A DNA stretch of 64,000 nt, from positions 1 to 64,000 of the forward strand of contig JAPOPW010000045.1 in assembly GCA_026712715.1 (NCBI GenBank), given 5' to 3'. Position numbers and translations under genes: made by a program. Every line of letters starts with the position of its first letter. The stretch's first letter is position 1. The DNA comes from Immundisolibacterales bacterium (GTDB lineage: Bacteria > Pseudomonadota > Gammaproteobacteria > HK1). Shown here in pieces: positions 1 through 64,000 of the stretch. The notes beneath the pieces are model-generated. The model saw nothing but the letters and a program-made list of their open reading frames with translations, made no database searches and had not been told where the DNA came from.

Positions 1-353
1 AAGCACCTGCAACATCGTGGCCCGTACCACGGACGGTTGAAAAGCGTGCATATATGCGCAGTCGTTCGCAACCAGCATTGATGAAGGGGTGGGTCAGAAT
101 TATTGAGTCATCCATCGGAACGGAACTTCACCCACAATCTGTGCCGCCCCTGAGAATCACGCCGGGCACATGCTGCGGCACCGACAGCCGGAGAGACACC
201 GCACGCGCTCGCATCAGGCCGTCACTACAAGCGTAGGTGTCCAGTTTTCGTTCTCGAGCTGCCCTCTCCGTCGATCCGCAACCCGGACTCGCTTCCCCAC
301 TCGATGCCGTTTCGGCCCGAGATTGACGGCGGCCCGGACTGATTCTAGTCTGG
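1..353. other. Non-coding start of window, upstream of LysR gene
   Basis: No convincing gene is visible; short open frames here lack family resemblance. The 11-mer attattgagtc occurs at 99-109 and again at 360-370, where it forms part of the palindrome in front of the LysR gene, so the upstream copy may be a second regulator-binding half site. Confidence 0.5.
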
Positions 354-368
354 CTCAATATTATTGAG
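354..368 (+). promoter_or_regulatory. Perfect 7+7 palindrome, probable LysR-type operator
   Basis: CTCAATA-T-TATTGAG is a perfect inverted repeat with a one-base centre and contains the LysR signature T-N11-A (T355 to A367). It ends 23 bases before the LysR start, an ideal place for autoregulation. A preceding 13-mer tagtctggctcaa (346-358) recurs at 1371-1383 before the second LysR gene, where only the left half of the palindrome is kept. Confidence 0.6.
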
Positions 369-391
369 TCTCATACCGGAGCCTGGGACCC

Positions 392-1300
392 ATGCAAACC
401 AATCGGCTGCCCCCTCTGAATTCGCTCAAGGCATTCGAAGCGGCGGCGAGACACGAGAGCTTCCTGGAAGCGGCGACCGAACAGGGCGTCACGTCGGGAT
501 CCGTCAGCCGGCATGTGCGGCTGCTCGAGCGCTATCTGGGAACCGAACTGTTCGTACGGCGAAGCAATGGCGTCGCGCTTACCGCGGCGGGAAGGGAATA
601 CGCCACGAAGGTCGGCAGCATCCTCAGGGACCTGAGAATCGCGACGGACCGTGTCCGCAAGCCATCGGGCGAGCGCGCGATCGCGATCTCGACGCTGCCG
701 ATATTCTCGGAACGCTGGCTCTACCGGCGCATCCCGTCGTTCCGGAAGACGTTCGACCGGGCGGAGCTGCGGATCGAGGCGCACAACGGCGAGCACGACG
801 CGCAGCGCGAGGACGTCGATGCGTGGATCATGTATTCGAAAGGACACCATCCCGGCTACAGCGTGACGCGGCTGTTCGGGGAAGAGGTCTTTCCCGTCTG
901 CAGCCCGCAGTTCCGCAGCAGGCTGTCGGCCCACCCCGGCGCCGACGAGATCATCGGGCAACCCCTGCTGCACGACATCTACTGGGACACCGACTGGCCG
1001 GACTGGGCCCGCGCCGTCGGCGCCACAACCGGCGAGCTTGCCGCCAACATGCGCTTTGCGCTTTACAAGGGCGTCATCCAGGCGGCGGTCGACGGGATGG
1101 GCATGGCCGTGGGACACGGCGAGATGGTCGCCAAGGAGCTGGCGACCGGAAAGCTCGTGCCCCTGGTGCATCTCTCGGTTGCTTCGGAGTCGTCCTATCA
1201 CCTGGTCATGAACGCGTCGTCGGAGAACGATCCAACCCTCCTCCGGCTGAAGGAATGGCTCCTGCAGGAATGCGCACGAGGCGAGCTGCCGAACGGCTGA
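392..1300 (+). CDS. LysR-family transcriptional regulator (GcvA-like)
   Basis: This is a full-length LysR-type regulator of 302 residues. Residues 1-65 form the winged helix-turn-helix (PPLNSLKAFEAAARHESF, then SRHVRLLERYLGTELFVRR), followed by the effector-binding domain to the end. The opening is typical of the GcvA branch. The start is the ATG directly after the palindromic operator at 354-368. Its target genes and effector cannot be read from the sequence. A second gene with almost the same N-terminus follows at 1416, so this locus has had a gene duplication. Confidence 0.9.
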   Translation: MQTNRLPPLNSLKAFEAAARHESFLEAATEQGVTSGSVSRHVRLLERYLGTELFVRRSNGVALTAAGREYATKVGSILRDLRIATDRVRKPSGERAIAISTLPIFSERWLYRRIPSFRKTFDRAELRIEAHNGEHDAQREDVDAWIMYSKGHHPGYSVTRLFGEEVFPVCSPQFRSRLSAHPGADEIIGQPLLHDIYWDTDWPDWARAVGATTGELAANMRFALYKGVIQAAVDGMGMAVGHGEMVAKELATGKLVPLVHLSVASESSYHLVMNASSENDPTLLRLKEWLLQECARGELPNG

Positions 1301-1370
1301 CCGTTCACGAAGTCGCCGGCCCCGCGCCGTTCGCCGCCTCCAGGCGATTGACCATGACGTGCAAAAAACT

Positions 1371-1383
1371 TAGTCTGGCTCAA
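1371..1383 (+). repeat. Second copy of 13-bp upstream element tagtctggctcaa
   Basis: Identical to 346-358. It lies 33 bases before the start of the truncated LysR gene, as the first copy lies 34 bases before the full-length one. The right half of the palindrome is not preserved here. Either a shared promoter/operator element or the edge of the gene duplication. Confidence 0.5.
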
Positions 1384-1415
1384 CTTCTCTAAGGCTTCGC
1401 CAGTGCCGGGAATAC

Positions 1416-1709
1416 ATGTCCAATGCGCCGCTTCCTCCGCTGAATAGGCTTCAGGCATTCGAAGCGGCGGGCCGGCATGAGAGTTTCCTGTACGCGGCCG
1501 CCGAGCTGCAGGTCTCGCCAGGCGCCGTCAGCAGACATGTTCGGCTGCTCGAGCAGTTCCTCGGAACGGAACTGTTTGTGAGGCGAAGCAATGGAGTGAC
1601 TCTCACCCCAGCCGGCAATCGCTACGCCCGCTCGGTGAGCCGCATCGTCAGGGACCTGAGAAGAGCGACGGCTGAAGTGCGAAAACCGGATACGGCCCTC
1701 GGACCCTGA
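1416..1709 (+). pseudogene. Truncated LysR paralogue (DNA-binding domain only)
   Basis: The 97 residues match the N-terminal winged helix of the upstream LysR protein closely (PLNRLQAFEAAGRHESF; SRHVRLLEQFLGTELFVRR) and then stop after a short tail. No effector-binding domain can be found in any frame downstream. LysR proteins are normally about 300 residues, so this is most simply a 3'-deleted duplicate. A HTH-only protein could still dimerise poorly or compete for the shared operator, so a residual regulatory role is possible but speculative. Confidence 0.7.
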
Positions 1710-1885
1710 TCCGGCCCACCTGTCGGTCTATATGGTGAACTCACTTTGGAAACCGCGCGGGAGGCTTTGTCTCTCGCCATCGCACCTCGACTCGGCACCG
1801 GCCTCGAACAAACGGCGAGTCCAGGGAATGGCCACCTCCTCGGCGATCGCTCCCGCCTCGCGCAGTGCCGCGGCAGCGGACACGG

Positions 1886-2356
1886 TCAGGGCCGGTCGGC
1901 GAGGAGGCGCGCCATGAGTTCGGGCGACGGCGGCGGTGGCGGTGTCCAGCCCGGTGGAGCCCATGGCGGCGGATGCCGGCCTGCGATCTCGCGGCTCTCT
2001 TCAGCATTGACGAGGCCGCTGAACGGGTGCGAGCTTCGAAGGCGCTGTCCTTCGTCCGACGGGTCAAGCAGGACTGCGCGGATCTGCGTCCAGGGGCGAT
2101 CGAGGATCGTGCGCCATTCTGTACTTGCCCGGGATAACGTCCCCCGCCGGGCGCGTTCGCGCTCGAGGTTCTCGAAGGCGATCTGGAGCCGTACGGGATC
2201 TTCTTCGATGCGCTGGACGATGAGGCGGCAGGCGTCGAGGATGCGCGCGTCGATGTGTGGGTGGCCGACGCCGCACTGTTCGGGCTTGACGCCCATCTCT
2301 TCAAGCGAAGGGATGCGTTCGGCACCGAGCGGCGATCGGGCGTTTTGATCGGTCAT
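1886..2356 (-). CDS. Hypothetical protein, Pro-rich C-terminus
   Basis: About 156 residues from the ATG at 2356; the frame stays open upstream to 2473, but the extension is low-complexity and probably untranslated. The sequence is mostly charged helices (DARILDACRLIVQRIEEDP) and ends in a proline-rich tail (PPPWAPPGW, PPPPPSPE). I do not recognise a family. It is the last gene of a minus-strand series running from the ubiquitin-like operon at 5.5 kb, so it could be a distal member of that transcription unit. Confidence 0.5.
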   Translation of the reverse strand: MTDQNARSPLGAERIPSLEEMGVKPEQCGVGHPHIDARILDACRLIVQRIEEDPVRLQIAFENLERERARRGTLSRASTEWRTILDRPWTQIRAVLLDPSDEGQRLRSSHPFSGLVNAEESREIAGRHPPPWAPPGWTPPPPPSPELMARLLADRP

Positions 2357-2478
2357 TGGTTTGGTCCGTCTGTCGTCCGCGTCCGGGTCGATCTCGGCCT
2401 CGAAGGGAATGCTGCCGCAATGACATCCCCCACGTCCATCGTGTACTCCCGTTCGTCGCGGTCGCGTCGACACGCACG

Positions 2479-2850
2479 CTATCCGGATCCCCCGACCTGG
2501 CCGAGAAGCACCCGGTCCATCTTCGGCTCGTCCCAGCGCCGCGTGACCGTCGACCAGCGCTCCATCAGCCGGAGCATCTTGGGGTCCCCGGCGAGCTCCT
2601 GGAAGGTGTAGAGACGGTCGACGACCTCGCGCATCAGGTCCCGCATGGCATCGTCATCGAAGTGCGAGACCTCGGGCCAGGGGATGCGCCGTCCGTCCGC
2701 ATCGATGACGGTCACGTCGGAGTAGTCCCCGGTACGCGTAACGGGGACAACGCCGGCGTGGAGGTTGTCGAGCTTCGTGTTGCGCACGCAGAACATCGCC
2801 ATCGCCTTGGCGACCTCGGCGCGCAAGCCGCGTAGCAGTTCTTCATCCAC
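2479..2850 (-). CDS. Hypothetical protein, 123 aa
   Basis: The protein has normal composition, predicted helices at both ends and a central beta segment (DVTVIDADGRRIPWPEVSHFDDD). No catalytic motif or membrane segment is visible and I do not recognise the family. It sits 123 bases from the next gene on the same strand (1886-2356 from its ATG). Coding is supported by regular amino-acid composition compared with the opposite-strand frames, which are arginine-rich. Confidence 0.6.
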   Translation of the reverse strand: MDEELLRGLRAEVAKAMAMFCVRNTKLDNLHAGVVPVTRTGDYSDVTVIDADGRRIPWPEVSHFDDDAMRDLMREVVDRLYTFQELAGDPKMLRLMERWSTVTRRWDEPKMDRVLLGQVGGSG

Positions 2851-2976
2851 TTCTTGGCTCCAATCGTTTGCCGTTTACGAACAGGCCGGTGCGCGGCAGG
2901 GTACCGCGCCCGGAGAGGGACCGGGGGGCCTGCAGAGTTCGAGTTGGTGGCACGATGGCGGTCAGCGCTGGTTGGT

Positions 2977-3252
2977 TCAGAGGCCGTCAAACTTGTGCCG
3001 GTGGCACGCGATGAAGTCGCGCCTGGGCCACAGGTTGGGTTCAGAGCCCACCGGATGGAGATATTCCTTGCGCTCGTGCCAATGTGCGGCACGAACGACG
3101 AGCTTCAGGTCGTACCGCCAGTTCCCGACCTCGACGTACCACTTCTTCGATAGGTCGCCGCGGTAGACCTCAAGCATGGCGAGGGGGCCCACAGCGCGGA
3201 ACTCTTCAAGCGCAAGTTCGACTCCGCCCCGTGTGACATCCTTCACTGCCAT
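2977..3252 (-). CDS. Small hypothetical protein, possible ScoMcrA-like head domain
   Basis: From the ATG at 3252 this is 91 residues; the frame also stays open to 3330. The pattern ALEEFRAVGPLAMLEVY, then WYVEVGNWRYDLKLVVRAAH, recalls the N-terminal head domain of ScoMcrA-type modification-dependent endonucleases, which carries a similar helix-strand-strand-helix with a conserved R-Y-D-x-K. That assignment is from memory and weak. No HNH nuclease domain follows, so if correct it is an isolated reader-type domain. It lies directly downstream of the JAB-E1 gene on the same strand. Confidence 0.45.
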   Translation of the reverse strand: MAVKDVTRGGVELALEEFRAVGPLAMLEVYRGDLSKKWYVEVGNWRYDLKLVVRAAHWHERKEYLHPVGSEPNLWPRRDFIACHRHKFDGL

Positions 3253-3401
3253 GAGCACATTGAACCAGAAGACAGAGCCGGATTCTGAGGTAGTCCACGA
3301 TGCGCTTCCCAGACTGGACGGGATGTTCATCCGATGCTCGGGTACCGAACACCGGATGGGCCTCCAGCTCCTAGCTCGGTTCTGAAGAAACAGCGATTTA
3401 G

Positions 3402-4952
3402 TCAGGAAGCCACCGCAGCCACCGCCCGCCTTATCCTCCTTCGGAATCTGCGAAGCGAGTGCTTGACGCGGTCACGCCACCGTTGTCGCGGCTCCACCAG
3501 GAACGGGTATGGCGGTCGGCCATCTTGACCAAGCCCGAGTCGCTTGCTTCCAAACTCACAGGTCCCGACGCATCGACCCGGATGCTCAAACGGGACTGTC
3601 TCAGCGTCAACGAAGCGGTGTTCGAACGACCACCGACCCGCAGTTGGACTGTTGTCGTGCCACCAATCTTCACCAACGAGGTAGCGGACGAGGAGTCGGA
3701 TCTCTTCGGCCGCAACGACATTGCAAAACGCAATCGTGTTCTGACCGGGCTCGGGACCGTCCTCGGGCTCACCGTTGATGTACCGCCCGGCACGCCTGGT
3801 CCCCATTCGCTCGTCTCGCGCATCGCTGCTCGAGTACTGCTCCCGACAACGCAGGCAACGCATGTCGGGCCCGACGAGATGCACGCACCATTTGGCCGAG
3901 CGCAAGCGCTCCCCCGAATCCACGAGAACGCCGCCGTCAATGAGCGGCAGGCAGTTTGAATACGCGATGTGGTTCAGCACCTCTCGAGCCTCCGCATTGT
4001 CGACACAGCACACGATCACGTCCGCGTCAGCGGCGAGGCGGTACGCCCGCTCGGTGCGGATCGACAACGGCACCGCCCGAACAATGAGCCTGCCTGCAGT
4101 GCCGACAGCGCGGACGTGTTCTGCCGCGACATCCACCTTTCGCAGCCCCAGACAGTGCCGGTCGGCGTAGACCAATCGGTCGAGGTTCTTTTCCTCGACC
4201 ACGTCGGCGTCAATGATCGTGATCTCCTCGAACCCTGTCCGCGCGAGACCCTCGAGCACAATCGAGCCGACGCTCCCCGCACCAACGACGCAGATATGGG
4301 TACGAGCGAGCCTTGTCTGCGCGTCGGTCCCCCAGCTGTCCAGTGTCCGCACCAGGCTTTGTTGACGAACATACGGCGGGTGCGCTCCGGGCGCCCAATC
4401 TGCCCGAGTGCCCCGCGGTCCGATCCTCCGCACGTCCGTGCAGTGCACCGGGGCAACGCATCCCCGCCCCGACTCGTGCCAGAACCGCGCGCTCCAAACT
4501 CCGTCTGCGCCCATCGTCAGACCAAGCAGGGGGAGCTTCGTCTCCCGGATGAACGGCGCAATGATGTTGCGCTCAGTATCGTCGTCCATGCCGCTCAGCG
4601 CCTGCCAGCCGGGCCCGGGATGGCTGTGGAGAACCGCAACTCCAGCGTGCGCCCCTAGCGCGCGGTCCACAACGCGATTGAGGTATCCGCCGAGCACCGT
4701 GACGTTGCCGTGCAGATCCCGGTCGCCGTCGTGCGGAAGAACGGCTTCACCGAGAATCCCGGTGTAGCGGTTCAGGCCGTCGCCCGGGCGCCACAGCGCC
4801 AGACAGGCCTCCTCCTGCATCCCCTCGCCTTCGAACCCACTCAGAAGATGGTCCGCGAGCTCACGGTGCAGCGCCTCTCGGAGCACAACTCGATGCTTCA
4901 ACGCGTGCTCCAGATCCTGCGAACGTGACGGTTGAGGTAGGTGCTCATGCAC
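3402..4952 (-). CDS. JAB/MPN isopeptidase fused to E1-like (ThiF) enzyme
   Basis: This 516-residue fusion has two enzymatic halves. Residues about 20-165 are a JAB/MPN metalloprotease with an intact JAMM motif: H109-S-H111-P, S120, D123. Residues about 200-430 are an E1/ThiF adenylating domain: GAGSVG at 224-229, D248 for nucleotide binding, N256-x-x-R259, K272 and D318 (CVDN). A CxxC pair lies at 366-369 and a basic tail ends the protein. In known families the E1 half adenylates a ubiquitin-like C-terminus, while the JAB half trims or removes it. The ATG at 4952 overlaps the E2-like gene by 55 bases; a GTG at 4886 is an alternative. Fusions of this kind accompany bacterial ubiquitin-like/E2 operons. 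Confidence 0.88.
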   Translation of the reverse strand: MHEHLPQPSRSQDLEHALKHRVVLREALHRELADHLLSGFEGEGMQEEACLALWRPGDGLNRYTGILGEAVLPHDGDRDLHGNVTVLGGYLNRVVDRALGAHAGVAVLHSHPGPGWQALSGMDDDTERNIIAPFIRETKLPLLGLTMGADGVWSARFWHESGRGCVAPVHCTDVRRIGPRGTRADWAPGAHPPYVRQQSLVRTLDSWGTDAQTRLARTHICVVGAGSVGSIVLEGLARTGFEEITIIDADVVEEKNLDRLVYADRHCLGLRKVDVAAEHVRAVGTAGRLIVRAVPLSIRTERAYRLAADADVIVCCVDNAEAREVLNHIAYSNCLPLIDGGVLVDSGERLRSAKWCVHLVGPDMRCLRCREQYSSSDARDERMGTRRAGRYINGEPEDGPEPGQNTIAFCNVVAAEEIRLLVRYLVGEDWWHDNSPTAGRWSFEHRFVDAETVPFEHPGRCVGTCEFGSKRLGLGQDGRPPYPFLVEPRQRWRDRVKHSLRRFRRRIRRAVAAVAS

Positions 4953-5323
4953 TTTCCGCCCGGTGTCTCGATCTGGTCCCAGAAATCACTCGGCGGGGCG
5001 CTGATCCCCAACCACGCCTGTCCTTCGGCGCATTCGTAGTGAGTGACGGCTCCGGCGGGCCTGGAACCCCTTACCTGCTGCTCCAGGACAGCATCCGGCG
5101 GTGACAGGTACAGCCAGTGGGGCGCCACCTCGGGCCACTCCCCTTCGTTCTCGTGCACCGCAACCGCCAGGGTCACCGACTCACCTGCTCGACTGCCGTC
5201 CTCGATGCGGTACTCAAACCTCACCCCTTCCGCGCCACCTTGGTCCTTGGGCGCGGTGAACGGCTCGGGTCGATAGCTCAGCTCGACGAGCTCCGCCGCC
5301 ATCCGCTGCGAGTTGGTGCTCAT
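4898..5323 (-). CDS. E2-like ubiquitin-conjugating fold protein
   Basis: The 141-residue protein lies between the ubiquitin-like and E1 genes, in the position of the E2. A UBC-like pattern is visible: a beta strand, EWPEVAPHWLYLSPPD at 62-77 resembling the E2 P-x-x-P-H element, then a segment where the catalytic Cys would normally lie (GQAWLGISAPPSDFWD, 101-116). No Cys occurs at the classical position; the cysteines are C98 and C125. The nucleophile may therefore be C125, C98 or a hydroxyl residue. The ATG overlaps the stop of the preceding gene (ATGA), so the two are translationally coupled. Confidence 0.72.
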   Translation of the reverse strand: MSTNSQRMAAELVELSYRPEPFTAPKDQGGAEGVRFEYRIEDGSRAGESVTLAVAVHENEGEWPEVAPHWLYLSPPDAVLEQQVRGSRPAGAVTHYECAEGQAWLGISAPPSDFWDQIETPGGKCMSTYLNRHVRRIWSTR

Positions 5324-5562
5324 GCGAACGGCGCACCCTTGTCCGGGGCCGCCCGGAACACGTTGTACTTGTCGAGCTCCACCACCTGCCCCGACTGGAA
5401 CGTCACGTCCGAGTCAGGAACCGTGAGCACGTACCCAGTCTTCTCGGGGTCCTGGCCAATGGCCTTGCCGGCGAACGCGGCTTGCAAGAGCACCGCCGCG
5501 TCGACCGCGCGCTCCTCAGAGAAGAAGGTCTCCCCGTTCACCTTGTACTCGTACTGGTTCAC
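5320..5562 (-). CDS. Ubiquitin-like protein (single multiubiquitin-type domain)
   Basis: This 80-residue protein starts at a GTG preceded by a good ribosome site, AAGGAG six bases upstream. The fold pattern is beta-hairpin (YEYKVNGETFF), helix (AVLLQAAF), strand (GYVLTVP) and final strand (VVELDKYNVFRAAP). This matches the bacterial multiubiquitin-type beta-grasp family, here one copy. It ends in KGAPFA rather than a terminal diglycine, so conjugation would need an unusual terminus or trimming by the JAB domain. It is first in the operon with the E2-like and JAB-E1 genes, which is the strongest support for the call. Confidence 0.78.
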   Translation of the reverse strand: MNQYEYKVNGETFFSEERAVDAAVLLQAAFAGKAIGQDPEKTGYVLTVPDSDVTFQSGQVVELDKYNVFRAAPDKGAPFA

Positions 5563-5654
5563 GCCAGTCTCCTTCGAGTTGTCTACACTGTCCGGCGACC
5601 CTGCCTCCTCGGCCCAGACGGTTCCGGGGCTTCGGAGGCGTCGCCTTGAGGTTT

Positions 5655-5685
5655 ATGTTACCATCTTTCCCTGTCATTTTGTCAA
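5655..5685 (-). promoter_or_regulatory. Candidate promoter of the ubiquitin-like operon
   Basis: On the minus strand TTGACA (5685-5680) is followed after 19 bases by TAACAT (5660-5655), in an AT-rich patch between two divergent operons. The spacing is longer than ideal. The same patch probably also holds the operator of the divergent XRE regulator. Confidence 0.4.
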
Positions 5686-5715
5686 CCAAGGGTTCACGTC
5701 AATGGGGAGAAACGC

Positions 5716-6795
5716 ATGTTTGGACAACGACTCCGGCTCGCCCGCAAGCGGGCAGGGCTTTCCATGCAGTCACTTGCCCAGCAGATGACCCCGCAAGTTA
5801 CCGCCCAAGCCATCAGCAAGTACGAATCGGGCAAGATGATGCCCTCGTCGGCGGTCCTCGTCGGTCTGGGAAAGGCGCTCGACGTGTCGCTCGACTTCCT
5901 CATGAGCGCTCAAGTGGAGGCGCTCGACGGACTCGAGTTCCGCAAGCATTCCCGGACCTCGGCGCGCGACCGCGCCAAGGCCGAGGCGGTGGTGATCGAC
6001 AGCCTGGAGCGCTATCTCGCGATCGAGGAGATCCTCGAACTTTCCCCGCCGGTCGACGCGTTCAGGGACGTGCGCAGCGACAGCGTCGCCACCGAGGCCG
6101 ACATCGACGACAAGGCCGACGCGCTCCGGAACGTCTGGCAGCTCGGGATGGACCCAATCCCTAGCCTGTGCGCCCTCCTCGAAGACAAGGGAATCAAGGT
6201 GATCGTCGGCGACCTTCCCGATCGCATCAACGGATTGGCATGCGACGTCCTGCGGGAAGGCAAGCGAGTGGCGGAAGCCGTCGTCGTTTCAGAACACGCC
6301 AATGTAGAGAGAAAGCGATTCACCCTCGCCCACGAGCTCGCGCACCGAATCATCCACTCCACGGGCAACCCGGCAATCAAGCTCGAGGTCGCAATGAACC
6401 GCTTCGCGGGCGCTTTCCTGGTGCCGGCGAAAAGTCTTCTGGAGGAGACCGGAGCGGCGCGCCGCCGCGTGACCTACCACGAGATCATCCGTCTCAAGCA
6501 CACCTACGGCGTGTCCGCTGCAGCCATGCTCATGCGCCTTGGCCAAGTTGGGATCCTGCGCCCCGCCAGTGTCCAGCACGCCTTCGCAACCTTCGCCCGT
6601 TCATGGCGCAAGGACGAGCCGGAACCCATCGGCGGTCGCCGCGGATTCGCCGCCTTCGAAAAGCCACGTCGCTTTGAACAGCTCGTGTGGCGCGCTGTCG
6701 GCGAAGAACTCATCTCGCCAGTGCGTGCAGCGACGCTTCTCAACCAATCGCTCGCCGCCGTCGAACAGCAGATCAGCGGTCCGCCTCACCAGTGA
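5716..6795 (+). CDS. XRE regulator fused to ImmA/IrrE metallopeptidase
   Basis: Residues 1-65 are an XRE helix-turn-helix (LRLARKRAGLSMQSL, then AISKYESGK). Residues about 140-265 are an ImmA/IrrE-type zinc peptidase with HELAH at 206-210. In known members the peptidase cleaves a repressor or partner when triggered, and the HTH represses its own promoter. Length is 359 residues, normal for the fused form. It is divergent from the ubiquitin-like operon across a 153-base AT-rich spacer and overlaps the following PIN gene by four bases (GTGA). It is thus either the antitoxin of that toxin or a damage/phage-responsive switch for both operons. Confidence 0.88.
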   Translation: MFGQRLRLARKRAGLSMQSLAQQMTPQVTAQAISKYESGKMMPSSAVLVGLGKALDVSLDFLMSAQVEALDGLEFRKHSRTSARDRAKAEAVVIDSLERYLAIEEILELSPPVDAFRDVRSDSVATEADIDDKADALRNVWQLGMDPIPSLCALLEDKGIKVIVGDLPDRINGLACDVLREGKRVAEAVVVSEHANVERKRFTLAHELAHRIIHSTGNPAIKLEVAMNRFAGAFLVPAKSLLEETGAARRRVTYHEIIRLKHTYGVSAAAMLMRLGQVGILRPASVQHAFATFARSWRKDEPEPIGGRRGFAAFEKPRRFEQLVWRAVGEELISPVRAATLLNQSLAAVEQQISGPPHQ

Positions 6796-7301
6796 ACCGG
6801 ATCATCGTCAACGACGCGTCCTGTCTTATCGACCTTCGCAAGGGCGGTTTGCTGACCGTCCTCTGCGAACTGCCGTACCAGCTGGTTGTCCCGCTGCCTG
6901 TGCGCGCATCGGAGATTCTCGACTTCTCCGACGACCAGTGGCGCCTCCTCGACCGTTCAGGCCTGATCACGTATGACTTGCCAGGACCGGAAGTTGCACA
7001 GGCCCTGGCGCTCCGACAGCGCCGTCCTGCCCTCTCACCAAACGACTGCTTTTGTTTTGTCACAGCCCTCGTGCATTCCGGAATCTTGCTCACGGGCGAC
7101 GCCCCGCTCCGGCGCTTCGCGACCGAGAACGGCATGCAAGTACACGGCGTGCTGTGGGTGATCGATGAACTCGAAGCGAACAGAGTCTGCCCCACACCGT
7201 TGCTGACTCACGCGCTACGAACTTGGCAAAGCGACGACGCGGTGTTCCTTCCCGAAAATGAGATCTCCGCTCGGCTCGAGAGCATTGGCGCTCAGGAATG
7301 A
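6792..7301 (+). CDS. PIN-domain (VapC-like) nuclease
   Basis: The 169-residue protein starts at GTG 6792 inside the stop of the XRE-ImmA gene. It has the PIN acidic set: D8 and the NDASCLIDL start, E41 (ASEIL), D in SPNDC and D in LTGDAPLRR. PIN domains are Mg-dependent RNases, usually toxins of type II toxin-antitoxin pairs. Pairing with an XRE-ImmA/IrrE antitoxin rather than a small VapB is a known but less usual arrangement. A hairpin without a T-run follows at 7344-7362. Confidence 0.82.
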   Translation: MNRIIVNDASCLIDLRKGGLLTVLCELPYQLVVPLPVRASEILDFSDDQWRLLDRSGLITYDLPGPEVAQALALRQRRPALSPNDCFCFVTALVHSGILLTGDAPLRRFATENGMQVHGVLWVIDELEANRVCPTPLLTHALRTWQSDDAVFLPENEISARLESIGAQE

Positions 7302-7677
7302 CCGCGCTCCCACTGTCGGCGGCCAGCATTGGGCGGCCTGGCCCGAGAGCTGTAGGCTCTCGCTCAGGACCTGGAGGGTGGCTAATTGGAACGAACGAGG
7401 CCCGGGTACTGGAGGGGCCTCTACGGGACTGAGTTCGGTCATACGCGCCAGTTCCTGACCCCCTTCCGTGGGCCGCACGCTCGCCGGTGAAGGCAAGCGC
7501 ACGGTCCGCGCCGGCTCGAGGGGAAGCGCTCAGCAGACGATAGTCGCGCGGTGCGGATGCGACTCCAAGTGACCTGGTAGCCCGGGGACGGCGCCGGGAC
7601 CACACGCAACCGGTGACTACACCCGGTCGGTGATGCTCGTACGGCCTGCGAGCTGTGGGAGCGCCAGGTCCCGGCGG
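7302..7677. other. Intergenic stretch with one hairpin
   Basis: No gene is seen. CGAGAGC (7344-7350) pairs perfectly with GCTCTCG (7356-7362) around a five-base loop. It lacks a T-run, so it would be at best a weak terminator for the two converging genes. Confidence 0.45.
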
Positions 7678-8391
7678 TCAGGACTCGTCGACGTCGAAGG
7701 TCCAAGAGTGGAGCGCCGACCCGTTGACCTCAAGGAGGCTCAGCCGATTCAGGTGCTCGAGCCCCGTCCCGGTGTCGATGTTCCAGCGGTTGAAGGTCGT
7801 CTTGACCTCCTTCACCGGCCAGTGACCGTGCACGAGCGCCCGGAGACCCTCCACAGGCCGTGCCCGCACCCGGGCCTCTTCCTCCTCGGTCTCGAATCCG
7901 AGCAGCGCGATGTCGGCGATGCCCGCCGAGCCGCTCGAGAGCCCCTCGAGCGCCCGGTCCCAATTCGGATCCGGCACCTGCGCGTGGATCACGCCAACCG
8001 CCCCGTACGGGGTCTCGATGGTCAGGGCGAGCGGCATGTTCAACAGCGCGGCGTACCATCTCTCGTAGTCAACCCGGTTGACCTTCCGGAGCCAACCCTG
8101 CGCCCGCTCCCGGGAACCCAGAACCTTCGCCAGCATCCAGTCCAGGACCGGACGCTCGTGGTTGCCCATGGTCACCGCGTCAAATCGGCTCTCGAGCCAG
8201 GTAAGAGCCTCTTCGGAATGAGGACCCCGGTTCACGAGGTCCCCGACTCCGAAGAGGCGGTCGCTGCTCGGGTCGAACTCAAGCTCGGACAGGGCGCGAT
8301 CGAGCGTGCGGAAGCAGCCGTGGACGTCGCCTACGACGAGGTCTCGACCCGCTTGGTTGATGTCGACAGTGCGAGCGAAGGTGGACATCAT
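7678..8391 (-). CDS. Metallophosphoesterase (PrpA/PrpB-like Ser/Thr phosphatase)
   Basis: All hallmarks of the PPP-type metallophosphatase are present: GDVHG (21-25), GDLVNRG (50-56), GNHE (76-79) and the C-terminal VHGHWP. At 237 residues it matches lambda-phosphatase/PrpA-size enzymes that dephosphorylate proteins or dinucleotides. A start three bases inside (second Met) is equally likely. It follows a broken integrase piece, and a decayed copy of the same gene lies at 8650-8960, so it belongs to a duplicated mobile segment. Its substrate cannot be inferred. Confidence 0.85.
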   Translation of the reverse strand: MMSTFARTVDINQAGRDLVVGDVHGCFRTLDRALSELEFDPSSDRLFGVGDLVNRGPHSEEALTWLESRFDAVTMGNHERPVLDWMLAKVLGSRERAQGWLRKVNRVDYERWYAALLNMPLALTIETPYGAVGVIHAQVPDPNWDRALEGLSSGSAGIADIALLGFETEEEEARVRARPVEGLRALVHGHWPVKEVKTTFNRWNIDTGTGLEHLNRLSLLEVNGSALHSWTFDVDES

Positions 8392-8397
8392 CGTCTC

Positions 8398-8640
8398 TCA
8401 CTCGCAGGATTGGTCTTCCGGATCGTCGCCGTGACCGTGCTGACGGTTCTCGGCCAGAAGCGCAAGGAGTTGCGGCGAGACAGGAACACGGTACTCGCGA
8501 TGAGACCTCTGCCGTTCTGCGGGCACGGTCCAAACGGTACTCGCGAGGTCCAGTTCGTCGCAACGTGCGCTTCGAGCCTCGCTGGAACGCGCGGCGGTCA
8601 AACGAAGGAACCTGGAGCAAAGCTTGATGAAATCCGTCAT
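8398..8640 (-). pseudogene. Integrase fragment (core of P4-like tyrosine recombinase)
   Basis: The 80 residues align with the middle of P4-family integrases: LRLTAARSSEARSARCDELDL, where R of the RSSE loop is the first catalytic Arg, then VWTVPAE and VPVSPQLLALLAENR. The N-terminal arm-binding domain and the HxxR/Tyr C-terminus are absent. It is wedged between a decayed and an intact phosphoesterase and is a remnant. Confidence 0.75.
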
Positions 8641-8649
8641 GTTCTTTCC

Positions 8650-8960
8650 CTATGCTGGGAGCTTCCAAAGTCTTGAAGGTGTAGGCGTCGTACCGACTCG
8701 GGGAAACTCTCCCGAGCCAGCAATGAGCCCGAAATTGGAACCCGGGGTGAAGAGGCAATCGAGGTTTCCGGGGGTCGCCGCATGGAACCGCTGCGCAAGG
8801 CAATGAAGAACGAGGACCTCGGTTTCCGAGGTCCCCAACTCCGAAGAGGCGGTTCCGGCGTGGCTCGATCCGAGGGAGCACTCGTGGACATCACCTACCA
8901 CGGGGTCTCGACTGGCCTCGATGAGCCTGACCAAGGAGGGGCGCGTAGGCGTCATCGTCG
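8650..8960 (-). pseudogene. Decayed copy of the metallophosphoesterase
   Basis: Pieces of the phosphoesterase at 7678-8391 are recognisable in two frames: DPVVGDVHE in one, and RLFGVGDLGNRGPRS in another further on. The catalytic Gly after the first motif is changed and at least one frameshift separates the pieces. No complete frame remains. Its neighbours on both sides are integrase fragments, showing that the integrase-phosphoesterase unit was duplicated. Confidence 0.7.
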
Positions 8961-8962
8961 CA

Positions 8963-9538
8963 TTATCCTTGGAACGCATCTGGCAGCACGTACGCACCCC
9001 AGTCCTCCATGACCTTGCGCCGAGGGACGAGACGCTCGGACGGGCAGCGAACGTTGTGCATATCAGGTATGGAACGACCAAGGCAGAGCTCAGCGTGATC
9101 GTGGAGGACACCGGTCTCTGCGCACCAGTCGCGGAAGCTCGCCCGGAACGAGTGGGGAGTCACCTGGATTCCCAGTCGTCGAAGAAGAATGGAAAGAGAG
9201 GAGGCGGAGAGGGGGCCACCACGAGTGTTCGGAAACACGGGCCCTTCACCGCTACCAAGCTCGCGGGCCTCGGCGAGGACCGCCAGAGCTTGGGGCGAGA
9301 GCGGGACGCGAAGCCTGCGACGGGACTTCATCCGATCGGCGGGTACGGTCCAAACAGCCCCCTTAAGTTCCATCTCGTCCCAGCGTGCGTGGAAAACCGT
9401 GGTAGACGGCATCGCGGTGAGAACCTGGAACTCGAAAGCGAGCCGCACCGAACGAAGTGCGTCGGATGCACGCACGCAGTGGAGGATCCCGGCAACCTCG
9501 GCGTGAGGCGGTACCGTAGTGTTGGTGAAATCTGACAT
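8963..9538 (-). pseudogene. Integrase catalytic-domain fragment, active-site Arg lost
   Basis: About 191 residues align with the C-terminal half of P4-like integrases: VWTVPADRMKSRR, LAVLAEARELGSG, VTPHSFRASFRDW (the HxxR box) and VMEDWGAY. The first catalytic Arg loop is replaced (VLTAMPSTTVFHARW instead of an RSGEVR-type loop), and the region around the nucleophilic Tyr is degenerate (SIPDMHNVRC). The N-terminal domain is missing. It is non-functional and lies between the intact integrase and the decayed phosphoesterase. Confidence 0.78.
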
Positions 9539-9557
9539 TGCTTCATTCCTGTGAGGC

Positions 9558-10754
9558 TCAAGCTGATTTTCCATGAACAACGTCGCCCCAATCACTCATG
9601 ATCCGGCGACGCTGTTCAACGAGATTGGTTCTGAAATAGGCCCTCATCGTGGCATCCCCCACCTGATGGTGCAGGCAAATCTCGGCCTGAATGTGGTCAC
9701 GCTCGGTCTCTGCACACCAGTCGCGAAAGCTGGAGCGGATGCCATGAGGAGTCATGCCCAATTTGTGGGCTTGGAGTAAGGCCGCAAGTGTGTTAGCCCC
9801 CAAGAAACCGGCAGCACCCCTGCCAGAGAAAACAATGTCAGGATCGTCACCGACAAATTTGCGTGATTCATCTAGAACATGAATCATGCGAGAAGTAAGA
9901 GGAATAGCGTGCGGTCTCTTGCTCTTCATACGCTCACGAGGAATGGTCCAAACCTTATCGGCAAAGTTGAACTCCGAGTAGCGGGCGAAACGCACTTCAG
10001 AGGACCTGAGTACGGACAAGAATAAGAGTTTGGCATAGAGCTTGCTGATTTCCATCGCTCGGCTTTGGTGGATGGACTGGAAAGCCGCAGCAACTTCGGT
10101 ATAGTGCAAGGAAAGACGATTACTGCCCTCTTCAGGAGTTTCCAGTGCTGTCGCCATTTTGGCACGGGCGGGATTATCTATGCGTAGTCCCTCTTCGATT
10201 GCCCAATCGAAGATCAAGGATAGATCGACCTTTACCCTAACAGCCGTTGGGTTTTGGTTCTTCCAGATCGGTTTCAGAATTCTAAGGACGTGTTTTCTGG
10301 TGAATTCAGTAACAGGCAGTTCCTTCACCGTACTTGGAACGTAGTTTTCGAAGCGAGTGTTCCAATCACGTACCGTTTTCTTGGGATTTTTCCATTTGCT
10401 CTTTCGAACCTCGAGCACCATGAGAGCTACTTCCCTGACAGTCGGCACAGAAGGAATTGTCCGAACCCGGTCGAGTTCAATCTTTGGCTCTTTTCCTTCC
10501 CTCAACCAGGCACGACACTGATCGGTGAGGCCGCGGGCTTCAGCAAGCGATACATCGCGAACGCTCCCAAGTCCTACCTCGGGACGGTAGTCAGGTCCCT
10601 TGTGGTGAGCGCGGAAAATCCAAGAACCGTGACCGGTCCCGGTCGTGTCAAGACGAAGACCCTTCCCCTGACCATCGTACAGCCGAAGCTTTTTGTTCTT
10701 CTTCAGGGCAGCTTTGACAGCCCGGTCTGTCAACATAGTACCCATGCGCGGCAT
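9558..10754 (-). CDS. P4-like tyrosine integrase, apparently intact
   Basis: The 398-residue protein has the N-terminal DUF4102-type arm-binding domain (LTDRAVKAALKKNKKLRLYDGQ), a central SAM-like domain and a catalytic domain with the LRSSEVR Arg, the PHGIRSSFRDW HxxR box and the Tyr of MRAYFRTN. The ATG has a strong site, AAGGAGG, about six bases upstream. The gene is markedly AT-richer than its surroundings and has a more Lys-rich product, which supports recent transfer. P4-type integrases usually insert at tRNA 3' ends, but I see no tRNA in the window, so the attachment site may have been lost. Confidence 0.92.
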   Translation of the reverse strand: MPRMGTMLTDRAVKAALKKNKKLRLYDGQGKGLRLDTTGTGHGSWIFRAHHKGPDYRPEVGLGSVRDVSLAEARGLTDQCRAWLREGKEPKIELDRVRTIPSVPTVREVALMVLEVRKSKWKNPKKTVRDWNTRFENYVPSTVKELPVTEFTRKHVLRILKPIWKNQNPTAVRVKVDLSLIFDWAIEEGLRIDNPARAKMATALETPEEGSNRLSLHYTEVAAAFQSIHQSRAMEISKLYAKLLFLSVLRSSEVRFARYSEFNFADKVWTIPRERMKSKRPHAIPLTSRMIHVLDESRKFVGDDPDIVFSGRGAAGFLGANTLAALLQAHKLGMTPHGIRSSFRDWCAETERDHIQAEICLHHQVGDATMRAYFRTNLVEQRRRIMSDWGDVVHGKSA

Positions 10755-10940
10755 TGGCTACCTCCTTCCTTCCCCCCTTACGGCTAGGCCGTATTGGAGA
10801 GAGATTGAACAGGATGGAAACCTTAGCCGAAGGGAGATGTTTCGTCAAGTATTTGTACTTAAAGGAGTTTTCGACCGCATGCGAGAGCATTGGACGGAGT
10901 GGAGAGAGGACGTGGGGTTCCCGGCTACGGAACTGCAACT

Positions 10941-11357
10941 TCACATCTCGAAGCCCCAGGTGAGCGGCTTCCCGGCGGAATCGAAGCCGCGGAAGACTTG
11001 CGCTCGCGACGGGCGGCGGTGGGCACGGAGCGCGGGCGGCGTGGGGTTCGACGCCGAGCCCCGGTTCTCGCCGATGCACAGATGAAAGTGGCCGCCGTTG
11101 CCGAACATCACGGTGAGGTAACCATCGTAGAGGCTGATGCGCTTCGGCGCGCCCGGACACTTCCACTCGTAGGCGGCCCCCTGGATCATCGGGCCGAAGC
11201 GGATCCCCTCCCAATGACGCTCGAAGACGTCGCGGAGGAACGCATCGAGGAACGCCTCCTCGAGCGGCAGCGCCCAGACCTCGCGCTTGACCGTACCGTC
11301 TTCGCGGCGCTCCGTCTCGCTCGGTTCCGGCCCGAGCGCCCGGTCGTCCTCGCCCAT
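10941..11357 (-). CDS. Conserved hypothetical protein of cobalamin loci (DUF7676-like)
   Basis: From the ATG at 11357 (GGAGGGGAGGG lies just upstream) this is 138 residues. The core VWALPLEEAFLDAFLRDVF, ERHWEGIRFGPMIQGAAYEW and GYLTVMFGNGGHFHLCIGE belongs, as far as I remember, to an uncharacterised family often found beside cobW/cobN genes. Conserved His and Cys in the FHLCIGE segment could bind metal, but this is inference. It is the last gene of a minus-strand pair after cobQ, fitting a B12-related role. Confidence 0.65.
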   Translation of the reverse strand: MGEDDRALGPEPSETERREDGTVKREVWALPLEEAFLDAFLRDVFERHWEGIRFGPMIQGAAYEWKCPGAPKRISLYDGYLTVMFGNGGHFHLCIGENRGSASNPTPPALRAHRRPSRAQVFRGFDSAGKPLTWGFEM

Positions 11358-11555
11358 GCCGTGCCGCCCTCCCCTCCTGCTCTTCTCCACGGCGCGAAAG
11401 CAGGATACGCGAATTCGACTGCCCATCCGGGCGGCCGGAATTGCGTGGGCGAACGCCCGGACCTGCCGCCGGTCGAAGGCGCGGGCTCGCCTCGCCACCC
11501 TCGTTCCCGGAGCGGCCGGGCCGGAGCCCTCCCGGCCGACCGGCCGCGTCCGCGC

Positions 11556-13028
11556 CTACCCCCCGCCGAGCAATGCCTCTACGTCGAGGGCCGCCTCGAG
11601 CCCGTCCGCGAGGTCGTCGAGGGCCCGCTCGATGGCGGGCGCGTAGGCGAACGCCGAGGACGAGCCGTCGCGCACGCCGTCGAGCCACCGGGCGCGGAAC
11701 TCGTCGCCGGCGAAGAGCCCGTGCACGTAAGTGCCCTCGATTCGGCCGTCCGCGCTCACCGCGCCGTCCGGCCCGTTCGGAAGGTGCGCGAACGAACGGG
11801 CCGCGTCGGAGCCGGTGGTGGTCCCCATGTGGATCTCGTATCCGGAGAGCGGCACACCGCTCCGCGCGCAGGTCCCTTCCACCGGGTGCACCGACTTCTC
11901 GCCCCCCATCACCGTCTCGACGTCGAGCAGCCCGAGGCCGGGCGCCTCCCCGGGCGGGCCGTCGACCCCATCCGGATCGCGCACGCGCCGCCCGAGCATC
12001 TGGTACCCGCCGCAAAGTCCGAGCACCCGGCCGCCGGCGCGGGCGTGCGCAATGACGTCGTGGTCCCAGCCCTGCGCGCGAAGGAACGCGAGATCGCCGA
12101 GGGTCGACTTCGTGCCGGGCAGCAGGACGACATCGGCGTCGCGGGGCAGCGCCGTCCCCGGGGGGATGAAGGCGAAGTCCACCCCGGGCTCCATCCGGAG
12201 CGGGTCCGCGTCGTCGAAGTTGGCGATCCGCGAGAGCCGCGGGGCGACGATGCGGATCCTTCTTCCGGCCGGACCGGCCGCCCGCGAACCGGTACGGTCG
12301 TCGAGGACCACCGCGTCCTCCGGCGGCAGCCGCCGGGCCGCCTCGAGCCACGGAACGACCCCCCGGCACGGCCAGCCGGTGTGACCCTCGATCTCGCGCA
12401 CGCCGTCCGCGAAGAGCGCCGGATCTCCCCGGAACTTGTTGATCACGAAGCTCGTGACCATCGCCGCGTCGGCCGGATCGAGCACGACCCGCGTCCCCAC
12501 CACCGAGGCGATGACCCCTCCGCGATCGATGTCGGCGAGGAGGCAGACCGGGACTCGCGCGCGCCGGGCGAACCCCATGTTCGCGATATCGCGCTCGCGG
12601 AGGTTGGTCTCCGCCGCGCTCCCCGCCCCCTCGACGAGCACGAGGTCGAATGCGCCGGCGAGGCGCGCGAAGCTCTCGAGCACCGGAGCGAGGAGCCGGT
12701 CGCGCCGCGCGAGGTAGTCCGCTCCTTCCAGGGTCGAGACCGCCCGCCCGTGCACCACCACCTGGGAGGTCCGGTCCGACTGGGGCTTGAGCAGCACCGG
12801 GTTCATGTCCACCGTCGGGGCGAGCCCGGCCGCCCGCGCCTGGAGCGCCTGCGCCCGTCCGATCTCGCCGCCGCCGGGGCAGGCCGCCGCGTTGTTCGAC
12901 ATGTTCTGCGGCTTGAACGGCGCGGCGGCAATTCCGCGCCGGCGCGCGAGCCGGCAAAGCCCGGCCACGACCGTCGACTTCCCGACGTCCGACCCCGTTC
13001 CCTGGACCATCAGCGCCCGGCCCCTCAC
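11556..13028 (-). CDS. cobQ: Cobyric acid synthase CobQ
   Basis: CobQ amidates the b, d, e and g carboxylates of adenosylcobyrinic acid a,c-diamide with glutamine and ATP. The N-terminal ATPase domain starts with [10 protein letters not shown] (10-19) and has [11 protein letters not shown] and [11 protein letters not shown]. The C-terminal class I amidotransferase domain has the nucleophile in [11 protein letters not shown] and the His in TYVHGLFAG. At 490 residues it is full length. GTG 13028 has GGAGGG just upstream; ATG 13010 is an alternative. It is separated from the other cob genes by the 14-kb defence island, suggesting the island split an ancestral B12 cluster. Confidence 0.95.
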
Positions 13029-13329
13029 GCCGCCCTCCCCTTCCCCGCCCCTCGGTCCGGACGACGGGAACGCTCGGAATTGCCCGGTTCATTTCTGGGG
13101 TACATGTGCGGTCCCGACGCTCCTGGTCCGTTGCCGGCCCACATCGAGGGCATGAAATTATCGAAGGCACGGGTGCGCCTCGTCGGAACGAGGTGGGCTC
13201 TACCTTCGGGAACGCCATCGTGCCGGGCCATAATTTGGGCTGCCCGAGCGCGGGAGCCAATCCGACCGCGCGGCACGCCAACGGCCAGACGTCGTACGGC
13301 AGGATGACCGGTTCCCGGACGACCGGCCG
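13029..13329. other. Intergenic stretch without recognised gene
   Basis: About 300 bases between cobQ and the restriction gene. Frames are open on the minus strand, but nothing there matches a family I know. This is one edge of the defence island, so a junction sequence may lie here. Confidence 0.4.
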
Positions 13330-15999
13330 TCATCCGTACCAGATCCCGGTCTTCTCCATGAGTTGGCGGCGGGCGTCCTTGCCCCCGACGTCCTTCTCCG
13401 CCATTACGAACAGGCACGTCCCCGCGCTCTCGCGCTCCCATAGCTCGCCGATAGTCCGTTTCTCGGCGGTATCCGCCCCCTCCGCGATATGCGCACCCTT
13501 GTACTCGACGACCAGAAGCCGACCATCGTCGAGCCGGGCCACGAAGTCGGGGTAGAAGCGGCCGGCCACCACAGGAAGCGAGAACGAGGCCGGGTCCCGG
13601 GCCACGTTGCGGATCCAGTACCGGAGCCCCGGCAGGCTGTCGATGGCCTGCGCGCACCGGAGCTCCTCGCCGTCTTCCACGCCGTCGAAGACCGGCACGC
13701 GGTCTGCGCCCAGGAAGTGCCTTCGCGGCCTCCAGCGGCCCCGGTACCGTCGCCGGTCGCGGTACATGTCCTTGTGGAACTCGAAGGCGTGGTCGAACGA
13801 GACCTCGACCCTGGCCGCGGGGGCGAAGAGGCAGCGCTGGTAGATGGCTTCGCGCTCCGCCCGGCGAATGACTGCGAGCTTGTCCCGAATCTTCCGCGCG
13901 AGGAGGAACTTGCCGCGCATGAGGGCGGAAACGTGGATTTTGCGCGCGCCGATCAGGTGGCCCACGAGGTCCCGGAGCCACCGGATCAGCTCGCCCTGGC
14001 GAATGTCCGCGTCGCGCCCCTGCCGGTCGAGCCACCGCACGAGCGCCTCCGGGGTCCAGCCTTCCACCTCCACGTTCAGCGCGAGCTGCTCCTCCTCGCT
14101 CGCGAACTGGTAGGCGATGCGATTGCCGTCCAGGTCGATCTCGAAGCTCCGCGCGGTCTCGCGGATCGCGAGCTCGCTCCCGTCCATTCGCGGGGAATGG
14201 TCCAGGAGCGACCACTCGTGAGACTCCATGAAGAGGTCGGTGTCGGCGAGCTCCAGCTTCCCCTGAACGGCCGACATGAGCCGCGGCACCCTGAGTTCCT
14301 CGCCTTGGTCGGCGGGCGAGGCCGGCTGATCACGCAGATTGATCCGGTGCTTTGCGACTGCCTTTGCGAAATCCGGCCGCTCGCTCTCCGGGACGGCTTC
14401 GAGGATCGCCTCCTCCAGGTCGCTGCCAACCCGTCCGACCACCACGACCTCGACCGCCCCGTCATCGAACTCGTGCACCGTCACGCCGCTTCGCCCGAGC
14501 GCCTCGAGCGCGGCGGCAACCTCGGGGGCTCCTCCAGCGAACGTGTGCCGGAACGAAGGGGCGGCTTCTTTGTCACGGTCGGTCGGATCCCCCCACCCGC
14601 CAAGATCCAGCTCCTCCAGCTCGATGCTCTCGTGCGCCTCGTCTTCCTCGAACCCCATGGCCACCAGCTTGTCCGCGAGAGCCTGCGCCGACGCGCCGAA
14701 GGAGGGCTCGGACACGAAGGCGTACGCCCGGTTGAGATCGGGAAGCCGGCGCCGCGCTGCGTAGGGCATCCGCAACACCCGGCCGAGGAGCTGCTCCACG
14801 TCGACCGCACTCCGGATGCGGGCGACGGAGCAGAAGACGTAGGCGAAAGAGCAGTCCCATCCTTCCTTGAGCGCCTCGATGGTGATCACGTGCTCGATGG
14901 CGCAGGCGCGGTCGAAGAGGTCGATGCCGTCCAGCTCCCGCTGATCGCCGGTCGCGACCGCGATCCGCGCAGGCGCGACGCCTTCGACCTCCACCAGATG
15001 GGTCTTCAGCGCATCGACGGTCACCTCCTGGTTCTTCGGCTGGGCCTGGAAGAGGACCAGGGGACGGATGTAGTCCGCGTCGTCCCTCGCGCTCCTCGCG
15101 AGCGCGGCGCGGGCCGCGATGGCGCCGCTCACCGCCCCCTGCCAGGTATCGTGCTCGGAGAGCTGGATCGGCAGCTTGATCATCGCCTCGGTCTTGAGCT
15201 CCCGGGCCGAGACGCTGTGCAGGATGTTGTTGAGCCGGCGGCCCTTCCGGTCCCGCGGCGTGGCGGTGAACTCGACGATCGCGCACGGGTTCACCCGCGC
15301 CTGCATCTCCCGGGTGAGCCCGGTCACCGCATTGTGCGCCTCGTCCACGATCATCAGCGGCCGGTGGAGATGGAGCAGGTTCGCGAAGGAGAGCTTGATG
15401 CCGCCTCCGCCTTGCAGCTTTTCGAGGCCGGGTGCGGTCTCCGGGACGCTGGCGAAGTGAGGCTCCAGGTTCTCGTTGTGGGCGTATACCTTGCGTCCCT
15501 CGGTGTTCGTGACCCGCAGGGTCTGGATGGTGCCGACGACGATGCAGCAATGGTCTCGGAGATCGGGCGGCCGGACATGGGAGAAGTCCGTGATGTCGAA
15601 TACCCGCACCCGCCCGGAGAAGGATTCGTCCAGCGCCTGCCGGTAGGGGTGGCGGGTGTTCTTGAGCGCCTGGACGGTCTGGATGCGAATGGTATTGGAG
15701 GGCACCAGCCACAGCACCAGGGGGTGGTCCTTCTCGATCCAGGCGTCGCGGGCGATGGCGACGGCATGGGCGGCGAGGATCGTCTTGCCGCCCCCGGTCG
15801 GCAGGCGCAGGCAGATGTAGGGGACTTCGGGCAGGCGATCGAGGGAGGTATAGGCGCCCGCGTAGCGGCCGAGGCGCCCTGCCTGCTCGGGCGCCCGGGG
15901 GATCGCCTCATAGGCATTCCTCGGCCCCGCCACCCGCGCCTCCTCGAAGAAGCGGCGTAGGACGGCGAGGGTCTCGGACTGATACTCCTTGAGCTTCAC
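13330..15999 (-). CDS. res: Type III restriction endonuclease subunit (Res)
   Basis: The true start is probably GTG 15999 (VKLKEYQSETLAVLRRFF); the open frame further upstream overlaps the methylase gene and has no homology. The 889-residue protein is an SF2 helicase fused to a nuclease: PTGGGKT (67-73), VDEAH box (IVDEAHNA), VEFTATPRD, the motif VI region (VEQLLGRVLRMPYA), and near the C-terminus a PD-(D/E)XK core, PDFVARLDDGRLLVVEYKG. Such proteins translocate on DNA and cut when target sites are unmethylated. It lies 80 bases after the methylase stop, as in Type III-like systems. Confidence 0.92.
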   Translation of the reverse strand: MKLKEYQSETLAVLRRFFEEARVAGPRNAYEAIPRAPEQAGRLGRYAGAYTSLDRLPEVPYICLRLPTGGGKTILAAHAVAIARDAWIEKDHPLVLWLVPSNTIRIQTVQALKNTRHPYRQALDESFSGRVRVFDITDFSHVRPPDLRDHCCIVVGTIQTLRVTNTEGRKVYAHNENLEPHFASVPETAPGLEKLQGGGGIKLSFANLLHLHRPLMIVDEAHNAVTGLTREMQARVNPCAIVEFTATPRDRKGRRLNNILHSVSARELKTEAMIKLPIQLSEHDTWQGAVSGAIAARAALARSARDDADYIRPLVLFQAQPKNQEVTVDALKTHLVEVEGVAPARIAVATGDQRELDGIDLFDRACAIEHVITIEALKEGWDCSFAYVFCSVARIRSAVDVEQLLGRVLRMPYAARRRLPDLNRAYAFVSEPSFGASAQALADKLVAMGFEEDEAHESIELEELDLGGWGDPTDRDKEAAPSFRHTFAGGAPEVAAALEALGRSGVTVHEFDDGAVEVVVVGRVGSDLEEAILEAVPESERPDFAKAVAKHRINLRDQPASPADQGEELRVPRLMSAVQGKLELADTDLFMESHEWSLLDHSPRMDGSELAIRETARSFEIDLDGNRIAYQFASEEEQLALNVEVEGWTPEALVRWLDRQGRDADIRQGELIRWLRDLVGHLIGARKIHVSALMRGKFLLARKIRDKLAVIRRAEREAIYQRCLFAPAARVEVSFDHAFEFHKDMYRDRRRYRGRWRPRRHFLGADRVPVFDGVEDGEELRCAQAIDSLPGLRYWIRNVARDPASFSLPVVAGRFYPDFVARLDDGRLLVVEYKGAHIAEGADTAEKRTIGELWERESAGTCLFVMAEKDVGGKDARRQLMEKTGIWYG

Positions 16000-16079
16000 G
16001 GATTGGCAGCCAAGGATTGCGATTCCGGGATTACCCGGAGGTAGCGAGGAGCGGCCCCATCCCGCTTGCGCCTCACGGA

Positions 16080-17645
16080 TCAGTCCCGCGCTCGGACATC
16101 GTAGGGCGTCTGCTTGAAGACGATGCGTTCGCGGGCGAGGGTTGCCGGAGCGAGCCGCGACTGCTCGCCGTAGACGGTGAGCGGGTACGCCGTAGGTTCC
16201 CCCGCAAGCTCCGGATGAGTCTTCGCGATCTCGGCGCGGATCGCGGAAAGGGATGACCGCGTCAATACGTTCCCACCGGCCGGCCGCCGGTCGCCCAGAA
16301 CGCCGTTGTAGAGCAGAGCGTAGGCATGTCCGTCGTGCAAGCCGAGCACTGGAGACCCGTCGCTCCCGTCCCACGGTCGACCAGTCTCGCTGAACCACAC
16401 GTGCGCGGCGAGGACGGGAAAGCGGATGTCCGGCCGGATGCGCCCATCCTCGTCGAACACCGGCGGACCGAGCCGATAGAAGCGGAACCCACCCCCGCCC
16501 TTCCACCCGACACTCTCCGAGATCCCTCCCTGCTCCCCCTCGATCACTTTGCGGAGACGCGGCGCGCAGTGGGTGACCGCATGCTCCCCCATCTCGATTC
16601 CGATCCACCGCCGCCCCATCTTGTGCGCGACCGCGGCCGTCGTGCCGGAGCCCAAGAAGGAGTCGAGCACTAGATCGCCGGGGTTGGTCGCAAGCTGCAG
16701 TATTCGGCCTATCAACGCCTCGGGTTTAGGATTTCCGAAAACCACTTGCCCAGGAAAAAGGCCCTTCAGATCAGTACTGGCGAGCTTGTTGCTCCCAACT
16801 TCCTGGTGTGCCCACCAGGAGTTTGGAGTCAGACCCTCGTCCATCTCGTGGAGATACTTCTTCAGCATAGGTCGTCCTTCGCCCTTTACTCCGAACGTAA
16901 TGCGGCCATCGGCGAGCCACGACTCATAGACTTCTTCATTCATTCGCCAATATCTGTTCTTGGGAGGAAGAAATGTCTTCCCCGTAAGGCCGGTGATTTC
17001 AAATTGGCCGGCTGCATAGTACTTTCCGGCCGAAAGATTTTCCGCCTTCCATGGACCTCTCGGGTCATTGTCGGGATTCCTGAACGTCTTCTTCTGCTCT
17101 TCCGTTCGAGTAACTTTGCCGACGGTCAGCCTTCCAATATCCCGCGCATAGAAAAGTATATGGTCATGCGTATCAGACATGAACTTGGCCGTCTGATTTG
17201 AAGTATATGACTTCTGCCAAACGACGTTCGTGATGAAGTTCTTTCTTCCGAATATTTCATCCATGATCACCTTCAGGTAGTGTCCTTCATTGTCGTCTAT
17301 AGATATCCAAATCGATCCGTCATCGGCCAACAGTTCGCGCAGAATCTCCAAGCGCGGCCACATCATGGAGAGCCACCGGGTATGTTCCAAGTTGTCGTCG
17401 TAGTGCTCGAACGCGGAACGGGTGTTGTACGGCGGATCGACGTAGATGCACTTCACACGGCCAGCGTAGAACGGCAGCAATGACTTCAGCGTTTCCAGGT
17501 TGTCCCCTTGGATCAGCATGTCGCCAGACTCGGCCGCACCGGCGGACAGCTCGCGAGCCCCTTCCAGTAGCCGATAGGGCGTGCGCGCCGCAGCGCGAAT
17601 ATCCTGCTCTCGCGTCAACCAGTGCAGAATCGGCACGGCGTGCAT
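16080..17645 (-). CDS. mod: Type III-like DNA methyltransferase (Mod)
   Basis: The 521 residues show a beta-class N6-adenine or N4-cytosine methyltransferase: DPPYNT (70-75) comes first, and the SAM-binding DSFLGSGTTAAVAH comes near residue 345. ISIDDNEGHYLKVIMDEIFG is also typical of Mod proteins. The ATG has GGAGG immediately upstream. The central target-recognition part (about 16.75-17.35 kb) is noticeably AT-richer than the rest, which fits exchange of the specificity domain. With the following Res gene it forms a restriction-modification system. Confidence 0.92.
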   Translation of the reverse strand: MHAVPILHWLTREQDIRAAARTPYRLLEGARELSAGAAESGDMLIQGDNLETLKSLLPFYAGRVKCIYVDPPYNTRSAFEHYDDNLEHTRWLSMMWPRLEILRELLADDGSIWISIDDNEGHYLKVIMDEIFGRKNFITNVVWQKSYTSNQTAKFMSDTHDHILFYARDIGRLTVGKVTRTEEQKKTFRNPDNDPRGPWKAENLSAGKYYAAGQFEITGLTGKTFLPPKNRYWRMNEEVYESWLADGRITFGVKGEGRPMLKKYLHEMDEGLTPNSWWAHQEVGSNKLASTDLKGLFPGQVVFGNPKPEALIGRILQLATNPGDLVLDSFLGSGTTAAVAHKMGRRWIGIEMGEHAVTHCAPRLRKVIEGEQGGISESVGWKGGGGFRFYRLGPPVFDEDGRIRPDIRFPVLAAHVWFSETGRPWDGSDGSPVLGLHDGHAYALLYNGVLGDRRPAGGNVLTRSSLSAIRAEIAKTHPELAGEPTAYPLTVYGEQSRLAPATLARERIVFKQTPYDVRARD

Positions 17646-17648
17646 CTA

Positions 17649-18257
<609 letters not shown>

Positions 18258-18390
18258 TCACCGCCTCGTTGGGACCGAAAACCATACTCTGACGACCTGC
18301 AGACATTCGCTCCCTTGGTTGCCCTTGGTTGGCGAGAAGAAACCCAACACTGACGTCGGTCCAATGCCGGGACGCCGTAAATTTGCATCT

Positions 18391-21309
18391 TCAGCCCTGA
18401 AAAACTACGTTGAGTTCAGGGCAACAAGTGCGCAATTTCTCGATCGCACCACGTGGAACCTGTGTTTTGCTCAAACGGAGCGTCTCAAGCTCGGGGAGGT
18501 TCACGACCGGCCCAAGGTCTGAAACTCCAGTCCCGTCCAAATCGAGCGTCTTGAGCGCGGTGAGGTTCGTTAGCGGGGTAAGGTCCGTAACTTGTGTACT
18601 ATCTAAATGAAGATTTTCGAGCGCGGCAAGGCTCGACAGCGGCCCAAGGTCCGACACCCCGGTCCCGTTCAGATAGAGCGTTTCGAGCGCGGTGAGGTTC
18701 GTTAGCGGGGTAAGGTCCGTAACTTGCGTTTCATCTAAATTAAGGCTTTCGAGCGCGGCAAGGCTCGACAGCGGCCCAAGGTCCGACACCCCGGTCTCGT
18801 TCAGATAGAGCGTTTCGAGCGCACGGAGGCTCGACAACGGCCTAAGGTCCGAAGCACCTGTCCCGTCCAATTCGAGCGTCTTGAGCGCGGTGAGGTTCGT
18901 TAGCGGGGTAAGGTCTGAGACCTGCGTCTCGTCCAGATAAAGGCTCTCGAGCGCGGAAAGGTTCGACAGCGGCCCAAGGTCCGACACCTCCGTCTCGTTC
19001 AGATAGAGCGTTTCGAGCGCATGGAGGCTCGACAACGGCCCAAGGTCCGTAACTTGTGTCCCGTCCAAATCGAGCCGTCGAAGCGCATGGAGGCGCGACA
19101 ACGGTCCAAGGTCCGTAACTTGTGTCCTATCTAAACAAAGACGTTCAAGCGCGGAAAGGTTCGACAGCGGCCCAAGGTCCGTAACCTTCGTGGCGTTCAG
19201 ATAGAGCGTTTTGAGCGCACGGAGGCTCGACAACGGCCCAAGATCCGAAACACCTGTCCCGTCCAAATCGAGCCGTCGAAGCGCATGGAGGCGCGACAAC
19301 GGTCCAAGGTCCGTAACTTGTGTCCTATCTAAACAAAGACGTTCAAGCGCGGAAAGGTTCGACAGCGGCCCAAGGTCCGACACCTGCATTCCTCTCAAGT
19401 CGAGCTTTCGTTTCTCCGGTTCGGCCCTTTCTACATGTATACCAATCTGCCTGAATGTCTCGGCATATATCTGTGCATCGTCTCCGATAAGGACCGGAAA
19501 AATACCCGGCGCCTTCCCCCGCCGAACAGTTGGATGCTCAAATTCTACCTTCACACAAGACTCGATTGCCTCCATTCTCTTCGGGGGCGTGAGCCCAGAG
19601 CGGGAATTGACTATCAGCCGAGCCAATAGATGGCCCAGATTGAGAGAACCTATTGTGGATTTCGAACCCACCAACTTGGAGAAGTTCTCTCCGAAGACGC
19701 AGTCAAGCAGATCAGCGTGCCAGTCGTCGTCTCCCTCGGATGCCAGCAGCTCGAACAGGAAGGCGAACGATTCGCGCCACAGACTTTGCCCGGCCCAGTC
19801 CGCCAGGGTGGCGCGGTCGAAACCCAGCCTCGACGCATTGCCTTTCGCCCACTGGAGCCGCGTGATCTCTCGCTTGAGCGCGAATGCGGCAAAGTACTCC
19901 TGGAAGGAGAGGTGGACGAAGGCATAGCGCCCTTCTCCTCGGGGCAGGAACAACCCGCTCCGCCGCCCCGTGACCTTGAGAAACTCCTCGGCGGAAGGGG
20001 TGTCGGAGACCGCGTCACTGCGCCCCATCTCTTCGCTCAGCCACTCCCTGACCGTGGCGACGTCCATGAGAATGTTGGTTCCATCCGCTTCGTCTTCCAC
20101 CATGCGGCGGCGCTGCATCTCGAAACCCACGCGGGCGAGCCAGGCCTTCTTTCGCGGCAGATTGTGGGGACTGGATTCGACACCGCGGAACTTGTCGATG
20201 GATTCCAGGTACGCCTCTGCAATCCGCTCGTACAGTAGCGCGCGTCCATGCGGCAGGGTAGCCTCTATCCGGTGGATCAGGGCCATCATGGTCAGGAGGT
20301 TGGGAACGCGCGCAAGTCGCAGAATCGACTCGTCCGCGTGCACCGCTCGCACCAGATGGTCGGCGTTGACGCTTGCACGGCTCGCCGACGCGTCGCGCCG
20401 GACGTACCAGTTCCGGGCGAACGCCGCGATCCGCCGGTCGTCGAACGGGGCGATGTAGCGGACCGGGAGCTGTCCACCCCCGGATTCAGGTCTCGTGGGA
20501 TGGAGCCCGCGGAGCTTCCGGCCGGAAAGGCGCCCGCGGGGCCACCGGTGCGGAATTGGGTCGCCCATGTCGGCGTCCGGTTCCTCCGGGAACGGCGATT
20601 CCTCCCGCCGACTGCGCTCCGAATCGAACGGCACCTCGTCGTATCCGACGATCCGGGAGGTCAGAAGCCACCGGCAATCCGGGTACCGGACCATGCCGTC
20701 GAACACCGCGCTCCGGAGGTTCTCGCGCGCCATTCGGTCACCGAGCTCGTCGATGCCGTCGAGCATCACGAACGCCTGCCCTTCGGCGAGCGCCTGCCGC
20801 AAGTAACGGCCATCGTCCTCCCGAAGCGGCGCGCTCATCTCGCGACTGAGAAACGCCTCCAGCAATCCATTGAAGTCCGTGACCCCCCGAACCGGCAGCT
20901 CCCGCAACACCATCGGCATAGGCAATCGCCACCCCATGCGGTCGATCAGTGAATTCTCCGCCGGGCGCGAAAGGAGCCAGGCGACGTAGTTCAGGAAGGT
21001 GGACTTCCCGATCCCCGGATCGCCCAGGATCACGAGGGGCGAATTCTCCGCGAGCACATCGAGCAGGGTCTCCGCCTCGTCCGCCCAACTCTTCGGGTTC
21101 TCGTCGGGCGAGACGTACCTGCGTGCGAGGAGTGGAGTGACGAACAGCCGGTCGATCAGGATGTCCGGGTTGTCTCTACGGTCCGGAAGCCCGAGAAACC
21201 GGATATAGCACTGCCAATTCCGAACGTTCGCGAGATAGGGACGCAGGACGGGATTCTCGAAATAATTCGGAATCATGTAGTTGGGATCCGCGTTCGCCCG
21301 GCTGCTCAT
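18391..21309 (-). CDS. NACHT NTPase with C-terminal leucine-rich repeats (bacterial NLR-like)
   Basis: The 972-residue protein has a short N-terminal region, a NACHT/STAND NTPase (P-loop GDPGIGKS 96-103; Walker B FVMLDGIDELG 180-190; sensor RWLLTSRIVGYD), a helical/winged-helix arm, and about 14 leucine-rich repeats of 22 residues from about 645 to 955 (consensus LSSLxALExLxLDxTQVTDLGP). NACHT proteins in bacteria act as phage sensors that oligomerise on recognition. No nuclease or TIR effector domain is visible at the N-terminus, so an effector could be a partner. The ATG overlaps the KAP stop (ATGA), with GGAGAG upstream, so the two proteins are coupled. Confidence 0.9.
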   Translation of the reverse strand: MSSRANADPNYMIPNYFENPVLRPYLANVRNWQCYIRFLGLPDRRDNPDILIDRLFVTPLLARRYVSPDENPKSWADEAETLLDVLAENSPLVILGDPGIGKSTFLNYVAWLLSRPAENSLIDRMGWRLPMPMVLRELPVRGVTDFNGLLEAFLSREMSAPLREDDGRYLRQALAEGQAFVMLDGIDELGDRMARENLRSAVFDGMVRYPDCRWLLTSRIVGYDEVPFDSERSRREESPFPEEPDADMGDPIPHRWPRGRLSGRKLRGLHPTRPESGGGQLPVRYIAPFDDRRIAAFARNWYVRRDASASRASVNADHLVRAVHADESILRLARVPNLLTMMALIHRIEATLPHGRALLYERIAEAYLESIDKFRGVESSPHNLPRKKAWLARVGFEMQRRRMVEDEADGTNILMDVATVREWLSEEMGRSDAVSDTPSAEEFLKVTGRRSGLFLPRGEGRYAFVHLSFQEYFAAFALKREITRLQWAKGNASRLGFDRATLADWAGQSLWRESFAFLFELLASEGDDDWHADLLDCVFGENFSKLVGSKSTIGSLNLGHLLARLIVNSRSGLTPPKRMEAIESCVKVEFEHPTVRRGKAPGIFPVLIGDDAQIYAETFRQIGIHVERAEPEKRKLDLRGMQVSDLGPLSNLSALERLCLDRTQVTDLGPLSRLHALRRLDLDGTGVSDLGPLSSLRALKTLYLNATKVTDLGPLSNLSALERLCLDRTQVTDLGPLSRLHALRRLDLDGTQVTDLGPLSSLHALETLYLNETEVSDLGPLSNLSALESLYLDETQVSDLTPLTNLTALKTLELDGTGASDLRPLSSLRALETLYLNETGVSDLGPLSSLAALESLNLDETQVTDLTPLTNLTALETLYLNGTGVSDLGPLSSLAALENLHLDSTQVTDLTPLTNLTALKTLDLDGTGVSDLGPVVNLPELETLRLSKTQVPRGAIEKLRTCCPELNVVFQG
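18444..19398 (-). repeat. 66-bp tandem repeats encoding LRRs
   Basis: About 14 in-frame 66-bp units. Positions 19057-19181 and 19255-19379 are identical over 125 bases at an offset of 198 bases (three units), so a three-repeat block was duplicated recently. Repeat number may vary between strains. Confidence 0.88.
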
Positions 21310-22748
21310 CCCGGCTCTCCGTGCAGATAGCGCTCGAAACGTTGGGGGGCTATCTCACTACCGAGATGAAGTATCAGCGGCTGGATCCAGAAGACACCCG
21401 TTTGGGTGGGGTCTGGATACTTGGTTCCCATCTCACGGGATGGTCCCGATTCGGTCGAATCCGCGTCGGATGACGTCAACGGCAATTCCAGTGAACTATC
21501 AAATGGGAGAGTCGTACCGGCTCCCAGGCACCAATCGTGTATCCTGCTGTAAAAGCCAGATTCAGCTTCCCACCTTATGTGGAGGTCATGGTGAAATTGG
21601 TAGATGTAGGCAACTATCAGAAAAAGCCGGGCTTCCTGCTCCATGCTCGCATCACTCAGCCTGTCCTCTTGACTCGGCAATCGTGGGGCCAGCCTCCCGA
21701 TCAGATTTGCGAAGCCCTTGAGTCGCCTCGGATTGGGTGGCAGGCATTGATATCTTGACGCTCCTGCTATCCCTTCGGGTACTGGAATCTCCAGTCCTTC
21801 CTTGATGAAGCTTTGGACATAATCGCTATCTACCGTATCTTTCAGGAGCTGGCACAGCACTTCCTCGGGCCGGCGGACCGCAGGCAACCGCCACACGTTC
21901 TGGCACAGCTTCTCCATGTACGCGGCGGCGCGCATCGTTGGATCGGCTCCGGACGCGGACTTCATCCGCTGGGCAATGGCATCCTCGATCGCCTTCTGAT
22001 TCATACCGAGGACGAAGACGCAGTTGTCCAAGGTGAGGTAGATTTTCAGACCTTCGAGAAGCCGATAAGCGGCTTCCGGTTCACACCGGTCAACATCGTC
22101 GATGAAGACCACCAGCTTGGGGGAGACTTCGCCAACTCTACTCCTTGGCAGGAGCTGCGCGACGGCGGCGTGGAGGTGTTCGCGGAGCGTATGCGATGGA
22201 AGAGACGAGGAGAGGTTCTCAGCTTCCCACTCCTGGTTGGCCTGGCGAAACTTGGAATACTGGAACCCGATCTTCTTGGTCAGCTCTTCCATGGAGAGCA
22301 AGGCACCCCGAACGGCCACCTTCGTATTTCGATTGGTCAAACGAACCACGCGCCTTCCCCACGCGAGTTGCGCGCGCATCTCGTGCAGCAGGGCGACGAC
22401 CGGCGCCGCTTCGTTCTGATATCGCCAGGCATCGAACCAGACGGCTTGGACCACGTCCCGGTACACCCCGGAGCGCTGCGTCGGTGCGTCCTCCTCCGCT
22501 TCCTTCGCCCTCCTCGCCAGGTCCCTGGTGACCGGCTCGGGCTGCTGTGGGCAGTCGCCGGTGAGGTACCACTGGACTTGGTGCAGGAAGCTCGTCTTGC
22601 CGAGGCCCCAGTCTCCGTGGACCCCGAACACCTGCGGCGGGGTGCAATGGGCGATGGCCTCACCGACCTCTTCAATCAGCGGCCCTCGTTCAAGGGCGTC
22701 CAGCAGGCACGGTTCGTCATTGTGCAAGGCGGCGGCTCTCTCGCTCAA
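21306..22748 (-). CDS. KAP-family P-loop NTPase
   Basis: The 480 residues show the KAP signature: Walker A GDWGLGKT (45-52), the KAP-specific WFDAWRYQ (104-111), and Walker B KLVVFIDDVDRC (211-222), followed by LEGLKIYLTLDNCVFVLGMN. KAP NTPases include PifA-type phage exclusion proteins and often associate with membranes; here I see no clear inserted transmembrane pair. The start is a TTG at 22748. It is the first gene of a two-gene operon with the NACHT-LRR protein (four-base overlap), suggesting that both act in one complex. Confidence 0.88.
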   Translation of the reverse strand: MSERAAALHNDEPCLLDALERGPLIEEVGEAIAHCTPPQVFGVHGDWGLGKTSFLHQVQWYLTGDCPQQPEPVTRDLARRAKEAEEDAPTQRSGVYRDVVQAVWFDAWRYQNEAAPVVALLHEMRAQLAWGRRVVRLTNRNTKVAVRGALLSMEELTKKIGFQYSKFRQANQEWEAENLSSSLPSHTLREHLHAAVAQLLPRSRVGEVSPKLVVFIDDVDRCEPEAAYRLLEGLKIYLTLDNCVFVLGMNQKAIEDAIAQRMKSASGADPTMRAAAYMEKLCQNVWRLPAVRRPEEVLCQLLKDTVDSDYVQSFIKEGLEIPVPEGIAGASRYQCLPPNPRRLKGFANLIGRLAPRLPSQEDRLSDASMEQEARLFLIVAYIYQFHHDLHIRWEAESGFYSRIHDWCLGAGTTLPFDSSLELPLTSSDADSTESGPSREMGTKYPDPTQTGVFWIQPLILHLGSEIAPQRFERYLHGEPG

Positions 22749-23234
22749 TCCTGACGCTCACCCTACCCGCCGGACGGACGGCCGGACGAGGACGGCGGCA
22801 ATCGAAGCGACTTGCTCCGTGGAACACTCGTTGACGGCCCGATGCGTTGATCCCGCGTGCTCCCGTCGGGCGGCCGAAACACGACTGAAGACGCGATGCG
22901 CAACCCCAGTCGGACTTGGCACCGTTTTCCGGCTCTCGCCAGCGACGAGCGCGGGTCTTTCCTTCTCCACACCTCCCCGGACCATCAGTCGCGGGAAAGC
23001 CCGAATAGCACATGCCGACATGGTGCCGGTCACATCGCTGCCCTCGCTCTGCCCATCGTCCCGATAATTGTACCCAGTCCGGGCCATGGTCTCCGAGGAG
23101 GTCAATGTTCGAGCGACCCCGCAGTCCCGCCAGAGGCTCCCCCAGACTACTCGCGTGCGGCCCGTCCAGGGGCAGACTGGCGCCAGGTCGGGGCAACCAT
23201 GTTCACCCGGCACCGGTCGTTGAGGTCGGTATGA
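22749..23234. other. Intergenic stretch upstream of KAP gene
   Basis: Nearly 490 bases without a recognised gene between divergent units. Both strands have short open frames of unremarkable composition; I saw no convincing promoter boxes. It should contain the promoter of the KAP-NACHT operon. Confidence 0.4.
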
Positions 23235-23250
23235 CCACGTGATACCGTGG
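23235..23250 (+). promoter_or_regulatory. Inverted repeat at parD start, probable operator
   Basis: CCACG-tgatac-CGTGG lies four bases before the parD ATG, where ParD-type antitoxins normally bind to repress their own operon. In the broken copy before 27130 the right half is mutated. Confidence 0.5.
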
Positions 23251-23254
23251 CGGC

Positions 23255-23539
23255 ATGACCGTCAAGTCCGCCGTTTCCTTTATCGACGAGCACCATGCCT
23301 TTGCGAAAGCGGCGGTGGAACGCGGCGAGTTCGCGTCGGTGAGCGCCGTGGTTGCGGCTGGCATTCAGAGGCTTCGGGACGAAGAAGACGAGCGCAGTGC
23401 CATGCTGGACGCCGTGGCGGAAGAGATCCGCCGCCGTGCCGAGACCCCGGACGACGAATTCGTGGAACACGCCCGCGGAGATTTCGCGCGAATTCTCGAA
23501 CGGATGATCGCGGACCGCGCCGGCGATGACCCGGTTTAG
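23255..23539 (+). CDS. parD: ParD-like antitoxin (ribbon-helix-helix)
   Basis: The 94-residue protein begins TVKSAVSFIDEHHAF and continues with the ribbon-helix-helix core GEFASVSAVVAAGIQRLRDEE typical of ParD/CC2985 antitoxins, followed by a charged helical tail that would wrap the toxin. It overlaps the ParE-like gene by 14 bases. A truncated relative is at 27130. Confidence 0.85.
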   Translation: MTVKSAVSFIDEHHAFAKAAVERGEFASVSAVVAAGIQRLRDEEDERSAMLDAVAEEIRRRAETPDDEFVEHARGDFARILERMIADRAGDDPV

Positions 23540-23864
23540 GGTCCTCCGTCATCCGCTCGTAGCCAGAGACATCTCCCGGATCGCGGGCTTCCTGCTCGAA
23601 CACGCGACCCCTCAATCCGTCGCCGAGAAGATCGCCGTTCTCGATGAGGATGCCAGTTCCCTCGCCGAGAACCCATACCGTGGAACCAGGAGAGGCGAGA
23701 TTGTGCCCGGACTGCGCGCAATTCCGAGCGCAGGCAAGGGGGTGATCGCGTTCGAGGTCCGGGAGGACACCCGCACGGTCAGGATCCTCTCGATCACGTG
23801 GGGCGGATTCGACTGGCTCGGGAGGATCGTGGACCGCGCCCGACATCGAGGCATTCCGGGATAG
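23526..23864 (+). CDS. parE: ParE/RelE-family toxin
   Basis: The 112-residue protein has the ParE/RelE fold pattern: RVLRHPLVARDISRIAGFLLE, LAENPYRGTRRGEIVPGLRA, and a final strand RTVRILSITWGG. ParE-type toxins poison DNA gyrase, although RelE relatives cleave mRNA, so the target is not certain. Overlap with the antitoxin gene is the usual arrangement. Confidence 0.83.
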   Translation: MTRFRVLRHPLVARDISRIAGFLLEHATPQSVAEKIAVLDEDASSLAENPYRGTRRGEIVPGLRAIPSAGKGVIAFEVREDTRTVRILSITWGGFDWLGRIVDRARHRGIPG

Positions 23865-23910
23865 CGCCCCGGTCGGGGCGACAGCGCCGCCGCGTGCAGG
23901 GTCGGGGGGC

Positions 23911-23997
23911 TCATCCTCCCGAGAGCTCGCTGCGATCGCTGCCGCTCTCCCAGACGTACCGCTTGACGAGAGCGCTCGAGTCGAAGTACGCGATCAC
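23911..23997 (-). pseudogene. Truncated VapC toxin start (28 codons)
   Basis: VIAYFDSSALVKRYVWESGS is the canonical N-terminus of VapC PIN toxins, with the first catalytic Asp. It begins at a GTG inside the stop of the antitoxin gene (GTGA) but ends after 28 codons; the remaining three quarters of the PIN domain are gone. The toxin has been lost by deletion. Confidence 0.8.
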
Positions 23998-24281
23998 GGG
24001 CGCTCCTTGCGCTCCTCCCGGATGGCGCCGGCCAGATCGACGTCCTCGACCGTCACGGGTTCGCGATCGGCAAGCGTGGAGCTCGTCCGGGGGGCAAGCA
24101 AGCCGGACGCGACGAGCGCATCCAGCCGCGCCTGCTCTTCTGTCACCGCCGGCTGCACGGCCCGCAGCTCGGTGACGGGCGCTCCCCGATCCGTCACCAT
24201 GATCGTCGTCCCGTTCCTGACTTTTCGGAGACAGCTCCCCAACCGGTTCTTGAGCTTTCGCGATCCAACCGTGATGGCCAT
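23994..24281 (-). CDS. Phd/YefM-family antitoxin
   Basis: The 95-residue protein starts MAITVGSRKLKNRLGSCLRKVRNG and has the IMVTDRGAPVTELRAV segment of Phd/YefM antitoxins; the tail is charged. It would repress its own promoter and neutralise a VapC toxin. Because the partner at 23911-23997 is truncated, the antitoxin is now an orphan that could protect against the same toxin arriving on another element. Confidence 0.82.
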   Translation of the reverse strand: MAITVGSRKLKNRLGSCLRKVRNGTTIMVTDRGAPVTELRAVQPAVTEEQARLDALVASGLLAPRTSSTLADREPVTVEDVDLAGAIREERKERP

Positions 24282-24347
24282 GACGTAGGGACGGTAGCCA
24301 CCCTATCGGCGCTGCCCAACCCGGCCGCCGTGGAATAGGTGGGACAC

Positions 24348-24818
<471 letters not shown>

Positions 24819-24853
24819 CTACACTGGCGCCCCCCGGCCGTATGCGGAGTGGC

Positions 24854-25300
24854 ATGATGCCCGAGAACCACGTTTTCCCCTCCCTCACCGTCGTCGACGC
24901 CGTTGCCGCCCTCGAGTTCTACGCGCAGGCGTTCGGAGCGGTCGAGACCGGACCGCGTCTGACCGCCCCGGACGGCAGCATCGTCCACGCCGAGTTCCGG
25001 ATCGGCGACGCGACGATCTTCCTCGCCGAGCACAACCCCGACTTCGGGACCTCCGAGCCGCGCTCCCTCGGCGGGACTCCGGTGCGTCTCGCGCTCGAGG
25101 TCGCGGATGCCGACGCGACGGTGGCGGCGGCGGAGAACGCGGGGGCCAAGGTCGTCATTCCGGTCGACGACCAGTTCTACGGCTATCGCTCCGGGCGGAT
25201 CGAGGACCCGTTCGGACACCTCTGGATTGTTTCCCAGCTCATCGAGTCGCTCTCCCAGGAAGAGATGCAGCGCCGAATGGACGAAATGTTCGGAAGCTGA
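24854..25300 (+). CDS. VOC-family (PhnB/glyoxalase-like) protein
   Basis: About 148 residues. SLTVVDAVAALEFYAQAFGAVE is the typical first beta-alpha-beta module of PhnB-like VOC proteins; the second module contains IPVDDQFYGYRSGRIEDPFGHLWIV. Members bind a metal and act as glyoxalases, dioxygenases or resistance proteins. The substrate is not clear. Starts at 24842 or 24857 are also possible. Confidence 0.85.
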   Translation: MMPENHVFPSLTVVDAVAALEFYAQAFGAVETGPRLTAPDGSIVHAEFRIGDATIFLAEHNPDFGTSEPRSLGGTPVRLALEVADADATVAAAENAGAKVVIPVDDQFYGYRSGRIEDPFGHLWIVSQLIESLSQEEMQRRMDEMFGS

Positions 25301-25309
25301 TCCGGCAGG

Positions 25310-25534
25310 CGCGCATCGCCCCTGGAGCCCAAGCGAGACGTCGACGCGACGGTGCGGACGGCTAGACGATCGCCCTGGCTGCGCTCGCAAGCCTCCACCA
25401 GAGCCTGCTCCACGAAATCCGCGACATCGTACCGTGCTGGCGACCGAGCCGCCCACGTACCAGACGACCTCCAACCGGTCCAGAAATTCGACGAACGGAG
25501 TCAGCGCGTCGAAAAGGTCCCCGTGCTCGTCCAT
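25310..25534 (-). pseudogene. Remnant of a nucleotidyltransferase-like gene
   Basis: From the ATG at 25534 the frame reads DLFDALTPFVEFLDRLEVVWYVGGSVAS, the start of small MNT/AbiEii-type nucleotidyltransferase proteins (the GGSVAS loop), and then loses homology. A later piece (FVEQALVEACERSQGD) is in a different frame. Gene deleted internally and broken. It overlaps the end of the small gene at 25501-25791 by 34 bases, the usual coupling of such pairs. Confidence 0.6.
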
Positions 25535-25791
25535 CCGACGGCCTTTTGATGGCGCTCCATCGCGCGCGCGAGATCGGCCCCGTAGTTCTCCTCGATCCAC
25601 AGGAGCCGTAGCGCGTCCTCGTCGAGACCGGGATTCCGGGACCGAAGCGCAGCGCGAGAGAGAGCAATCATCGAGCGGCTGAACCGCAGCCCGGCTCGGA
25701 GTCGGCCGCCCGTTCCCATCCGCCTCATCACAGCGAGCTTCGCGGCCGCCGCGCCGCGGCTCGTGTCGTTCCCCGGGACGCGCTTCGCCAT
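25501..25791 (-). CDS. Small protein, partner of nucleotidyltransferase remnant
   Basis: The 96-residue protein has a basic N-terminus and a helical core (MIALSRAALRSRNPGLDEDALRLL, WIEENYGADLARAMER). Similar small proteins precede AbiEii/MNT-like nucleotidyltransferases in two-gene units. Since the partner here is broken, this gene is probably not functional in its original role. The first 25 codons overlap the 76-bp repeat that recurs at 27205-27280. Confidence 0.5.
   Translation of the reverse strand: MAKRVPGNDTSRGAAAAKLAVMRRMGTGGRLRAGLRFSRSMIALSRAALRSRNPGLDEDALRLLWIEENYGADLARAMERHQKAVGWTSTGTFSTR
25696..25771. repeat. 76-bp repeat, copy 1
   Basis: Matches 27205-27280 at about 74 of 76 bases in the same orientation. 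It is the 5' part of the small gene at 25501-25791 (minus strand). The second copy is fused to a truncated parD. Confidence 0.9.
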
Positions 25792-25829
25792 CACGAGCAC
25801 GAGTCTACCCTGTCGCTGCCCGCTGCCCG

Positions 25830-27020
25830 CTACTCCCGCCATTCGGGGCCGGGCATGATGCGACGCATGAACCGGTCGAACAAAGGCACGGTGAAGGCGG
25901 TGTCGCCGCGCGCAGCACTCCAGACCATACCCTTTGCAATCAACTGAGCGCGCGTGGGACCGAGGGACGTGACCTTGCGATCGAGGTTGCGCGCGATCTC
26001 CCCGGAGCGATGCGGACCGGGGCCAAGCTCCGCCATGGCGCGAAGGTACCGCTTCTGAGCTGTCGTCAGACGGTCGAAGCGGGCGCGAAAGAACCCCGCG
26101 TCGAGGGAGGCGGACACCTCGTCCGACGCACGGGCGATGTCGCCGGTGTCGATCGGCGAGCGTTCCGCGACATCCCAGGCGTGCTTCCCCCACTCCTGCA
26201 AGAAGTACGGATAGCCTTGGGTTTCCGAAAAGATCATTCGGAGGGCATCCGGGACGATGTCGATATCTCGCGCGCGGATGGGTTTCGCGACCGCATCCGT
26301 GGTCGCTCCCTCGTCGAGAGGACCGATTTCGCGGAACTCGAACAGTCGCTCGGCGTAGGTCTTGGCCTCGGCGACCCGAGCACGTAGCTGCGGCAACCCA
26401 GCCGCGGCGAGGAAGATCGGAAGCCGTCGCTGCGCCGCACGATGCAAGGCGGAGATCAGCGCCGCAAGCTCCACCTTCGGTACGTACTGAAATTCGTCGA
26501 CGAGCATGATCAGCGCGGTGTCCGATGCGGACGCCGCCGCGCCGACCGCCTCGAACAATGCGGCCAGGTCGAGCTCGAGATCCCCGCTGTCGGCCACGCC
26601 GGGCTCACCGGGCGCGTCGATTCCGAGTTCGATACCGCCGTACTTCAGGTTGAGCGCCGACACGAAACCGGCAAGTACCCGCATGGCGCGCGACCCCAGG
26701 TCGCGGACCCGTTGCTGGCGGGACAATCGCAGCAGCACCCGGTGGAGCTCGGCGGCGAGCAAGGCCGGCAGCGGGCTCCGCTCCGTGGCCTCGATCATGA
26801 TCGTCGCGAGTCCATCCGCTTGCGCCTGATCATGCACGCGATCGAGCAGAACGGTCTTGCCGACCCCGCGAAGACCGAGCAGCAGCACGCTCCGCGCCGC
26901 CAGGAGCCGCCGTGTCCGCTCCGCGGCAACGTGAATGGAACCGAGCAGCTCAGCTCGTCCGGCAAGCTCGGGGGGCGGGCTGCCTGCCCCGGGCGCGAAC
27001 GGATTGTCCAGCGGATTCAT
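25830..27020 (-). CDS. AAA/STAND-type ATPase with C-terminal winged-helix-like region
   Basis: The 396-residue protein has Walker A GLRGVGKT (49-56), Walker B LIMLVDEFQ (170-178), a helical lid and a C-terminal region (LTTAQKRYLRAMAELGPG, SGEIARNLDRKVTSLGPTRAQLI) that looks like a winged helix. This is the architecture of ORC1/Cdc6-like and archaeal-ATPase-type regulators often found on genomic islands and near toxin-antitoxin genes. The ATG follows AAAGAGCCG, and an AT-rich patch (27030-27085) may hold its promoter. Its target is unknown. Confidence 0.8.
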   Translation of the reverse strand: MNPLDNPFAPGAGSPPPELAGRAELLGSIHVAAERTRRLLAARSVLLLGLRGVGKTVLLDRVHDQAQADGLATIMIEATERSPLPALLAAELHRVLLRLSRQQRVRDLGSRAMRVLAGFVSALNLKYGGIELGIDAPGEPGVADSGDLELDLAALFEAVGAAASASDTALIMLVDEFQYVPKVELAALISALHRAAQRRLPIFLAAAGLPQLRARVAEAKTYAERLFEFREIGPLDEGATTDAVAKPIRARDIDIVPDALRMIFSETQGYPYFLQEWGKHAWDVAERSPIDTGDIARASDEVSASLDAGFFRARFDRLTTAQKRYLRAMAELGPGPHRSGEIARNLDRKVTSLGPTRAQLIAKGMVWSAARGDTAFTVPLFDRFMRRIMPGPEWRE

Positions 27021-27129
27021 CGGCTCTTTATATCAAAGTTAGCTGTCTTACGAAAAATCGATAAATCAACTAATTTCGGCATAAACCATGGCCGTTGGAG
27101 TCGGTACGGCCACGTGATGCCGTTCCGCC

Positions 27130-27285
27130 ATGACCGTCAAGTCTGCCGTTTCCCTTGTCGACGAGCACCATGCCTTCGCGAAGGCGGCAGTGGGGTGGGG
27201 CGAGTCGGAGTCGGCCGCCCGTTCCCATCCGCCTCATCACGGCGAGCTGCGCGGCCGCCGCGCCGCGGCTCGTGTCGTTCACTGA
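27130..27285 (+). pseudogene. Truncated parD copy fused to 76-bp repeat
   Basis: TVKSAVSLVDEHHAFAKAAV repeats the start of the ParD at 23255 with its upstream sequence. After about 24 codons it runs into the 76-bp repeat copy (27205-27280) and soon stops. It is a recombination product of two neighbouring loci. Confidence 0.82.
27205..27280. repeat. 76-bp repeat, copy 2
   Basis: Second copy of 25696-25771, two mismatches. Its left edge coincides with the break in the truncated parD. Confidence 0.9.
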
Positions 27286-27397
27286 ACCGGTCCCGCGCAA
27301 GTCTACGCCGCCGCTCCGCCGTCCACGAGACCGCGACCGCCCACCTTCGCAGGTTCAGCGCGCGCCGGGGCGTGGCGCGTTGTGGCGCAAAGGCGGG

Positions 27398-28417
27398 TCA
27401 GGAGGAGAAGCGGGAGAGGTACGCTTCGCACAGCGGCGCGGTGCCCTCGGTGTAGCCGGTCCCGAGGGCGCGGGCGGTCTCCGTCTCCGAATGCGTACCG
27501 AGCCACGCGGCGAGGAGGAGGCGCCGGAGCATGATGAAGGTCGCGACCTCCTCTTCCGATTCCCTCGAGAGCGGGGCCACCCGGCGGTAGCCGCGCACCC
27601 AGGCGGCGATGAGATCCGGCACCTCGGGGCGGTGCTCGAAGAAGGACACGGTGGTCGCGCAGTCGTACATCAGCCAGCCGAAGCCGCAGTCGTCGAAGTC
27701 GATCACCCTGGTCGTCGCGCCGTCGACGAGCAGGTTGGCGAGGCGGAGATCGCCGTGAATCAGATTGAACCGGTCGGGCGATGCCCCGAAGCGCAGGAGC
27801 CGCCGCTCGATGAGAGCGGCGGTTCGTGCGAACAGCGCCTCGATCTCGTCCGTGAGACCCGGCGCGCCCCGCCACGGACCCCAGCGGGGCCGGCCTCCGA
27901 GGGTGGTCTCGAAATCCCAGGTGAAACGCTCGAAGCCGTCCGGGCGATGCCACTTCCGCACGTGCGCGTGCATGCGGGCGGCGATCTCGCCCAGCATCGC
28001 GAAGCGTTCGGCGAGGTCGTCCCGGTCTTCGTGCGGCTCCTCGCCCGCCTCCCAGGTGAAGAGCACGACATGGCGCGGAGGCGCGGGCACGCCTTCGTGG
28101 GCGACCGCCTGGACGAGCTCGCCGTCGGCGCCCGCGATCGGGGTCGGGGTCGCGACCACCCGGTCCCGGCGCAGGGCCTCGATCCAGGCGAGCTCCGAAG
28201 CGATGGTGTTCCGGCTCTGGTAGCCCTCGCGGTGCACGCGAAGCGCCCACTGCCGACCGGCCGACTTCGCCTCGACCCGGAACGTCGCGTTCTCCGATAC
28301 GTTGACGAGACGGGCTGACGCATCCGGGGGCAGGCGGTAGCGGTCGAGCGCGGCGGTCGCGAGGGCCTCGAGGCGCCGCAACCGTTCAACCCGGTCCGGT
28401 TCTCCGCGGTCCGGCAC
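27398..28417 (-). CDS. APH-family phosphotransferase (aminoglycoside/choline kinase-like)
   Basis: The 339-residue protein has the kinase-like APH fold: LVNVSENATFRVEA in the N-lobe, the catalytic loop LIHGDLRLANLLVD and the metal-binding VIDFDDCGFG. Such enzymes phosphorylate small molecules (homoserine, choline, antibiotics). The start is a GTG at 28417. It lies just downstream of cobN on the same strand but no member of the B12 pathway is known in this family, so its presence next to cobN may be chance. Confidence 0.85.
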   Translation of the reverse strand: MPDRGEPDRVERLRRLEALATAALDRYRLPPDASARLVNVSENATFRVEAKSAGRQWALRVHREGYQSRNTIASELAWIEALRRDRVVATPTPIAGADGELVQAVAHEGVPAPPRHVVLFTWEAGEEPHEDRDDLAERFAMLGEIAARMHAHVRKWHRPDGFERFTWDFETTLGGRPRWGPWRGAPGLTDEIEALFARTAALIERRLLRFGASPDRFNLIHGDLRLANLLVDGATTRVIDFDDCGFGWLMYDCATTVSFFEHRPEVPDLIAAWVRGYRRVAPLSRESEEEVATFIMLRRLLLAAWLGTHSETETARALGTGYTEGTAPLCEAYLSRFSS

Positions 28418-28435
28418 TCGCCCTGCCCGCGCTCT

Positions 28436-28468
28436 ACCCGGACCCGGACCCGGACCCGGACCCGGTCG
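28436..28468. repeat. Hexanucleotide microsatellite (GACCCG)n
   Basis: Four perfect GACCCG units at 28441-28464 plus a partial unit on each side, between cobN and the phosphotransferase gene. Related Gly-rich hexamer tracts occur in the tails of cbiX (about 40950) and cbiG-cobJ (about 46150). Confidence 0.85.
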
Positions 28469-28510
28469 CGGTCGGGGCCGCGGTCCGACGTGGAGACCGC
28501 GGCAGGACCC

Positions 28511-31500
28511 TCACCGTCCCGCGAGCTCGCCGAGGACCACGTGCGCGGAGTTCGACCGCGGGCGCCACAGCCCCCGCTCGACCGCCTCGCCGAGCCGTTC
28601 GGCGATCTCGCGAAGGGCGGCCGGGTTGTTCTCGTCGAAGAAGGCGCGCACGTCGCGGTCCTCGACATACGCCTCGAACACCGCGTCGAAGTGATGGTCG
28701 CCGACCGCGCGGGCCGTCGCCGCGAACGCGAAGAGGTAGTCCACCGTCGCGGCCATCTCGAACGCCCCCTTGTAGCCGTGGCGCATGACTCCCCGGATCC
28801 ACTTCGGGTTGACGACCCGGGCGCGCACCACCCGCGCGATCTCCTCCTCGAGCCGCCGGATGCGCGGACTCTCGGGACGCGAGTGGTCGTTGTGCCACAC
28901 GGCGGGCCGCGTCCCGGAGAGATGGTGCACGGCGGCGGTCATCCCGCCCTCGAACTGGTAATAGTCGTCAGAGTCGAGGAGGTCGTGCTCGCGGTTGTCC
29001 TGGTTGTGCACCACCGCCTCCACGCCCCGAAGGCGCGTCTCGAAGAGCGCGTGCTCGGCCGATCCGTCCCCCTCCGCGCCGTACGCATGGCCGCCCCACA
29101 CGATCCACGCACGCGCGAGATCGGCTTCCTCCCGCCACCCACGTTCGTCGATGAGCGCCTGGAGCCCGGCCCCGTAGGCGCCCGGCTTCGAGCCGAAGAC
29201 CCGGTACCCGGCCCGGCGCTCAGCGTCCTGCCGCGCGACCCCGTCCGCCGCGAGGCGGGCGACGTCAGCCGCGTAGGCACTGGCGAGCGGATTGCCCCGC
29301 ACGGGCTCCTCGAGCCGTGCGACCGCCCGCGCGGCCGCATCGAAGAGCGCAATCTGGGCCGGGAAGGAATCGCGGAAGAACCCCGACACCCGCAAGGTCA
29401 CGTCCACCCGCGGGCGGTCGAGGAGGTCGAGGGGCAGCACCTCGAACCCGGTGACCCGTCCCGAGCTCGGCTCCCAGGTCGGCCGGACGCCCATCAGGGC
29501 GAGTCCTTGCGCGATGTCGTCGCCACCGGTGCGCATGTTCGAGGTGCCCCACGCGGAAAGAGCCATGCGCCGCGGCCACTCCCCCTGCTCCTGGCGGTGG
29601 CGCTCGACGAGGAGCGCGGCCGACTGCCAGCCGAGCCGCCAGGCGACTGGTGTCGGGACGGTGCGGGTGTCGACGGAGTAGAAGTTGCGCCCGGTCGGGA
29701 GCACGTCGGGCCGGCCGCGGGTCGGGGCGCCGGAGGGGCCGGGCTCGAGGAAGCGCCCGTCGAGGGCGGTCAGCACCCCCCGGATCTCGGCTTGCGCGCA
29801 CGCCTCGACCGCGGGCCGGATGCGCTCGTCCACCTCCCGCAGCACGGCCCGGGTTCGCGACCACGCATCCGGGCACGCGCGGCTCGCGCCGACGAGCGCC
29901 CGGGCGAGCGCCTCGAGCCGTTCGACGGTGTCGCCCGCGGTCCGCCAGGGGCCCGCCGAACCGTCGAGCGCGTCCGCGAGCGGGGCTGGACGCGCCCCGT
30001 TCCATCGCGCGCCGAGGTCGCAGTCGAGGGGATCGAACCCCTGCCCGTCGAGCCCGAGGTCGCGGGCGAGCGCCCGGGTGATCGAGGCGCTCGGTCCCGC
30101 ATCCTCGCCGCGCGGGACGCGGACGAGGGCGACGAGGAGGTCGAGCATCCGCTCCGGGTCCGGCCGGCAGCCGAATACGTGCAGGCCGTCGCGGATCTGC
30201 ATCTCCTTGAGCTCGCAGAGATACGCGTCGAGCTTGGTGAGGGCCTCGCCGGCCTCCTCTCCGGGCGTGATGCCGCAGTCCCGGTCGAGGCCGAGGCGCG
30301 CGACCAGCTCGAGGATCTCGTCCCGGAGGACCGCGAGCCGCCGCGGGTCCACCCCGGACGCCTCGTAGTACTCGTCGACGAGGCGTTCGAGGTCGGCGAG
30401 CGGCCCGTAGCTCTCGGCCCGGGTGAGCGGCGGGGTGAGGTGGTCGACGATGACCGCCTGGGCGCGGCGCTTCGCCTGGGTCCCCTCGCCCGGGTCGTTG
30501 ACGATGAAGGGATAGACGTGGGGAAGCGGCCCGAGCGCCGCCTCCGGGTAGCACTCCGCGGAGAGGGCGAGGGCCTTTCCGGGCAGCCACTCGAGGTTTC
30601 CGTGCTTGCCCATGTGCACGATGGCGTGCACCCGGGACCTGAGCCACGCGTAGAACGCGAAGTAGCCGTGCGGGGGCACGAGGTCGGGGTCGTGGTAGGT
30701 GGCGGCGGGGTCGATGTGGTAGCCGCGCGCCGGCTGGAGCGCGACCGTGACGTTGCCGAACCGAAGCGCCGGCACCGCGAACGCCGCCCCCCCGGACCCA
30801 CCTCCGGTCGCGTCTGCCGCGGCGCCCGCGGCCAGGTAGAACGGATCGGCCTCCGGCTGCCCCCAACGGGCCACGACCGCACCGCGCACCGCCGCGGGGA
30901 GGGTGGCGAAGAAGGCGTGGTAGTCGTCGAGGAAGAGCCGCTCCCGGATCTCGCGCCCCGCCACGGCCGCATTGGTGGGGCCGGCCGCGAGCGCCTCGAT
31001 GAGGGCGTTGCCGCGGGCCGGAACGTTCTCCACCCGGTACCCCGCGGCCGCGAGCGCCCGCAGGAGCTCGACGGTCCCGGCCGGCGTGTCGAGCCCGACC
31101 CCGTTCCCGAGGCGCCCGTCGCGGTTCGGGTAGTTCGCGAGCACGATGGCGACCCGGCGCTCCCGGGCCGGGGTCGCGCCGAGGTCGATCCACGCGCGAG
31201 CGAGTCGGGCGGTGAACGCGATCCGGTCCGCGCGCGGGACGTAGGCGACGATCGGGCACTCGGTCGCCGCGTCGAAACGGGCCTCGGCCTTGAACGAGAC
31301 GGCGCGCGCGACGATGCGCCCGTCCACCTCGGGGAGGGCCACGTTCATCGCGATGTCGCGCGCGGAGAGCCCCTGCGTGCCGTTTTCCCAGTCCTCCTCG
31401 CGCCCCCCCGCGAGCACCACCTGGAGCACGGGCCGTCCGTTCGCGTCGAACGGAGTCTGCCGGCGCTCCGGGGCGCCCGGCGACGAGACCGCGAACCCGG

Positions 31501-32296
31501 TGGCATTCAGCACGAGGCGCACGCGCGCGTGCTCGAGCAGGCTCGCGACGAGGTCCGCCGAGACGGGATCCTTGAGACTCGAAACGAAGAGCGGGAGCGC
31601 GTTCACCCCGTGTTCGCGAAGGCCGGCGACGAGCGCGTCGATGGGGGCGAGGTTGGCGGCCTGCACGTGGGCGCGGTAGAAGACGATGGCGGCGCAAGGG
31701 GCGCCTTCGGTCCATCGCGTCCGAACCTCGTCGCGACCGCACGTCCCGGAATCCGGATAGTAGACGCCGGCGCGCGGGAGCGGAGCGGGCTCGCGCCATT
31801 CGCCCGGTACTCCGATGAGCTCGGCCGCAAACGCGAGCAGGCTGCGGGCATTCGCCGGACCGCCGTGCACGCAGTACTGCCACAGGCGATGGGTGTCGGC
31901 CGCCGACACGGAGCCGAGCCCCGCGAGCTCGGGGTCCGGCTGGTCGTCGCCCGGGAGGAGCGCGAGGGGGATCGACGCGTCCCGGCAGGCGTCGACGATC
32001 TGCTCGACCCCGTACGGCCAGTAGCCCGCGCCGCCCAGCACCCGAGCGACGACGAGCTTCGCGCGCGCGACCACCGACTCGACGTAAAGGTCGACCGACA
32101 TCGGATGGGCGAGCTGCATCAGGTTCGCGAGGCGGAGCGAAGGAAGTTCGCCGTCGAGGCCGGCCCGCGCCGCCGCGAGGCTCGCGAGCTCGGTGTCCGC
32201 GGCGGAAAGGAAGACGATGTCCCCCGGCGTCTGGCCGAGGTCGACGGCCTCGGTCTCGTCGACCGCCGACCCCGCCTTGGCGCGCAGCAGGTGCAA
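28511..32296 (-). CDS. cobN: Cobaltochelatase-type large subunit CobN
   Basis: CobN is the porphyrin-binding subunit that inserts cobalt into hydrogenobyrinic acid a,c-diamide in the late-insertion pathway. The 1261 residues cover the full family length; typical blocks include YWPYGVEQIV, GVYYPDSGTC, VHMGKHGNLEWLPGK, SKPGAYGAGLQALID and DSDDYYQFEGG. The start is a TTG at 32296, with GGGAGA six bases upstream. It is followed upstream by cobW. The AAA partners CobS and CobT of the chelatase are not in the window, and the corrin genes here are of the early-cobalt type, so its precise role in this organism is uncertain. Confidence 0.93.
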   Translation of the reverse strand: MHLLRAKAGSAVDETEAVDLGQTPGDIVFLSAADTELASLAAARAGLDGELPSLRLANLMQLAHPMSVDLYVESVVARAKLVVARVLGGAGYWPYGVEQIVDACRDASIPLALLPGDDQPDPELAGLGSVSAADTHRLWQYCVHGGPANARSLLAFAAELIGVPGEWREPAPLPRAGVYYPDSGTCGRDEVRTRWTEGAPCAAIVFYRAHVQAANLAPIDALVAGLREHGVNALPLFVSSLKDPVSADLVASLLEHARVRLVLNATGFAVSSPGAPERRQTPFDANGRPVLQVVLAGGREEDWENGTQGLSARDIAMNVALPEVDGRIVARAVSFKAEARFDAATECPIVAYVPRADRIAFTARLARAWIDLGATPARERRVAIVLANYPNRDGRLGNGVGLDTPAGTVELLRALAAAGYRVENVPARGNALIEALAAGPTNAAVAGREIRERLFLDDYHAFFATLPAAVRGAVVARWGQPEADPFYLAAGAAADATGGGSGGAAFAVPALRFGNVTVALQPARGYHIDPAATYHDPDLVPPHGYFAFYAWLRSRVHAIVHMGKHGNLEWLPGKALALSAECYPEAALGPLPHVYPFIVNDPGEGTQAKRRAQAVIVDHLTPPLTRAESYGPLADLERLVDEYYEASGVDPRRLAVLRDEILELVARLGLDRDCGITPGEEAGEALTKLDAYLCELKEMQIRDGLHVFGCRPDPERMLDLLVALVRVPRGEDAGPSASITRALARDLGLDGQGFDPLDCDLGARWNGARPAPLADALDGSAGPWRTAGDTVERLEALARALVGASRACPDAWSRTRAVLREVDERIRPAVEACAQAEIRGVLTALDGRFLEPGPSGAPTRGRPDVLPTGRNFYSVDTRTVPTPVAWRLGWQSAALLVERHRQEQGEWPRRMALSAWGTSNMRTGGDDIAQGLALMGVRPTWEPSSGRVTGFEVLPLDLLDRPRVDVTLRVSGFFRDSFPAQIALFDAAARAVARLEEPVRGNPLASAYAADVARLAADGVARQDAERRAGYRVFGSKPGAYGAGLQALIDERGWREEADLARAWIVWGGHAYGAEGDGSAEHALFETRLRGVEAVVHNQDNREHDLLDSDDYYQFEGGMTAAVHHLSGTRPAVWHNDHSRPESPRIRRLEEEIARVVRARVVNPKWIRGVMRHGYKGAFEMAATVDYLFAFAATARAVGDHHFDAVFEAYVEDRDVRAFFDENNPAALREIAERLGEAVERGLWRPRSNSAHVVLGELAGR

Positions 32297-32347
32297 CGGT
32301 GATCTCCCTCGCGCCGTCGGGCCGGGACGGACCGGGCCGCGCGACCT

Positions 32348-33379
32348 TCAGCCCGCTTCGAGCGCCGCCCGGATGCGCGGCTCGTCGAGCCCCGTCTCGC
32401 CGATGACCACGAGCCGCGAGCGGCGCGCCTCGCCGGGCCGCCATTCGCGGTCGTAGTAGTGCCGGACCCGCTCTCCGACCGCCTGCACGAGGAGGCGCAT
32501 GTCCTTCCCCGCGACCGCCGCAAAGCCCTTGACCCTCAGTATTCCGTGCGCGGCGACCGCCTCCGCGATCCGCGCGGTGAGAGCGTCCGGACAGTCCACC
32601 TCGCCCAGCTCCACGCTGAACGTCGTGAAGTCGTCGTGATCGTGCTCGCCCTCCTCGTCGATGTGGGAGGGGCGGGAATCCAGGTCGTCCTCCGCCGCCG
32701 CCTCGAGCCCGAGCAGCACGGCCGGGTCCACCGCACCCTCGCGCGCCACGACCCGCTTCACGGACGGTCGCAGCATGGCCTCGATCTCTTCGCCGATGCG
32801 GCGAAGCTCCGCCTCGCCGACGAGGTCGGCCTTGTTCAGCACCACCATGTCGGCGCAGGCGAGCTGCTCCTCGAGGAGCTCCTCGAGGGGACTCTCGTGG
32901 TCCAGGGCGTCGTCGGCCTCGCGCTGCGCCTGCACCGCGGCCGGGTCCGCCGCGAACAGCCCCGCCGCGTAGGCGGGGGAATCTACGACCGCGATCACCC
33001 CGTCCACGGTGACGCGGGTGCGTACGCTCGGCCACCCGAACGCCTTCACGAGGGGCTTCGGCAGCGCGAGCCCCGAGGTCTCGATGACGATGTGGTCGGG
33101 CGGCTCGTCGCGGGCGAGGAGGGTCTCGATGGTGGGCAGGAAGTCGTCCGCCACGGTGCAGCAGATGCAGCCGTTGGCGAGCTCGAGAATGTCCTCGTCC
33201 GCACAGTCCTCGATACCGCAGCCCCTGACGATCTCGGCGTCGATGCCGATGTCTCCGAACTCGTTGATGACGAGTGCGAGGCGACGCCCGGACGCGTTGG
33301 CGAGCAGGTGGCGGATGAGGCTCGTCTTGCCCGCGCCGAGGAAGCCGGTGATCACGGTGGCGGGGATCCGGGTAGTCAT
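32348..33379 (-). CDS. cobW: CobW-family G3E GTPase metallochaperone
   Basis: The 343-residue protein has the P-loop GFLGAGKT (12-19), the metal-binding GCICC motif, the NKADLV guanine motif and a small His/Asp-rich stretch (EGEHDHDD) before the C-terminal CobW domain. CobW proteins deliver Co(II) (or Zn(II)) to client enzymes under GTP control; next to cobN the client is probably the cobaltochelatase. ATG 33379 was chosen because the open frame upstream has no homology. Confidence 0.94.
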   Translation of the reverse strand: MTTRIPATVITGFLGAGKTSLIRHLLANASGRRLALVINEFGDIGIDAEIVRGCGIEDCADEDILELANGCICCTVADDFLPTIETLLARDEPPDHIVIETSGLALPKPLVKAFGWPSVRTRVTVDGVIAVVDSPAYAAGLFAADPAAVQAQREADDALDHESPLEELLEEQLACADMVVLNKADLVGEAELRRIGEEIEAMLRPSVKRVVAREGAVDPAVLLGLEAAAEDDLDSRPSHIDEEGEHDHDDFTTFSVELGEVDCPDALTARIAEAVAAHGILRVKGFAAVAGKDMRLLVQAVGERVRHYYDREWRPGEARRSRLVVIGETGLDEPRIRAALEAG

Positions 33380-33441
33380 GGGCAGTCGTCCATTGTTGCG
33401 GTTGCGGCGGCGGCCTGCGGCCCTCGCGATCCGGCGGGCGG

Positions 33442-33978
33442 TCAGGCCGGCTTGAGGACGAGGGGGATCCCCGCCGTCACCAGCACCACCCGATCCGCGC
33501 GCGCCGCGAGCGCCTGGTTGAGTCTGCCCGCATGGTCGCGGAAGGCGCGGGCCATCGCGTTCTCCGGAACCACGCCGAGTCCGACCTCGCTGGCGACGAG
33601 GACGACCGGCACCGCCGGTACGGCGAGGGATTCTAGGAGAGACCGCGCCTCGCGGTCGACGTCCCGTCCCGCGTGCATGAGATTTCCGAGCCACACGGTC
33701 AGGCAGTCTACGAGCACGCCGGCTCCGGACCCGTCGGCCCGGTGCGCGTGCGCGCGCAGGGCCCCCTCGAGATCGAGGGGCGCTTCCACCGTCGTCCAGC
33801 CTTCTCCGCGCCGGTCGCGGTGCCGGGCGATCCGCTCGCGCATCTCGTCGTCGAATGCCTCGGCGGTGGCGATGTAGACCGCGCCGGGCCCGGCGAGCAG
33901 CGACTCCGCGTACGCGCTCTTCCCCGAGCGCGCGCCGCCCAGCACCAGGGTCAACGGTACGATGGTGTCGTGGGGCAT
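33442..33978 (-). CDS. cobU: Adenosylcobinamide kinase/guanylyltransferase CobU
   Basis: CobU phosphorylates adenosylcobinamide and converts it to the GDP form for nucleotide-loop assembly. The 178-residue protein has GGARSGKS (14-21), ATAEAFDDEM, RHRDRRGEGW and VLVDCLTVWLGNL, all family markers. ATG 33978 with GGAG eight bases upstream is preferred over a TTG two codons earlier. It is first in the cobU-cobW-cobN minus-strand series. Confidence 0.95.
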   Translation of the reverse strand: MPHDTIVPLTLVLGGARSGKSAYAESLLAGPGAVYIATAEAFDDEMRERIARHRDRRGEGWTTVEAPLDLEGALRAHAHRADGSGAGVLVDCLTVWLGNLMHAGRDVDREARSLLESLAVPAVPVVLVASEVGLGVVPENAMARAFRDHAGRLNQALAARADRVVLVTAGIPLVLKPA

Positions 33979-34282
33979 CCGCAACGCTCCAGCCTCCCGG
34001 GCCGCAAGGTACGCTATTTTGCACCGGTGAAGCCCGCCCCCGCGTCAGCGCCCGCGCGACCGCCGCATCGCCACACCTCGCCATCCTGGTACCCCTGCAC
34101 GGAGATTCTGACCGATCGGAATGACGGAGATGAGTCCAACGAGGCATTCAACCGATTGAATTTCAATCGATCAATACCTCTTTACAGAGGTACTGGGCCG
34201 AACCGACGTTCTTGCCGAGCAGGGATTGAGCGGCAATGCCCGGAAGGCGTTTAATTGCTCTCGCTCGAATGGGAGAATTTCG
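33979..34282. other. Divergent intergenic region, cobU / TonB receptor
   Basis: No gene and no cobalamin riboswitch consensus is visible here. Two A/T-rich patches around 34140-34190 could hold promoters for either side. Confidence 0.4.
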
Positions 34283-36760
34283 ATGAAGATCTTCCTGATG
34301 CTGGTCGCGTTGCTTGGCGCGCTGGCGGCGGGTGCGGCCCATGCCGGCCCCCTTGCTCCGGCCCCTCGCGTCTTCGCCACGTATGACCGGAACTTCATCG
34401 CGCGCTCCGGCGCCCAGTCGCTCGAAGAGCTGCTGGACACCGGCATCGTCCGCTACTTCCTCACCGGGGGGCAGCCGTTGCTCGTCCTCGTCAACGGCCG
34501 GCCGTACGCCACCACGTCCAGCGATCTCGATACCCTGCCGCTCTCGGCCATCGAGCGCATCGAGCTTCTGAGCGGCGACACCCTCGGCACTCTCGACGGC
34601 AACGCGGTGCGCGGCGCGCTCAATGTCGTGCTGCGAAACGATCTGGACGGCTTCGAGGCGCACACGGTCGCACGGATGCCGACCCGGGACGGCGGCGACG
34701 GCCGGCAGGCCAGCGTCTTCTGGGGCGGAGCGATCGGCGACGGAAGAATAACCCTCGGGGTGGACGTCCTGCGGCGCGAGGAGATCGCCGCACGGAGCCG
34801 GGAGTACAGCCGCTCCACCTGGACGCCGGGCGGCGCATTCAGCGATGCGGCGAACGTCAGCGTCGGCGGCAACACGGTCTGGATCGTCCAGCGAGATGAA
34901 GACAAGACCTTGACCGGCGTGAGGTCGATTGCGCTCGGGGAGTGCGACCCGGCAAGAGGCTATACCGGCCCGCTCAGCAATCCGCCCGGCATCACCTCGG
35001 GGGACGACAAGGGCTGCGGTTTTGCCTACGGGGCCATCATGTGGAACACCAGCAGCTATGAGCAGAAGAGCGCGATCCTCAACCTGGAGCACCCGATCGG
35101 CGAGAAGGCCGACCTCCACCTGGACGCCAACTTCACGCGTGGCGACTCGGCGTTCCGCTACGCCCCGTCGGTCGGCACGTTCATCTTCACGCCGAACCCC
35201 GGCCTGCTCGATGCAATCGACGACGCGGCCGGCTCCGACTTCGTGGCGGACGAGAACGACCTGTTCGTCGTGGGGCACCGATTCGTCGGCCACGGCAACC
35301 GGGACTGGCTGACGGACACCGAGGAATACGACGTCTCCGCGAGCCTCGAGGGGCGGTTGACGGAGGGTCTGGGTTACGACGCGCGCGTCAGCGCCTTCTA
35401 CCTGGACGGTTTTCTCGACGGCAACACCTTCGTGCATGCCGACCGAATCACGTCGGAGATTCAGGCGGGAAGCTACGACCTCGAAGACCCGTTCTCGGAC
35501 GCCGAGGCGCATCTGCGAGCCATCGATTACAGCAGCTTGCGGCTCGAGAACGACTTCGGCGGAGACTACCTGGGGGCCCGGCTGGCCCTCGAGGGTACGG
35601 GATTCGAAATCGGCGGCCGCGCTTCGGCCTGGACCGCAGGGGTCGAGTGGGAGGACGCGGAAGTACATGACGTCACGGTCTATCGCGCCAATGACGGCAT
35701 GACCTACGACGTGTCCGAGGTGCTCGGCTCCGGCGGCACAAGCTATGCCGGCGAGCGCCGGTCCGTCGCGGGCTTTGCGGAGATGTCCCTGCCGCTCACC
35801 GAGAACCTGGACCTCCGGGTCGCGGGTCGCGGGGACGAAGCGGACGATGTCGGCAGAATGGAATCGTGGCGCCTCGGGGCCGAGTATCGGGCAACCAACG
35901 TCATCACCTTGCGCGGCTCCTGGAGCGCCGGCGAAACGCCGCCCTCGATGTCGTATCTCCACAGCTCCGAGGTGCAGGACCACCCGTATATCGACTGCGA
36001 CCCCGGAAGCGGGAGTCCGCCCCGCTCCTGCACCGAGCTCAATCCGCGGCAGGTGACCAGGGTGACCACCGGCAACCCGGGGCTCGATCCTTCGGACACC
36101 GTACGGCTCGCCTTCGGCGGCGAGGCCCGCGAGGGACCATTCTTCGCCGGCGTGGAGCTGTATCGGCTCTCGCGCTCCGGTCTGCCGGGGCAGAACACCG
36201 CCAACTGGGCCATGCAGAACCTGAACGAATGCAAGGACGGCGAAACGATGAACTGCATCGAGCGCACCGGCGGCGACATCACCATCCACGACGAATATGC
36301 AAACGTCGTCGACGCCGGCATCTCGGGCATCAGCACCCGGTTCGGCGGGGGCTTCAGAACCGGCTTTGGCGTTGTCGGCATGCGCGGCGTGTGGCGGCGG
36401 ATTACCGGCACCGACCTTCGCGTCGCGGGCGAAGAGGACCATTACCCCATCCCCAAGAACTTCCTCCGCGCCGGTTTCCTGGCGCGGCGCGGAAACCTGA
36501 GCGCCATCTGGACGATCAACTACCGCTCCGGCTTCGAGAACCGGGAGGAAAGCGGCACTTTCGACTCCTGGACCGGCCACGATCTCGTGCTGGACTGGAC
36601 CGAACCGCTGGGGCTGGAAGGCGCGCGGGTCGCCGCCGGGGTGTTCAACATCACCGACGCCGGCCTCACCGTGGACACCGCCAACCCCAACAGCGTGGAC
36701 GGGCCCACGGTGGCCGGCTGGGGGCGCACCCTCTTCGTCACCCTCAACATGCAGTTCTGA
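34283..36760 (+). CDS. TonB-dependent outer-membrane receptor
   Basis: The 825-residue protein starts with a signal peptide (MKIFLMLVALLGALAAGAAHA, cleaved near 21). A plug domain follows (LLDTGIVRYFLTGG, VNGRPYATTSSDLDTLPLSAIERIELL, NAVRGALNVVL), then a long beta-barrel ending in VTLNMQF, with the terminal Phe read by the BAM complex. The ATG has GGGAGAA upstream. Its place between cobU and the riboswitch-cbtBA unit suggests uptake of cobalt chelates or corrinoids, but it lacks its own riboswitch and I cannot assign the ligand. The plug seems shorter than in BtuB. Confidence 0.87.
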   Translation: MKIFLMLVALLGALAAGAAHAGPLAPAPRVFATYDRNFIARSGAQSLEELLDTGIVRYFLTGGQPLLVLVNGRPYATTSSDLDTLPLSAIERIELLSGDTLGTLDGNAVRGALNVVLRNDLDGFEAHTVARMPTRDGGDGRQASVFWGGAIGDGRITLGVDVLRREEIAARSREYSRSTWTPGGAFSDAANVSVGGNTVWIVQRDEDKTLTGVRSIALGECDPARGYTGPLSNPPGITSGDDKGCGFAYGAIMWNTSSYEQKSAILNLEHPIGEKADLHLDANFTRGDSAFRYAPSVGTFIFTPNPGLLDAIDDAAGSDFVADENDLFVVGHRFVGHGNRDWLTDTEEYDVSASLEGRLTEGLGYDARVSAFYLDGFLDGNTFVHADRITSEIQAGSYDLEDPFSDAEAHLRAIDYSSLRLENDFGGDYLGARLALEGTGFEIGGRASAWTAGVEWEDAEVHDVTVYRANDGMTYDVSEVLGSGGTSYAGERRSVAGFAEMSLPLTENLDLRVAGRGDEADDVGRMESWRLGAEYRATNVITLRGSWSAGETPPSMSYLHSSEVQDHPYIDCDPGSGSPPRSCTELNPRQVTRVTTGNPGLDPSDTVRLAFGGEAREGPFFAGVELYRLSRSGLPGQNTANWAMQNLNECKDGETMNCIERTGGDITIHDEYANVVDAGISGISTRFGGGFRTGFGVVGMRGVWRRITGTDLRVAGEEDHYPIPKNFLRAGFLARRGNLSAIWTINYRSGFENREESGTFDSWTGHDLVLDWTEPLGLEGARVAAGVFNITDAGLTVDTANPNSVDGPTVAGWGRTLFVTLNMQF

Positions 36761-36875
36761 GCGGGAAGAGCGCCGAACCCGGCCATTCGGACCGTTTCCG
36801 CCACTTCCGGGCGCCCGCCCGGCGGTCCGCGAGCGCGCGCATGTTCCCCGGGCATGGGAGGACGGCGCGACGCGA

Positions 36876-36904
36876 TTGACATTGCGAGGAACATTCTCTT
36901 GAAT
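36876..36904 (+). promoter_or_regulatory. Sigma-70 type promoter of the riboswitch-cbtBA unit
   Basis: TTGACA (36876-36881), 17 bases, TTGAAT (36899-36904). The predicted start, near 36911, lies just before the riboswitch. Confidence 0.6.
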
Positions 36905-36929
36905 GCCCGGGTTGCGTGATCGGGTGTCC

Positions 36930-37135
36930 GCCCGACGCTCTTGCGGAAGGCGGGTGAAACGGGAAGCCGGTGCGTCAGGCGATGGAGCCGAGGCAAGTCC
37001 GGCGCTGCCCCCGCAACGGTAGGCGGCTGGGATGGACCGGCCGGCCGGGTCGAGCGATGCGCTCGCCGGCCGCCGGTTTCTCGAGGAGGGGACCCTCCGG
37101 CCGCGAGCCCGGAGACCGGCCCGAAACGCCTCAGG
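36930..37135 (+). ncRNA. Cobalamin riboswitch (adenosylcobalamin aptamer)
   Basis: Conserved core elements appear in order: gtgaaacgggaagccggtg (about 36954-36972), aagtccggcgctgcccccgc at 36995-37014 followed by aacggtagg, and the B12 box agcccggagaccggcc (37106-37121). Spacing is normal, and a strong promoter precedes it. Binding of adenosylcobalamin should lower expression of cbtB and the genes after it. Ends are approximate. Confidence 0.9.
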
Positions 37136-37252
37136 AGCGCGGCTTCGTGTCACGGAGGGTGATGCGGGCCCGCCGGCGCCGGGATCCCCGTGCGCCGATG
37201 GGTGCCTCGATCGAAGCCGCCCCGCCCAAAAGGCTCTTCGAGGAGACCCGTC

Positions 37253-37444
37253 ATGACGACCATCGCCCCCATCGGCCGCGATTCCGGCACCGCCGTCCAG
37301 GCCGGGACGAATCGAAGGCTCGCGGCCATCCTCGCGGCCGCCCTCGGACTCGTGATCGTGTTCGCGGCCGGATTCGCCCCGAGCCAGGCCGTGCACAACG
37401 CGGCCCATGACACGCGCCACACGTTCGCCTTCCCCTGCCACTAG
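37253..37444 (+). CDS. cbtB: Cobalt transporter small subunit CbtB
   Basis: The 63-residue protein has one transmembrane helix (LAAILAAALGLVIVFAAGF) and a short tail with conserved histidines (VHNAAHDTRHTFAFPCH), the CbtB pattern. The ATG follows GAGGAG. Together with CbtA it is a predicted B12-regulated cobalt importer, and the riboswitch directly upstream supports that function. Confidence 0.92.
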   Translation: MTTIAPIGRDSGTAVQAGTNRRLAAILAAALGLVIVFAAGFAPSQAVHNAAHDTRHTFAFPCH

Positions 37445-37463
37445 GACGAACGGGCCCGCTCCG

Positions 37464-38321
37464 GTGCTGCGGCGAATCCTCCTCGCGAGCATCGTCGCCG
37501 GTGCGGTGGGGGGAATCGCCCTCACCGCGCTCCAGTCGGGCGCGGTCGTCCCGCTGCTCCTCTCGGCGGAGTCGTACGAGTCCGCCGCCGACCCCGCCCC
37601 GGTCGCGCACCGGCACGGGGAGCTCACCCACTCCCACGCTTCCGGGGCCGCCCCGCACGGGCACGACGGCCATGCTCTCGTCGTTGCGGGCGACGGCTCC
37701 GCCCCGACTTCGAGCCGCGCCGGGGGAAGCGCCCCGACCGCCGCTCCCGGATCCGGCAGCGAAGCCCATCGCCACGATCACTCGCACGAGCACGGCAGTT
37801 CCTGGGCGCCCCAGGACGGCATCGAGCGCACGTTCTGGACCGGCGTTTCGAACGTGGCGACCGCAATCGGTTTCGCGCTGCTGCTCGTTGCGGTCTTTGC
37901 CTGGCGGGGCAGCGCGACCTGGCGCCAGGGCCTCCTCTGGGGAGCCGCCGGCTTCTTCGTCTTCTTCCTGAACCCGGCCATCGGGCTTCGGCCGGAGCTC
38001 CCGGGCGCGGCCGCGACCGATCTGCTCGACCGCCAGGTCTGGTGGCTCCTCACGGTCGCGTGCTCCGCGGCGGGGGTGGGGCTGCTGCTGCTCGCGCCGC
38101 GGGCCGCCGCGAAGGCGGGCGGCGCGGTGCTCCTCGTCGTGCCTCATCTCGCCGGCGTTTTCCATTCCCCTCGTTCCCCGGTTTCCGAAGCGTTGGGGGG
38201 ACTCGCGCCGGAGAGCCTCGCGCAATCTTTCGTCGTCGCCGCCGCGGCCACGAACGCGGCCTTCTGGCTCGTTCTCGGGCTGGTGGCGGCCGCCGCGTTC
38301 AGCCGGCTCTCGCGGAGCTGA
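37464..38321 (+). CDS. cbtA: Cobalt transporter subunit CbtA
   Basis: From GTG 37464 this gives 285 residues: a first transmembrane helix (VLRRILLASIVAGAVGGIAL), a long His-rich loop (HRHGELTHSHASG, HRHDHSHEHGSS) that is presumably periplasmic and metal-binding, and four to five further helices, ending in AAAFSRLSRS. The gene begins 19 bases after cbtB. The His-rich insert is longer than I expect for CbtA. Confidence 0.9.
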   Translation: MLRRILLASIVAGAVGGIALTALQSGAVVPLLLSAESYESAADPAPVAHRHGELTHSHASGAAPHGHDGHALVVAGDGSAPTSSRAGGSAPTAAPGSGSEAHRHDHSHEHGSSWAPQDGIERTFWTGVSNVATAIGFALLLVAVFAWRGSATWRQGLLWGAAGFFVFFLNPAIGLRPELPGAAATDLLDRQVWWLLTVACSAAGVGLLLLAPRAAAKAGGAVLLVVPHLAGVFHSPRSPVSEALGGLAPESLAQSFVVAAAATNAAFWLVLGLVAAAAFSRLSRS

Positions 38322-38355
38322 GCCGCGGCCGTCCGGCACCCCGCGCGGCCCGGCC

Positions 38356-39009
38356 ATGACCCGAATGAGCCCGACGTCCATTCCTCCCGGCGACGAAGAG
38401 GTCAACCGCCGCGCCAACGAGAAGGCGCGCAAGCGAAAGGCGGTACGCGATCGGATCCTCGCGACGAAGACCATCGAGAAGGGACTGCTCATCGTTCACA
38501 CCGGGAAGGGCAAGGGCAAGTCCACCGCGGCGTTCGGCCTCGTCGCACGGGCCATCGGCAACGGGTTTCGGGTCGGAGTCGTCCAGTACGTCAAGGGAAA
38601 GTGGCAGACCGGAGAACGCGCGGTCCTCGAACGTTTCCCGGACCAGGTCGACATCCGGACCATGGGGGAGGGGTTCACCTGGGAGACCCAGGACCGGGCC
38701 CGCGACATCCGCGCCGCCGAGGCGGCCTGGGAGACGTCGAAGGAGATGATCGAGGCGTGCCGCGGCGAGGCGCCGCGCCACGACCTCGTCCTGCTCGACG
38801 AGCTCAACATCGTGCTCCGCTACGGCTACCTGCCGCTCGACGAGATCTGCGCGTTCCTCGCCGCGAGGCCGCCCGCGCTGCACGTCGTCGTCACCGGCCG
38901 CAACGCCAAGCCCGAGCTCCTCGAGATCGCGGACACGGTCACCGAGATGACCATGGTCAAGCACCACTTCCGGGCCGGGGTGAAGGCCCAGAAGGGCATC
39001 GAGTTTTGA
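38356..39009 (+). CDS. cobO: Cob(I)yrinic acid a,c-diamide adenosyltransferase CobO
   Basis: The 217-residue CobO/BtuR-type enzyme transfers the adenosyl group from ATP to cob(I)yrinate diamide. The P-loop-like GKGKGKST at 50-57 and the motifs VQYVKGKWQTGE, GEGFTWETQD, LVLLDELNIVLRYGYL and VVTGRNAKPELLEIAD are all present. It follows cbtA by 34 bases and is likely under the same riboswitch. Confidence 0.95.
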   Translation: MTRMSPTSIPPGDEEVNRRANEKARKRKAVRDRILATKTIEKGLLIVHTGKGKGKSTAAFGLVARAIGNGFRVGVVQYVKGKWQTGERAVLERFPDQVDIRTMGEGFTWETQDRARDIRAAEAAWETSKEMIEACRGEAPRHDLVLLDELNIVLRYGYLPLDEICAFLAARPPALHVVVTGRNAKPELLEIADTVTEMTMVKHHFRAGVKAQKGIEF

Positions 39010-39029
39010 CTGCGCCCGGCGGCGGGGGC

Positions 39030-40007
39030 CTATCCGGCGGCCCGGCCCGCCGCCCAGCCTGCGGCGAGGAGGGCCGCGAGGAGCGCGGTGGCGCCGGCGT
39101 AGAGACGGAGCCCCGCGTGCACGTCCTTCGGGCCGAGGTCCTGGCGTCCGTCGCCCATCCACGCGTCCTCGACGGTGCGCCCGGCGTAGCGGCGCGGTCC
39201 CGCGAGCGCGAACCCGAGGGCGCCCGCCATCGCCGCCTCGGGCCAGCCCGCGTTCACGGAGCGGTGCCGGCCCGCGTCCCGGACGGCGGCCCGCACGGCG
39301 GCGCCCGCGCGCGCGCCGGGCACGGCCACGGCGGCGCCCGCGAGGAGCACCGCGGCGAGGCGGGCCGGAAGCCAGCTCGCCGCGTCGTCCACCCGGGCCG
39401 CCACCCGGCCGAACGACCGATGACGGGGATCGCGATGACCGACCATGCTGTCGAGGGTGTTGATCGCCTTGTACGCGAGGAGGCCGGGAAGGCCGAGCAG
39501 CACGTACCAGAAAAGCGGCGCCACGACCCCGTCCGCGAAGTTCTCCGCCGTCGACTCGACGGCCGCCCGGGCGACGGCGGAGCCGTCGAGGCTCGCGGGG
39601 TCGCGTCCGACGACGTGCGCGACCGCGGCGCGCGCCTCCTCGAGGCCGGACTCCATGCCCCGGGCGACGGCGCGGACGTGGTCGCGCAGGCCGCGATACG
39701 CGATGAAGACGCTGGCCGCGACCGCTTCGACGACGCCACCCGCGGGGCCGGCGCCCGCGAGCGCATGGACGAGGGCGCCGGCCCCGGCCGCGGCGAGAAC
39801 GACCGCGAGCGTGGCCGCGCCGCCGCGCACGAGGCGGGCGGCATCCGACGCGGAAGCGTCGTTGAGCCGGGCTTCGAGGGCCTCGATCCAACGGCCGAGC
39901 AGCGCGACGGGATGCGGCACGCGGCGGTAGAGAGCCGGCGGGTCGCCCACGACCGCGTCCACCGCAAGCGCGGCGAGGGCGAGGGCGAAGGGGTCGAACG
40001 CCAGCAT
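39030..40007 (-). CDS. cbiB: Adenosylcobinamide-phosphate synthase CbiB
   Basis: CbiB (CobD in Pseudomonas naming) is an inner-membrane enzyme that attaches aminopropanol (or its phosphate) to adenosylcobyric acid. The 325-residue protein has several hydrophobic helices and the family blocks DAVVGDPPALYRRVPHPVALLG, ESTAENFADGVVAPLFW, INTLDSMVGHRD and DAGRHRSVNAGWPEAAMAGALG. It is convergent with cobO, with only 20 bases between stops. Confidence 0.94.
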   Translation of the reverse strand: MLAFDPFALALAALAVDAVVGDPPALYRRVPHPVALLGRWIEALEARLNDASASDAARLVRGGAATLAVVLAAAGAGALVHALAGAGPAGGVVEAVAASVFIAYRGLRDHVRAVARGMESGLEEARAAVAHVVGRDPASLDGSAVARAAVESTAENFADGVVAPLFWYVLLGLPGLLAYKAINTLDSMVGHRDPRHRSFGRVAARVDDAASWLPARLAAVLLAGAAVAVPGARAGAAVRAAVRDAGRHRSVNAGWPEAAMAGALGFALAGPRRYAGRTVEDAWMGDGRQDLGPKDVHAGLRLYAGATALLAALLAAGWAAGRAAG

Positions 40008-40084
40008 GTCTTCGATGCGCCGTGGGGGCAGGCGAACGGATGTTACCCCGCGGGCCTTTCCCGGTCCGCCGGCGGGCCCGGAAG

Positions 40085-41212
40085 ATGAACCGCATCGGAG
40101 TGATGGTGTGCGGCCACGGAAGCCGCGACGTGCAGGCGATCACCGAGTTCGAATCGGTCGCGGCCGGCATCCGCGAACGGCTGCCGCAATACGATGTCGA
40201 GAGCGGGTTCCTCGAGTTCGCGACCCCGGTGATCCGCGAAGGGCTCGAGAAGCTGCGGGCCCGCGGAAACGAGGTCTGCCTGGCCGTACCGGGAATGCTG
40301 TTCGCGGCCGGCCACGCCAAGAACGACATCCCGTCCGTCCTCAATACCTACGAGGCCGGGCACCCGGAGATGGAGATCCGCTACGCGCGCGAGCTCGGGA
40401 TCGACGAGAAGCTCATTCGCGCCGCGGGGGACCGGATCCGTGCCGCGCTCGATGGCGCCGGCACCACCGTCCCGCTCCACGAGACGATGCTCGTCGTCGT
40501 GGGACGCGGGGCGTCGGACCCGGATGCGAACAGCAACGTCGCCAAGGTGATGCGACTGCTGTGGGAAGGGTTCGGGTTCGGCTGGGGCGAGACCGCCTAC
40601 TCCGGGGTCACCTTTCCCCTCGTCGAGCCGGGGCTCGAGCACGCGGCGCGGCTCGGCTACCGGCGCATCGTCGTCTTTCCCTACTTCCTGTTCACCGGGG
40701 TCCTCGTCAAGCGCATCTACGAGCACACCGACCGGGTCGCCGCGCGCCACCCGGAGATCGAGTTCGTCAAGGCGCCGTACCTCAACGACCACCCGGCGGT
40801 GCTCGACGCCTTCGCCGAGCGGGTCGAGGAGACGTTGCGCGGGGCGAACCTGATGAACTGCAAGCTGTGCAAGTACCGCGAGCAGATCCTCGGCTTCGAG
40901 GCGGAGAAGGGTCTTCCCCAGGAGAGTCACCACCACCACGTGGAGGGGATCGGAACCGGAACCGGAGCCGGAGCCGACCAACAGCACGACCACCACCACG
41001 ATCATGGCCACCACCACGATCGTCGCCTTGACCATGAACACGCACACGACGACGGTCACGATCACGATCACGGCGGCCACGGGCCTGACCACGGCCATGG
41101 ACATGGGCATGGGGCTCATCACCATCACCACGGGCATGGGCATGGGCACCATCCCTACCCGCACGCCGACCATCCGCTCGGTCCGGGGACGTTGAAGCGG
41201 AGCCCGGATTGA
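40085..41212 (+). CDS. cbiX: Sirohydrochlorin cobaltochelatase CbiX, long His-tailed form
   Basis: CbiX inserts Co(II) into sirohydrochlorin, the early-cobalt entry step. The N-terminal part starts IGVMVCGHGSRD, with a catalytic His in the GHGSRD motif; the second CbiX domain holds VVVGRGASDPDANSN and GYRRIVVFPYFLFTGVLVKRI. A CKLC pair near 258-261 probably binds an iron-sulfur cluster as in other long CbiX proteins. Residues about 285-360 form an extreme His-rich tail (runs of HHHH, HGHGHGHG), likely cobalt storage or delivery. ATG 40085 is preferred because the extension upstream has no homology. Confidence 0.94.
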   Translation: MNRIGVMVCGHGSRDVQAITEFESVAAGIRERLPQYDVESGFLEFATPVIREGLEKLRARGNEVCLAVPGMLFAAGHAKNDIPSVLNTYEAGHPEMEIRYARELGIDEKLIRAAGDRIRAALDGAGTTVPLHETMLVVVGRGASDPDANSNVAKVMRLLWEGFGFGWGETAYSGVTFPLVEPGLEHAARLGYRRIVVFPYFLFTGVLVKRIYEHTDRVAARHPEIEFVKAPYLNDHPAVLDAFAERVEETLRGANLMNCKLCKYREQILGFEAEKGLPQESHHHHVEGIGTGTGAGADQQHDHHHDHGHHHDRRLDHEHAHDDGHDHDHGGHGPDHGHGHGHGAHHHHHGHGHGHHPYPHADHPLGPGTLKRSPD

Positions 41213-41506
41213 CGGCGCCGCGTCGCGATGGGGAGCTTCGGGATTCGGCGAGCCGCCGGTGGCGGTGATCGCGGGCGGCGCCACGACTCGCGCGCGGCGG
41301 CTGTCAACATGGGCTCTCACGATTCCCGGCAACCGCATGGACTGAGCGGCGATAGCGACATGGCTCGCCGTCCGGAAGAAATCGCGGTCGGAACGGGTTT
41401 TCACTCCGCAGTGGGGCCTCGCTCCCGAGGCCCGCACTCTCGGGGAACCGGGGCTCGCGGGAAGCCGGCGCTCCAGCCCGTGCTTCGCACGTAGACAGGA
41501 ACCACG
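41213..41506. other. Intergenic region with a perfect hairpin
   Basis: No gene is recognised. GGGCCTCG-ctcc-CGAGGCCC at 41414-41433 is a perfect 8-bp stem with a four-base loop and no T-run, so it may be a structural or REP-like element rather than a terminator. Confidence 0.5.
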
Positions 41507-42136
41507 ATGAGCCCGCCCGACTACCTGCGCGACCCGGCCGAGATCTACCGGCGCTCATTCGAGACCGTCCGCGCGGAGACGGACCTCTCGCGCCTTCCCG
41601 CGTCGCTGCACGAGGCCGCGGTCCGCATCGTCCACGCGTGCGGGATGCCGGACGTCGTCGCCGACCTCGACTGGCGGGGCGACCCGGTCACGGCCGGCCG
41701 GGGTGCGCTCGCGGCCGGCCGGCCGGTGATCGCGGACTCGCGCATGGTCGCGCACGGGGTGATCCGCGCTCGGCTTCCGGCCTGCAACGACGTGCGGTGC
41801 TTCCTCGACGAGCCGGGGGTCGCGGACGATGCGAGGCGGGACGCGACGACTCGTTCCGCGGCTGCGGTGGACCGCTGGCTCCCGCACATCGAGGGGGCGG
41901 TCGTCGCCATCGGGAACGCCCCGACCGCGCTCTTTCGGCTCCTCGAGCGGCTGGGCGAAGAGGTGCCCCGCCCCGCCGCCGTCTTCGCCTTTCCGGTCGG
42001 ATTCGTCGGAGCGGAAGAGTCGAAACGAGCGCTTGCCGGCACGGACGGCGCGCCGCCCTTCCTCACCCTGCACGGGCGCCGCGGCGGGAGCGCGATCGCG
42101 GCGGCAGCGGTCAATGCGCTCGCCGGGGGCGGGTGA
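41507..42136 (+). CDS. cobH: Precorrin-8X methylmutase CobH/CbiC
   Basis: CobH moves the C11 methyl to C12 to give hydrogenobyrinate or its cobalt form. The 209 residues contain the catalytic His segment RIVHACGMPD, GRPVIADSRMVAHGV and FPVGFVGAEESK (family signature). It starts the tight plus-strand series cobH-cobL-cobI; cobL begins three bases after the stop. Confidence 0.95.
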   Translation: MSPPDYLRDPAEIYRRSFETVRAETDLSRLPASLHEAAVRIVHACGMPDVVADLDWRGDPVTAGRGALAAGRPVIADSRMVAHGVIRARLPACNDVRCFLDEPGVADDARRDATTRSAAAVDRWLPHIEGAVVAIGNAPTALFRLLERLGEEVPRPAAVFAFPVGFVGAEESKRALAGTDGAPPFLTLHGRRGGSAIAAAAVNALAGGG

Positions 42137-42139
42137 CCC

Positions 42140-43348
42140 TTGGGCGCGTGGCTCACCATCGTCGGGATCGGTGAGGACGGCCTCGAGGGCCTGGGGGCGG
42201 CCGCGCGCGGGGCGGTCGATGCGGCGGATACCCTCGTCGGCGGCGCCCGCCATCTCGCGATGGTCCCGGCGGACGGGCGCGAGCGCCTCGAGTGGCCGCG
42301 CCCGTTCTCGGCCCTTGCCGGCGAGCTTCGCGCCCGCACCGGGCGGCGGGTGTGCGTGCTCGCGACCGGCGATCCCTTCTGCTTCGGTGTCGGCACGTCC
42401 ATCGCCCGGCACTTCCCGCCCGAAGAGATGCAGGTCTTTCCCGCCCCTTCCGCCTTCAGCCTCGCCTGTGCGCGGCTTCGCTGGAGCCTCCCCGAGGTGG
42501 AGGCCATCACCTTGCACGGGCGCCCGCCCGCGACGTTCCGGGCCGCGATCCGCCCGGGCGCCCGGGTGCTCGTGCTGAGCCACGATGCGACGACGCCGGC
42601 CCGCATCGCGGAAATGCTCCGCGACGCGGGGCACGGCGAGAGCCGCATTGTCGTGCTCGAGCACATGGGCGGAGCGGCGGAGCGGGTCCGCGACACCACC
42701 GCGAGCGCGTTCGCCTTCGATGACGTGCGGGACTTCAACACCGTCGCCGTCGAGTGCGCCGCCGCTCCGGACGCACCGCTCCTCGCGCACACCCCGGGGC
42801 TGCCGGACGACGCCTTCGAGCACGACGGGCAGCTCACGAAACGGACGGTGCGCGCGGCCGCCCTCGCGGCGCTCGCGCCGTGCCCCGGACAGCTCCTGTG
42901 GGATGTCGGGGCCGGATGCGGCTCGGTCGGGATCGAGTGGATGCGGGCCGCGCGGGGCGCGCGTGCCATCGCGGTGGACCGCAACGCGGCGCGCCTCGCT
43001 CTCGTCGAGCGGAACGCCGAACGCCTCGGTACCCCCGGACTCGAGGCCGTGCACGGCGAGGCGCCCGCGGCGCTCGCGGGTCTCGACGGCCCGCCCGATG
43101 CGGTCTTCGTGGGCGGCGGCCTCTCCGCGCCCGGCCTCCTGCGGACCGGCTGGGATGCCCTTCGTCCCGGCGGACGGCTGGTGGCTCACGCCGTGAGCCT
43201 CGAGGGCGAGCAGGCCCTCCTTGCGGCGCACGCGAAGCTCGGGGGCGAGCTCTCCCGGATCGCCGTCTCTCACGCGGTTCCGCTCGGGCGCTATCACGCG
43301 TTCCGGCCCGGTTTCCCGGTGACCGAGCTCGCGGTGCGCAAGCGATGA
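42140..43348 (+). CDS. cobL: Precorrin-6Y methyltransferase CobL (CbiE-CbiT fusion)
   Basis: The 402-residue fusion carries CbiE (residues 1 to about 195: LTIVGIGEDGLEGL, VLATGDPFCFGVG), which methylates C5, and CbiT (about 215-400: LLWDVGAGCGSVGIEWMRAA near 252-271), which methylates C15 with decarboxylation. The start is a TTG at 42140, since no in-frame ATG or GTG is near and GGGGGCGGG lies before it. The stop overlaps the ATG of cobI (ATGA). Confidence 0.94.
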   Translation: MGAWLTIVGIGEDGLEGLGAAARGAVDAADTLVGGARHLAMVPADGRERLEWPRPFSALAGELRARTGRRVCVLATGDPFCFGVGTSIARHFPPEEMQVFPAPSAFSLACARLRWSLPEVEAITLHGRPPATFRAAIRPGARVLVLSHDATTPARIAEMLRDAGHGESRIVVLEHMGGAAERVRDTTASAFAFDDVRDFNTVAVECAAAPDAPLLAHTPGLPDDAFEHDGQLTKRTVRAAALAALAPCPGQLLWDVGAGCGSVGIEWMRAARGARAIAVDRNAARLALVERNAERLGTPGLEAVHGEAPAALAGLDGPPDAVFVGGGLSAPGLLRTGWDALRPGGRLVAHAVSLEGEQALLAAHAKLGGELSRIAVSHAVPLGRYHAFRPGFPVTELAVRKR

Positions 43349-44058
43349 CCGCGACCGGCGCCCTCGTCGGCATCGGGGTCGGCCCCGGGGACCCCGACCT
43401 CATCACGGTGAAGGGGCTCCGCGCGCTCCGGGCCGCCCCGGTGCTCGCATACCCGGCGCCCGAGACCGGTGAGAGCCTCGCCCGCGCCATCGTCGCCCCG
43501 CATCTCGACGGCACGGCGAAGACCGAGATCCCGATCCGGATGCCGATGGTCGCCGCGCGCTTCCCCGCGCGCGAGGTGTACGACCGGGCCGCGCGGACCA
43601 TCGGCGGGCACCTCGACGCGGGCCGCGACGTGGCCTGCCTCTGCGAAGGCGACCCCTTCTTCTACGGGTCGTTCAGCTTCCTCTTCGAGCGGATGGTCGA
43701 GCGCTATCCGGTGCGGGTGATCCCGGGTGTCTCGTCGCTCACCGCGTGCGCGGCGGCGGCGGGCGCTCCGCTCGCCACCCGCAACGACGTCCTTGCGGTC
43801 GTGCCCGCGACTCTCGACGAGGCCGCGCTTCGCACTCGACTCGGGGCGGCCGACGCGGTCGCGATCATCAAGGTCGGCCGGCACCTCGCGAAGGTCCGCG
43901 GGGTGCTGGATTCCCTCGGGCTCCTCGCCGGCGCCCGGTACGTCGAACGCGCCACCATGGAACGCGAGCGCCGCCTGCCGCTCGCGGAGGTCGACGGCGC
44001 GAAGGCCCCCTACTTCTCGATGGTCCTCGTGCATCGGCGGGGCTTCGCGTGGAACTGA
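43345..44058 (+). CDS. cobI: Precorrin-2 C20-methyltransferase CobI/CbiL
   Basis: The 237-residue class III methyltransferase begins LVGIGVGPGDPDLITVKGLR, with AYPAPETGES, CEGDPFFYGSFSFL and VIPGVSS typical of CobI. It methylates C20 of precorrin-2 or its cobalt form. The ATG overlaps the cobL stop. Its last codons and the start of the next gene are duplicated just downstream (44049-44337). Confidence 0.95.
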   Translation: MTATGALVGIGVGPGDPDLITVKGLRALRAAPVLAYPAPETGESLARAIVAPHLDGTAKTEIPIRMPMVAARFPAREVYDRAARTIGGHLDAGRDVACLCEGDPFFYGSFSFLFERMVERYPVRVIPGVSSLTACAAAAGAPLATRNDVLAVVPATLDEAALRTRLGAADAVAIIKVGRHLAKVRGVLDSLGLLAGARYVERATMERERRLPLAEVDGAKAPYFSMVLVHRRGFAWN

Positions 44059-44159
44059 CCAAGCGCGTCGCGTTGGTGGCGCTCACCGCGAGCGGGGTGC
44101 ACTTGAACATAGGACCGTCACTGGACCCGGCGACGCGCAAGCGCCCCGCTGCCCAATGA
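44049..44159 (+). pseudogene. Relic of a cbiG start
   Basis: GTG 44049 lies inside the end of cobI, just as the true cbiG ATG at 44328 overlaps the end of the relic at 44185. The first 16 codons (VELTKRVALVALTASG) match the CbiG start ([16 protein letters not shown]); then homology ends and a stop follows at 44157. Confidence 0.7.
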
Positions 44160-44184
44160 CTCGCGTCGACTTGCGAGGCTTTTC

Positions 44185-44337
44185 GTGAAACTGACGGCGC
44201 GGGTCGCGGCGGGGGAATCGGCCACGGAGGATCGAGCGCTCGCGCGCCTCGTCACCACCAAGCTCGGCGAAGCGGAGACTCACCGCTCCTTCAATGTCCT
44301 CCTGCTCCTCCACCGCCGGGGGATCGCATGGAACTGA
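44185..44337 (+). pseudogene. Relic resembling the cobI 3' end
   Basis: The open frame of 50 codons ends [15 protein letters not shown], matching the CobI end FSMVLVHRRGFAWN. The upstream part has no clear homology. Its stop overlaps the cbiG ATG exactly as the cobI stop overlaps the cbiG relic, so this is a decayed duplicate of the cobI-cbiG junction. Confidence 0.65.
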
Positions 44338-46253
44338 CAGAGCGCATCGCGGTTGTGGCCATCACCCCGGAGGGCGGCGCCCTCGCGCGCCGAATCGCGG
44401 ACGCCGTGGGCGGCGCGGAGGTGCACGGGCTCCGGGGACGGGCCGGCGGCGCGGACGTGTGGTTCACGCAGACGCGCCGGCACGTGCGCGAGCTCTTCGA
44501 GTCCGGACGTCCCGTCGCCGGGATCTGCGCGGCCGGGATCCTGGTGCGGGCGGTGGCGCCCGCCCTCGCGGACAAGCGGACGGAGCCGCCGGTCGTCGCG
44601 GTCTCCGACGACGGCGCGTTCGCGGTCCCGCTCCTCGGGGGGCACCGCGGCGGAGTCGAGCTCGCCAGGCGCATCGCGGAGGCGGTCGGCGGGGCGGCCG
44701 CGATCACCACCGCCGGCGACCGACGCTTCGGCATCGCCCTCGACGAGCCGCCCGCGGGCTGGACGCTCGCGAACCCGGAGGACTGCAAGCCCTTCGTCGC
44801 CGCCCTGCTCCAGGGGGCGCGGGTGCGCACGCCCGGGGATCTGGCCGCGGAAGCGCCGTGGCTCGCGGAGAGCCGGCTTCCCTTCGACGACGCGGGCAAG
44901 CTCACGATCCGGGTGGACGACGCGAGCGCCGGCGGCTGCGGGCCGGATACCCTCGTCTACCGCCCGTGGCGCCTCGCGATCGGCGTCGGCTGCGAGCGGG
45001 GCGCGGCGCCCGAAGAGGTCGTGGCCCTCGCGGACGCATGTCTCGACGGGGCCGGGCTCGCAGCCGACGCGGTCGCCGGGGTGTTCTCCATCGACCTCAA
45101 GTCCGACGAGCCGGCCGTACACGCGGTCGCCGATTCGCTCGGAGTGCCGGCCCGTTTCTTCACCGCCGCCACCCTGGAGGCGGAAGCCCCGCGGCTCCGG
45201 AACCCCTCCGACCTCGTGTTCCGCGAGGTCGGCTGCCACGGGGTGGCGGAAGGGGCGGCGCTCGCGGCGGCAGGACCGGCGGGCGAGCTCGTCGTGGAGA
45301 AGACCAAGTCGGTGCGCGCCACGTGCGCCATCGCGCGCGCGCCGGCGCCGCTCGACGCGGCATCGATCGGCGCGCCGCGGGGCGAGCTCGCGGTGGTCGG
45401 GATCGGGCCGGGCGATACCGCCACCCTGACCCCGGAGGCGCGCGCCGCGATCGAGCACGTCGACCACCTCGTCGGCTACCGTCGCTACCTCGACCTCGTG
45501 ACCGATCTCGTGCGGGGCCAGGCCGTCCATCCCTACCCCCTCGGCGAGGAACGGGCGCGGGCCGCAACGGCGATCCTTCTCGCCGCCTCCGGAGAGCGGG
45601 TGGCCCTCGTCTGCTCGGGAGATCCCGGCATCTACGCCATGGCCTCGCTCGTCATGGAGGTGCTCGACGGGGCGTCGGACCCCGCGTGGCGTCGGATCGC
45701 GGTCCGGGTCGTCCCCGGGGTGTCGGCCCTCCAGGCCGCCGCCGCCCGCGTCGGGGCGCCCATCGGGCACGACTTCTGCGCGGTATCGCTCTCCGACCTC
45801 CTCACTCCGCGGGAAGTGATCGAGGACCGCCTCGCCGCCGCGGCCCGCGCCGACTTCGTGATCGCCCTCTACAACCCGGCGTCGGCGGCCCGGCGCGAGA
45901 CGTTCGTGCGCGCGCTTCGCATCCTGCGCGAGCACCGCGCCCCGGACACCCCGGTCGTCGTCGCCCGCAACCTGGGGCGAGCCGGCGAACGGGTCGAGGT
46001 CATCCCCCTCGGCCGCATCGACCCCGCAACCATCGACATGATGACCGTCCTCGTCGTCGGCTCGTCGACGACCCGCACCTTCGCCCACGGCGGCTCGATC
46101 CTCGCCTACACGCCGCGCGGCTACGAGGTACGCGCCGGTGAGAGCGGCTCGGAACGGGAAGACGCGGGAGTCGGGACCGGAGCCAGGGCCGGAGACGGAA
46201 CCGCGCCGAAAGCCGGGGCCCGCAGCCATGCCGGAGCAGGGGGCGGATCGTGA
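44328..46253 (+). CDS. cbiG-cobJ: CbiG-CobJ fusion: cobalt-precorrin-5A hydrolase and precorrin-3B C17-methyltransferase
   Basis: The 641-residue protein joins two steps. Residues 1 to about 345 are CbiG with its C-terminal CobE-like part ([50 protein letters not shown]), which opens the delta-lactone and releases acetaldehyde. Residues about 350-600 are CobJ ([47 protein letters not shown]), which contracts the ring and methylates C17. A Gly/Ala-rich tail of about 40 residues ends the protein. CbiG is a marker of the early-cobalt pathway; the same fusion is known in other proteobacteria. Confidence 0.94.
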
Positions 46254-46371
46254 GCGTCGGCGTCGGTTCACCAAAACGCCGGGTTCGTCCGGCCGGCGGC
46301 GATTTCCGATCCCCTGCGCTGCGCCCGCGAAGCAGTCCGGGTTCGTCCGGCCCTTCCCGGAATGGCGAGTC

Positions 46372-47151
46372 GTGACCGTCCACTTCATCGGGGCGGGACC
46401 GGGAGATCCCGAGCTCATCACGGTGCGCGGCCGGCGCCTCATCGAGGCGTGCCGGGTAGTCCTCTATGCGGGCTCCCTCGTTCCGCGCGAGGTGATCGCG
46501 TGCGCGCCGGAGGGTGCCCGGGTGCTCGACACCGCCCCCATGACCCTTGACGAGATCGTCGACGAGATGCGGGCGGCGCACGCGGCGGGAAAGGACGTCG
46601 CGCGGGTGCACTCGGGCGACCCGTCCCTCTACGGGGCGATCGGGGAGCAGATGCGGCGCCTCGACGCACTCGGGATCGCTTACGACGTGCCCCCCGGCGT
46701 GCCGGCCTTCGCGGCGGCGGCCGCCGCCCTCGAGCGCGAGCTCACCCTCCCGGGGGTGAGCCAGACCGTCATCCTGACCCGAACGAGCACCCGGAGCTCG
46801 CCCATGCCGGACGGGGAGGAGCTGGCCGGCCTCGCCCGCACTGGCGCAACCCTCGCCATCCATCTCTCCATCCGGAGCATCGGCGCGGTGTGCGAGACGC
46901 TCGCCCCCCTCTACGGCGCGGACTGCCCGGCCGCGGTGGTGCACCGCGCGAGCTGGCCCGACGAGCGCATCCTCACCGGGACCCTCGCCGACCTCGCGAA
47001 GAAGGTGCGCCCCCTCCGCCTCCGGCGCACCGCCCTCATCCTCGTCGGCCGCGTCCTCGCCGCCGAGACGTTCGACGAGAGCGCCCTTTACGACGCCGCC
47101 CACCATCACCTCCTCCGCCCCCGGAAGAAGAAGCGCCAGGCGGCGGGCTGA
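46372..47151 (+). CDS. cobM: Precorrin-4 C11-methyltransferase CobM/CbiF
   Basis: From GTG 46372 the protein is 259 residues: [65 protein letters not shown] and SQTVILTR are CobM signatures. The frame is open further upstream to 46138 but without homology. It ends in a basic KKKR stretch. Confidence 0.95.
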
Positions 47152-47313
47152 GCCGGCAAAGGGACCTCGAGTCGGACTATGCTTGTCCGCCGGGGCCGTG
47201 CGCGGCACCCATCGACACCGGAGAGGCATCATGTCGGTCAACACAGCCGCTTGCACCCACGGACGGGGAACGCGAACCCGCGGTCGTCGAAGCCACGTAG
47301 GAATCGGGCGACC

Positions 47314-49749
47314 ATGAAATCTCATGTCCGGGTGGCGGTGATCGGCGGCGGGGTGGTCGGGTGCAGCGTGCTCTATCACCTCACCCGGCTCGGATGGAGC
47401 GACGTGATGCTCATCGAGCGCGACGAGCTCACGTCCGGCTCGACCTGGCACGCCGCCGGCGGCTTCCACACCCTGAACGCGGACACCAACATGGCGGCGC
47501 TCCAGGGCTACACCATCCGGCTCTACCGCGAGCTCGAGGAGCTGACCGGCCAGTCCTGCGGACTGCACCACGTGGGCGGGCTCACCCTCGCATTGGACGC
47601 GGACCGCCTCGACTTCCTCAAGGCCGAGCGCGCCAAGCACCGCTACATGGGGCTCGAGACCGAGATCGTGGGGCCGGACGAGGTCGCCCGGCTCTCCCCG
47701 ATCACGAACCCGCGGGGACTGCTCGGCGCGCTCTACGATCCCCTCGACGGTCACCTAGACCCCTCGGGCACCACTCAGGCGTACGCACGCGGCGCGCGCA
47801 TGCAAGGGGCGGAAATCGTGCTCCGCAACCCGGTGCGCGGGCTTTGCCCGCGCGCCGACGGAAGCTGGGACGTGGTGACCGACAAGGGCACGGTCACCGC
47901 CGAGCACGTGGTCAACGCGGCGGGGCTGTGGGCGCGGGAAGTGGGCGAGATGGCGGGCGTCTACCTGCCGTGTCACCCGATGGAGCACCAATACCTCGTG
48001 ACCGACGATCTTCCCGAGGTGTACGAGCGGGAGGAGGAGCTGCCCCACTGCATGGACCCGGCCGGCGAGAGCTACCTCCGGCAGGAGGGCCGCGGCCTGG
48101 TCATCGGGATGTACGAGCAGCGGTGCGAGCTGTGGGCGGTGGAGGGTACGCCGGACGATTTCGGACCCGAGCTGCTGCCCGAGAAGATCGATCGCATCGC
48201 GGACAAGCTCGACGTCGCGTACGAACGCTATCCGGTGCTGAAGACGGCCGGGGTCAAGCGCATCATCAGCGGCCCGTTCACCTTCGCGCCGGACGGCAAC
48301 CCGCTGGTCGGCCCGGTACCCGGCCTTCGCAACTACTGGGCGGCGTGCGCGGTGATGGCGGGGTTCAGCCAGGGGGGCGGGGTGGGGCTCGCGCTCGCGG
48401 AGTGGATGATCGAGGGCGAGCCCTCGCGCGACATCTTCGCGATGGACGTCGCCCGGTTCGGCGACTGGTGCACCCGGCCGTACACCCGGGCGAAGGTGCG
48501 GGAGAACTACCAGCGCCGGTTCGCCGTCTCCTACCCGAACGAGGAGCTGCCCGCCGCGCGCGGCCTGGTGACGACACCGGCGTACGGGGTGTGGGCGGCG
48601 GGCAACGCCGTCTTCGGGGTCGGCTACGGGCTCGAGCACGTGAACTGGTTCGCGCCGGCGGGCGAGCCCGCGTTCGAGGAGCCGAGCTTTCGGCGGTCGA
48701 ACGCCTTCGCGCCGGTCGCGGCGGAGTGCCGGGCGGTGCGCGAGGCGGTCGGCATCAACGAGATCCACAACTTCGGCAAGTACCTCGTCGAAGGGCCCGA
48801 GGCGGAAGTCTGGCTGTCGCACCTGATGGCGAACCGGATGCCGGAGGTCGGCCGGATCGTGCTGACCCCGATGCTGAGCCCGACGGGCCGGCTCGTCGGC
48901 GACTTCACGGTGGCGCGGATCGCCCCGGAACGGTTCCAGCTCACCGCCTCGTATGCGGCGCAGGCGTTTCACATGCGGTGGTTCGAGGCACACCTGCCGG
49001 CGGCGGGCGGCGGCGGCGGTGGCGGAGTGTCGTTGCGCAACGTCTCGCTCGAGCGCATCGGGTTCCAGATCGCCGGGCCGCGGGCGCGGGACGTGCTGGC
49101 CGCGGCGACGTCGGACGACGTCTCGAACCGGGCCCTCCGCTTTCTCGACGTGCGGGAGATGGAAGTGGGCCTCGTCCCCGCGGTGGTGTGCCGCATCAGC
49201 TATACCGGCGATCTCGGCTACGAGATTTACGTGGACCCCGTCCACCAGGTCGGCCTGTACCAGGCGCTCGCGGCGGCCGGGGACGGACACGGAATGAAGC
49301 CGTTCGGCATGCGGGCGATGATGTCGCTCCGGCTGGAGAAGTCGTTCGGCGCATGGATGCGGGAGTACCGGCCCGAGTACACCCCGGCCGAGACCGGCCT
49401 CGACCGATTCGTCGATCTTCGCAAGAACGAATTCATCGGGCGTGATGCCGCGACGCGCGAGCGCGATTCGCCTCCGGGGCGGCGCCTTTGCACCTTCGTG
49501 GTCGACGCGCGCGACGCGGACGTCTGGGCGGACGAGCCGATCTTCGCGGGAGACGAGGTCGTCGGCTTCGTGACCTCGGGCGGCTACGCGCACTGGAGCG
49601 AGCAGAGCATCGCCCTCGGGTTTGTGCCGGTCGAGCTGATGGAGGACGGCGGCGTCGAGTTCACGATCGAGATCCTCGGCGAGCGGCGCGCGGCACGGCT
49701 GGTCCACGAGCCGATCCTCGATCCGCGGGGCGAGCGGATGCGGGGATGA
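47314..49749 (+). CDS. FAD-dependent dehydrogenase fused to GcvT-type domain (sarcosine/dimethylglycine dehydrogenase family)
   Basis: The 811-residue protein has an N-terminal DAO-type FAD domain (AVIGGGVVGCSVLYHL at 8-23; SGSTWHAAGG, whose His46 matches the covalent FAD His in this family) and, from about residue 430, a GcvT-like folate-binding domain (FGKYLVEGPEAEVWLSHLMAN, IGFQIAGPRARDVL, SYTGDLGYEIYV) with the C-terminal barrel. Relatives demethylate dimethylglycine or sarcosine, passing C1 units to tetrahydrofolate. It sits between cobM and cysG in the same direction, which is unexpected. A link through C1/methyl metabolism is plausible but not shown. ATG 47314 is chosen over an upstream frame without homology. 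Confidence 0.9.
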   Translation: MKSHVRVAVIGGGVVGCSVLYHLTRLGWSDVMLIERDELTSGSTWHAAGGFHTLNADTNMAALQGYTIRLYRELEELTGQSCGLHHVGGLTLALDADRLDFLKAERAKHRYMGLETEIVGPDEVARLSPITNPRGLLGALYDPLDGHLDPSGTTQAYARGARMQGAEIVLRNPVRGLCPRADGSWDVVTDKGTVTAEHVVNAAGLWAREVGEMAGVYLPCHPMEHQYLVTDDLPEVYEREEELPHCMDPAGESYLRQEGRGLVIGMYEQRCELWAVEGTPDDFGPELLPEKIDRIADKLDVAYERYPVLKTAGVKRIISGPFTFAPDGNPLVGPVPGLRNYWAACAVMAGFSQGGGVGLALAEWMIEGEPSRDIFAMDVARFGDWCTRPYTRAKVRENYQRRFAVSYPNEELPAARGLVTTPAYGVWAAGNAVFGVGYGLEHVNWFAPAGEPAFEEPSFRRSNAFAPVAAECRAVREAVGINEIHNFGKYLVEGPEAEVWLSHLMANRMPEVGRIVLTPMLSPTGRLVGDFTVARIAPERFQLTASYAAQAFHMRWFEAHLPAAGGGGGGGVSLRNVSLERIGFQIAGPRARDVLAAATSDDVSNRALRFLDVREMEVGLVPAVVCRISYTGDLGYEIYVDPVHQVGLYQALAAAGDGHGMKPFGMRAMMSLRLEKSFGAWMREYRPEYTPAETGLDRFVDLRKNEFIGRDAATRERDSPPGRRLCTFVVDARDADVWADEPIFAGDEVVGFVTSGGYAHWSEQSIALGFVPVELMEDGGVEFTIEILGERRAARLVHEPILDPRGERMRG

Positions 49750-50130
49750 CGGCTATTCACCCTCGTGGCGCGGACGTTATTCCGTTCGTGCCGACCCCGG
49801 ACCAAGAGACCGCGAGCTGCCCCGCGTCCACTTCCGGACCGACCTTGCGTCATTCGGATGTGCTGTCGGAGGGAGTGGCGCCGGCAACGACTGTTCACGG
49901 ACATCCCCCCGCCGGGGTGTGATCACCCGTCTACTTCCCGACTCGTTCAGGATGAAGGACTGAACCCGGTGCCTGACGCTGTCCTTTTCGCCCGGTTTGA
50001 GGATGATGGAGGGGTGGAGCCGGTTCATGGAGGCGAGAAGATCGAGTGCTCCGGAGAGGGGGTCGAGCCTCTCCTCGCGCCTTGCGGACGTACTTCAGCG
50101 GCGTCGCACCGCACGGCGGAGTGATGGTTG
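49750..50130. other. Intergenic region before cysG, no gene recognised
   Basis: About 380 bases. No riboswitch core, tRNA or conserved frame is seen. It presumably holds the cysG promoter. Confidence 0.4.
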
Positions 50131-51642
50131 GTGGAGCAGCTCCCCGTCTTCCTGAATCTGCGCGGCTGGCCGTGCCTGGTGGTGGGGGCGGGGCAGGTCG
50201 GGGCCGGCAAGGCCGAGGTGCTTGCGGCGGCCGGGGGCCGGGTGCGCATCGTCGCTCCCGAGGTCTGCGCGTCCGCGGCGGCGCTTGCCGAGGGCGGATT
50301 GGTCGAGCTGCGGCGCGGCCGTTTCGAGGAGTCCGACCTCGACGGCCGGCACCTCGTCGTCGCGGCGACCGACGACCGGGACCTCAACCGGGGGATCGTT
50401 GCGCGGGCCGAGGCGCGCGGCGTCCTCGCGAACAGCGCCTCGGACGCACGGAGCGGGCATTTCTCGATGCCGGCGATCGTGGACCGCTCGCCGGTGCTCG
50501 CGGCCGTCTCGACCGGGGGCGCATCGCCGTCCCTCGCCCGCTACGTGCGGGCCCGGCTCGAGACGCTCATCCCGCGGTCCTTCGGGCGTCTCGCGGAGCT
50601 CGCACGGACGGCCCGGCCGGAGGTCAACGCGCGCCTTCCCCGGATCTCCGACCGGCGAGCGTTCTGGGATCGGGTCTTCGAAGGCCCGATTGCGGAAATG
50701 GCGTTCGCAGGGCGATTCGACGAGGCACGGGCCGCGCTCGCGGCCGCCCTCGAGGCCACGGTCGAGGCCGCTCGCGACGGCGGCGACGGTGCCACGGCCC
50801 CGACCGGGGAGGTGTACCTCGTCGGAGCCGGACCCGGCGACCCGGACCTCCTCACCTTCCGTGCGATGCGTCTGATGCAGCAGGCGGACGTGGTCGTGTA
50901 CGACCGCCTCGTTTCTCCGGGGGTGCTCGAACTCGTGCGGCGCGACGCGGAGAAGATCTACGCGGGGAAGCGGCGGTCCGAGCATGCGCTGGCGCAGCCC
51001 GACATCAACCGCCTGCTCGTCCGCCTCGCCCGCGAAGGCCGCCGGGTGCTGCGCCTCAAGGGCGGCGATCCGTTCATCTTCGGGCGGGGCGGCGAGGAGA
51101 TCGCCACCCTCGCCGACGAGCGTATTCCGTTCCAGGTGGTGCCGGGCGTGACTGCGGCGGCGGGGTGCGCGGCATACGCGGGGATACCCCTCACCCACCG
51201 CGACCACGCGCACGCCTGCACCTTCGTCACCGGCAACCTCAAGGACGGACATGTCGCCCTCGACTGGCCGGCGGTGGCGCGACCGGGCCAGACGATCGTC
51301 ATCTACATGGGGCTCGTCGGCCTTCGCGAGATCTGCGCGGGACTCGTCGAGCACGGGCTTGACCCGGCCACTCCCGCCGCGCTCGTCGAGCAGGGAACGA
51401 CTGAACGCCAACGGGTCATCGAGGGCACTCTCGATACCCTCGCCGACCGGGTGGATGGCGCGGGCGTGAAGCCCCCTACCCTCGTGATCGTGGGGGATGT
51501 CGTTCGCCTCCGCGGCAAGCTCGACTGGTTTCGGCCCGACGCGGCCGCATCGGGCGGCGCGCCCCGGCGCGCCCACGCGACCCTCGCCCATGCGGGATCG
51601 GGGGCGGAGCCTCCGCCGGAGCACGGCCGCCGCTCAGAGTGA
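50131..51642 (+). CDS. cysG: Siroheme synthase CysG (SUMT, precorrin-2 dehydrogenase, ferrochelatase)
   Basis: The 503-residue trifunctional protein has an N-terminal Rossmann domain (CLVVGAGQVGAGKAEVL, VVAATDDRDLN, ASPSLARYVRARLE) that oxidises precorrin-2 and can chelate, and a C-terminal uroporphyrinogen III methyltransferase (VYLVGAGPGDPDLLTFRAMR, RLKGGDPFIFGRGGEE, PGVTAAAGCAAYAGIPLTHR). It supplies precorrin-2/sirohydrochlorin, the substrate of CbiX. GTG 50131 is preferred; TTG 50128 is possible. Confidence 0.95.
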   Translation: MEQLPVFLNLRGWPCLVVGAGQVGAGKAEVLAAAGGRVRIVAPEVCASAAALAEGGLVELRRGRFEESDLDGRHLVVAATDDRDLNRGIVARAEARGVLANSASDARSGHFSMPAIVDRSPVLAAVSTGGASPSLARYVRARLETLIPRSFGRLAELARTARPEVNARLPRISDRRAFWDRVFEGPIAEMAFAGRFDEARAALAAALEATVEAARDGGDGATAPTGEVYLVGAGPGDPDLLTFRAMRLMQQADVVVYDRLVSPGVLELVRRDAEKIYAGKRRSEHALAQPDINRLLVRLAREGRRVLRLKGGDPFIFGRGGEEIATLADERIPFQVVPGVTAAAGCAAYAGIPLTHRDHAHACTFVTGNLKDGHVALDWPAVARPGQTIVIYMGLVGLREICAGLVEHGLDPATPAALVEQGTTERQRVIEGTLDTLADRVDGAGVKPPTLVIVGDVVRLRGKLDWFRPDAAASGGAPRRAHATLAHAGSGAEPPPEHGRRSE

Positions 51643-51921
51643 GAGATCCTGTATACGCGCAAGGCTCCGGGACGGCGATGAAGCAATCCGAAATGGGACG
51701 CACGGCGGGAGCACTTCATTCCGGGAGCGCGGGCTTCCAGACCGCGAAGGAGCGAGGGTCTGCCATCGTCCACGGAGGGCGGCGCCCGCGCTCGCCGGAG
51801 GCCGGCCGTCCCGGAACGTCTCCCAGTCGCGATCTGTGCCTCTTGCGCAAGCACGAATGGAATCGCGTTTGGAACCTGGCGCCGAAAATTGCTCCGGCCA
51901 GGCGGGTTTCGGAGACGGGCG
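51643..51921. other. Intergenic region with dispersed 18-bp repeat
   Basis: No gene is seen. GGGAGCGCGGGCTTCCAG (51723-51740) is identical to the reverse complement of 59235-59252, part of the hairpin between cobT and cobS. Confidence 0.6.
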
Positions 51922-52689
51922 TTACCGCTTCCGGACGTGCGCTTCCACCCATGCCCTGGCCGCTGCGACCGTCTCCACCCGCTCGCCCGATGGCGGGGGC
52001 GGACGGGCGATCATGACGACCGGGAGTCCGAGGGCTCGCGCGGCCTCGAGCTTCGCCTTCGCGGCCGTGCCGCCACTGTTCTTCGACACGACGACGTCGA
52101 TCCCTCGCGACTCGAGCAGGCTCCGTTCGGCGTCGTAGTCGAACGGACCCCGATCGAGCACGACCTCGAAGCGCGTCCCGTCGAGCGCGATGGGGGGAGG
52201 CTCGACCGCGCGCACCACGAACGCGACACCTTCTACCTTTATATAAGGCGCGAGTTCCTGACTCCCGACCGTAAGCAGCGCCCGCTTCCCCAGGCCCGGA
52301 AGCGCGACTGCGGCGCTTGCGGCATCCGGCACCTCGATCCAGCGGTCCCCGGATTGACGGGTCCAGGGAGGCCGATGGAGCACGAGCCGCGGCACCGCCG
52401 TGCGCTCGCACGCGGCCGCCGCGTGCGCCGAAATGACGTCCGCGTACGGATGGGTCGCGTCGACCACGAGACCGGTACCTGTCTCGCGAAGGTACGACTC
52501 GAGCCCTTCGGCGCCACCGAACCCACCCGTACGCACGCCAACCGGGACCGAAACCGGTTGCCGCGTACGACCGGCGAGCGAATACGTGGTCTTGATTGTC
52601 GGGTCGCCGGCAAGCAAACGCGCGAGTTCCACCGCCTCGCGCGTTCCGCCGAGGAGAAGCAAGCGCGCTACCACCGAATCGAACCCCAT
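51922..52689 (-). CDS. cobK: Precorrin-6A reductase CobK/CbiJ
   Basis: The 255-residue protein starts LLLLGGTREAVELARLL, with VVDATHPYADVISAHA and the late SKNSGGTAAKAKLEAARALG, all CobK/CbiJ signatures. It reduces precorrin-6A (or the cobalt form) with NAD(P)H. ATG 52689 was chosen because upstream codons lack homology. It lies 127 bases after cbiD on the same strand. Confidence 0.94.
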   Translation of the reverse strand: MGFDSVVARLLLLGGTREAVELARLLAGDPTIKTTYSLAGRTRQPVSVPVGVRTGGFGGAEGLESYLRETGTGLVVDATHPYADVISAHAAAACERTAVPRLVLHRPPWTRQSGDRWIEVPDAASAAVALPGLGKRALLTVGSQELAPYIKVEGVAFVVRAVEPPPIALDGTRFEVVLDRGPFDYDAERSLLESRGIDVVVSKNSGGTAAKAKLEAARALGLPVVMIARPPPPSGERVETVAAARAWVEAHVRKR

Positions 52690-52816
52690 TTGACCCCGCG
52701 ATCTGGCGATGCGCCGGTCCTTGTCACCCGTGCCGCCGAGTTCACTCCCTTCGTGCCTCGCTCGGCGCAAGCATCTCCGCTCGCGGCCCCGTCAGCTCTC
52801 GACCGTCAACCGCGAT

Positions 52817-53902
52817 TCAGTCGCCGGTCCGGGCGCGGATGCTCCCGTCCCGGCCGACGATGACGACTTCGACCTCCGCCGCGCGGCGCGTGACTTCGAG
52901 TGCCGTGTCCCGCGCCGCATCGGCGACCGCCTTGGCGAGCGGCACCCCGGCATCCTCGGCCAGCGAGAGCACTTCTCCGGCCGAGCTTGCGGCGCGGATC
53001 CGACTTTGCAAGTGGACATCCGCCCCGCAGTTCGCAGCCCGCTCCGCGAGCCGTTCCGGATCGACCTGGCTGCGGGCCGAGTGCAGGTCGAGGTGACCTT
53101 CCGCGAGCTTCGAGATCTTCGCGAAGCCGCCACCGATCGTGACCCGCGGAACCGGGTGCCGGCGAAGGTACTTGAGTAGCCCGCCCGCAAAGTCGCCCAT
53201 GTCGAGCATTGCCTCCAGAGGGAGCCCGTGAAGTCTCCGGACCGCGTCTTCCGAGGTACGGCCGGTGCACCCCGCGACGTGCCGGAGACCCATCGCTCGC
53301 GCAATATCCACCCCGCTGTGGATCGAGTGAATCCACGCCGAGCACGAATACGGGATGACGACCCCGGTGGTCCCGAGGATCGAAAGGCCGCCGACGATTC
53401 CGAGACGCGGGTTCCAGGTCTTCTCGGCCAGCCGTTCGCCGTCGCGCACCCCTATCTCGACGACCACGTCACCCGGCGCGCCATGCGCGGCGGCAACCTC
53501 CGCCACCGTTTCCCGCATCATCCGCCGCGGCACCGGGTTGATGGCCGGCTCCCCCACCGCAACCGGAAGCCCCGGCCGGGTCACCGTCCCCACCCCCGGC
53601 CCCGCCCGGAACACGACGCCGGTGCCCGAAGCGCCCTCGCGCACCGTCGAGATGACGAGCGCAAGGTGCGTCACGTCCGGGTCGTCGCCCGCGTCCTTGA
53701 CGATCCCCGCCCGCGCGAACCCCGCCCCAATCTCCTCCGTCGCAAGCACAAACGAAGGCCGCTGCCCCTTCGGCAACTCGATCGCCACCGGGTCCGGAAA
53801 CTCCCCCGACAACAACGCCGTATACGCCGCCCGGGTCGCCGCCGTCGCGCACGCCCCCGTCGTCCACCCCCGCCGCAGCCGTTCTCCCGTGGGCACTGCC
53901 AT
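52817..53902 (-). CDS. cbiD: Cobalt-precorrin-5B C1-methyltransferase CbiD
   Basis: The 361-residue protein begins LRRGWTTGACATAATRAAYTAL, the CbiD signature, and contains NPVPRRMM, PRLGIVGGLSILGTTGVVIPYS and KYLRRHPVPRVTIGGGFAKISK. CbiD methylates C1 in the early-cobalt pathway and is not related to CobF. It is therefore a marker, with CbiX and CbiG, for the cobalt-early route. Confidence 0.95.
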   Translation of the reverse strand: MAVPTGERLRRGWTTGACATAATRAAYTALLSGEFPDPVAIELPKGQRPSFVLATEEIGAGFARAGIVKDAGDDPDVTHLALVISTVREGASGTGVVFRAGPGVGTVTRPGLPVAVGEPAINPVPRRMMRETVAEVAAAHGAPGDVVVEIGVRDGERLAEKTWNPRLGIVGGLSILGTTGVVIPYSCSAWIHSIHSGVDIARAMGLRHVAGCTGRTSEDAVRRLHGLPLEAMLDMGDFAGGLLKYLRRHPVPRVTIGGGFAKISKLAEGHLDLHSARSQVDPERLAERAANCGADVHLQSRIRAASSAGEVLSLAEDAGVPLAKAVADAARDTALEVTRRAAEVEVVIVGRDGSIRARTGD

Positions 53903-54785
53903 CCCTCGATTCTAGCCACTTCCACCGACCTTCCCGGCGCCGAAGGCGGCGACACAATCTGTTCACGCGAACGCGCGAGGAGAATGCGCGTGGCCCTTCA
54001 ACCCTTGAACCGGAAGCTGCTATACCTCGCTCGAACCCCGATTCGACTCGCGCAAGGCATAAAGAAACACACGCATCACCCGCCGGTTTTCCGCGTTCGT
54101 TCGAGTCTGCGGTGCCGGACTCCGCGTGTCCCCCAAGTTCACGTGGCATGTGCCGTCCGGCCTTGGCCCGCACCCGACTCGTTACCCTGTTCCTGCCCCC
54201 CCGTCGAAGCACACCCGCTCCAGCATGCCCACGCGAACATTAACTTGACAATTCTAAGCCACCATGATTCGATCATAAGCCACACACATCACTATGAGCT
54301 TCTAACAAAACTCCAGAATGTATTTAATAGTCCGAATAGCTTCTTCGAACTATCCTCGGGGCTCCATCCTCACCATGTGCGAGCGGCGTTTTTTTGTATT
54401 TCTACATGTAATCCTGCATTATATGCATTATGTCAAATACACCGAATCCCCGCGACCGACCGGTTCATCATATGCCAGTCCCATTCTGCGCTTGACACTG
54501 GGGTCGGAACGAAGCGGTACTAGATCGTCGCAACCTTCACAAAAGTTCCATCAACCAGCATGTGACGAGATGCTGACTGAAGGGTTGGTCACGTCCGGAG
54601 GTCTTGGTGAACTATTCCTCGCCGCGCGTATTCGGAGAACTCGGGCCAATGTCCCCGGCAGAACGTGGAATCCGGTCACTCCGGACCCAGTCCGCCAGGG
54701 CACCCAGCTTCAATTTCGGTCGAACCTGAAGTAGCCGCCTACCGGCTGTAAATCAAACAACTCACTCAATTGAAGAAACAATGCC
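53903..54785. other. Long AT-richer intergenic region
   Basis: Almost 900 bases between cbiD and the membrane-protein unit. Base composition falls from about 53.98 kb onward. An open frame at 54318-54734 (plus) has no family resemblance or good ribosome site and was not called. TTGACA at 54245-54250 has no good -10 at normal spacing. Confidence 0.45.
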
Positions 54786-54932
54786 ATGAAATTCTCCAGG
54801 AACCCGCTCCGTAAACTGCTTCTCCTTGTCCTCGCCTCGACGTTTCTCTACGTCGCTCCCATCGGTACGACAGATGATACGGAAGCGTCAGCGAATCCCT
54901 GTCCAAACCGGCAATGCCGACCAGATCGCTAG
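54786..54932 (+). CDS. Possible small exported peptide (48 aa)
   Basis: The frame from ATG 54786 has the look of a signal peptide: basic start (MKFSRNPLRK), hydrophobic core (LLLLVLASTFLYVAP) and a polar tail with two Cys (NPCPNRQCRPDR). GAAGAAAC lies 8-10 bases upstream. It overlaps the start of the membrane-protein gene by 19 bases, consistent with coupling. Too short for homology; coding is uncertain. Confidence 0.35.
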   Translation: MKFSRNPLRKLLLLVLASTFLYVAPIGTTDDTEASANPCPNRQCRPDR

Positions 54933-56359
54933 ATTCCGAAGGCCAATATGCCATGGGATACTGGATTTCCGGAACTGTCTGTGCAGTCTTCATCTATGCA
55001 ACCCAGCTATTTCTCTTCGGTAGCGGCGCCAAACGTCGTTCTACAGCCAACCTCACGAGCTTTTTCCCACCCAGCGAATATATGAAGAACGACCAACGGG
55101 CTTTTATCACCTGCATCACGCCCTTTCCACTGACCATAGCGTTCATCGGAATACTCTCTCTAGACAAGTCCTTCTCAACTCTCTATACCAAGTACCTCTC
55201 CACTCACTGTGATCTCGGCCCATTGTTGTCATCAGCTCTATCAACAGCCGCAAGCGTCAAGATTGAGTCGCTGCCGCCCGCTTATTTTCCAATCTTGACG
55301 GTGGTGATGATCATAGCGTTCTTTGGGTGGCATCTAAAGGCAATATTTCGACGAGTTGAAGCCACCGTATTATCCGTGTCAGGAATCGAAACAAGAATTC
55401 ACGAACAAGTCTCTTCTTTCGCCTCCAAAGTATTGGAATTCAACAACAACAATTATGTGGAAGTCATCAAAACGATAACGGCGCACAAGAAAATTGACTG
55501 TGTCCCACTAGCAGACGAGTTGGAGCGCTCTCCAGCCGACCAAAAGCTCGCCTACCAACTCATGCATCTCACAAGGAAAGATGTTGGAAAATTGGGCATA
55601 TATTGCTCTCTCCTTGAATTCACCAACGAAATCTTTGGACTCGAGAAGAACGATGTCGCCGACCTCACGGAAGGTAGCAGGCGGTGGATCTTCGAGCTGA
55701 TCAGCGCCTGCGTTATCTACATCGTCGTTGCGACTTTGTACGGCCTCTTGGCGCACAAGGGTTCGGGGTATTTTAGCGAACTGGGATTTCCGTGGCCCCG
55801 TGAGGACGAGATTGAAGTTCATATGCGGGACGTGTTCTTTTTCTCAGCTTCGGTAGTCCTTCCCGCTATTTTGGGAATAGCCTATTTTTCCAACCAAAGG
55901 TATTCCGACGACTACCAGGAGCGGAAGGCGCTGTGCATGCTGTTCGCTGTAGTGCTAGTCGTCAGCTTTTTTCTCCTAGTGCTATATCAACTCATATTTT
56001 CATTGGAAATCCTTGCCGATCAAGTCAAGGAGGACTCGGGACCCGTGGGTATGGAAGGAACCAACGGAGACAAGGAAAGGGAAGTTTTTGGCTTTTGCGA
56101 GTTTTTCTATTCGTTACTTTATGCGTTGGTCCCGAGCCTGGTGGTGCTTACTACCGTAATGATTGGCCCACGAGGAAAGCGTACCGGCGAAAAGGTGGTA
56201 GCTGGTACGCTGGTTTTTGGACTTGGGCTCTTTATTGCGCAATATGTTTACGAGTCCTTGTGCGCAGAAGGCATGAAGTTTTGGCTGCATCAGTGTGTGA
56301 TGGGAGCTCTTCTCGGATGTACGAGTTTGTCACTCAAGGCGGTGTTCTTTCCACGGTGA
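54914..56359 (+). CDS. Multi-pass membrane protein of unknown function, AT-rich
   Basis: The 481-residue protein has about eight hydrophobic segments in two groups: three near the N-terminus (GYWISGTVCAVFIYATQLFLF, FPLTIAFIGILSL, FPILTVVMIIAFFG), a soluble central part (about 145-255, including RRVEATVLSVSGIETRIHE), and five towards the C-terminus. An ATG at 54953 (MGYWISG) is an alternative start. I do not recognise a family. Its GC content is far below the surrounding cob genes and its product has more Lys, Asn, Phe and Ile, so it was probably acquired. The arrangement of membrane anchors around a cytosolic domain resembles effectors of some defence systems, but no motif proves this. Confidence 0.8.
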   Translation: MPTRSLDSEGQYAMGYWISGTVCAVFIYATQLFLFGSGAKRRSTANLTSFFPPSEYMKNDQRAFITCITPFPLTIAFIGILSLDKSFSTLYTKYLSTHCDLGPLLSSALSTAASVKIESLPPAYFPILTVVMIIAFFGWHLKAIFRRVEATVLSVSGIETRIHEQVSSFASKVLEFNNNNYVEVIKTITAHKKIDCVPLADELERSPADQKLAYQLMHLTRKDVGKLGIYCSLLEFTNEIFGLEKNDVADLTEGSRRWIFELISACVIYIVVATLYGLLAHKGSGYFSELGFPWPREDEIEVHMRDVFFFSASVVLPAILGIAYFSNQRYSDDYQERKALCMLFAVVLVVSFFLLVLYQLIFSLEILADQVKEDSGPVGMEGTNGDKEREVFGFCEFFYSLLYALVPSLVVLTTVMIGPRGKRTGEKVVAGTLVFGLGLFIAQYVYESLCAEGMKFWLHQCVMGALLGCTSLSLKAVFFPR

Positions 56360-56488
56360 CCTTTTTCTTCGGTTTCAGAGGAATCGGTCTATTTCGAGAG
56401 CGATTCGCAGAGGGGCGGGGTCGTATTGAATTGGAACCTGACGTGTCATACTAGTTGCCGGGTCGAGTTTTTTTTCACGGTGCCAGTC

Positions 56489-58030
56489 ATGCGACGCATC
56501 GAAGTTCTGTCGCACGCCCGCGTTGGATCGGGAGTCTGGGCGCGGGCCGCAGGACAGCCATGTAAGTCGACGAATGGGATTTTGATTGCGGCACCGGGGT
56601 CGGGGAGCGGGAAGACGACGGTGACGCTGGGGCTGCTTCGGCAGCTGCGGGAGCGCGGTATGCGGGTCAGGTCGCTCAAGGTCGGGCCGGACTACATTGA
56701 TCCGGCCTTTCATACCGCCGCGAGCGGATGCGCGTGCCGAAATCTAGACCCCTGGGCGATGCGAGTATCGACGTTCTCTTCGGCGATTTCCGCCGCGGCG
56801 AGAGATGCCGAGGTTGTCGTCGTCGAGGGGGTCATGGGGCTCTTCGATGGTGCGACGGTGGATGAGGGGTCGACGGCGGACGTGGCGGCGGCGACCGGGT
56901 GGCCGGTGGTGCTGGTGGTCGATGCGGGTGCGATGGGGGCGTCGGCGGCCGCGGTTGTCCACGGGTTTTCGACCTTCCGCGATGACGTCGACGTAGCGGG
57001 GGTCATATTCAACCGGGTCGGGAGCGATCGGCACGCGGAGCTGCTCGTGGAGGCAACTGCGGGGATCGGGGTTCCCGTTCTCGGGTGCCTGCGGCGGGAC
57101 GCGGCGCTCGCCCTTCCCGACCGACACCTCGGGCTCGTGCAGGCGTCGGAGCACCCCGACCTCGACTCGTTTCTCGAGGCAGCGGCAACTGCGATCGGGC
57201 GGGCGGTCGACATCGATGGGCTTCTTCGACTGGCACGAAGAGGTTCGGTCGGAGATTCGGCGGAGCATGCCGGGGCCGGACGATCCGGCGTGGGCGAAGG
57301 CGCGCACTGGCGGCGAACGGCTGAAACGGATCGTCGCCGGGACCGTGGTCCGGACAATCCACGCCATCGTCGGGGGGCGATCGACACCGATGGCGCGGCA
57401 CCTCCGCTTCCCGTGCTCGGCCAGCGGATTGCCGTGGCATGCGACGAGGCGTTCGCGTTCTCCTATCCGCACGTGCTCGACGGGTGGCGGCAGGCTGGCG
57501 TGGAGGTCGCGACCTTCTCGCCGCTCGGGGATGAGGCGCCCTCGGCCGACGCCGACGCGGTTTACCTGCCGGGCGGGTACCCGGAGCTTCATGCGGGCCG
57601 GATCGCGGCGGCGGGGCGGTTCATGGAAGGACTCCGCGCCGCCGCCGGTCGCGGGGCGGTGGTCTACGGCGAGTGCGGGGGGTACATGGTGCTTGGTGAA
57701 GCGCTCGTCGACGCGGACGGCGAGGCGCATGCGATGGCGGGACTGCTGCCACTCGAGACGACGTTCGCGGAGCGCGGGCTGACCCTGGGCTACCGTTCCG
57801 CCTGGAACCTGTCCGATGGCCCGCTCGGTCGGGAGGGCGCGGGCTTTCGGGGGCACGAGTTCCACTATGCGCGGGTGGTCCGCGAGGGCGGCGACGAGGC
57901 GCTCTTTCGTTGCGCCGATGCGCGCGGGCGCGATCTGGGGCCGGTCGGGCGGAGGGTGGGTAGAATCATGGGCTCGTTCGTGCACTTGATTGATCGGACA
58001 GATGAGGATGACGCCTCCGCGCGGACGTAG
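56489..58030 (+). CDS. cobB: Cobyrinate a,c-diamide synthase CobB/CbiA
   Basis: CobB amidates the a and c side chains with glutamine and ATP. The N-terminal P-loop domain has AAPGSGSGKTTV (35-45), VGPDYIDPAFH and VEGVMGLFDG; the C-terminal amidotransferase has the nucleophile in YGECGGYMVLGE and the His in GHEFHYAR. Between the domains (about 250-304) lies an Arg/Gly-rich linker of about 50 residues that CobB proteins normally lack. ATG 56489 is the first reasonable start but may be a little too long. Confidence 0.93.
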   Translation: MRRIEVLSHARVGSGVWARAAGQPCKSTNGILIAAPGSGSGKTTVTLGLLRQLRERGMRVRSLKVGPDYIDPAFHTAASGCACRNLDPWAMRVSTFSSAISAAARDAEVVVVEGVMGLFDGATVDEGSTADVAAATGWPVVLVVDAGAMGASAAAVVHGFSTFRDDVDVAGVIFNRVGSDRHAELLVEATAGIGVPVLGCLRRDAALALPDRHLGLVQASEHPDLDSFLEAAATAIGRAVDIDGLLRLARRGSVGDSAEHAGAGRSGVGEGAHWRRTAETDRRRDRGPDNPRHRRGAIDTDGAAPPLPVLGQRIAVACDEAFAFSYPHVLDGWRQAGVEVATFSPLGDEAPSADADAVYLPGGYPELHAGRIAAAGRFMEGLRAAAGRGAVVYGECGGYMVLGEALVDADGEAHAMAGLLPLETTFAERGLTLGYRSAWNLSDGPLGREGAGFRGHEFHYARVVREGGDEALFRCADARGRDLGPVGRRVGRIMGSFVHLIDRTDEDDASART

Positions 58031-58144
58031 CGCACCGATCTCCCCAACCTTCCGTCGCAGCCGATGTTCCGCCTGGATTGACGGGTCGTACGTTCGAGCC
58101 GTTGATGCACCGCGCGCGCCATCCGTCTCCCGGTACCCGTCTCC

Positions 58145-59191
58145 ATGACCTTCGCCACCGCGTTCGACCTCGCTCCCGTCCCGGACGCGCTGGACGGGGC
58201 AATTCGCCAAGCCATTGACGCGAAGACGAAGCCACCGGGTTCGCTCGGTGAAGTGGAAGCACTCGCGGCGCAGATCGCCCGAATTCAGGGCACCCTCACC
58301 CCCCGCCTTCGCCGTTGCCGCCTGACGCTCTTCGCCGGAGACCACGGCATCGCGCACGAAGGCGTCTCCGCCTATCCGCAGGCGGTAACCCGGCAGATGG
58401 TCGCGAACTTCCTCGCGGGCGGAGCGGCGGCCAACGCTTTGGCGCGGGCAAACGTAGTCGAGCTTCGGGTCGTGGATGCAGGGGTGGCGGGAAAGTCGAT
58501 GGATACACCCGGGCTGATTTCTCGACGGATCGCGCCCGGCACGTGCAACTTCGCAATCGAGCCGGCGATGAGCGCGGGGCAATGCGATGCCGCGCTTCGG
58601 GCCGGGGAAGAGCTTGGCGCGGACGCGGAAGATGGGGTGGATGCCGCCGCCTTCGGCGAGATGGGCATCGCGAACACCTCGTCCGCGACCCTCGTCGCGC
58701 ACAAGCTTACCGGCGCCCCGCTCGACGTGCTGACCGGCCGCGGGACCGGTCTCGACGACGCTGGTCTCGCGCACAAGGGGCGCGTGCTCGTGCGCGCCGC
58801 GGCGCGCACCTCGGACCGGCTCGACCCTCACGACGCGCTCCGCGAGTACGGGGGCTTCGAGGTCGCGATGATGGCGGGGGCGATGATCGGGGCGGCCCGT
58901 GCCAGGGCGGTGGTCATCGTGGACGGGTTCATCGCGAGCGTCGCGGCGCTCGCCGCGGTCCGCCTCGCTCCCGCGCTCCGGGACTACCTCGTCTTCGCGC
59001 ACCGCTCGGCCGAGCCCGGCCACGCCGTGGTGCTCGATGCCCTCGGAGCACGCGCCATCCTCGACCTCGGCATGCGGCTCGGCGAAGGCACCGGTGCGCT
59101 CCTCGCCTGGCCCATCCTCAGGTGCGCGGCCGCGATGCTCTCGGAAATGGCGAGCTTCGAGAGCGCGGGGGTGAGCGGACGCAACAGATGA
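58145..59191 (+). CDS. cobT: Nicotinate-nucleotide:dimethylbenzimidazole phosphoribosyltransferase CobT
   Basis: The 348-residue protein makes alpha-ribazole phosphate for the lower ligand. It has IDAKTKPPGSLG, LFAGDHGIAHEGVSAYPQAVT, GEMGIANTSSA and the C-terminal MRLGEGTGALLAWPI with the catalytic Glu. This is the nucleotide-loop CobT, not the chelatase subunit of the same name. Confidence 0.95.
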   Translation: MTFATAFDLAPVPDALDGAIRQAIDAKTKPPGSLGEVEALAAQIARIQGTLTPRLRRCRLTLFAGDHGIAHEGVSAYPQAVTRQMVANFLAGGAAANALARANVVELRVVDAGVAGKSMDTPGLISRRIAPGTCNFAIEPAMSAGQCDAALRAGEELGADAEDGVDAAAFGEMGIANTSSATLVAHKLTGAPLDVLTGRGTGLDDAGLAHKGRVLVRAAARTSDRLDPHDALREYGGFEVAMMAGAMIGAARARAVVIVDGFIASVAALAAVRLAPALRDYLVFAHRSAEPGHAVVLDALGARAILDLGMRLGEGTGALLAWPILRCAAAMLSEMASFESAGVSGRNR

Positions 59192-59227
59192 ACGGGCGGT
59201 GCCGGGGAGCCGAAAGCCCGATGCTCG

Positions 59228-59248
59228 GCGCGGGCTGGAAGCCCGCGC
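59228..59248. repeat. Perfect 9-bp hairpin, dispersed REP-like element
   Basis: GCGCGGGCT-gga-AGCCCGCGC lies between cobT and cobS. The 18 bases at 59235-59252 recur inverted at 51723-51740. No T-run follows, so it is more like a REP element than a terminator. Confidence 0.7.
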
Positions 59249-59360
59249 TCCCAAGGATTCACGTGGTGGCTCCCCGGGAGCGCAGGCATCTAGCCCCTCT
59301 GGACAACCGCGGTCTCCCAGCCAATCGCCGGCGGCAAACGCGCGCTCCCAGGAAGGCAAG

Positions 59361-60176
59361 GTGAGCCGCGCCCGGGAAGAACTCTCGGCGTTCGGGTTCG
59401 CGGTGAGGCTCCTCACCCGCTGGCCGCTCCAGCGGCGCCGGGCCAACCCGGCCGCCGACCTGGCGTCGTCCGCAGCCGCTCCCGCCGCGACGCAATACGC
59501 GGCCGCCGTTGCCTGGTACCCGCTGGCCGGCACCCTCGTCGGCGCGTTTGCAGGGATCGTGTTCTGCCTCGCCTGCCTCGTCTTCCCGGTGCCTCTCGCC
59601 GTCGTCCTCGCGACCGCCGCCACCCTCCTCGCGACCGGCGCCCTCCACGAGGATGGGTTCGCGGACGCCTGCGACGGGCTCGGCGGCGGCGCTACCCGCG
59701 AGCGCGCGCTCGAGATCATGCGCGACCCCCGGCTCGGAACCTACGGCGCAGCGGGGCTCGGACTGCTGCTCGCCGCGAAGGTCCTCGCCCTCTCCACCAC
59801 GCCGCCCGCCGCGATCCCGTGGCTCCTCGTCGCCGCCCACGCCGCGAGCCGCGCGAGCATGGCGCTCGCGCTCGCCTCGGGGACGTACGCCCGCGCCGCC
59901 GGCATCGCCGCGCCCCTCGCGGAGGCCGCCCCCTCGAGTGCCCGGATTGCAATCGCGATCCTCATCGGCGGCGCCGTCTCCTGCACGCTGCTCTTCGAGG
60001 CGGCGCCCACCGCACTCCTCGCGGGAATCGGCGGACTCGCGCTCGGGCACCTCCTCATGCGGCGCGCATACGAACGCAGGCTCGGCGGCTATACCGGCGA
60101 CTGCCTCGGCGCGGTGCAGCAGGCGAGCGAGCTCGGGATGTATCTCGGCGTCCTCGCCGCAATCAGGACGCTGTAG
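59361..60176 (+). CDS. cobS: Adenosylcobinamide-GDP ribazoletransferase CobS
   Basis: From GTG 59361 (AGGAAGG seven bases upstream) the protein has 271 residues. FGFAVRLLTRWPL, YPLAGTLVGAFAG, TGALHEDGFADACDGLGGG and GTYGAAGLGLLLAAKVLAL are CobS/CobV markers; several transmembrane helices follow. It joins GDP-cobinamide to alpha-ribazole (phosphate) at the inner membrane, the last ring-assembly step. Confidence 0.95.
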   Translation: MSRAREELSAFGFAVRLLTRWPLQRRRANPAADLASSAAAPAATQYAAAVAWYPLAGTLVGAFAGIVFCLACLVFPVPLAVVLATAATLLATGALHEDGFADACDGLGGGATRERALEIMRDPRLGTYGAAGLGLLLAAKVLALSTTPPAAIPWLLVAAHAASRASMALALASGTYARAAGIAAPLAEAAPSSARIAIAILIGGAVSCTLLFEAAPTALLAGIGGLALGHLLMRRAYERRLGGYTGDCLGAVQQASELGMYLGVLAAIRTL

Positions 60177-60292
60177 AGCCCGACGCCCATGATCGCACCG
60201 GACTCCGCAGCGACGCCGCACGAGGCTCCTTCGCCGCAGCCCAGGGCGAACGAGCCCTTCCATTCCCCGCGGTTGCACGGAGATGGGCCGAC

Positions 60293-60814
60293 GTGGAGCT
60301 GATCCTCGTCCGCCATACGCGTCCTCTGGTCGCCGAGAACGTCTGCTACGGCGCGACGGACCTCGAGCTCGCGGCGACGTTCGGGGACGAGGCGGCCCGC
60401 GTCATCGAGGCCCTGCCGGCGGTCGACCGCCTGGTGACGAGCCCGCTCGGGCGCTGCCGGCGGCTCGCGGAGCGCATCGGCTCCGCGCTCGCGCTCGCCC
60501 CCGTCATCGACGCGAGGCTCCGGGAGATGGACTTCGGCGCCTGGGAGGGCGTGCCGTGGGACGACATCCCCCGCGCCGAACTGGATGCCTGGGCCGCGGA
60601 CTTCCTCCACGCCCGCCCCCACGGCGGCGAGAGCGTGCACATGCTGTACGAGCGGGCGCGGTCGGCCGTCGCCGACTATCGCCGGACCGGTCTCTCCCAC
60701 ATCGTCGTGACCCATGCGGGCGTCATCAAGGCGGTTCGCGCGCAGGACCGCCACCCGAACGCCTGGAAGAGCAACGTCGCGTTCGGCGGCACGGTCCGCC
60801 TGCCGTTCGTCTGA
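60293..60814 (+). CDS. cobC: Alpha-ribazole phosphatase CobC
   Basis: The 173-residue histidine phosphatase starts at GTG 60293 with GGAG upstream. LILVRHTRPLV carries the catalytic RHT, TSPLGRCRRLAE and MDFGAWEGVPWDDI follow, and VVTHAGVIKAV has the second His. It removes phosphate from alpha-ribazole-5'-phosphate or adenosylcobalamin 5'-phosphate. Confidence 0.92.
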   Translation: MELILVRHTRPLVAENVCYGATDLELAATFGDEAARVIEALPAVDRLVTSPLGRCRRLAERIGSALALAPVIDARLREMDFGAWEGVPWDDIPRAELDAWAADFLHARPHGGESVHMLYERARSAVADYRRTGLSHIVVTHAGVIKAVRAQDRHPNAWKSNVAFGGTVRLPFV

Positions 60815-60907
60815 GCGCGGCGACCGGCGCAACCTTCCGCCCCGCGCCCGGAGCGCGGCCCCGCCCGCACGCCGGCGCCCCGCCCGCCGGACCCGCCGGA
60901 ACCCCCC

Positions 60908-62068
60908 TCAGCCCTCGCAGCCGGCGAGGGTCGTCTCCACCAGCATGTCGACCACCCGGACGAGGGCCTCGCGCTCGTCCGCCCCGTCCGCGAGCGCCGC
61001 CCGGTACGTCTTCACCTGCCAGTGGGCGCTCGTTCCGCGCGCGATGATGGTGCGGGCGTGCTCGATCTCCGCCACGCACCCGAAGTGCTCGGCGTCCTCG
61101 CGCACCAGCTCGATGATCTCGTCCACGAGCTCGGGACAGGGAACCATCTCCCCGCGGCCGAAGTCGATGAGCCCCTCGTCGATCCCGAAGCGGTGCGCAC
61201 GCCATCGGTTCTCCTCGATGAGGAGCCGCGGGTAGCGCCGCCACCGCTGGTTGCTCCGCTTCAACCGATAGAGCAGGCGCAGCCAGCAACGGTAGAGGGC
61301 GGCGATGCAGATGGCGTCTTCGAGGCGGGTGCACAGATCCGGGATGCGCATCTCCAGGGTCGGAAAGTGCACGCTCGGCCGGATGTCCCACCACAGCTCG
61401 GTGCTGTCCCCGATGACACCGCAGTCGACGAGGATCTGCACGTGCCGCTGATACTCGCCGAAGCTCTCGAACCGCTCGGGGAGGCCGGTGCGCGGCATCT
61501 CGTCCCAGACCGCGATCCGGTACGACTTGAGGCCGGTGTCGTTCCCCTGCCAGAACGGCGACGAGGTGCTCAAGGCGAGGAAGTGGGGGAGCACGTAGCT
61601 CACCTGTCCCATGAAGTCGTTGCGCACCTCGTCGCCGTCCAACCCCACGTGCACGTGCATGCCGCTGATGAGGAGGCGGCGGGCGACCTCCTGGAGCTGG
61701 ACGGCGAGGGTGTCGTAGCGCTCCTTGCGCGTGCGGCGCACCTCGCGGAACTTCGCGAAGGGATGGGTGGAGGCGGCGATGATCGCGAAGCCGTGCTCGC
61801 GGACCGCCGCCGACACGGTGCGGCGCAGGCGGGCGAGGTCGGCCCGGGCATCCTGCACGGTCCCGCAGACCACCGTGCCGACCTCGATCTGGCACTGCAT
61901 GAGCTCGGTGGTCACCTGGTCCCCGAGCCGCTCCCGGCACTGCTCGATCATCTCCGGGGGGGCCTCGTGGATGAGGTCCCGGGTCTCGCGATCGACGACG
62001 AGGTACTCCTCCTCGATGCCGATCGTGAACGGAATGTCAGGCGCCGACCGCGCGGGATTCGAATTCAC
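60908..62068 (-). CDS. Carboxylate-amine ligase (YbdK/GCS2 family)
   Basis: From GTG 62068 the protein has 386 residues. FTIGIEEEYLVVDRETRDL, IIAASTHPFAKF, GMHVHVGLDGDE, RPSVHFPTLEMRIPD and IEENRWRAHRFG are the signatures of the GCS2/YbdK glutamate-cysteine-ligase-like family. Members make gamma-glutamyl thiols or related amides; without other evidence the substrate stays open. It overlaps the 3' end of the TGA-containing AhpD-like gene by 32 bases, so the two are probably co-transcribed and may share a thiol/peroxide role. Confidence 0.88.
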   Translation of the reverse strand: MNSNPARSAPDIPFTIGIEEEYLVVDRETRDLIHEAPPEMIEQCRERLGDQVTTELMQCQIEVGTVVCGTVQDARADLARLRRTVSAAVREHGFAIIAASTHPFAKFREVRRTRKERYDTLAVQLQEVARRLLISGMHVHVGLDGDEVRNDFMGQVSYVLPHFLALSTSSPFWQGNDTGLKSYRIAVWDEMPRTGLPERFESFGEYQRHVQILVDCGVIGDSTELWWDIRPSVHFPTLEMRIPDLCTRLEDAICIAALYRCWLRLLYRLKRSNQRWRRYPRLLIEENRWRAHRFGIDEGLIDFGRGEMVPCPELVDEIIELVREDAEHFGCVAEIEHARTIIARGTSAHWQVKTYRAALADGADEREALVRVVDMLVETTLAGCEG

Positions 62069-63185
62069 GGGAATCGTCCGGCCCGCTTCGCAGTCGATCG
62101 AGGACGAGGTCCGAGCGGACCCCTTCGGTGAACGTCTCCATCCAGTCGCCGAGCTCGATGCCGATCGAATCGGCGATGCGGACCATGCGCTCGAAGTTGG
62201 AGGCGACCGCAGCCGCGTCGGCGACTCCGGCGTCGCCCATCGCGGACCGGAGCGCTTCCCGGGACCGTTCGAGCTCCGCATCGCCGCCGCCGGCCACGGC
62301 GGAGGCGAAGTCGAGGAGCGCGCGCCCGTTCGGAACCCCGCTCTCGAGCGCCGGATCGGCCAGCGACCGCACGTTCACCGCGCTGCCGCTCGACGTGCCG
62401 CTCTCCCGGAGCAGCGCCGCATGGGCGCTGGTTCAGTAGAAGCAGTCGTTGAGAATCGAGACGCGCCCCGCGACGAGCTCGATCTGGACACGGGAGAGCG
62501 CTCCGCCCGCCCGCCCGGCGGACACGTCGCGCACCCGGCCGTGCTCGATGTAGTGCGCTCCGCCGAGGTCGTTCAGGGTCCGTACCTCGTCCGGGGCAAG
62601 GCTGAGCGCACGGATGACGTTCCCGGTCCGGTTTACCGGCCAGAGGTCCGCCTCCGGCGTGCCGGAGTTGTCAAACGGCACCATCGGAACCCAGGACTGC
62701 CCGTCGTGCGCCGCCGTCTCCGGCCGATAGCCGCTCGCGCTCCCCGGCTCGGGCTCCGGTAGGGGATGGAGTGGCACCCCGACCCCGCGGCAAAAGCTGT
62801 CGATGCTGACCACCGAGACGACCGTGCCGACCAGCTCGACGTACTCGCCGTCCGTCAGCCCATCGGCCAGGGTCCGCTCGTACCAGCCGCGGGTGAGCCG
62901 GCTTGCGTCGTTCACGATCCGATGGACGGCATCGACCGCGACGGCGGAGAGAACGCCCCGGTTTTCCGGGTGAACGTCGTGCACGCCTTCCACCGCGAAG
63001 GGCGACAGCGCGTCCTTCAGCCGGCGGCAGAAAGCGCAGCCGGCGGCGTGCCGCACCTCGCGCGCAATCGCCACCCGCTGCGCTCCGCTCCAGTTCGCGC
63101 CGGGACGCGCGAGGCGCCTCCAGTAGCGTACGTGGGCGGCGGCCAAATCGTCGCGGACGGCCGGATCTGCATAGCGAATGTCCAT
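62037..63185 (-). CDS. Two-domain AhpD-like selenoprotein (TGA = Sec at residue 251)
   Basis: A single frame runs from ATG 63185 to 62037 interrupted only by TGA at 62433-62435. The protein before it ends SILNDCFY and the same frame resumes TSAHAALLRESG and stays open, with normal composition, for 131 codons. Reading TGA as selenocysteine gives C248-F-Y-U251-TSA-H255, the AhpD peroxidase motif CxxC-x3-H with Sec as second residue. The first half carries another AhpD-like site (REVRHAAGCAFC, C50/C53). Total 382 residues. A SECIS-like hairpin follows the TGA. I recall annotated families of alkylhydroperoxidase-related (seleno)proteins with this layout. A nonsense mutation is the alternative. 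Confidence 0.82.
62397..62415 (-). promoter_or_regulatory. Bacterial SECIS-like hairpin after the in-frame TGA
   Basis: Starting 18 bases after the TGA, GCTGCTC pairs with GAGCGGC (one G-T pair) around a loop CGGGA that begins 25 bases from the TGA and has G at its second position, fitting the general bacterial SECIS rule. A competing perfect stem CAGCGCC/GGCGCTG (62430-62412) starts three bases after the TGA. Confidence 0.6.
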
Positions 63186-63321
63186 TCCATCGACTCTAGC
63201 ATGGCTCCTGTCCCCGAACCCTCGCACGAGCGGTGAGAAAGTAGCGCCGTACCGTGTAGGAATTCACCCCGACGGCCGCCGTCACCGTTCCACCCGGATT
63301 CAATTTGTCTATAGTGGAACA

Positions 63322-64000
63322 ATGCGTACAGAACAGGCACACTTCGACACGCACCGCTTCGTCAAGCGGCTGACGAGCGCTGGCATGCCCGAAGAGGTGG
63401 CCGAGATCCTGGCCGAAGAGCACTCCAACCCCGCACTCCCGGTCGACGCTTCGACCAGGTCGGACATCGCCGCCGCCGAGGAGCGCATCCGGGCTGCCAC
63501 GCGAGAAGACATCGCCGCCGCCGAAGAACGCATCCGGGCCGCCACGCGAGAAGACATCGCCGCCGCCGAAGAACGCATCCGGGCCGCCACGCGAGAAGAC
63601 ATCGCCGCCGCCGAGGAGCGCATTCGGGCCGCCACGCGAGAAGACATCGCCGCCGCCGAGGAGCGCATTCGGGCCGCCACGCGGGAAGACATCGCCGCCG
63701 CCGAGGAACGCATCCGGGCCGCCACGCGAGAAGACATCGCCGTCGCCGAGGAGCGCATCCGGGCTGCCACGCGAGAAGACATCGCCGTCGCCGAGGAGCG
63801 CATCCGGGCTGCCACGCGGGAAGACATCGCCGTCGCCGAGGAACGCATCCGGGCTGCCACGCGCGAAGACATCGCCGCCGCCGAGGAGCGCATCCGGGCT
63901 GCCACGCGAGAAGACATCGCCGCCGCCGAGGAGCGCATCCGGGCTGCCACGCGGGAAGACATCGCCGCCGCCGAATTGCGACTTCGAGCGGAGCTTGTGG
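63322..64000 (+). CDS. DUF1640-like coiled-coil protein with 15-residue repeats (partial)
   Basis: From ATG 63322 the frame stays open to the window end (226 codons, no stop). The N-terminus HFDTHRFVKRLTSAGMPEEVAEILAEEH matches the start of DUF1640/CCDC90-like coiled-coil proteins, which usually end in one membrane helix; that end would lie outside. Residues 48 onward are twelve copies of a 15-residue unit, DIAAAEERIRAATRE. Fifteen residues per four turns suits a right-handed coiled coil rather than the usual heptad. A TATAGT box at 63310-63315 lies very close to the ATG, so the mRNA could be almost leaderless. The opposite-strand frame is a shadow of the repeats. Confidence 0.8.
   Translation, partial: MRTEQAHFDTHRFVKRLTSAGMPEEVAEILAEEHSNPALPVDASTRSDIAAAEERIRAATREDIAAAEERIRAATREDIAAAEERIRAATREDIAAAEERIRAATREDIAAAEERIRAATREDIAAAEERIRAATREDIAVAEERIRAATREDIAVAEERIRAATREDIAVAEERIRAATREDIAAAEERIRAATREDIAAAEERIRAATREDIAAAELRLRAELV
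63463..63972 (+). repeat. 45-bp in-frame tandem repeat, about 12 copies
   Basis: Copies start at 63463 and every 45 bases to 63958. Most differ by one or two silent or A/V changes; three consecutive copies (63733, 63778, 63823) read DIAVAEE, marking a block duplication. The last copy degenerates into ELRLRAEL. Confidence 0.95.

Follow-up and report, generated by a model that had tools for sequence, protein, structure and literature searches.

Operons that encode a ubiquitin-like protein (Ubl), an E2/RWD-like protein and a fusion of a JAB peptidase with an E1 enzyme were described by Iyer, Burroughs and Aravind in 2006 as class 6e (PMC1779556) and were later named Bub. The entry for this class is built around Ubls of two to three repeats and a protein Y that binds metal, with the E2/RWD-like gene placed between the Ubl and JAB-E1 genes and lacking the E2 cysteine. 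One member with a solo Ubl is included, and neither an alanine tail nor a toxin–antitoxin partner was found in that entry (PMC1779556). Hundreds of Bub operons are known, DNA-damage controllers lie beside many of them, and antiphage activity has so far not been shown for Bub operons, according to a published survey (PMC13373217, citing Gong 2025 and Ye 2026). Two other groups of systems are related. Bil (BilABCD) encodes its E1 (BilD) and JAB (BilC) separately, and CBASS with Cap2/Cap3 has a CD-NTase gene and an E2-E1 fusion. The control of CBASS and Bub operons can involve CapH and CapP, an HTH repressor and an M78 protease encoded beside the operon promoter. In RosmerTA toxin–antitoxin systems, antitoxins of the RmrA family are paired with several toxins, PIN-like proteins among them (PMC10440598).

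The locus described here is found in an Immundisolibacterales bacterium (assembly GCA_026712715.1, contig JAPOPW010000045.1), of which positions 1 to 64,000 of the forward strand were analyzed, hereafter the window. The operon is located on the minus strand. The Ubl gene (BubA-like; 5320–5562) begins with GTG and encodes 80 amino acids, comprising a single beta-grasp domain that ends in GAPFA. Its stop overlaps the start of the E2-like gene (BubB-like; 4898–5323; 141 amino acids) in an ATGA, and the JAB-E1 gene (BubCD-like; 3402–4901; 499 amino acids) follows from a probable TTG start. The open frame of the latter reaches upstream to a GTG at 4952 (4952–3402 as listed). The TTG at 4901 is the likelier start because it forms a TTGA overlap with the E2-like stop and because the starts of relatives match, as in the 499–500-residue proteins of loci L036 and L037. 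All JAB-E1 residue numbers refer to the 499-residue form; adding 17 gives those of the original prediction (e.g., H109, R259, D318). On the plus strand, separated by a divergent control region (5563–5715), lie a gene for an XRE-type HTH protein with an ImmA/IrrE domain (M78, HELAH), an RmrA-like antitoxin or regulator (5716–6795; 359 amino acids), and a gene for a PIN-domain protein, its probable toxin partner (6792–7301; 169 amino acids; GTG start). The last two genes overlap in a GTGA.

The original prediction had proposed three coupled genes, forming an operon of the type foreseen by comparative genomics. This is borne out, as all three reading frames are intact, run on the minus strand with successive start/stop overlaps, and encode the Ubl, E2-like and JAB-E1 proteins in the predicted order. 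The same order was searched for in other genomes and found again in dozens of them, and it is therefore far beyond chance. As the folds and sequences are nearest to Citrobacter BubA, BubB and BubCD or to multi-ubiquitins, the operon is, by sequence and predicted structure, a Bub operon. The class is already known, and this is not a new system. The fusion of JAB with E1 and the single-domain Ubl had been implied to be new, but row 6e of the 2006 classification (PMC1779556) already includes both. Antiviral activity, which the original prediction mentioned for some Bil and Bub systems, has so far not been reported for Bub operons (PMC13373217). The possible novelty lies in the subclass with an alanine tail and in its combination with an RmrA/PIN module.

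Three features that mark the Bub class were found: a JAB domain at the E1 N-terminus with JAMM and E1 residues intact, a Ubl encoded upstream, with one beta-grasp domain where the class has one to three, and a separate, sandwiched E2/RWD-like protein without a conserved cysteine. With the solved Citrobacter structures (PDB 9ea4, 9ea5, 9ea8, 9eae, 9eav and 9d59), the locus shares the JAB-E1 fusion, the beta-grasp Ubl, a BubB-fold E2-like protein with an aligned serine, and stress controllers nearby. It differs in that the Citrobacter type has a glycine-ended BubA fused to BubB and a DUF6527 gene, whereas the Ubl here is single-domain, encoded apart from the E2 and alanine-ended, the E1 keeps a CxxC...C site, and the DUF6527 gene is absent. 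Unlike Bil, JAB and E1 form one protein, and the PADLOC match to BilD is weak (9.3e-8) and covers the E1 part only. Unlike Cap2/Cap3, the E2-like protein has a gene of its own, and a scan of the operon and neighboring proteins detected no CD-NTase. Further counterparts are present on actinobacterial plasmids (Nocardioides pCHL, Clavibacter pCCa, M. avium pP7a and Rhodococcus pRWAY01), which share the gene order, the alanine-ended Ubl, the HSR serine of the E2 and the E1 CxxC. Their JAB-E1 proteins are 32–37% identical to that of the window. These operons differ in their controllers: some have a HigA-M78 protein plus a HigB-like toxin, others a sigma factor together with a further protein and one of M78 type.

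In Pfam, the JAB-E1 protein scores against ThiF (3.5e-36), and by far its best match among solved structures is Citrobacter BubCD (9ea4; phmmer 2.5e-24, profile 4.7e-35). Neither the JAB domain nor either of the two small proteins received a Pfam call; the JAB domain was recognized through comparison with the solved BubCD and through 61 aligned JAB-E1 sequences. The two lines agree that the JAB and E1 are united in one enzyme, as had been proposed. The key residues of both halves, said in the original prediction to be present, are invariant in all 61 sequences. These are E30, H92, H94, S103 and D106 of the JAMM site, whose core HSHP...S..D (residues 92–106) is encoded at 4584–4628 on the minus strand, and N239, R242, K255 and D301 of the E1. 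The glycines of the nucleotide-binding GxGxxG (residues 207–212; 4266–4283, minus), for which the ThiF match is further evidence, are also invariant (n = 61). Two cysteines of a CxxC (C349 and C352; 3846–3857, minus) are conserved in 61/61 and a third, C448, in 59/61, and together they probably form a zinc site. In alignments this CxxC...C site is missing from Citrobacter BubCD, and identity to an Enterobacter homolog of that Citrobacter-type protein is 27%.

The AlphaFold model of the Ubl (pLDDT 79.8) has bacterial multi-ubiquitins as its nearest folds (Z 9.3–8.2), followed by ubiquitin and NEDD8. The structure prediction thus agrees with the beta-grasp fold claimed for the 80-residue protein. 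Its C-terminal residue is Ala80 (codon 5325–5323). Among the 11 members of the window's clade GAPFA is invariant, with short extensions after it in two. Across 63 Ubls of the subfamily, the C-terminal residue is alanine in 54, serine in five, threonine in one and glycine in one, and in the remaining two an alanine is followed by an extension. Extensions and fusions are placed just after the final Ala/Ser of the Ubl and not after a glycine. In a Ubl-E2 fusion from a distant genome (G380), the junction lies right behind TVS, the same tail with which flavobacterial Ubls end. Citrobacter BubA instead ends in glycine, as does the Ubl of one further operon (L110). This operon (3800–6503 in genome G003, of the same family as the window genome) is a glycine-tail Bub operon, with a multi-domain Ubl ending in TTEG, a separate E2 with WSRH, a JAB-E1 and a DUF6527 gene. 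Among the scanned loci, phmmer found DUF6527 only in L031 and L032, and also in L110; it found none in any Ala/Ser-tail locus scanned. The Ala/Ser tail, the E1 CxxC...C and the lack of DUF6527 together define, at the level of sequence, a subclass of Bub. Since most members have a Ubl tail that is ready for use without maturation, deconjugation is probably the only task of the JAB domain.

The claim that the middle gene is E2-like stands as regards the fold and not as regards an ordinary cysteine E2. The model (pLDDT 92.8) is matched best by Citrobacter BubB (9eae_C; Z 8.9, rmsd 3.6, 117 aligned residues), with E2/UEV proteins next (Z up to 7.4). The BubB match came from a second structure aligner, and Foldseek alone returned no significant match for this model. 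The Pfam families PF14462 (Prok-E2_E) and PF14452 (Multi_ubiq) did not match the two small proteins of the window; one relative (L028) matches PF14452 at 2.8e-11. In the alignment, the E2-like proteins have no conserved cysteine, even inside the close clade. C98 and C124 were considered as the catalytic cysteine and rejected, as neither is conserved among the 66–78% identical clade members. Four residues, P64, P68, S108 and R135, do not vary across 29 E2-like proteins, and S108 (codon 5002–5000) is the sole invariant hydroxyl. In the model S108 sits after a strand and is followed by a short helix and then the final one; the catalytic cysteine of E2 enzymes occupies the equivalent place. Profile alignments pair S108 with the serine of WSRH in two Citrobacter-type proteins, although one of these alignments is weak (probability 1.6%). 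The actinobacterial HSR motif had been equated with H95 in the first multiple alignment, and was moved to S108 by the flavobacterial proteins and the profile alignment. We infer that S108 is a serine nucleophile of the E2-like protein, with a scaffold role as the main rival. Conjugation by Bub systems is reported to take a non-canonical, perhaps serine-based route, in which case the serine part is already known.

The conserved unit is, on sequence evidence, the five genes from 3402 to 7301 (approximately 3.9 kb), namely those for the Ubl, E2-like, JAB-E1, XRE-ImmA and PIN proteins. Nucleotide similarity among the clade loci starts at the PIN stop codon and stops at the JAB-E1 stop codon, and only L036 and L037 share more. 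A scan of genome contigs yielded 65 loci. Ten of these encode a JAB-E1 66–78% identical to that of the window and come from metagenome-assembled genomes (MAGs) labeled as Alphaproteobacteria, Acidobacteriota-type lineages, Gemmatimonadota, Desulfurellaceae and Dadabacteria, several on contigs of 147–731 kb. The exact number of host phyla is soft because MAG labels can be wrong. Nearly all other loci are 32–40% identical and belong mostly to Actinobacteria, Flavobacteria and Chloroflexi-type MAGs, the last few being short or partial matches. Within the window's own phylum, the E2-like protein was found in only 2 of 398 genomes. The fusion-bearing genome G380 (locus L106), a distant member of the same class, keeps the five-gene arrangement at 33–39% identity. 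No relative was found in the scan of viral contigs, and the matches in phage records were partial, low in identity and confined to the E1 half. A tblastn search of plasmids with the E2-like protein gave no match because the protein is too diverged. From these distributions, Bub cassettes of this kind appear to be rare and to move horizontally.

The divergent half of the cassette resembles RosmerTA, in which an HTH-ImmA antitoxin adjoins a PIN-like partner (PMC10440598), and differs from it in being closely and divergently linked to a Ubl operon. The XRE-ImmA protein matches M78 (2.1e-16) and HTH_3 (4.9e-11) in Pfam and RmrA in PADLOC (7.8e-48), and the adjoining protein matches PIN (8.2e-5). 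Compared with CapH and CapP, the HTH and M78 domains here form one chain and are accompanied by a PIN gene. The HTH-ImmA gene is found in the same divergent place, 74–76% identical, in seven close relatives, and one more retains a fragment of it; the PIN gene holds the same position in six (58–64% identical). In L033 and L041 the contig stops inside or just past the HTH-ImmA gene, and in L040 and L042 no HTH-ImmA gene was detectable. The HTH-ImmA/PIN pair also occurs without a Bub operon in three other genomes (L107–L109). Given the pairs that stand alone and the operons that lack the HTH-ImmA gene, the conserved association is not an obligate one. Within the 153-bp intergenic region (5563–5715), a TTGACA on the minus strand (5685–5680) is invariant in an alignment of nine loci; a strict scan of the region gave no full sigma-70 match. 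More broadly, M78-type controllers in three main architectures adjoin 39 of the 67 Bub operons scanned, each neighbor being assigned by similarity to tested examples. Besides the present one, the same spot is taken by an HTH-M78 protein with a HigB-like toxin, or by a sigma factor, a further protein and an M78 protein. In nine actinobacterial loci (L027, at 2834–5069, L050, L052, L054, L059, L070, L077, L085 and L091) the Bub operon is preceded by a co-directional trio of sigma factor, protein of about 220 amino acids and M78 protease, which looks like a protease-released sigma switch. Since DNA-damage controllers have been published for Bub operons, a role in control is the simplest reading of the HTH-ImmA/PIN module.

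Three genes downstream on the same strand (1886–3330) had been implied as members of the system, but these have no counterpart in any related locus and appear to be local. Of 17 genomes of the order, this one alone has the 117- and 123-residue proteins. The 195-residue protein (1886–2473, minus) is commonplace in the family, and contig C71 of this genome carries a second copy with 92% identity. By eye, the 117-residue protein (2977–3330, minus) is like the head domain at the N-terminus of modification-dependent nucleases of the ScoMcrA type, and it has a weak library match to mREase_IV (E 0.02). On the other side of the cassette, an intact tyrosine integrase (9558–10754, minus; Arm-DNA-bind_3 and Phage_integrase) is accompanied by two truncated copies of its family (8963–9595 and 8398–8640, minus), and a calcineurin-like phosphoesterase (7678–8391) adjoins them. 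The integrase copies (8398–10754) are what is left of repeated integrations next to the cassette. Near the start of the window, two LysR genes stand in tandem (392–1300 and 1416–1709); the second retains its HTH domain only, as though an insertion or a deletion had struck the island's left edge.

The reading preferred here, with a probability of roughly 0.65, is that of a mobile five-gene cassette in which an operon of the alanine-tail Bub subclass is joined to a RosmerTA-like HTH-ImmA/PIN module that most likely controls it. In the unstressed cell, the HTH-ImmA protein would repress the shared divergent promoter region and restrain the PIN toxin. By analogy with CapH and CapP and with RosmerTA, infection or DNA damage would trigger the HTH-ImmA protease, resulting in derepression of the operon and release of PIN. 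The E1 half of JAB-E1, whose residues are in place, would then adenylate the Ubl at Ala80 without prior processing. The E2-like protein would next receive the Ubl, probably on Ser108 and not on a cysteine, and hand it to a target. The JAB half, with its active-site residues present, would take the Ubl off again.

Parts of this scheme have alternatives. The E2-like protein could be a catalytically dead RWD/UEV-like scaffold, with the E1 passing the Ubl from the adenylate to a target or to itself. The missing cysteine and the high rank of UEV domains in the fold comparison fit such a role, and Iyer and colleagues termed the family inactive (PMC1779556). We regard it as doubtful, as one serine that is invariant in 29 divergent proteins and aligned with the Citrobacter-type BubB serine would be unexpected for a scaffold. 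The JAB domain could instead trim the Ubl after Gly76, removing APFA, so that activation would take place at a glycine as in ordinary ubiquitins. The invariance of this glycine in the 11 clade members and the fusion of the protease to the E1 would suit that order of events. The wider relatives argue against it, as they have no glycine there (APVA, AQVA, TVS), and the C-terminal extensions and the one fusion follow the final Ala/Ser; trimming is thus judged improbable.

As to control, the HTH-ImmA/PIN pair could be a neighboring stabilization module with no functional connection to the Ubl operon, as TA pairs gather on mobile islands, this pair also stands alone, and two close relatives lack the HTH-ImmA gene. 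This is considered unlikely, given that the cassette edges enclose these same five genes across hosts labeled as several phyla, that the 33–39% identical version in G380 preserves the arrangement, and that other Bub operons carry different M78 controllers at the same spot. The opposite extreme would be a single device, in which the alanine-ended Ubl is conjugated through the serine E2 onto the HTH-ImmA antitoxin or onto PIN and so gates the toxin; this idea is speculative and is given a low probability. A ThiS/MoaD-type sulfur carrier serving biosynthesis rather than protein conjugation could be imagined, given that the fold is common to E1s throughout the ThiF/MoeB superfamily and that the window E1 retains the CxxC. 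It is very hard to reconcile with a cassette that has no metabolic genes, with the absence of a GG tail, which would require a thiocarboxylate on alanine, and with the E2-like partner, the JAB fusion and closest solved relatives that are Bub proteins.

To our knowledge, all E1-activated ubiquitin-like proteins expose a C-terminal glycine. The Ala/Ser-tail subclass is widespread in bacteria, and the only invariant candidate nucleophile of its E2-like partner is a serine. If the preferred reading of the cassette is true, an Ala/Ser-ended Ubl with a serine E2-like partner would mean that ubiquitin chemistry is not tied to glycine and cysteine. The operon and its toxin–antitoxin switch appear to have been carried intact between hosts labeled as several bacterial phyla. 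With the bond between the two conserved within about 3.9 kb, the cassette may serve as a compact system for asking what Bub operons do.
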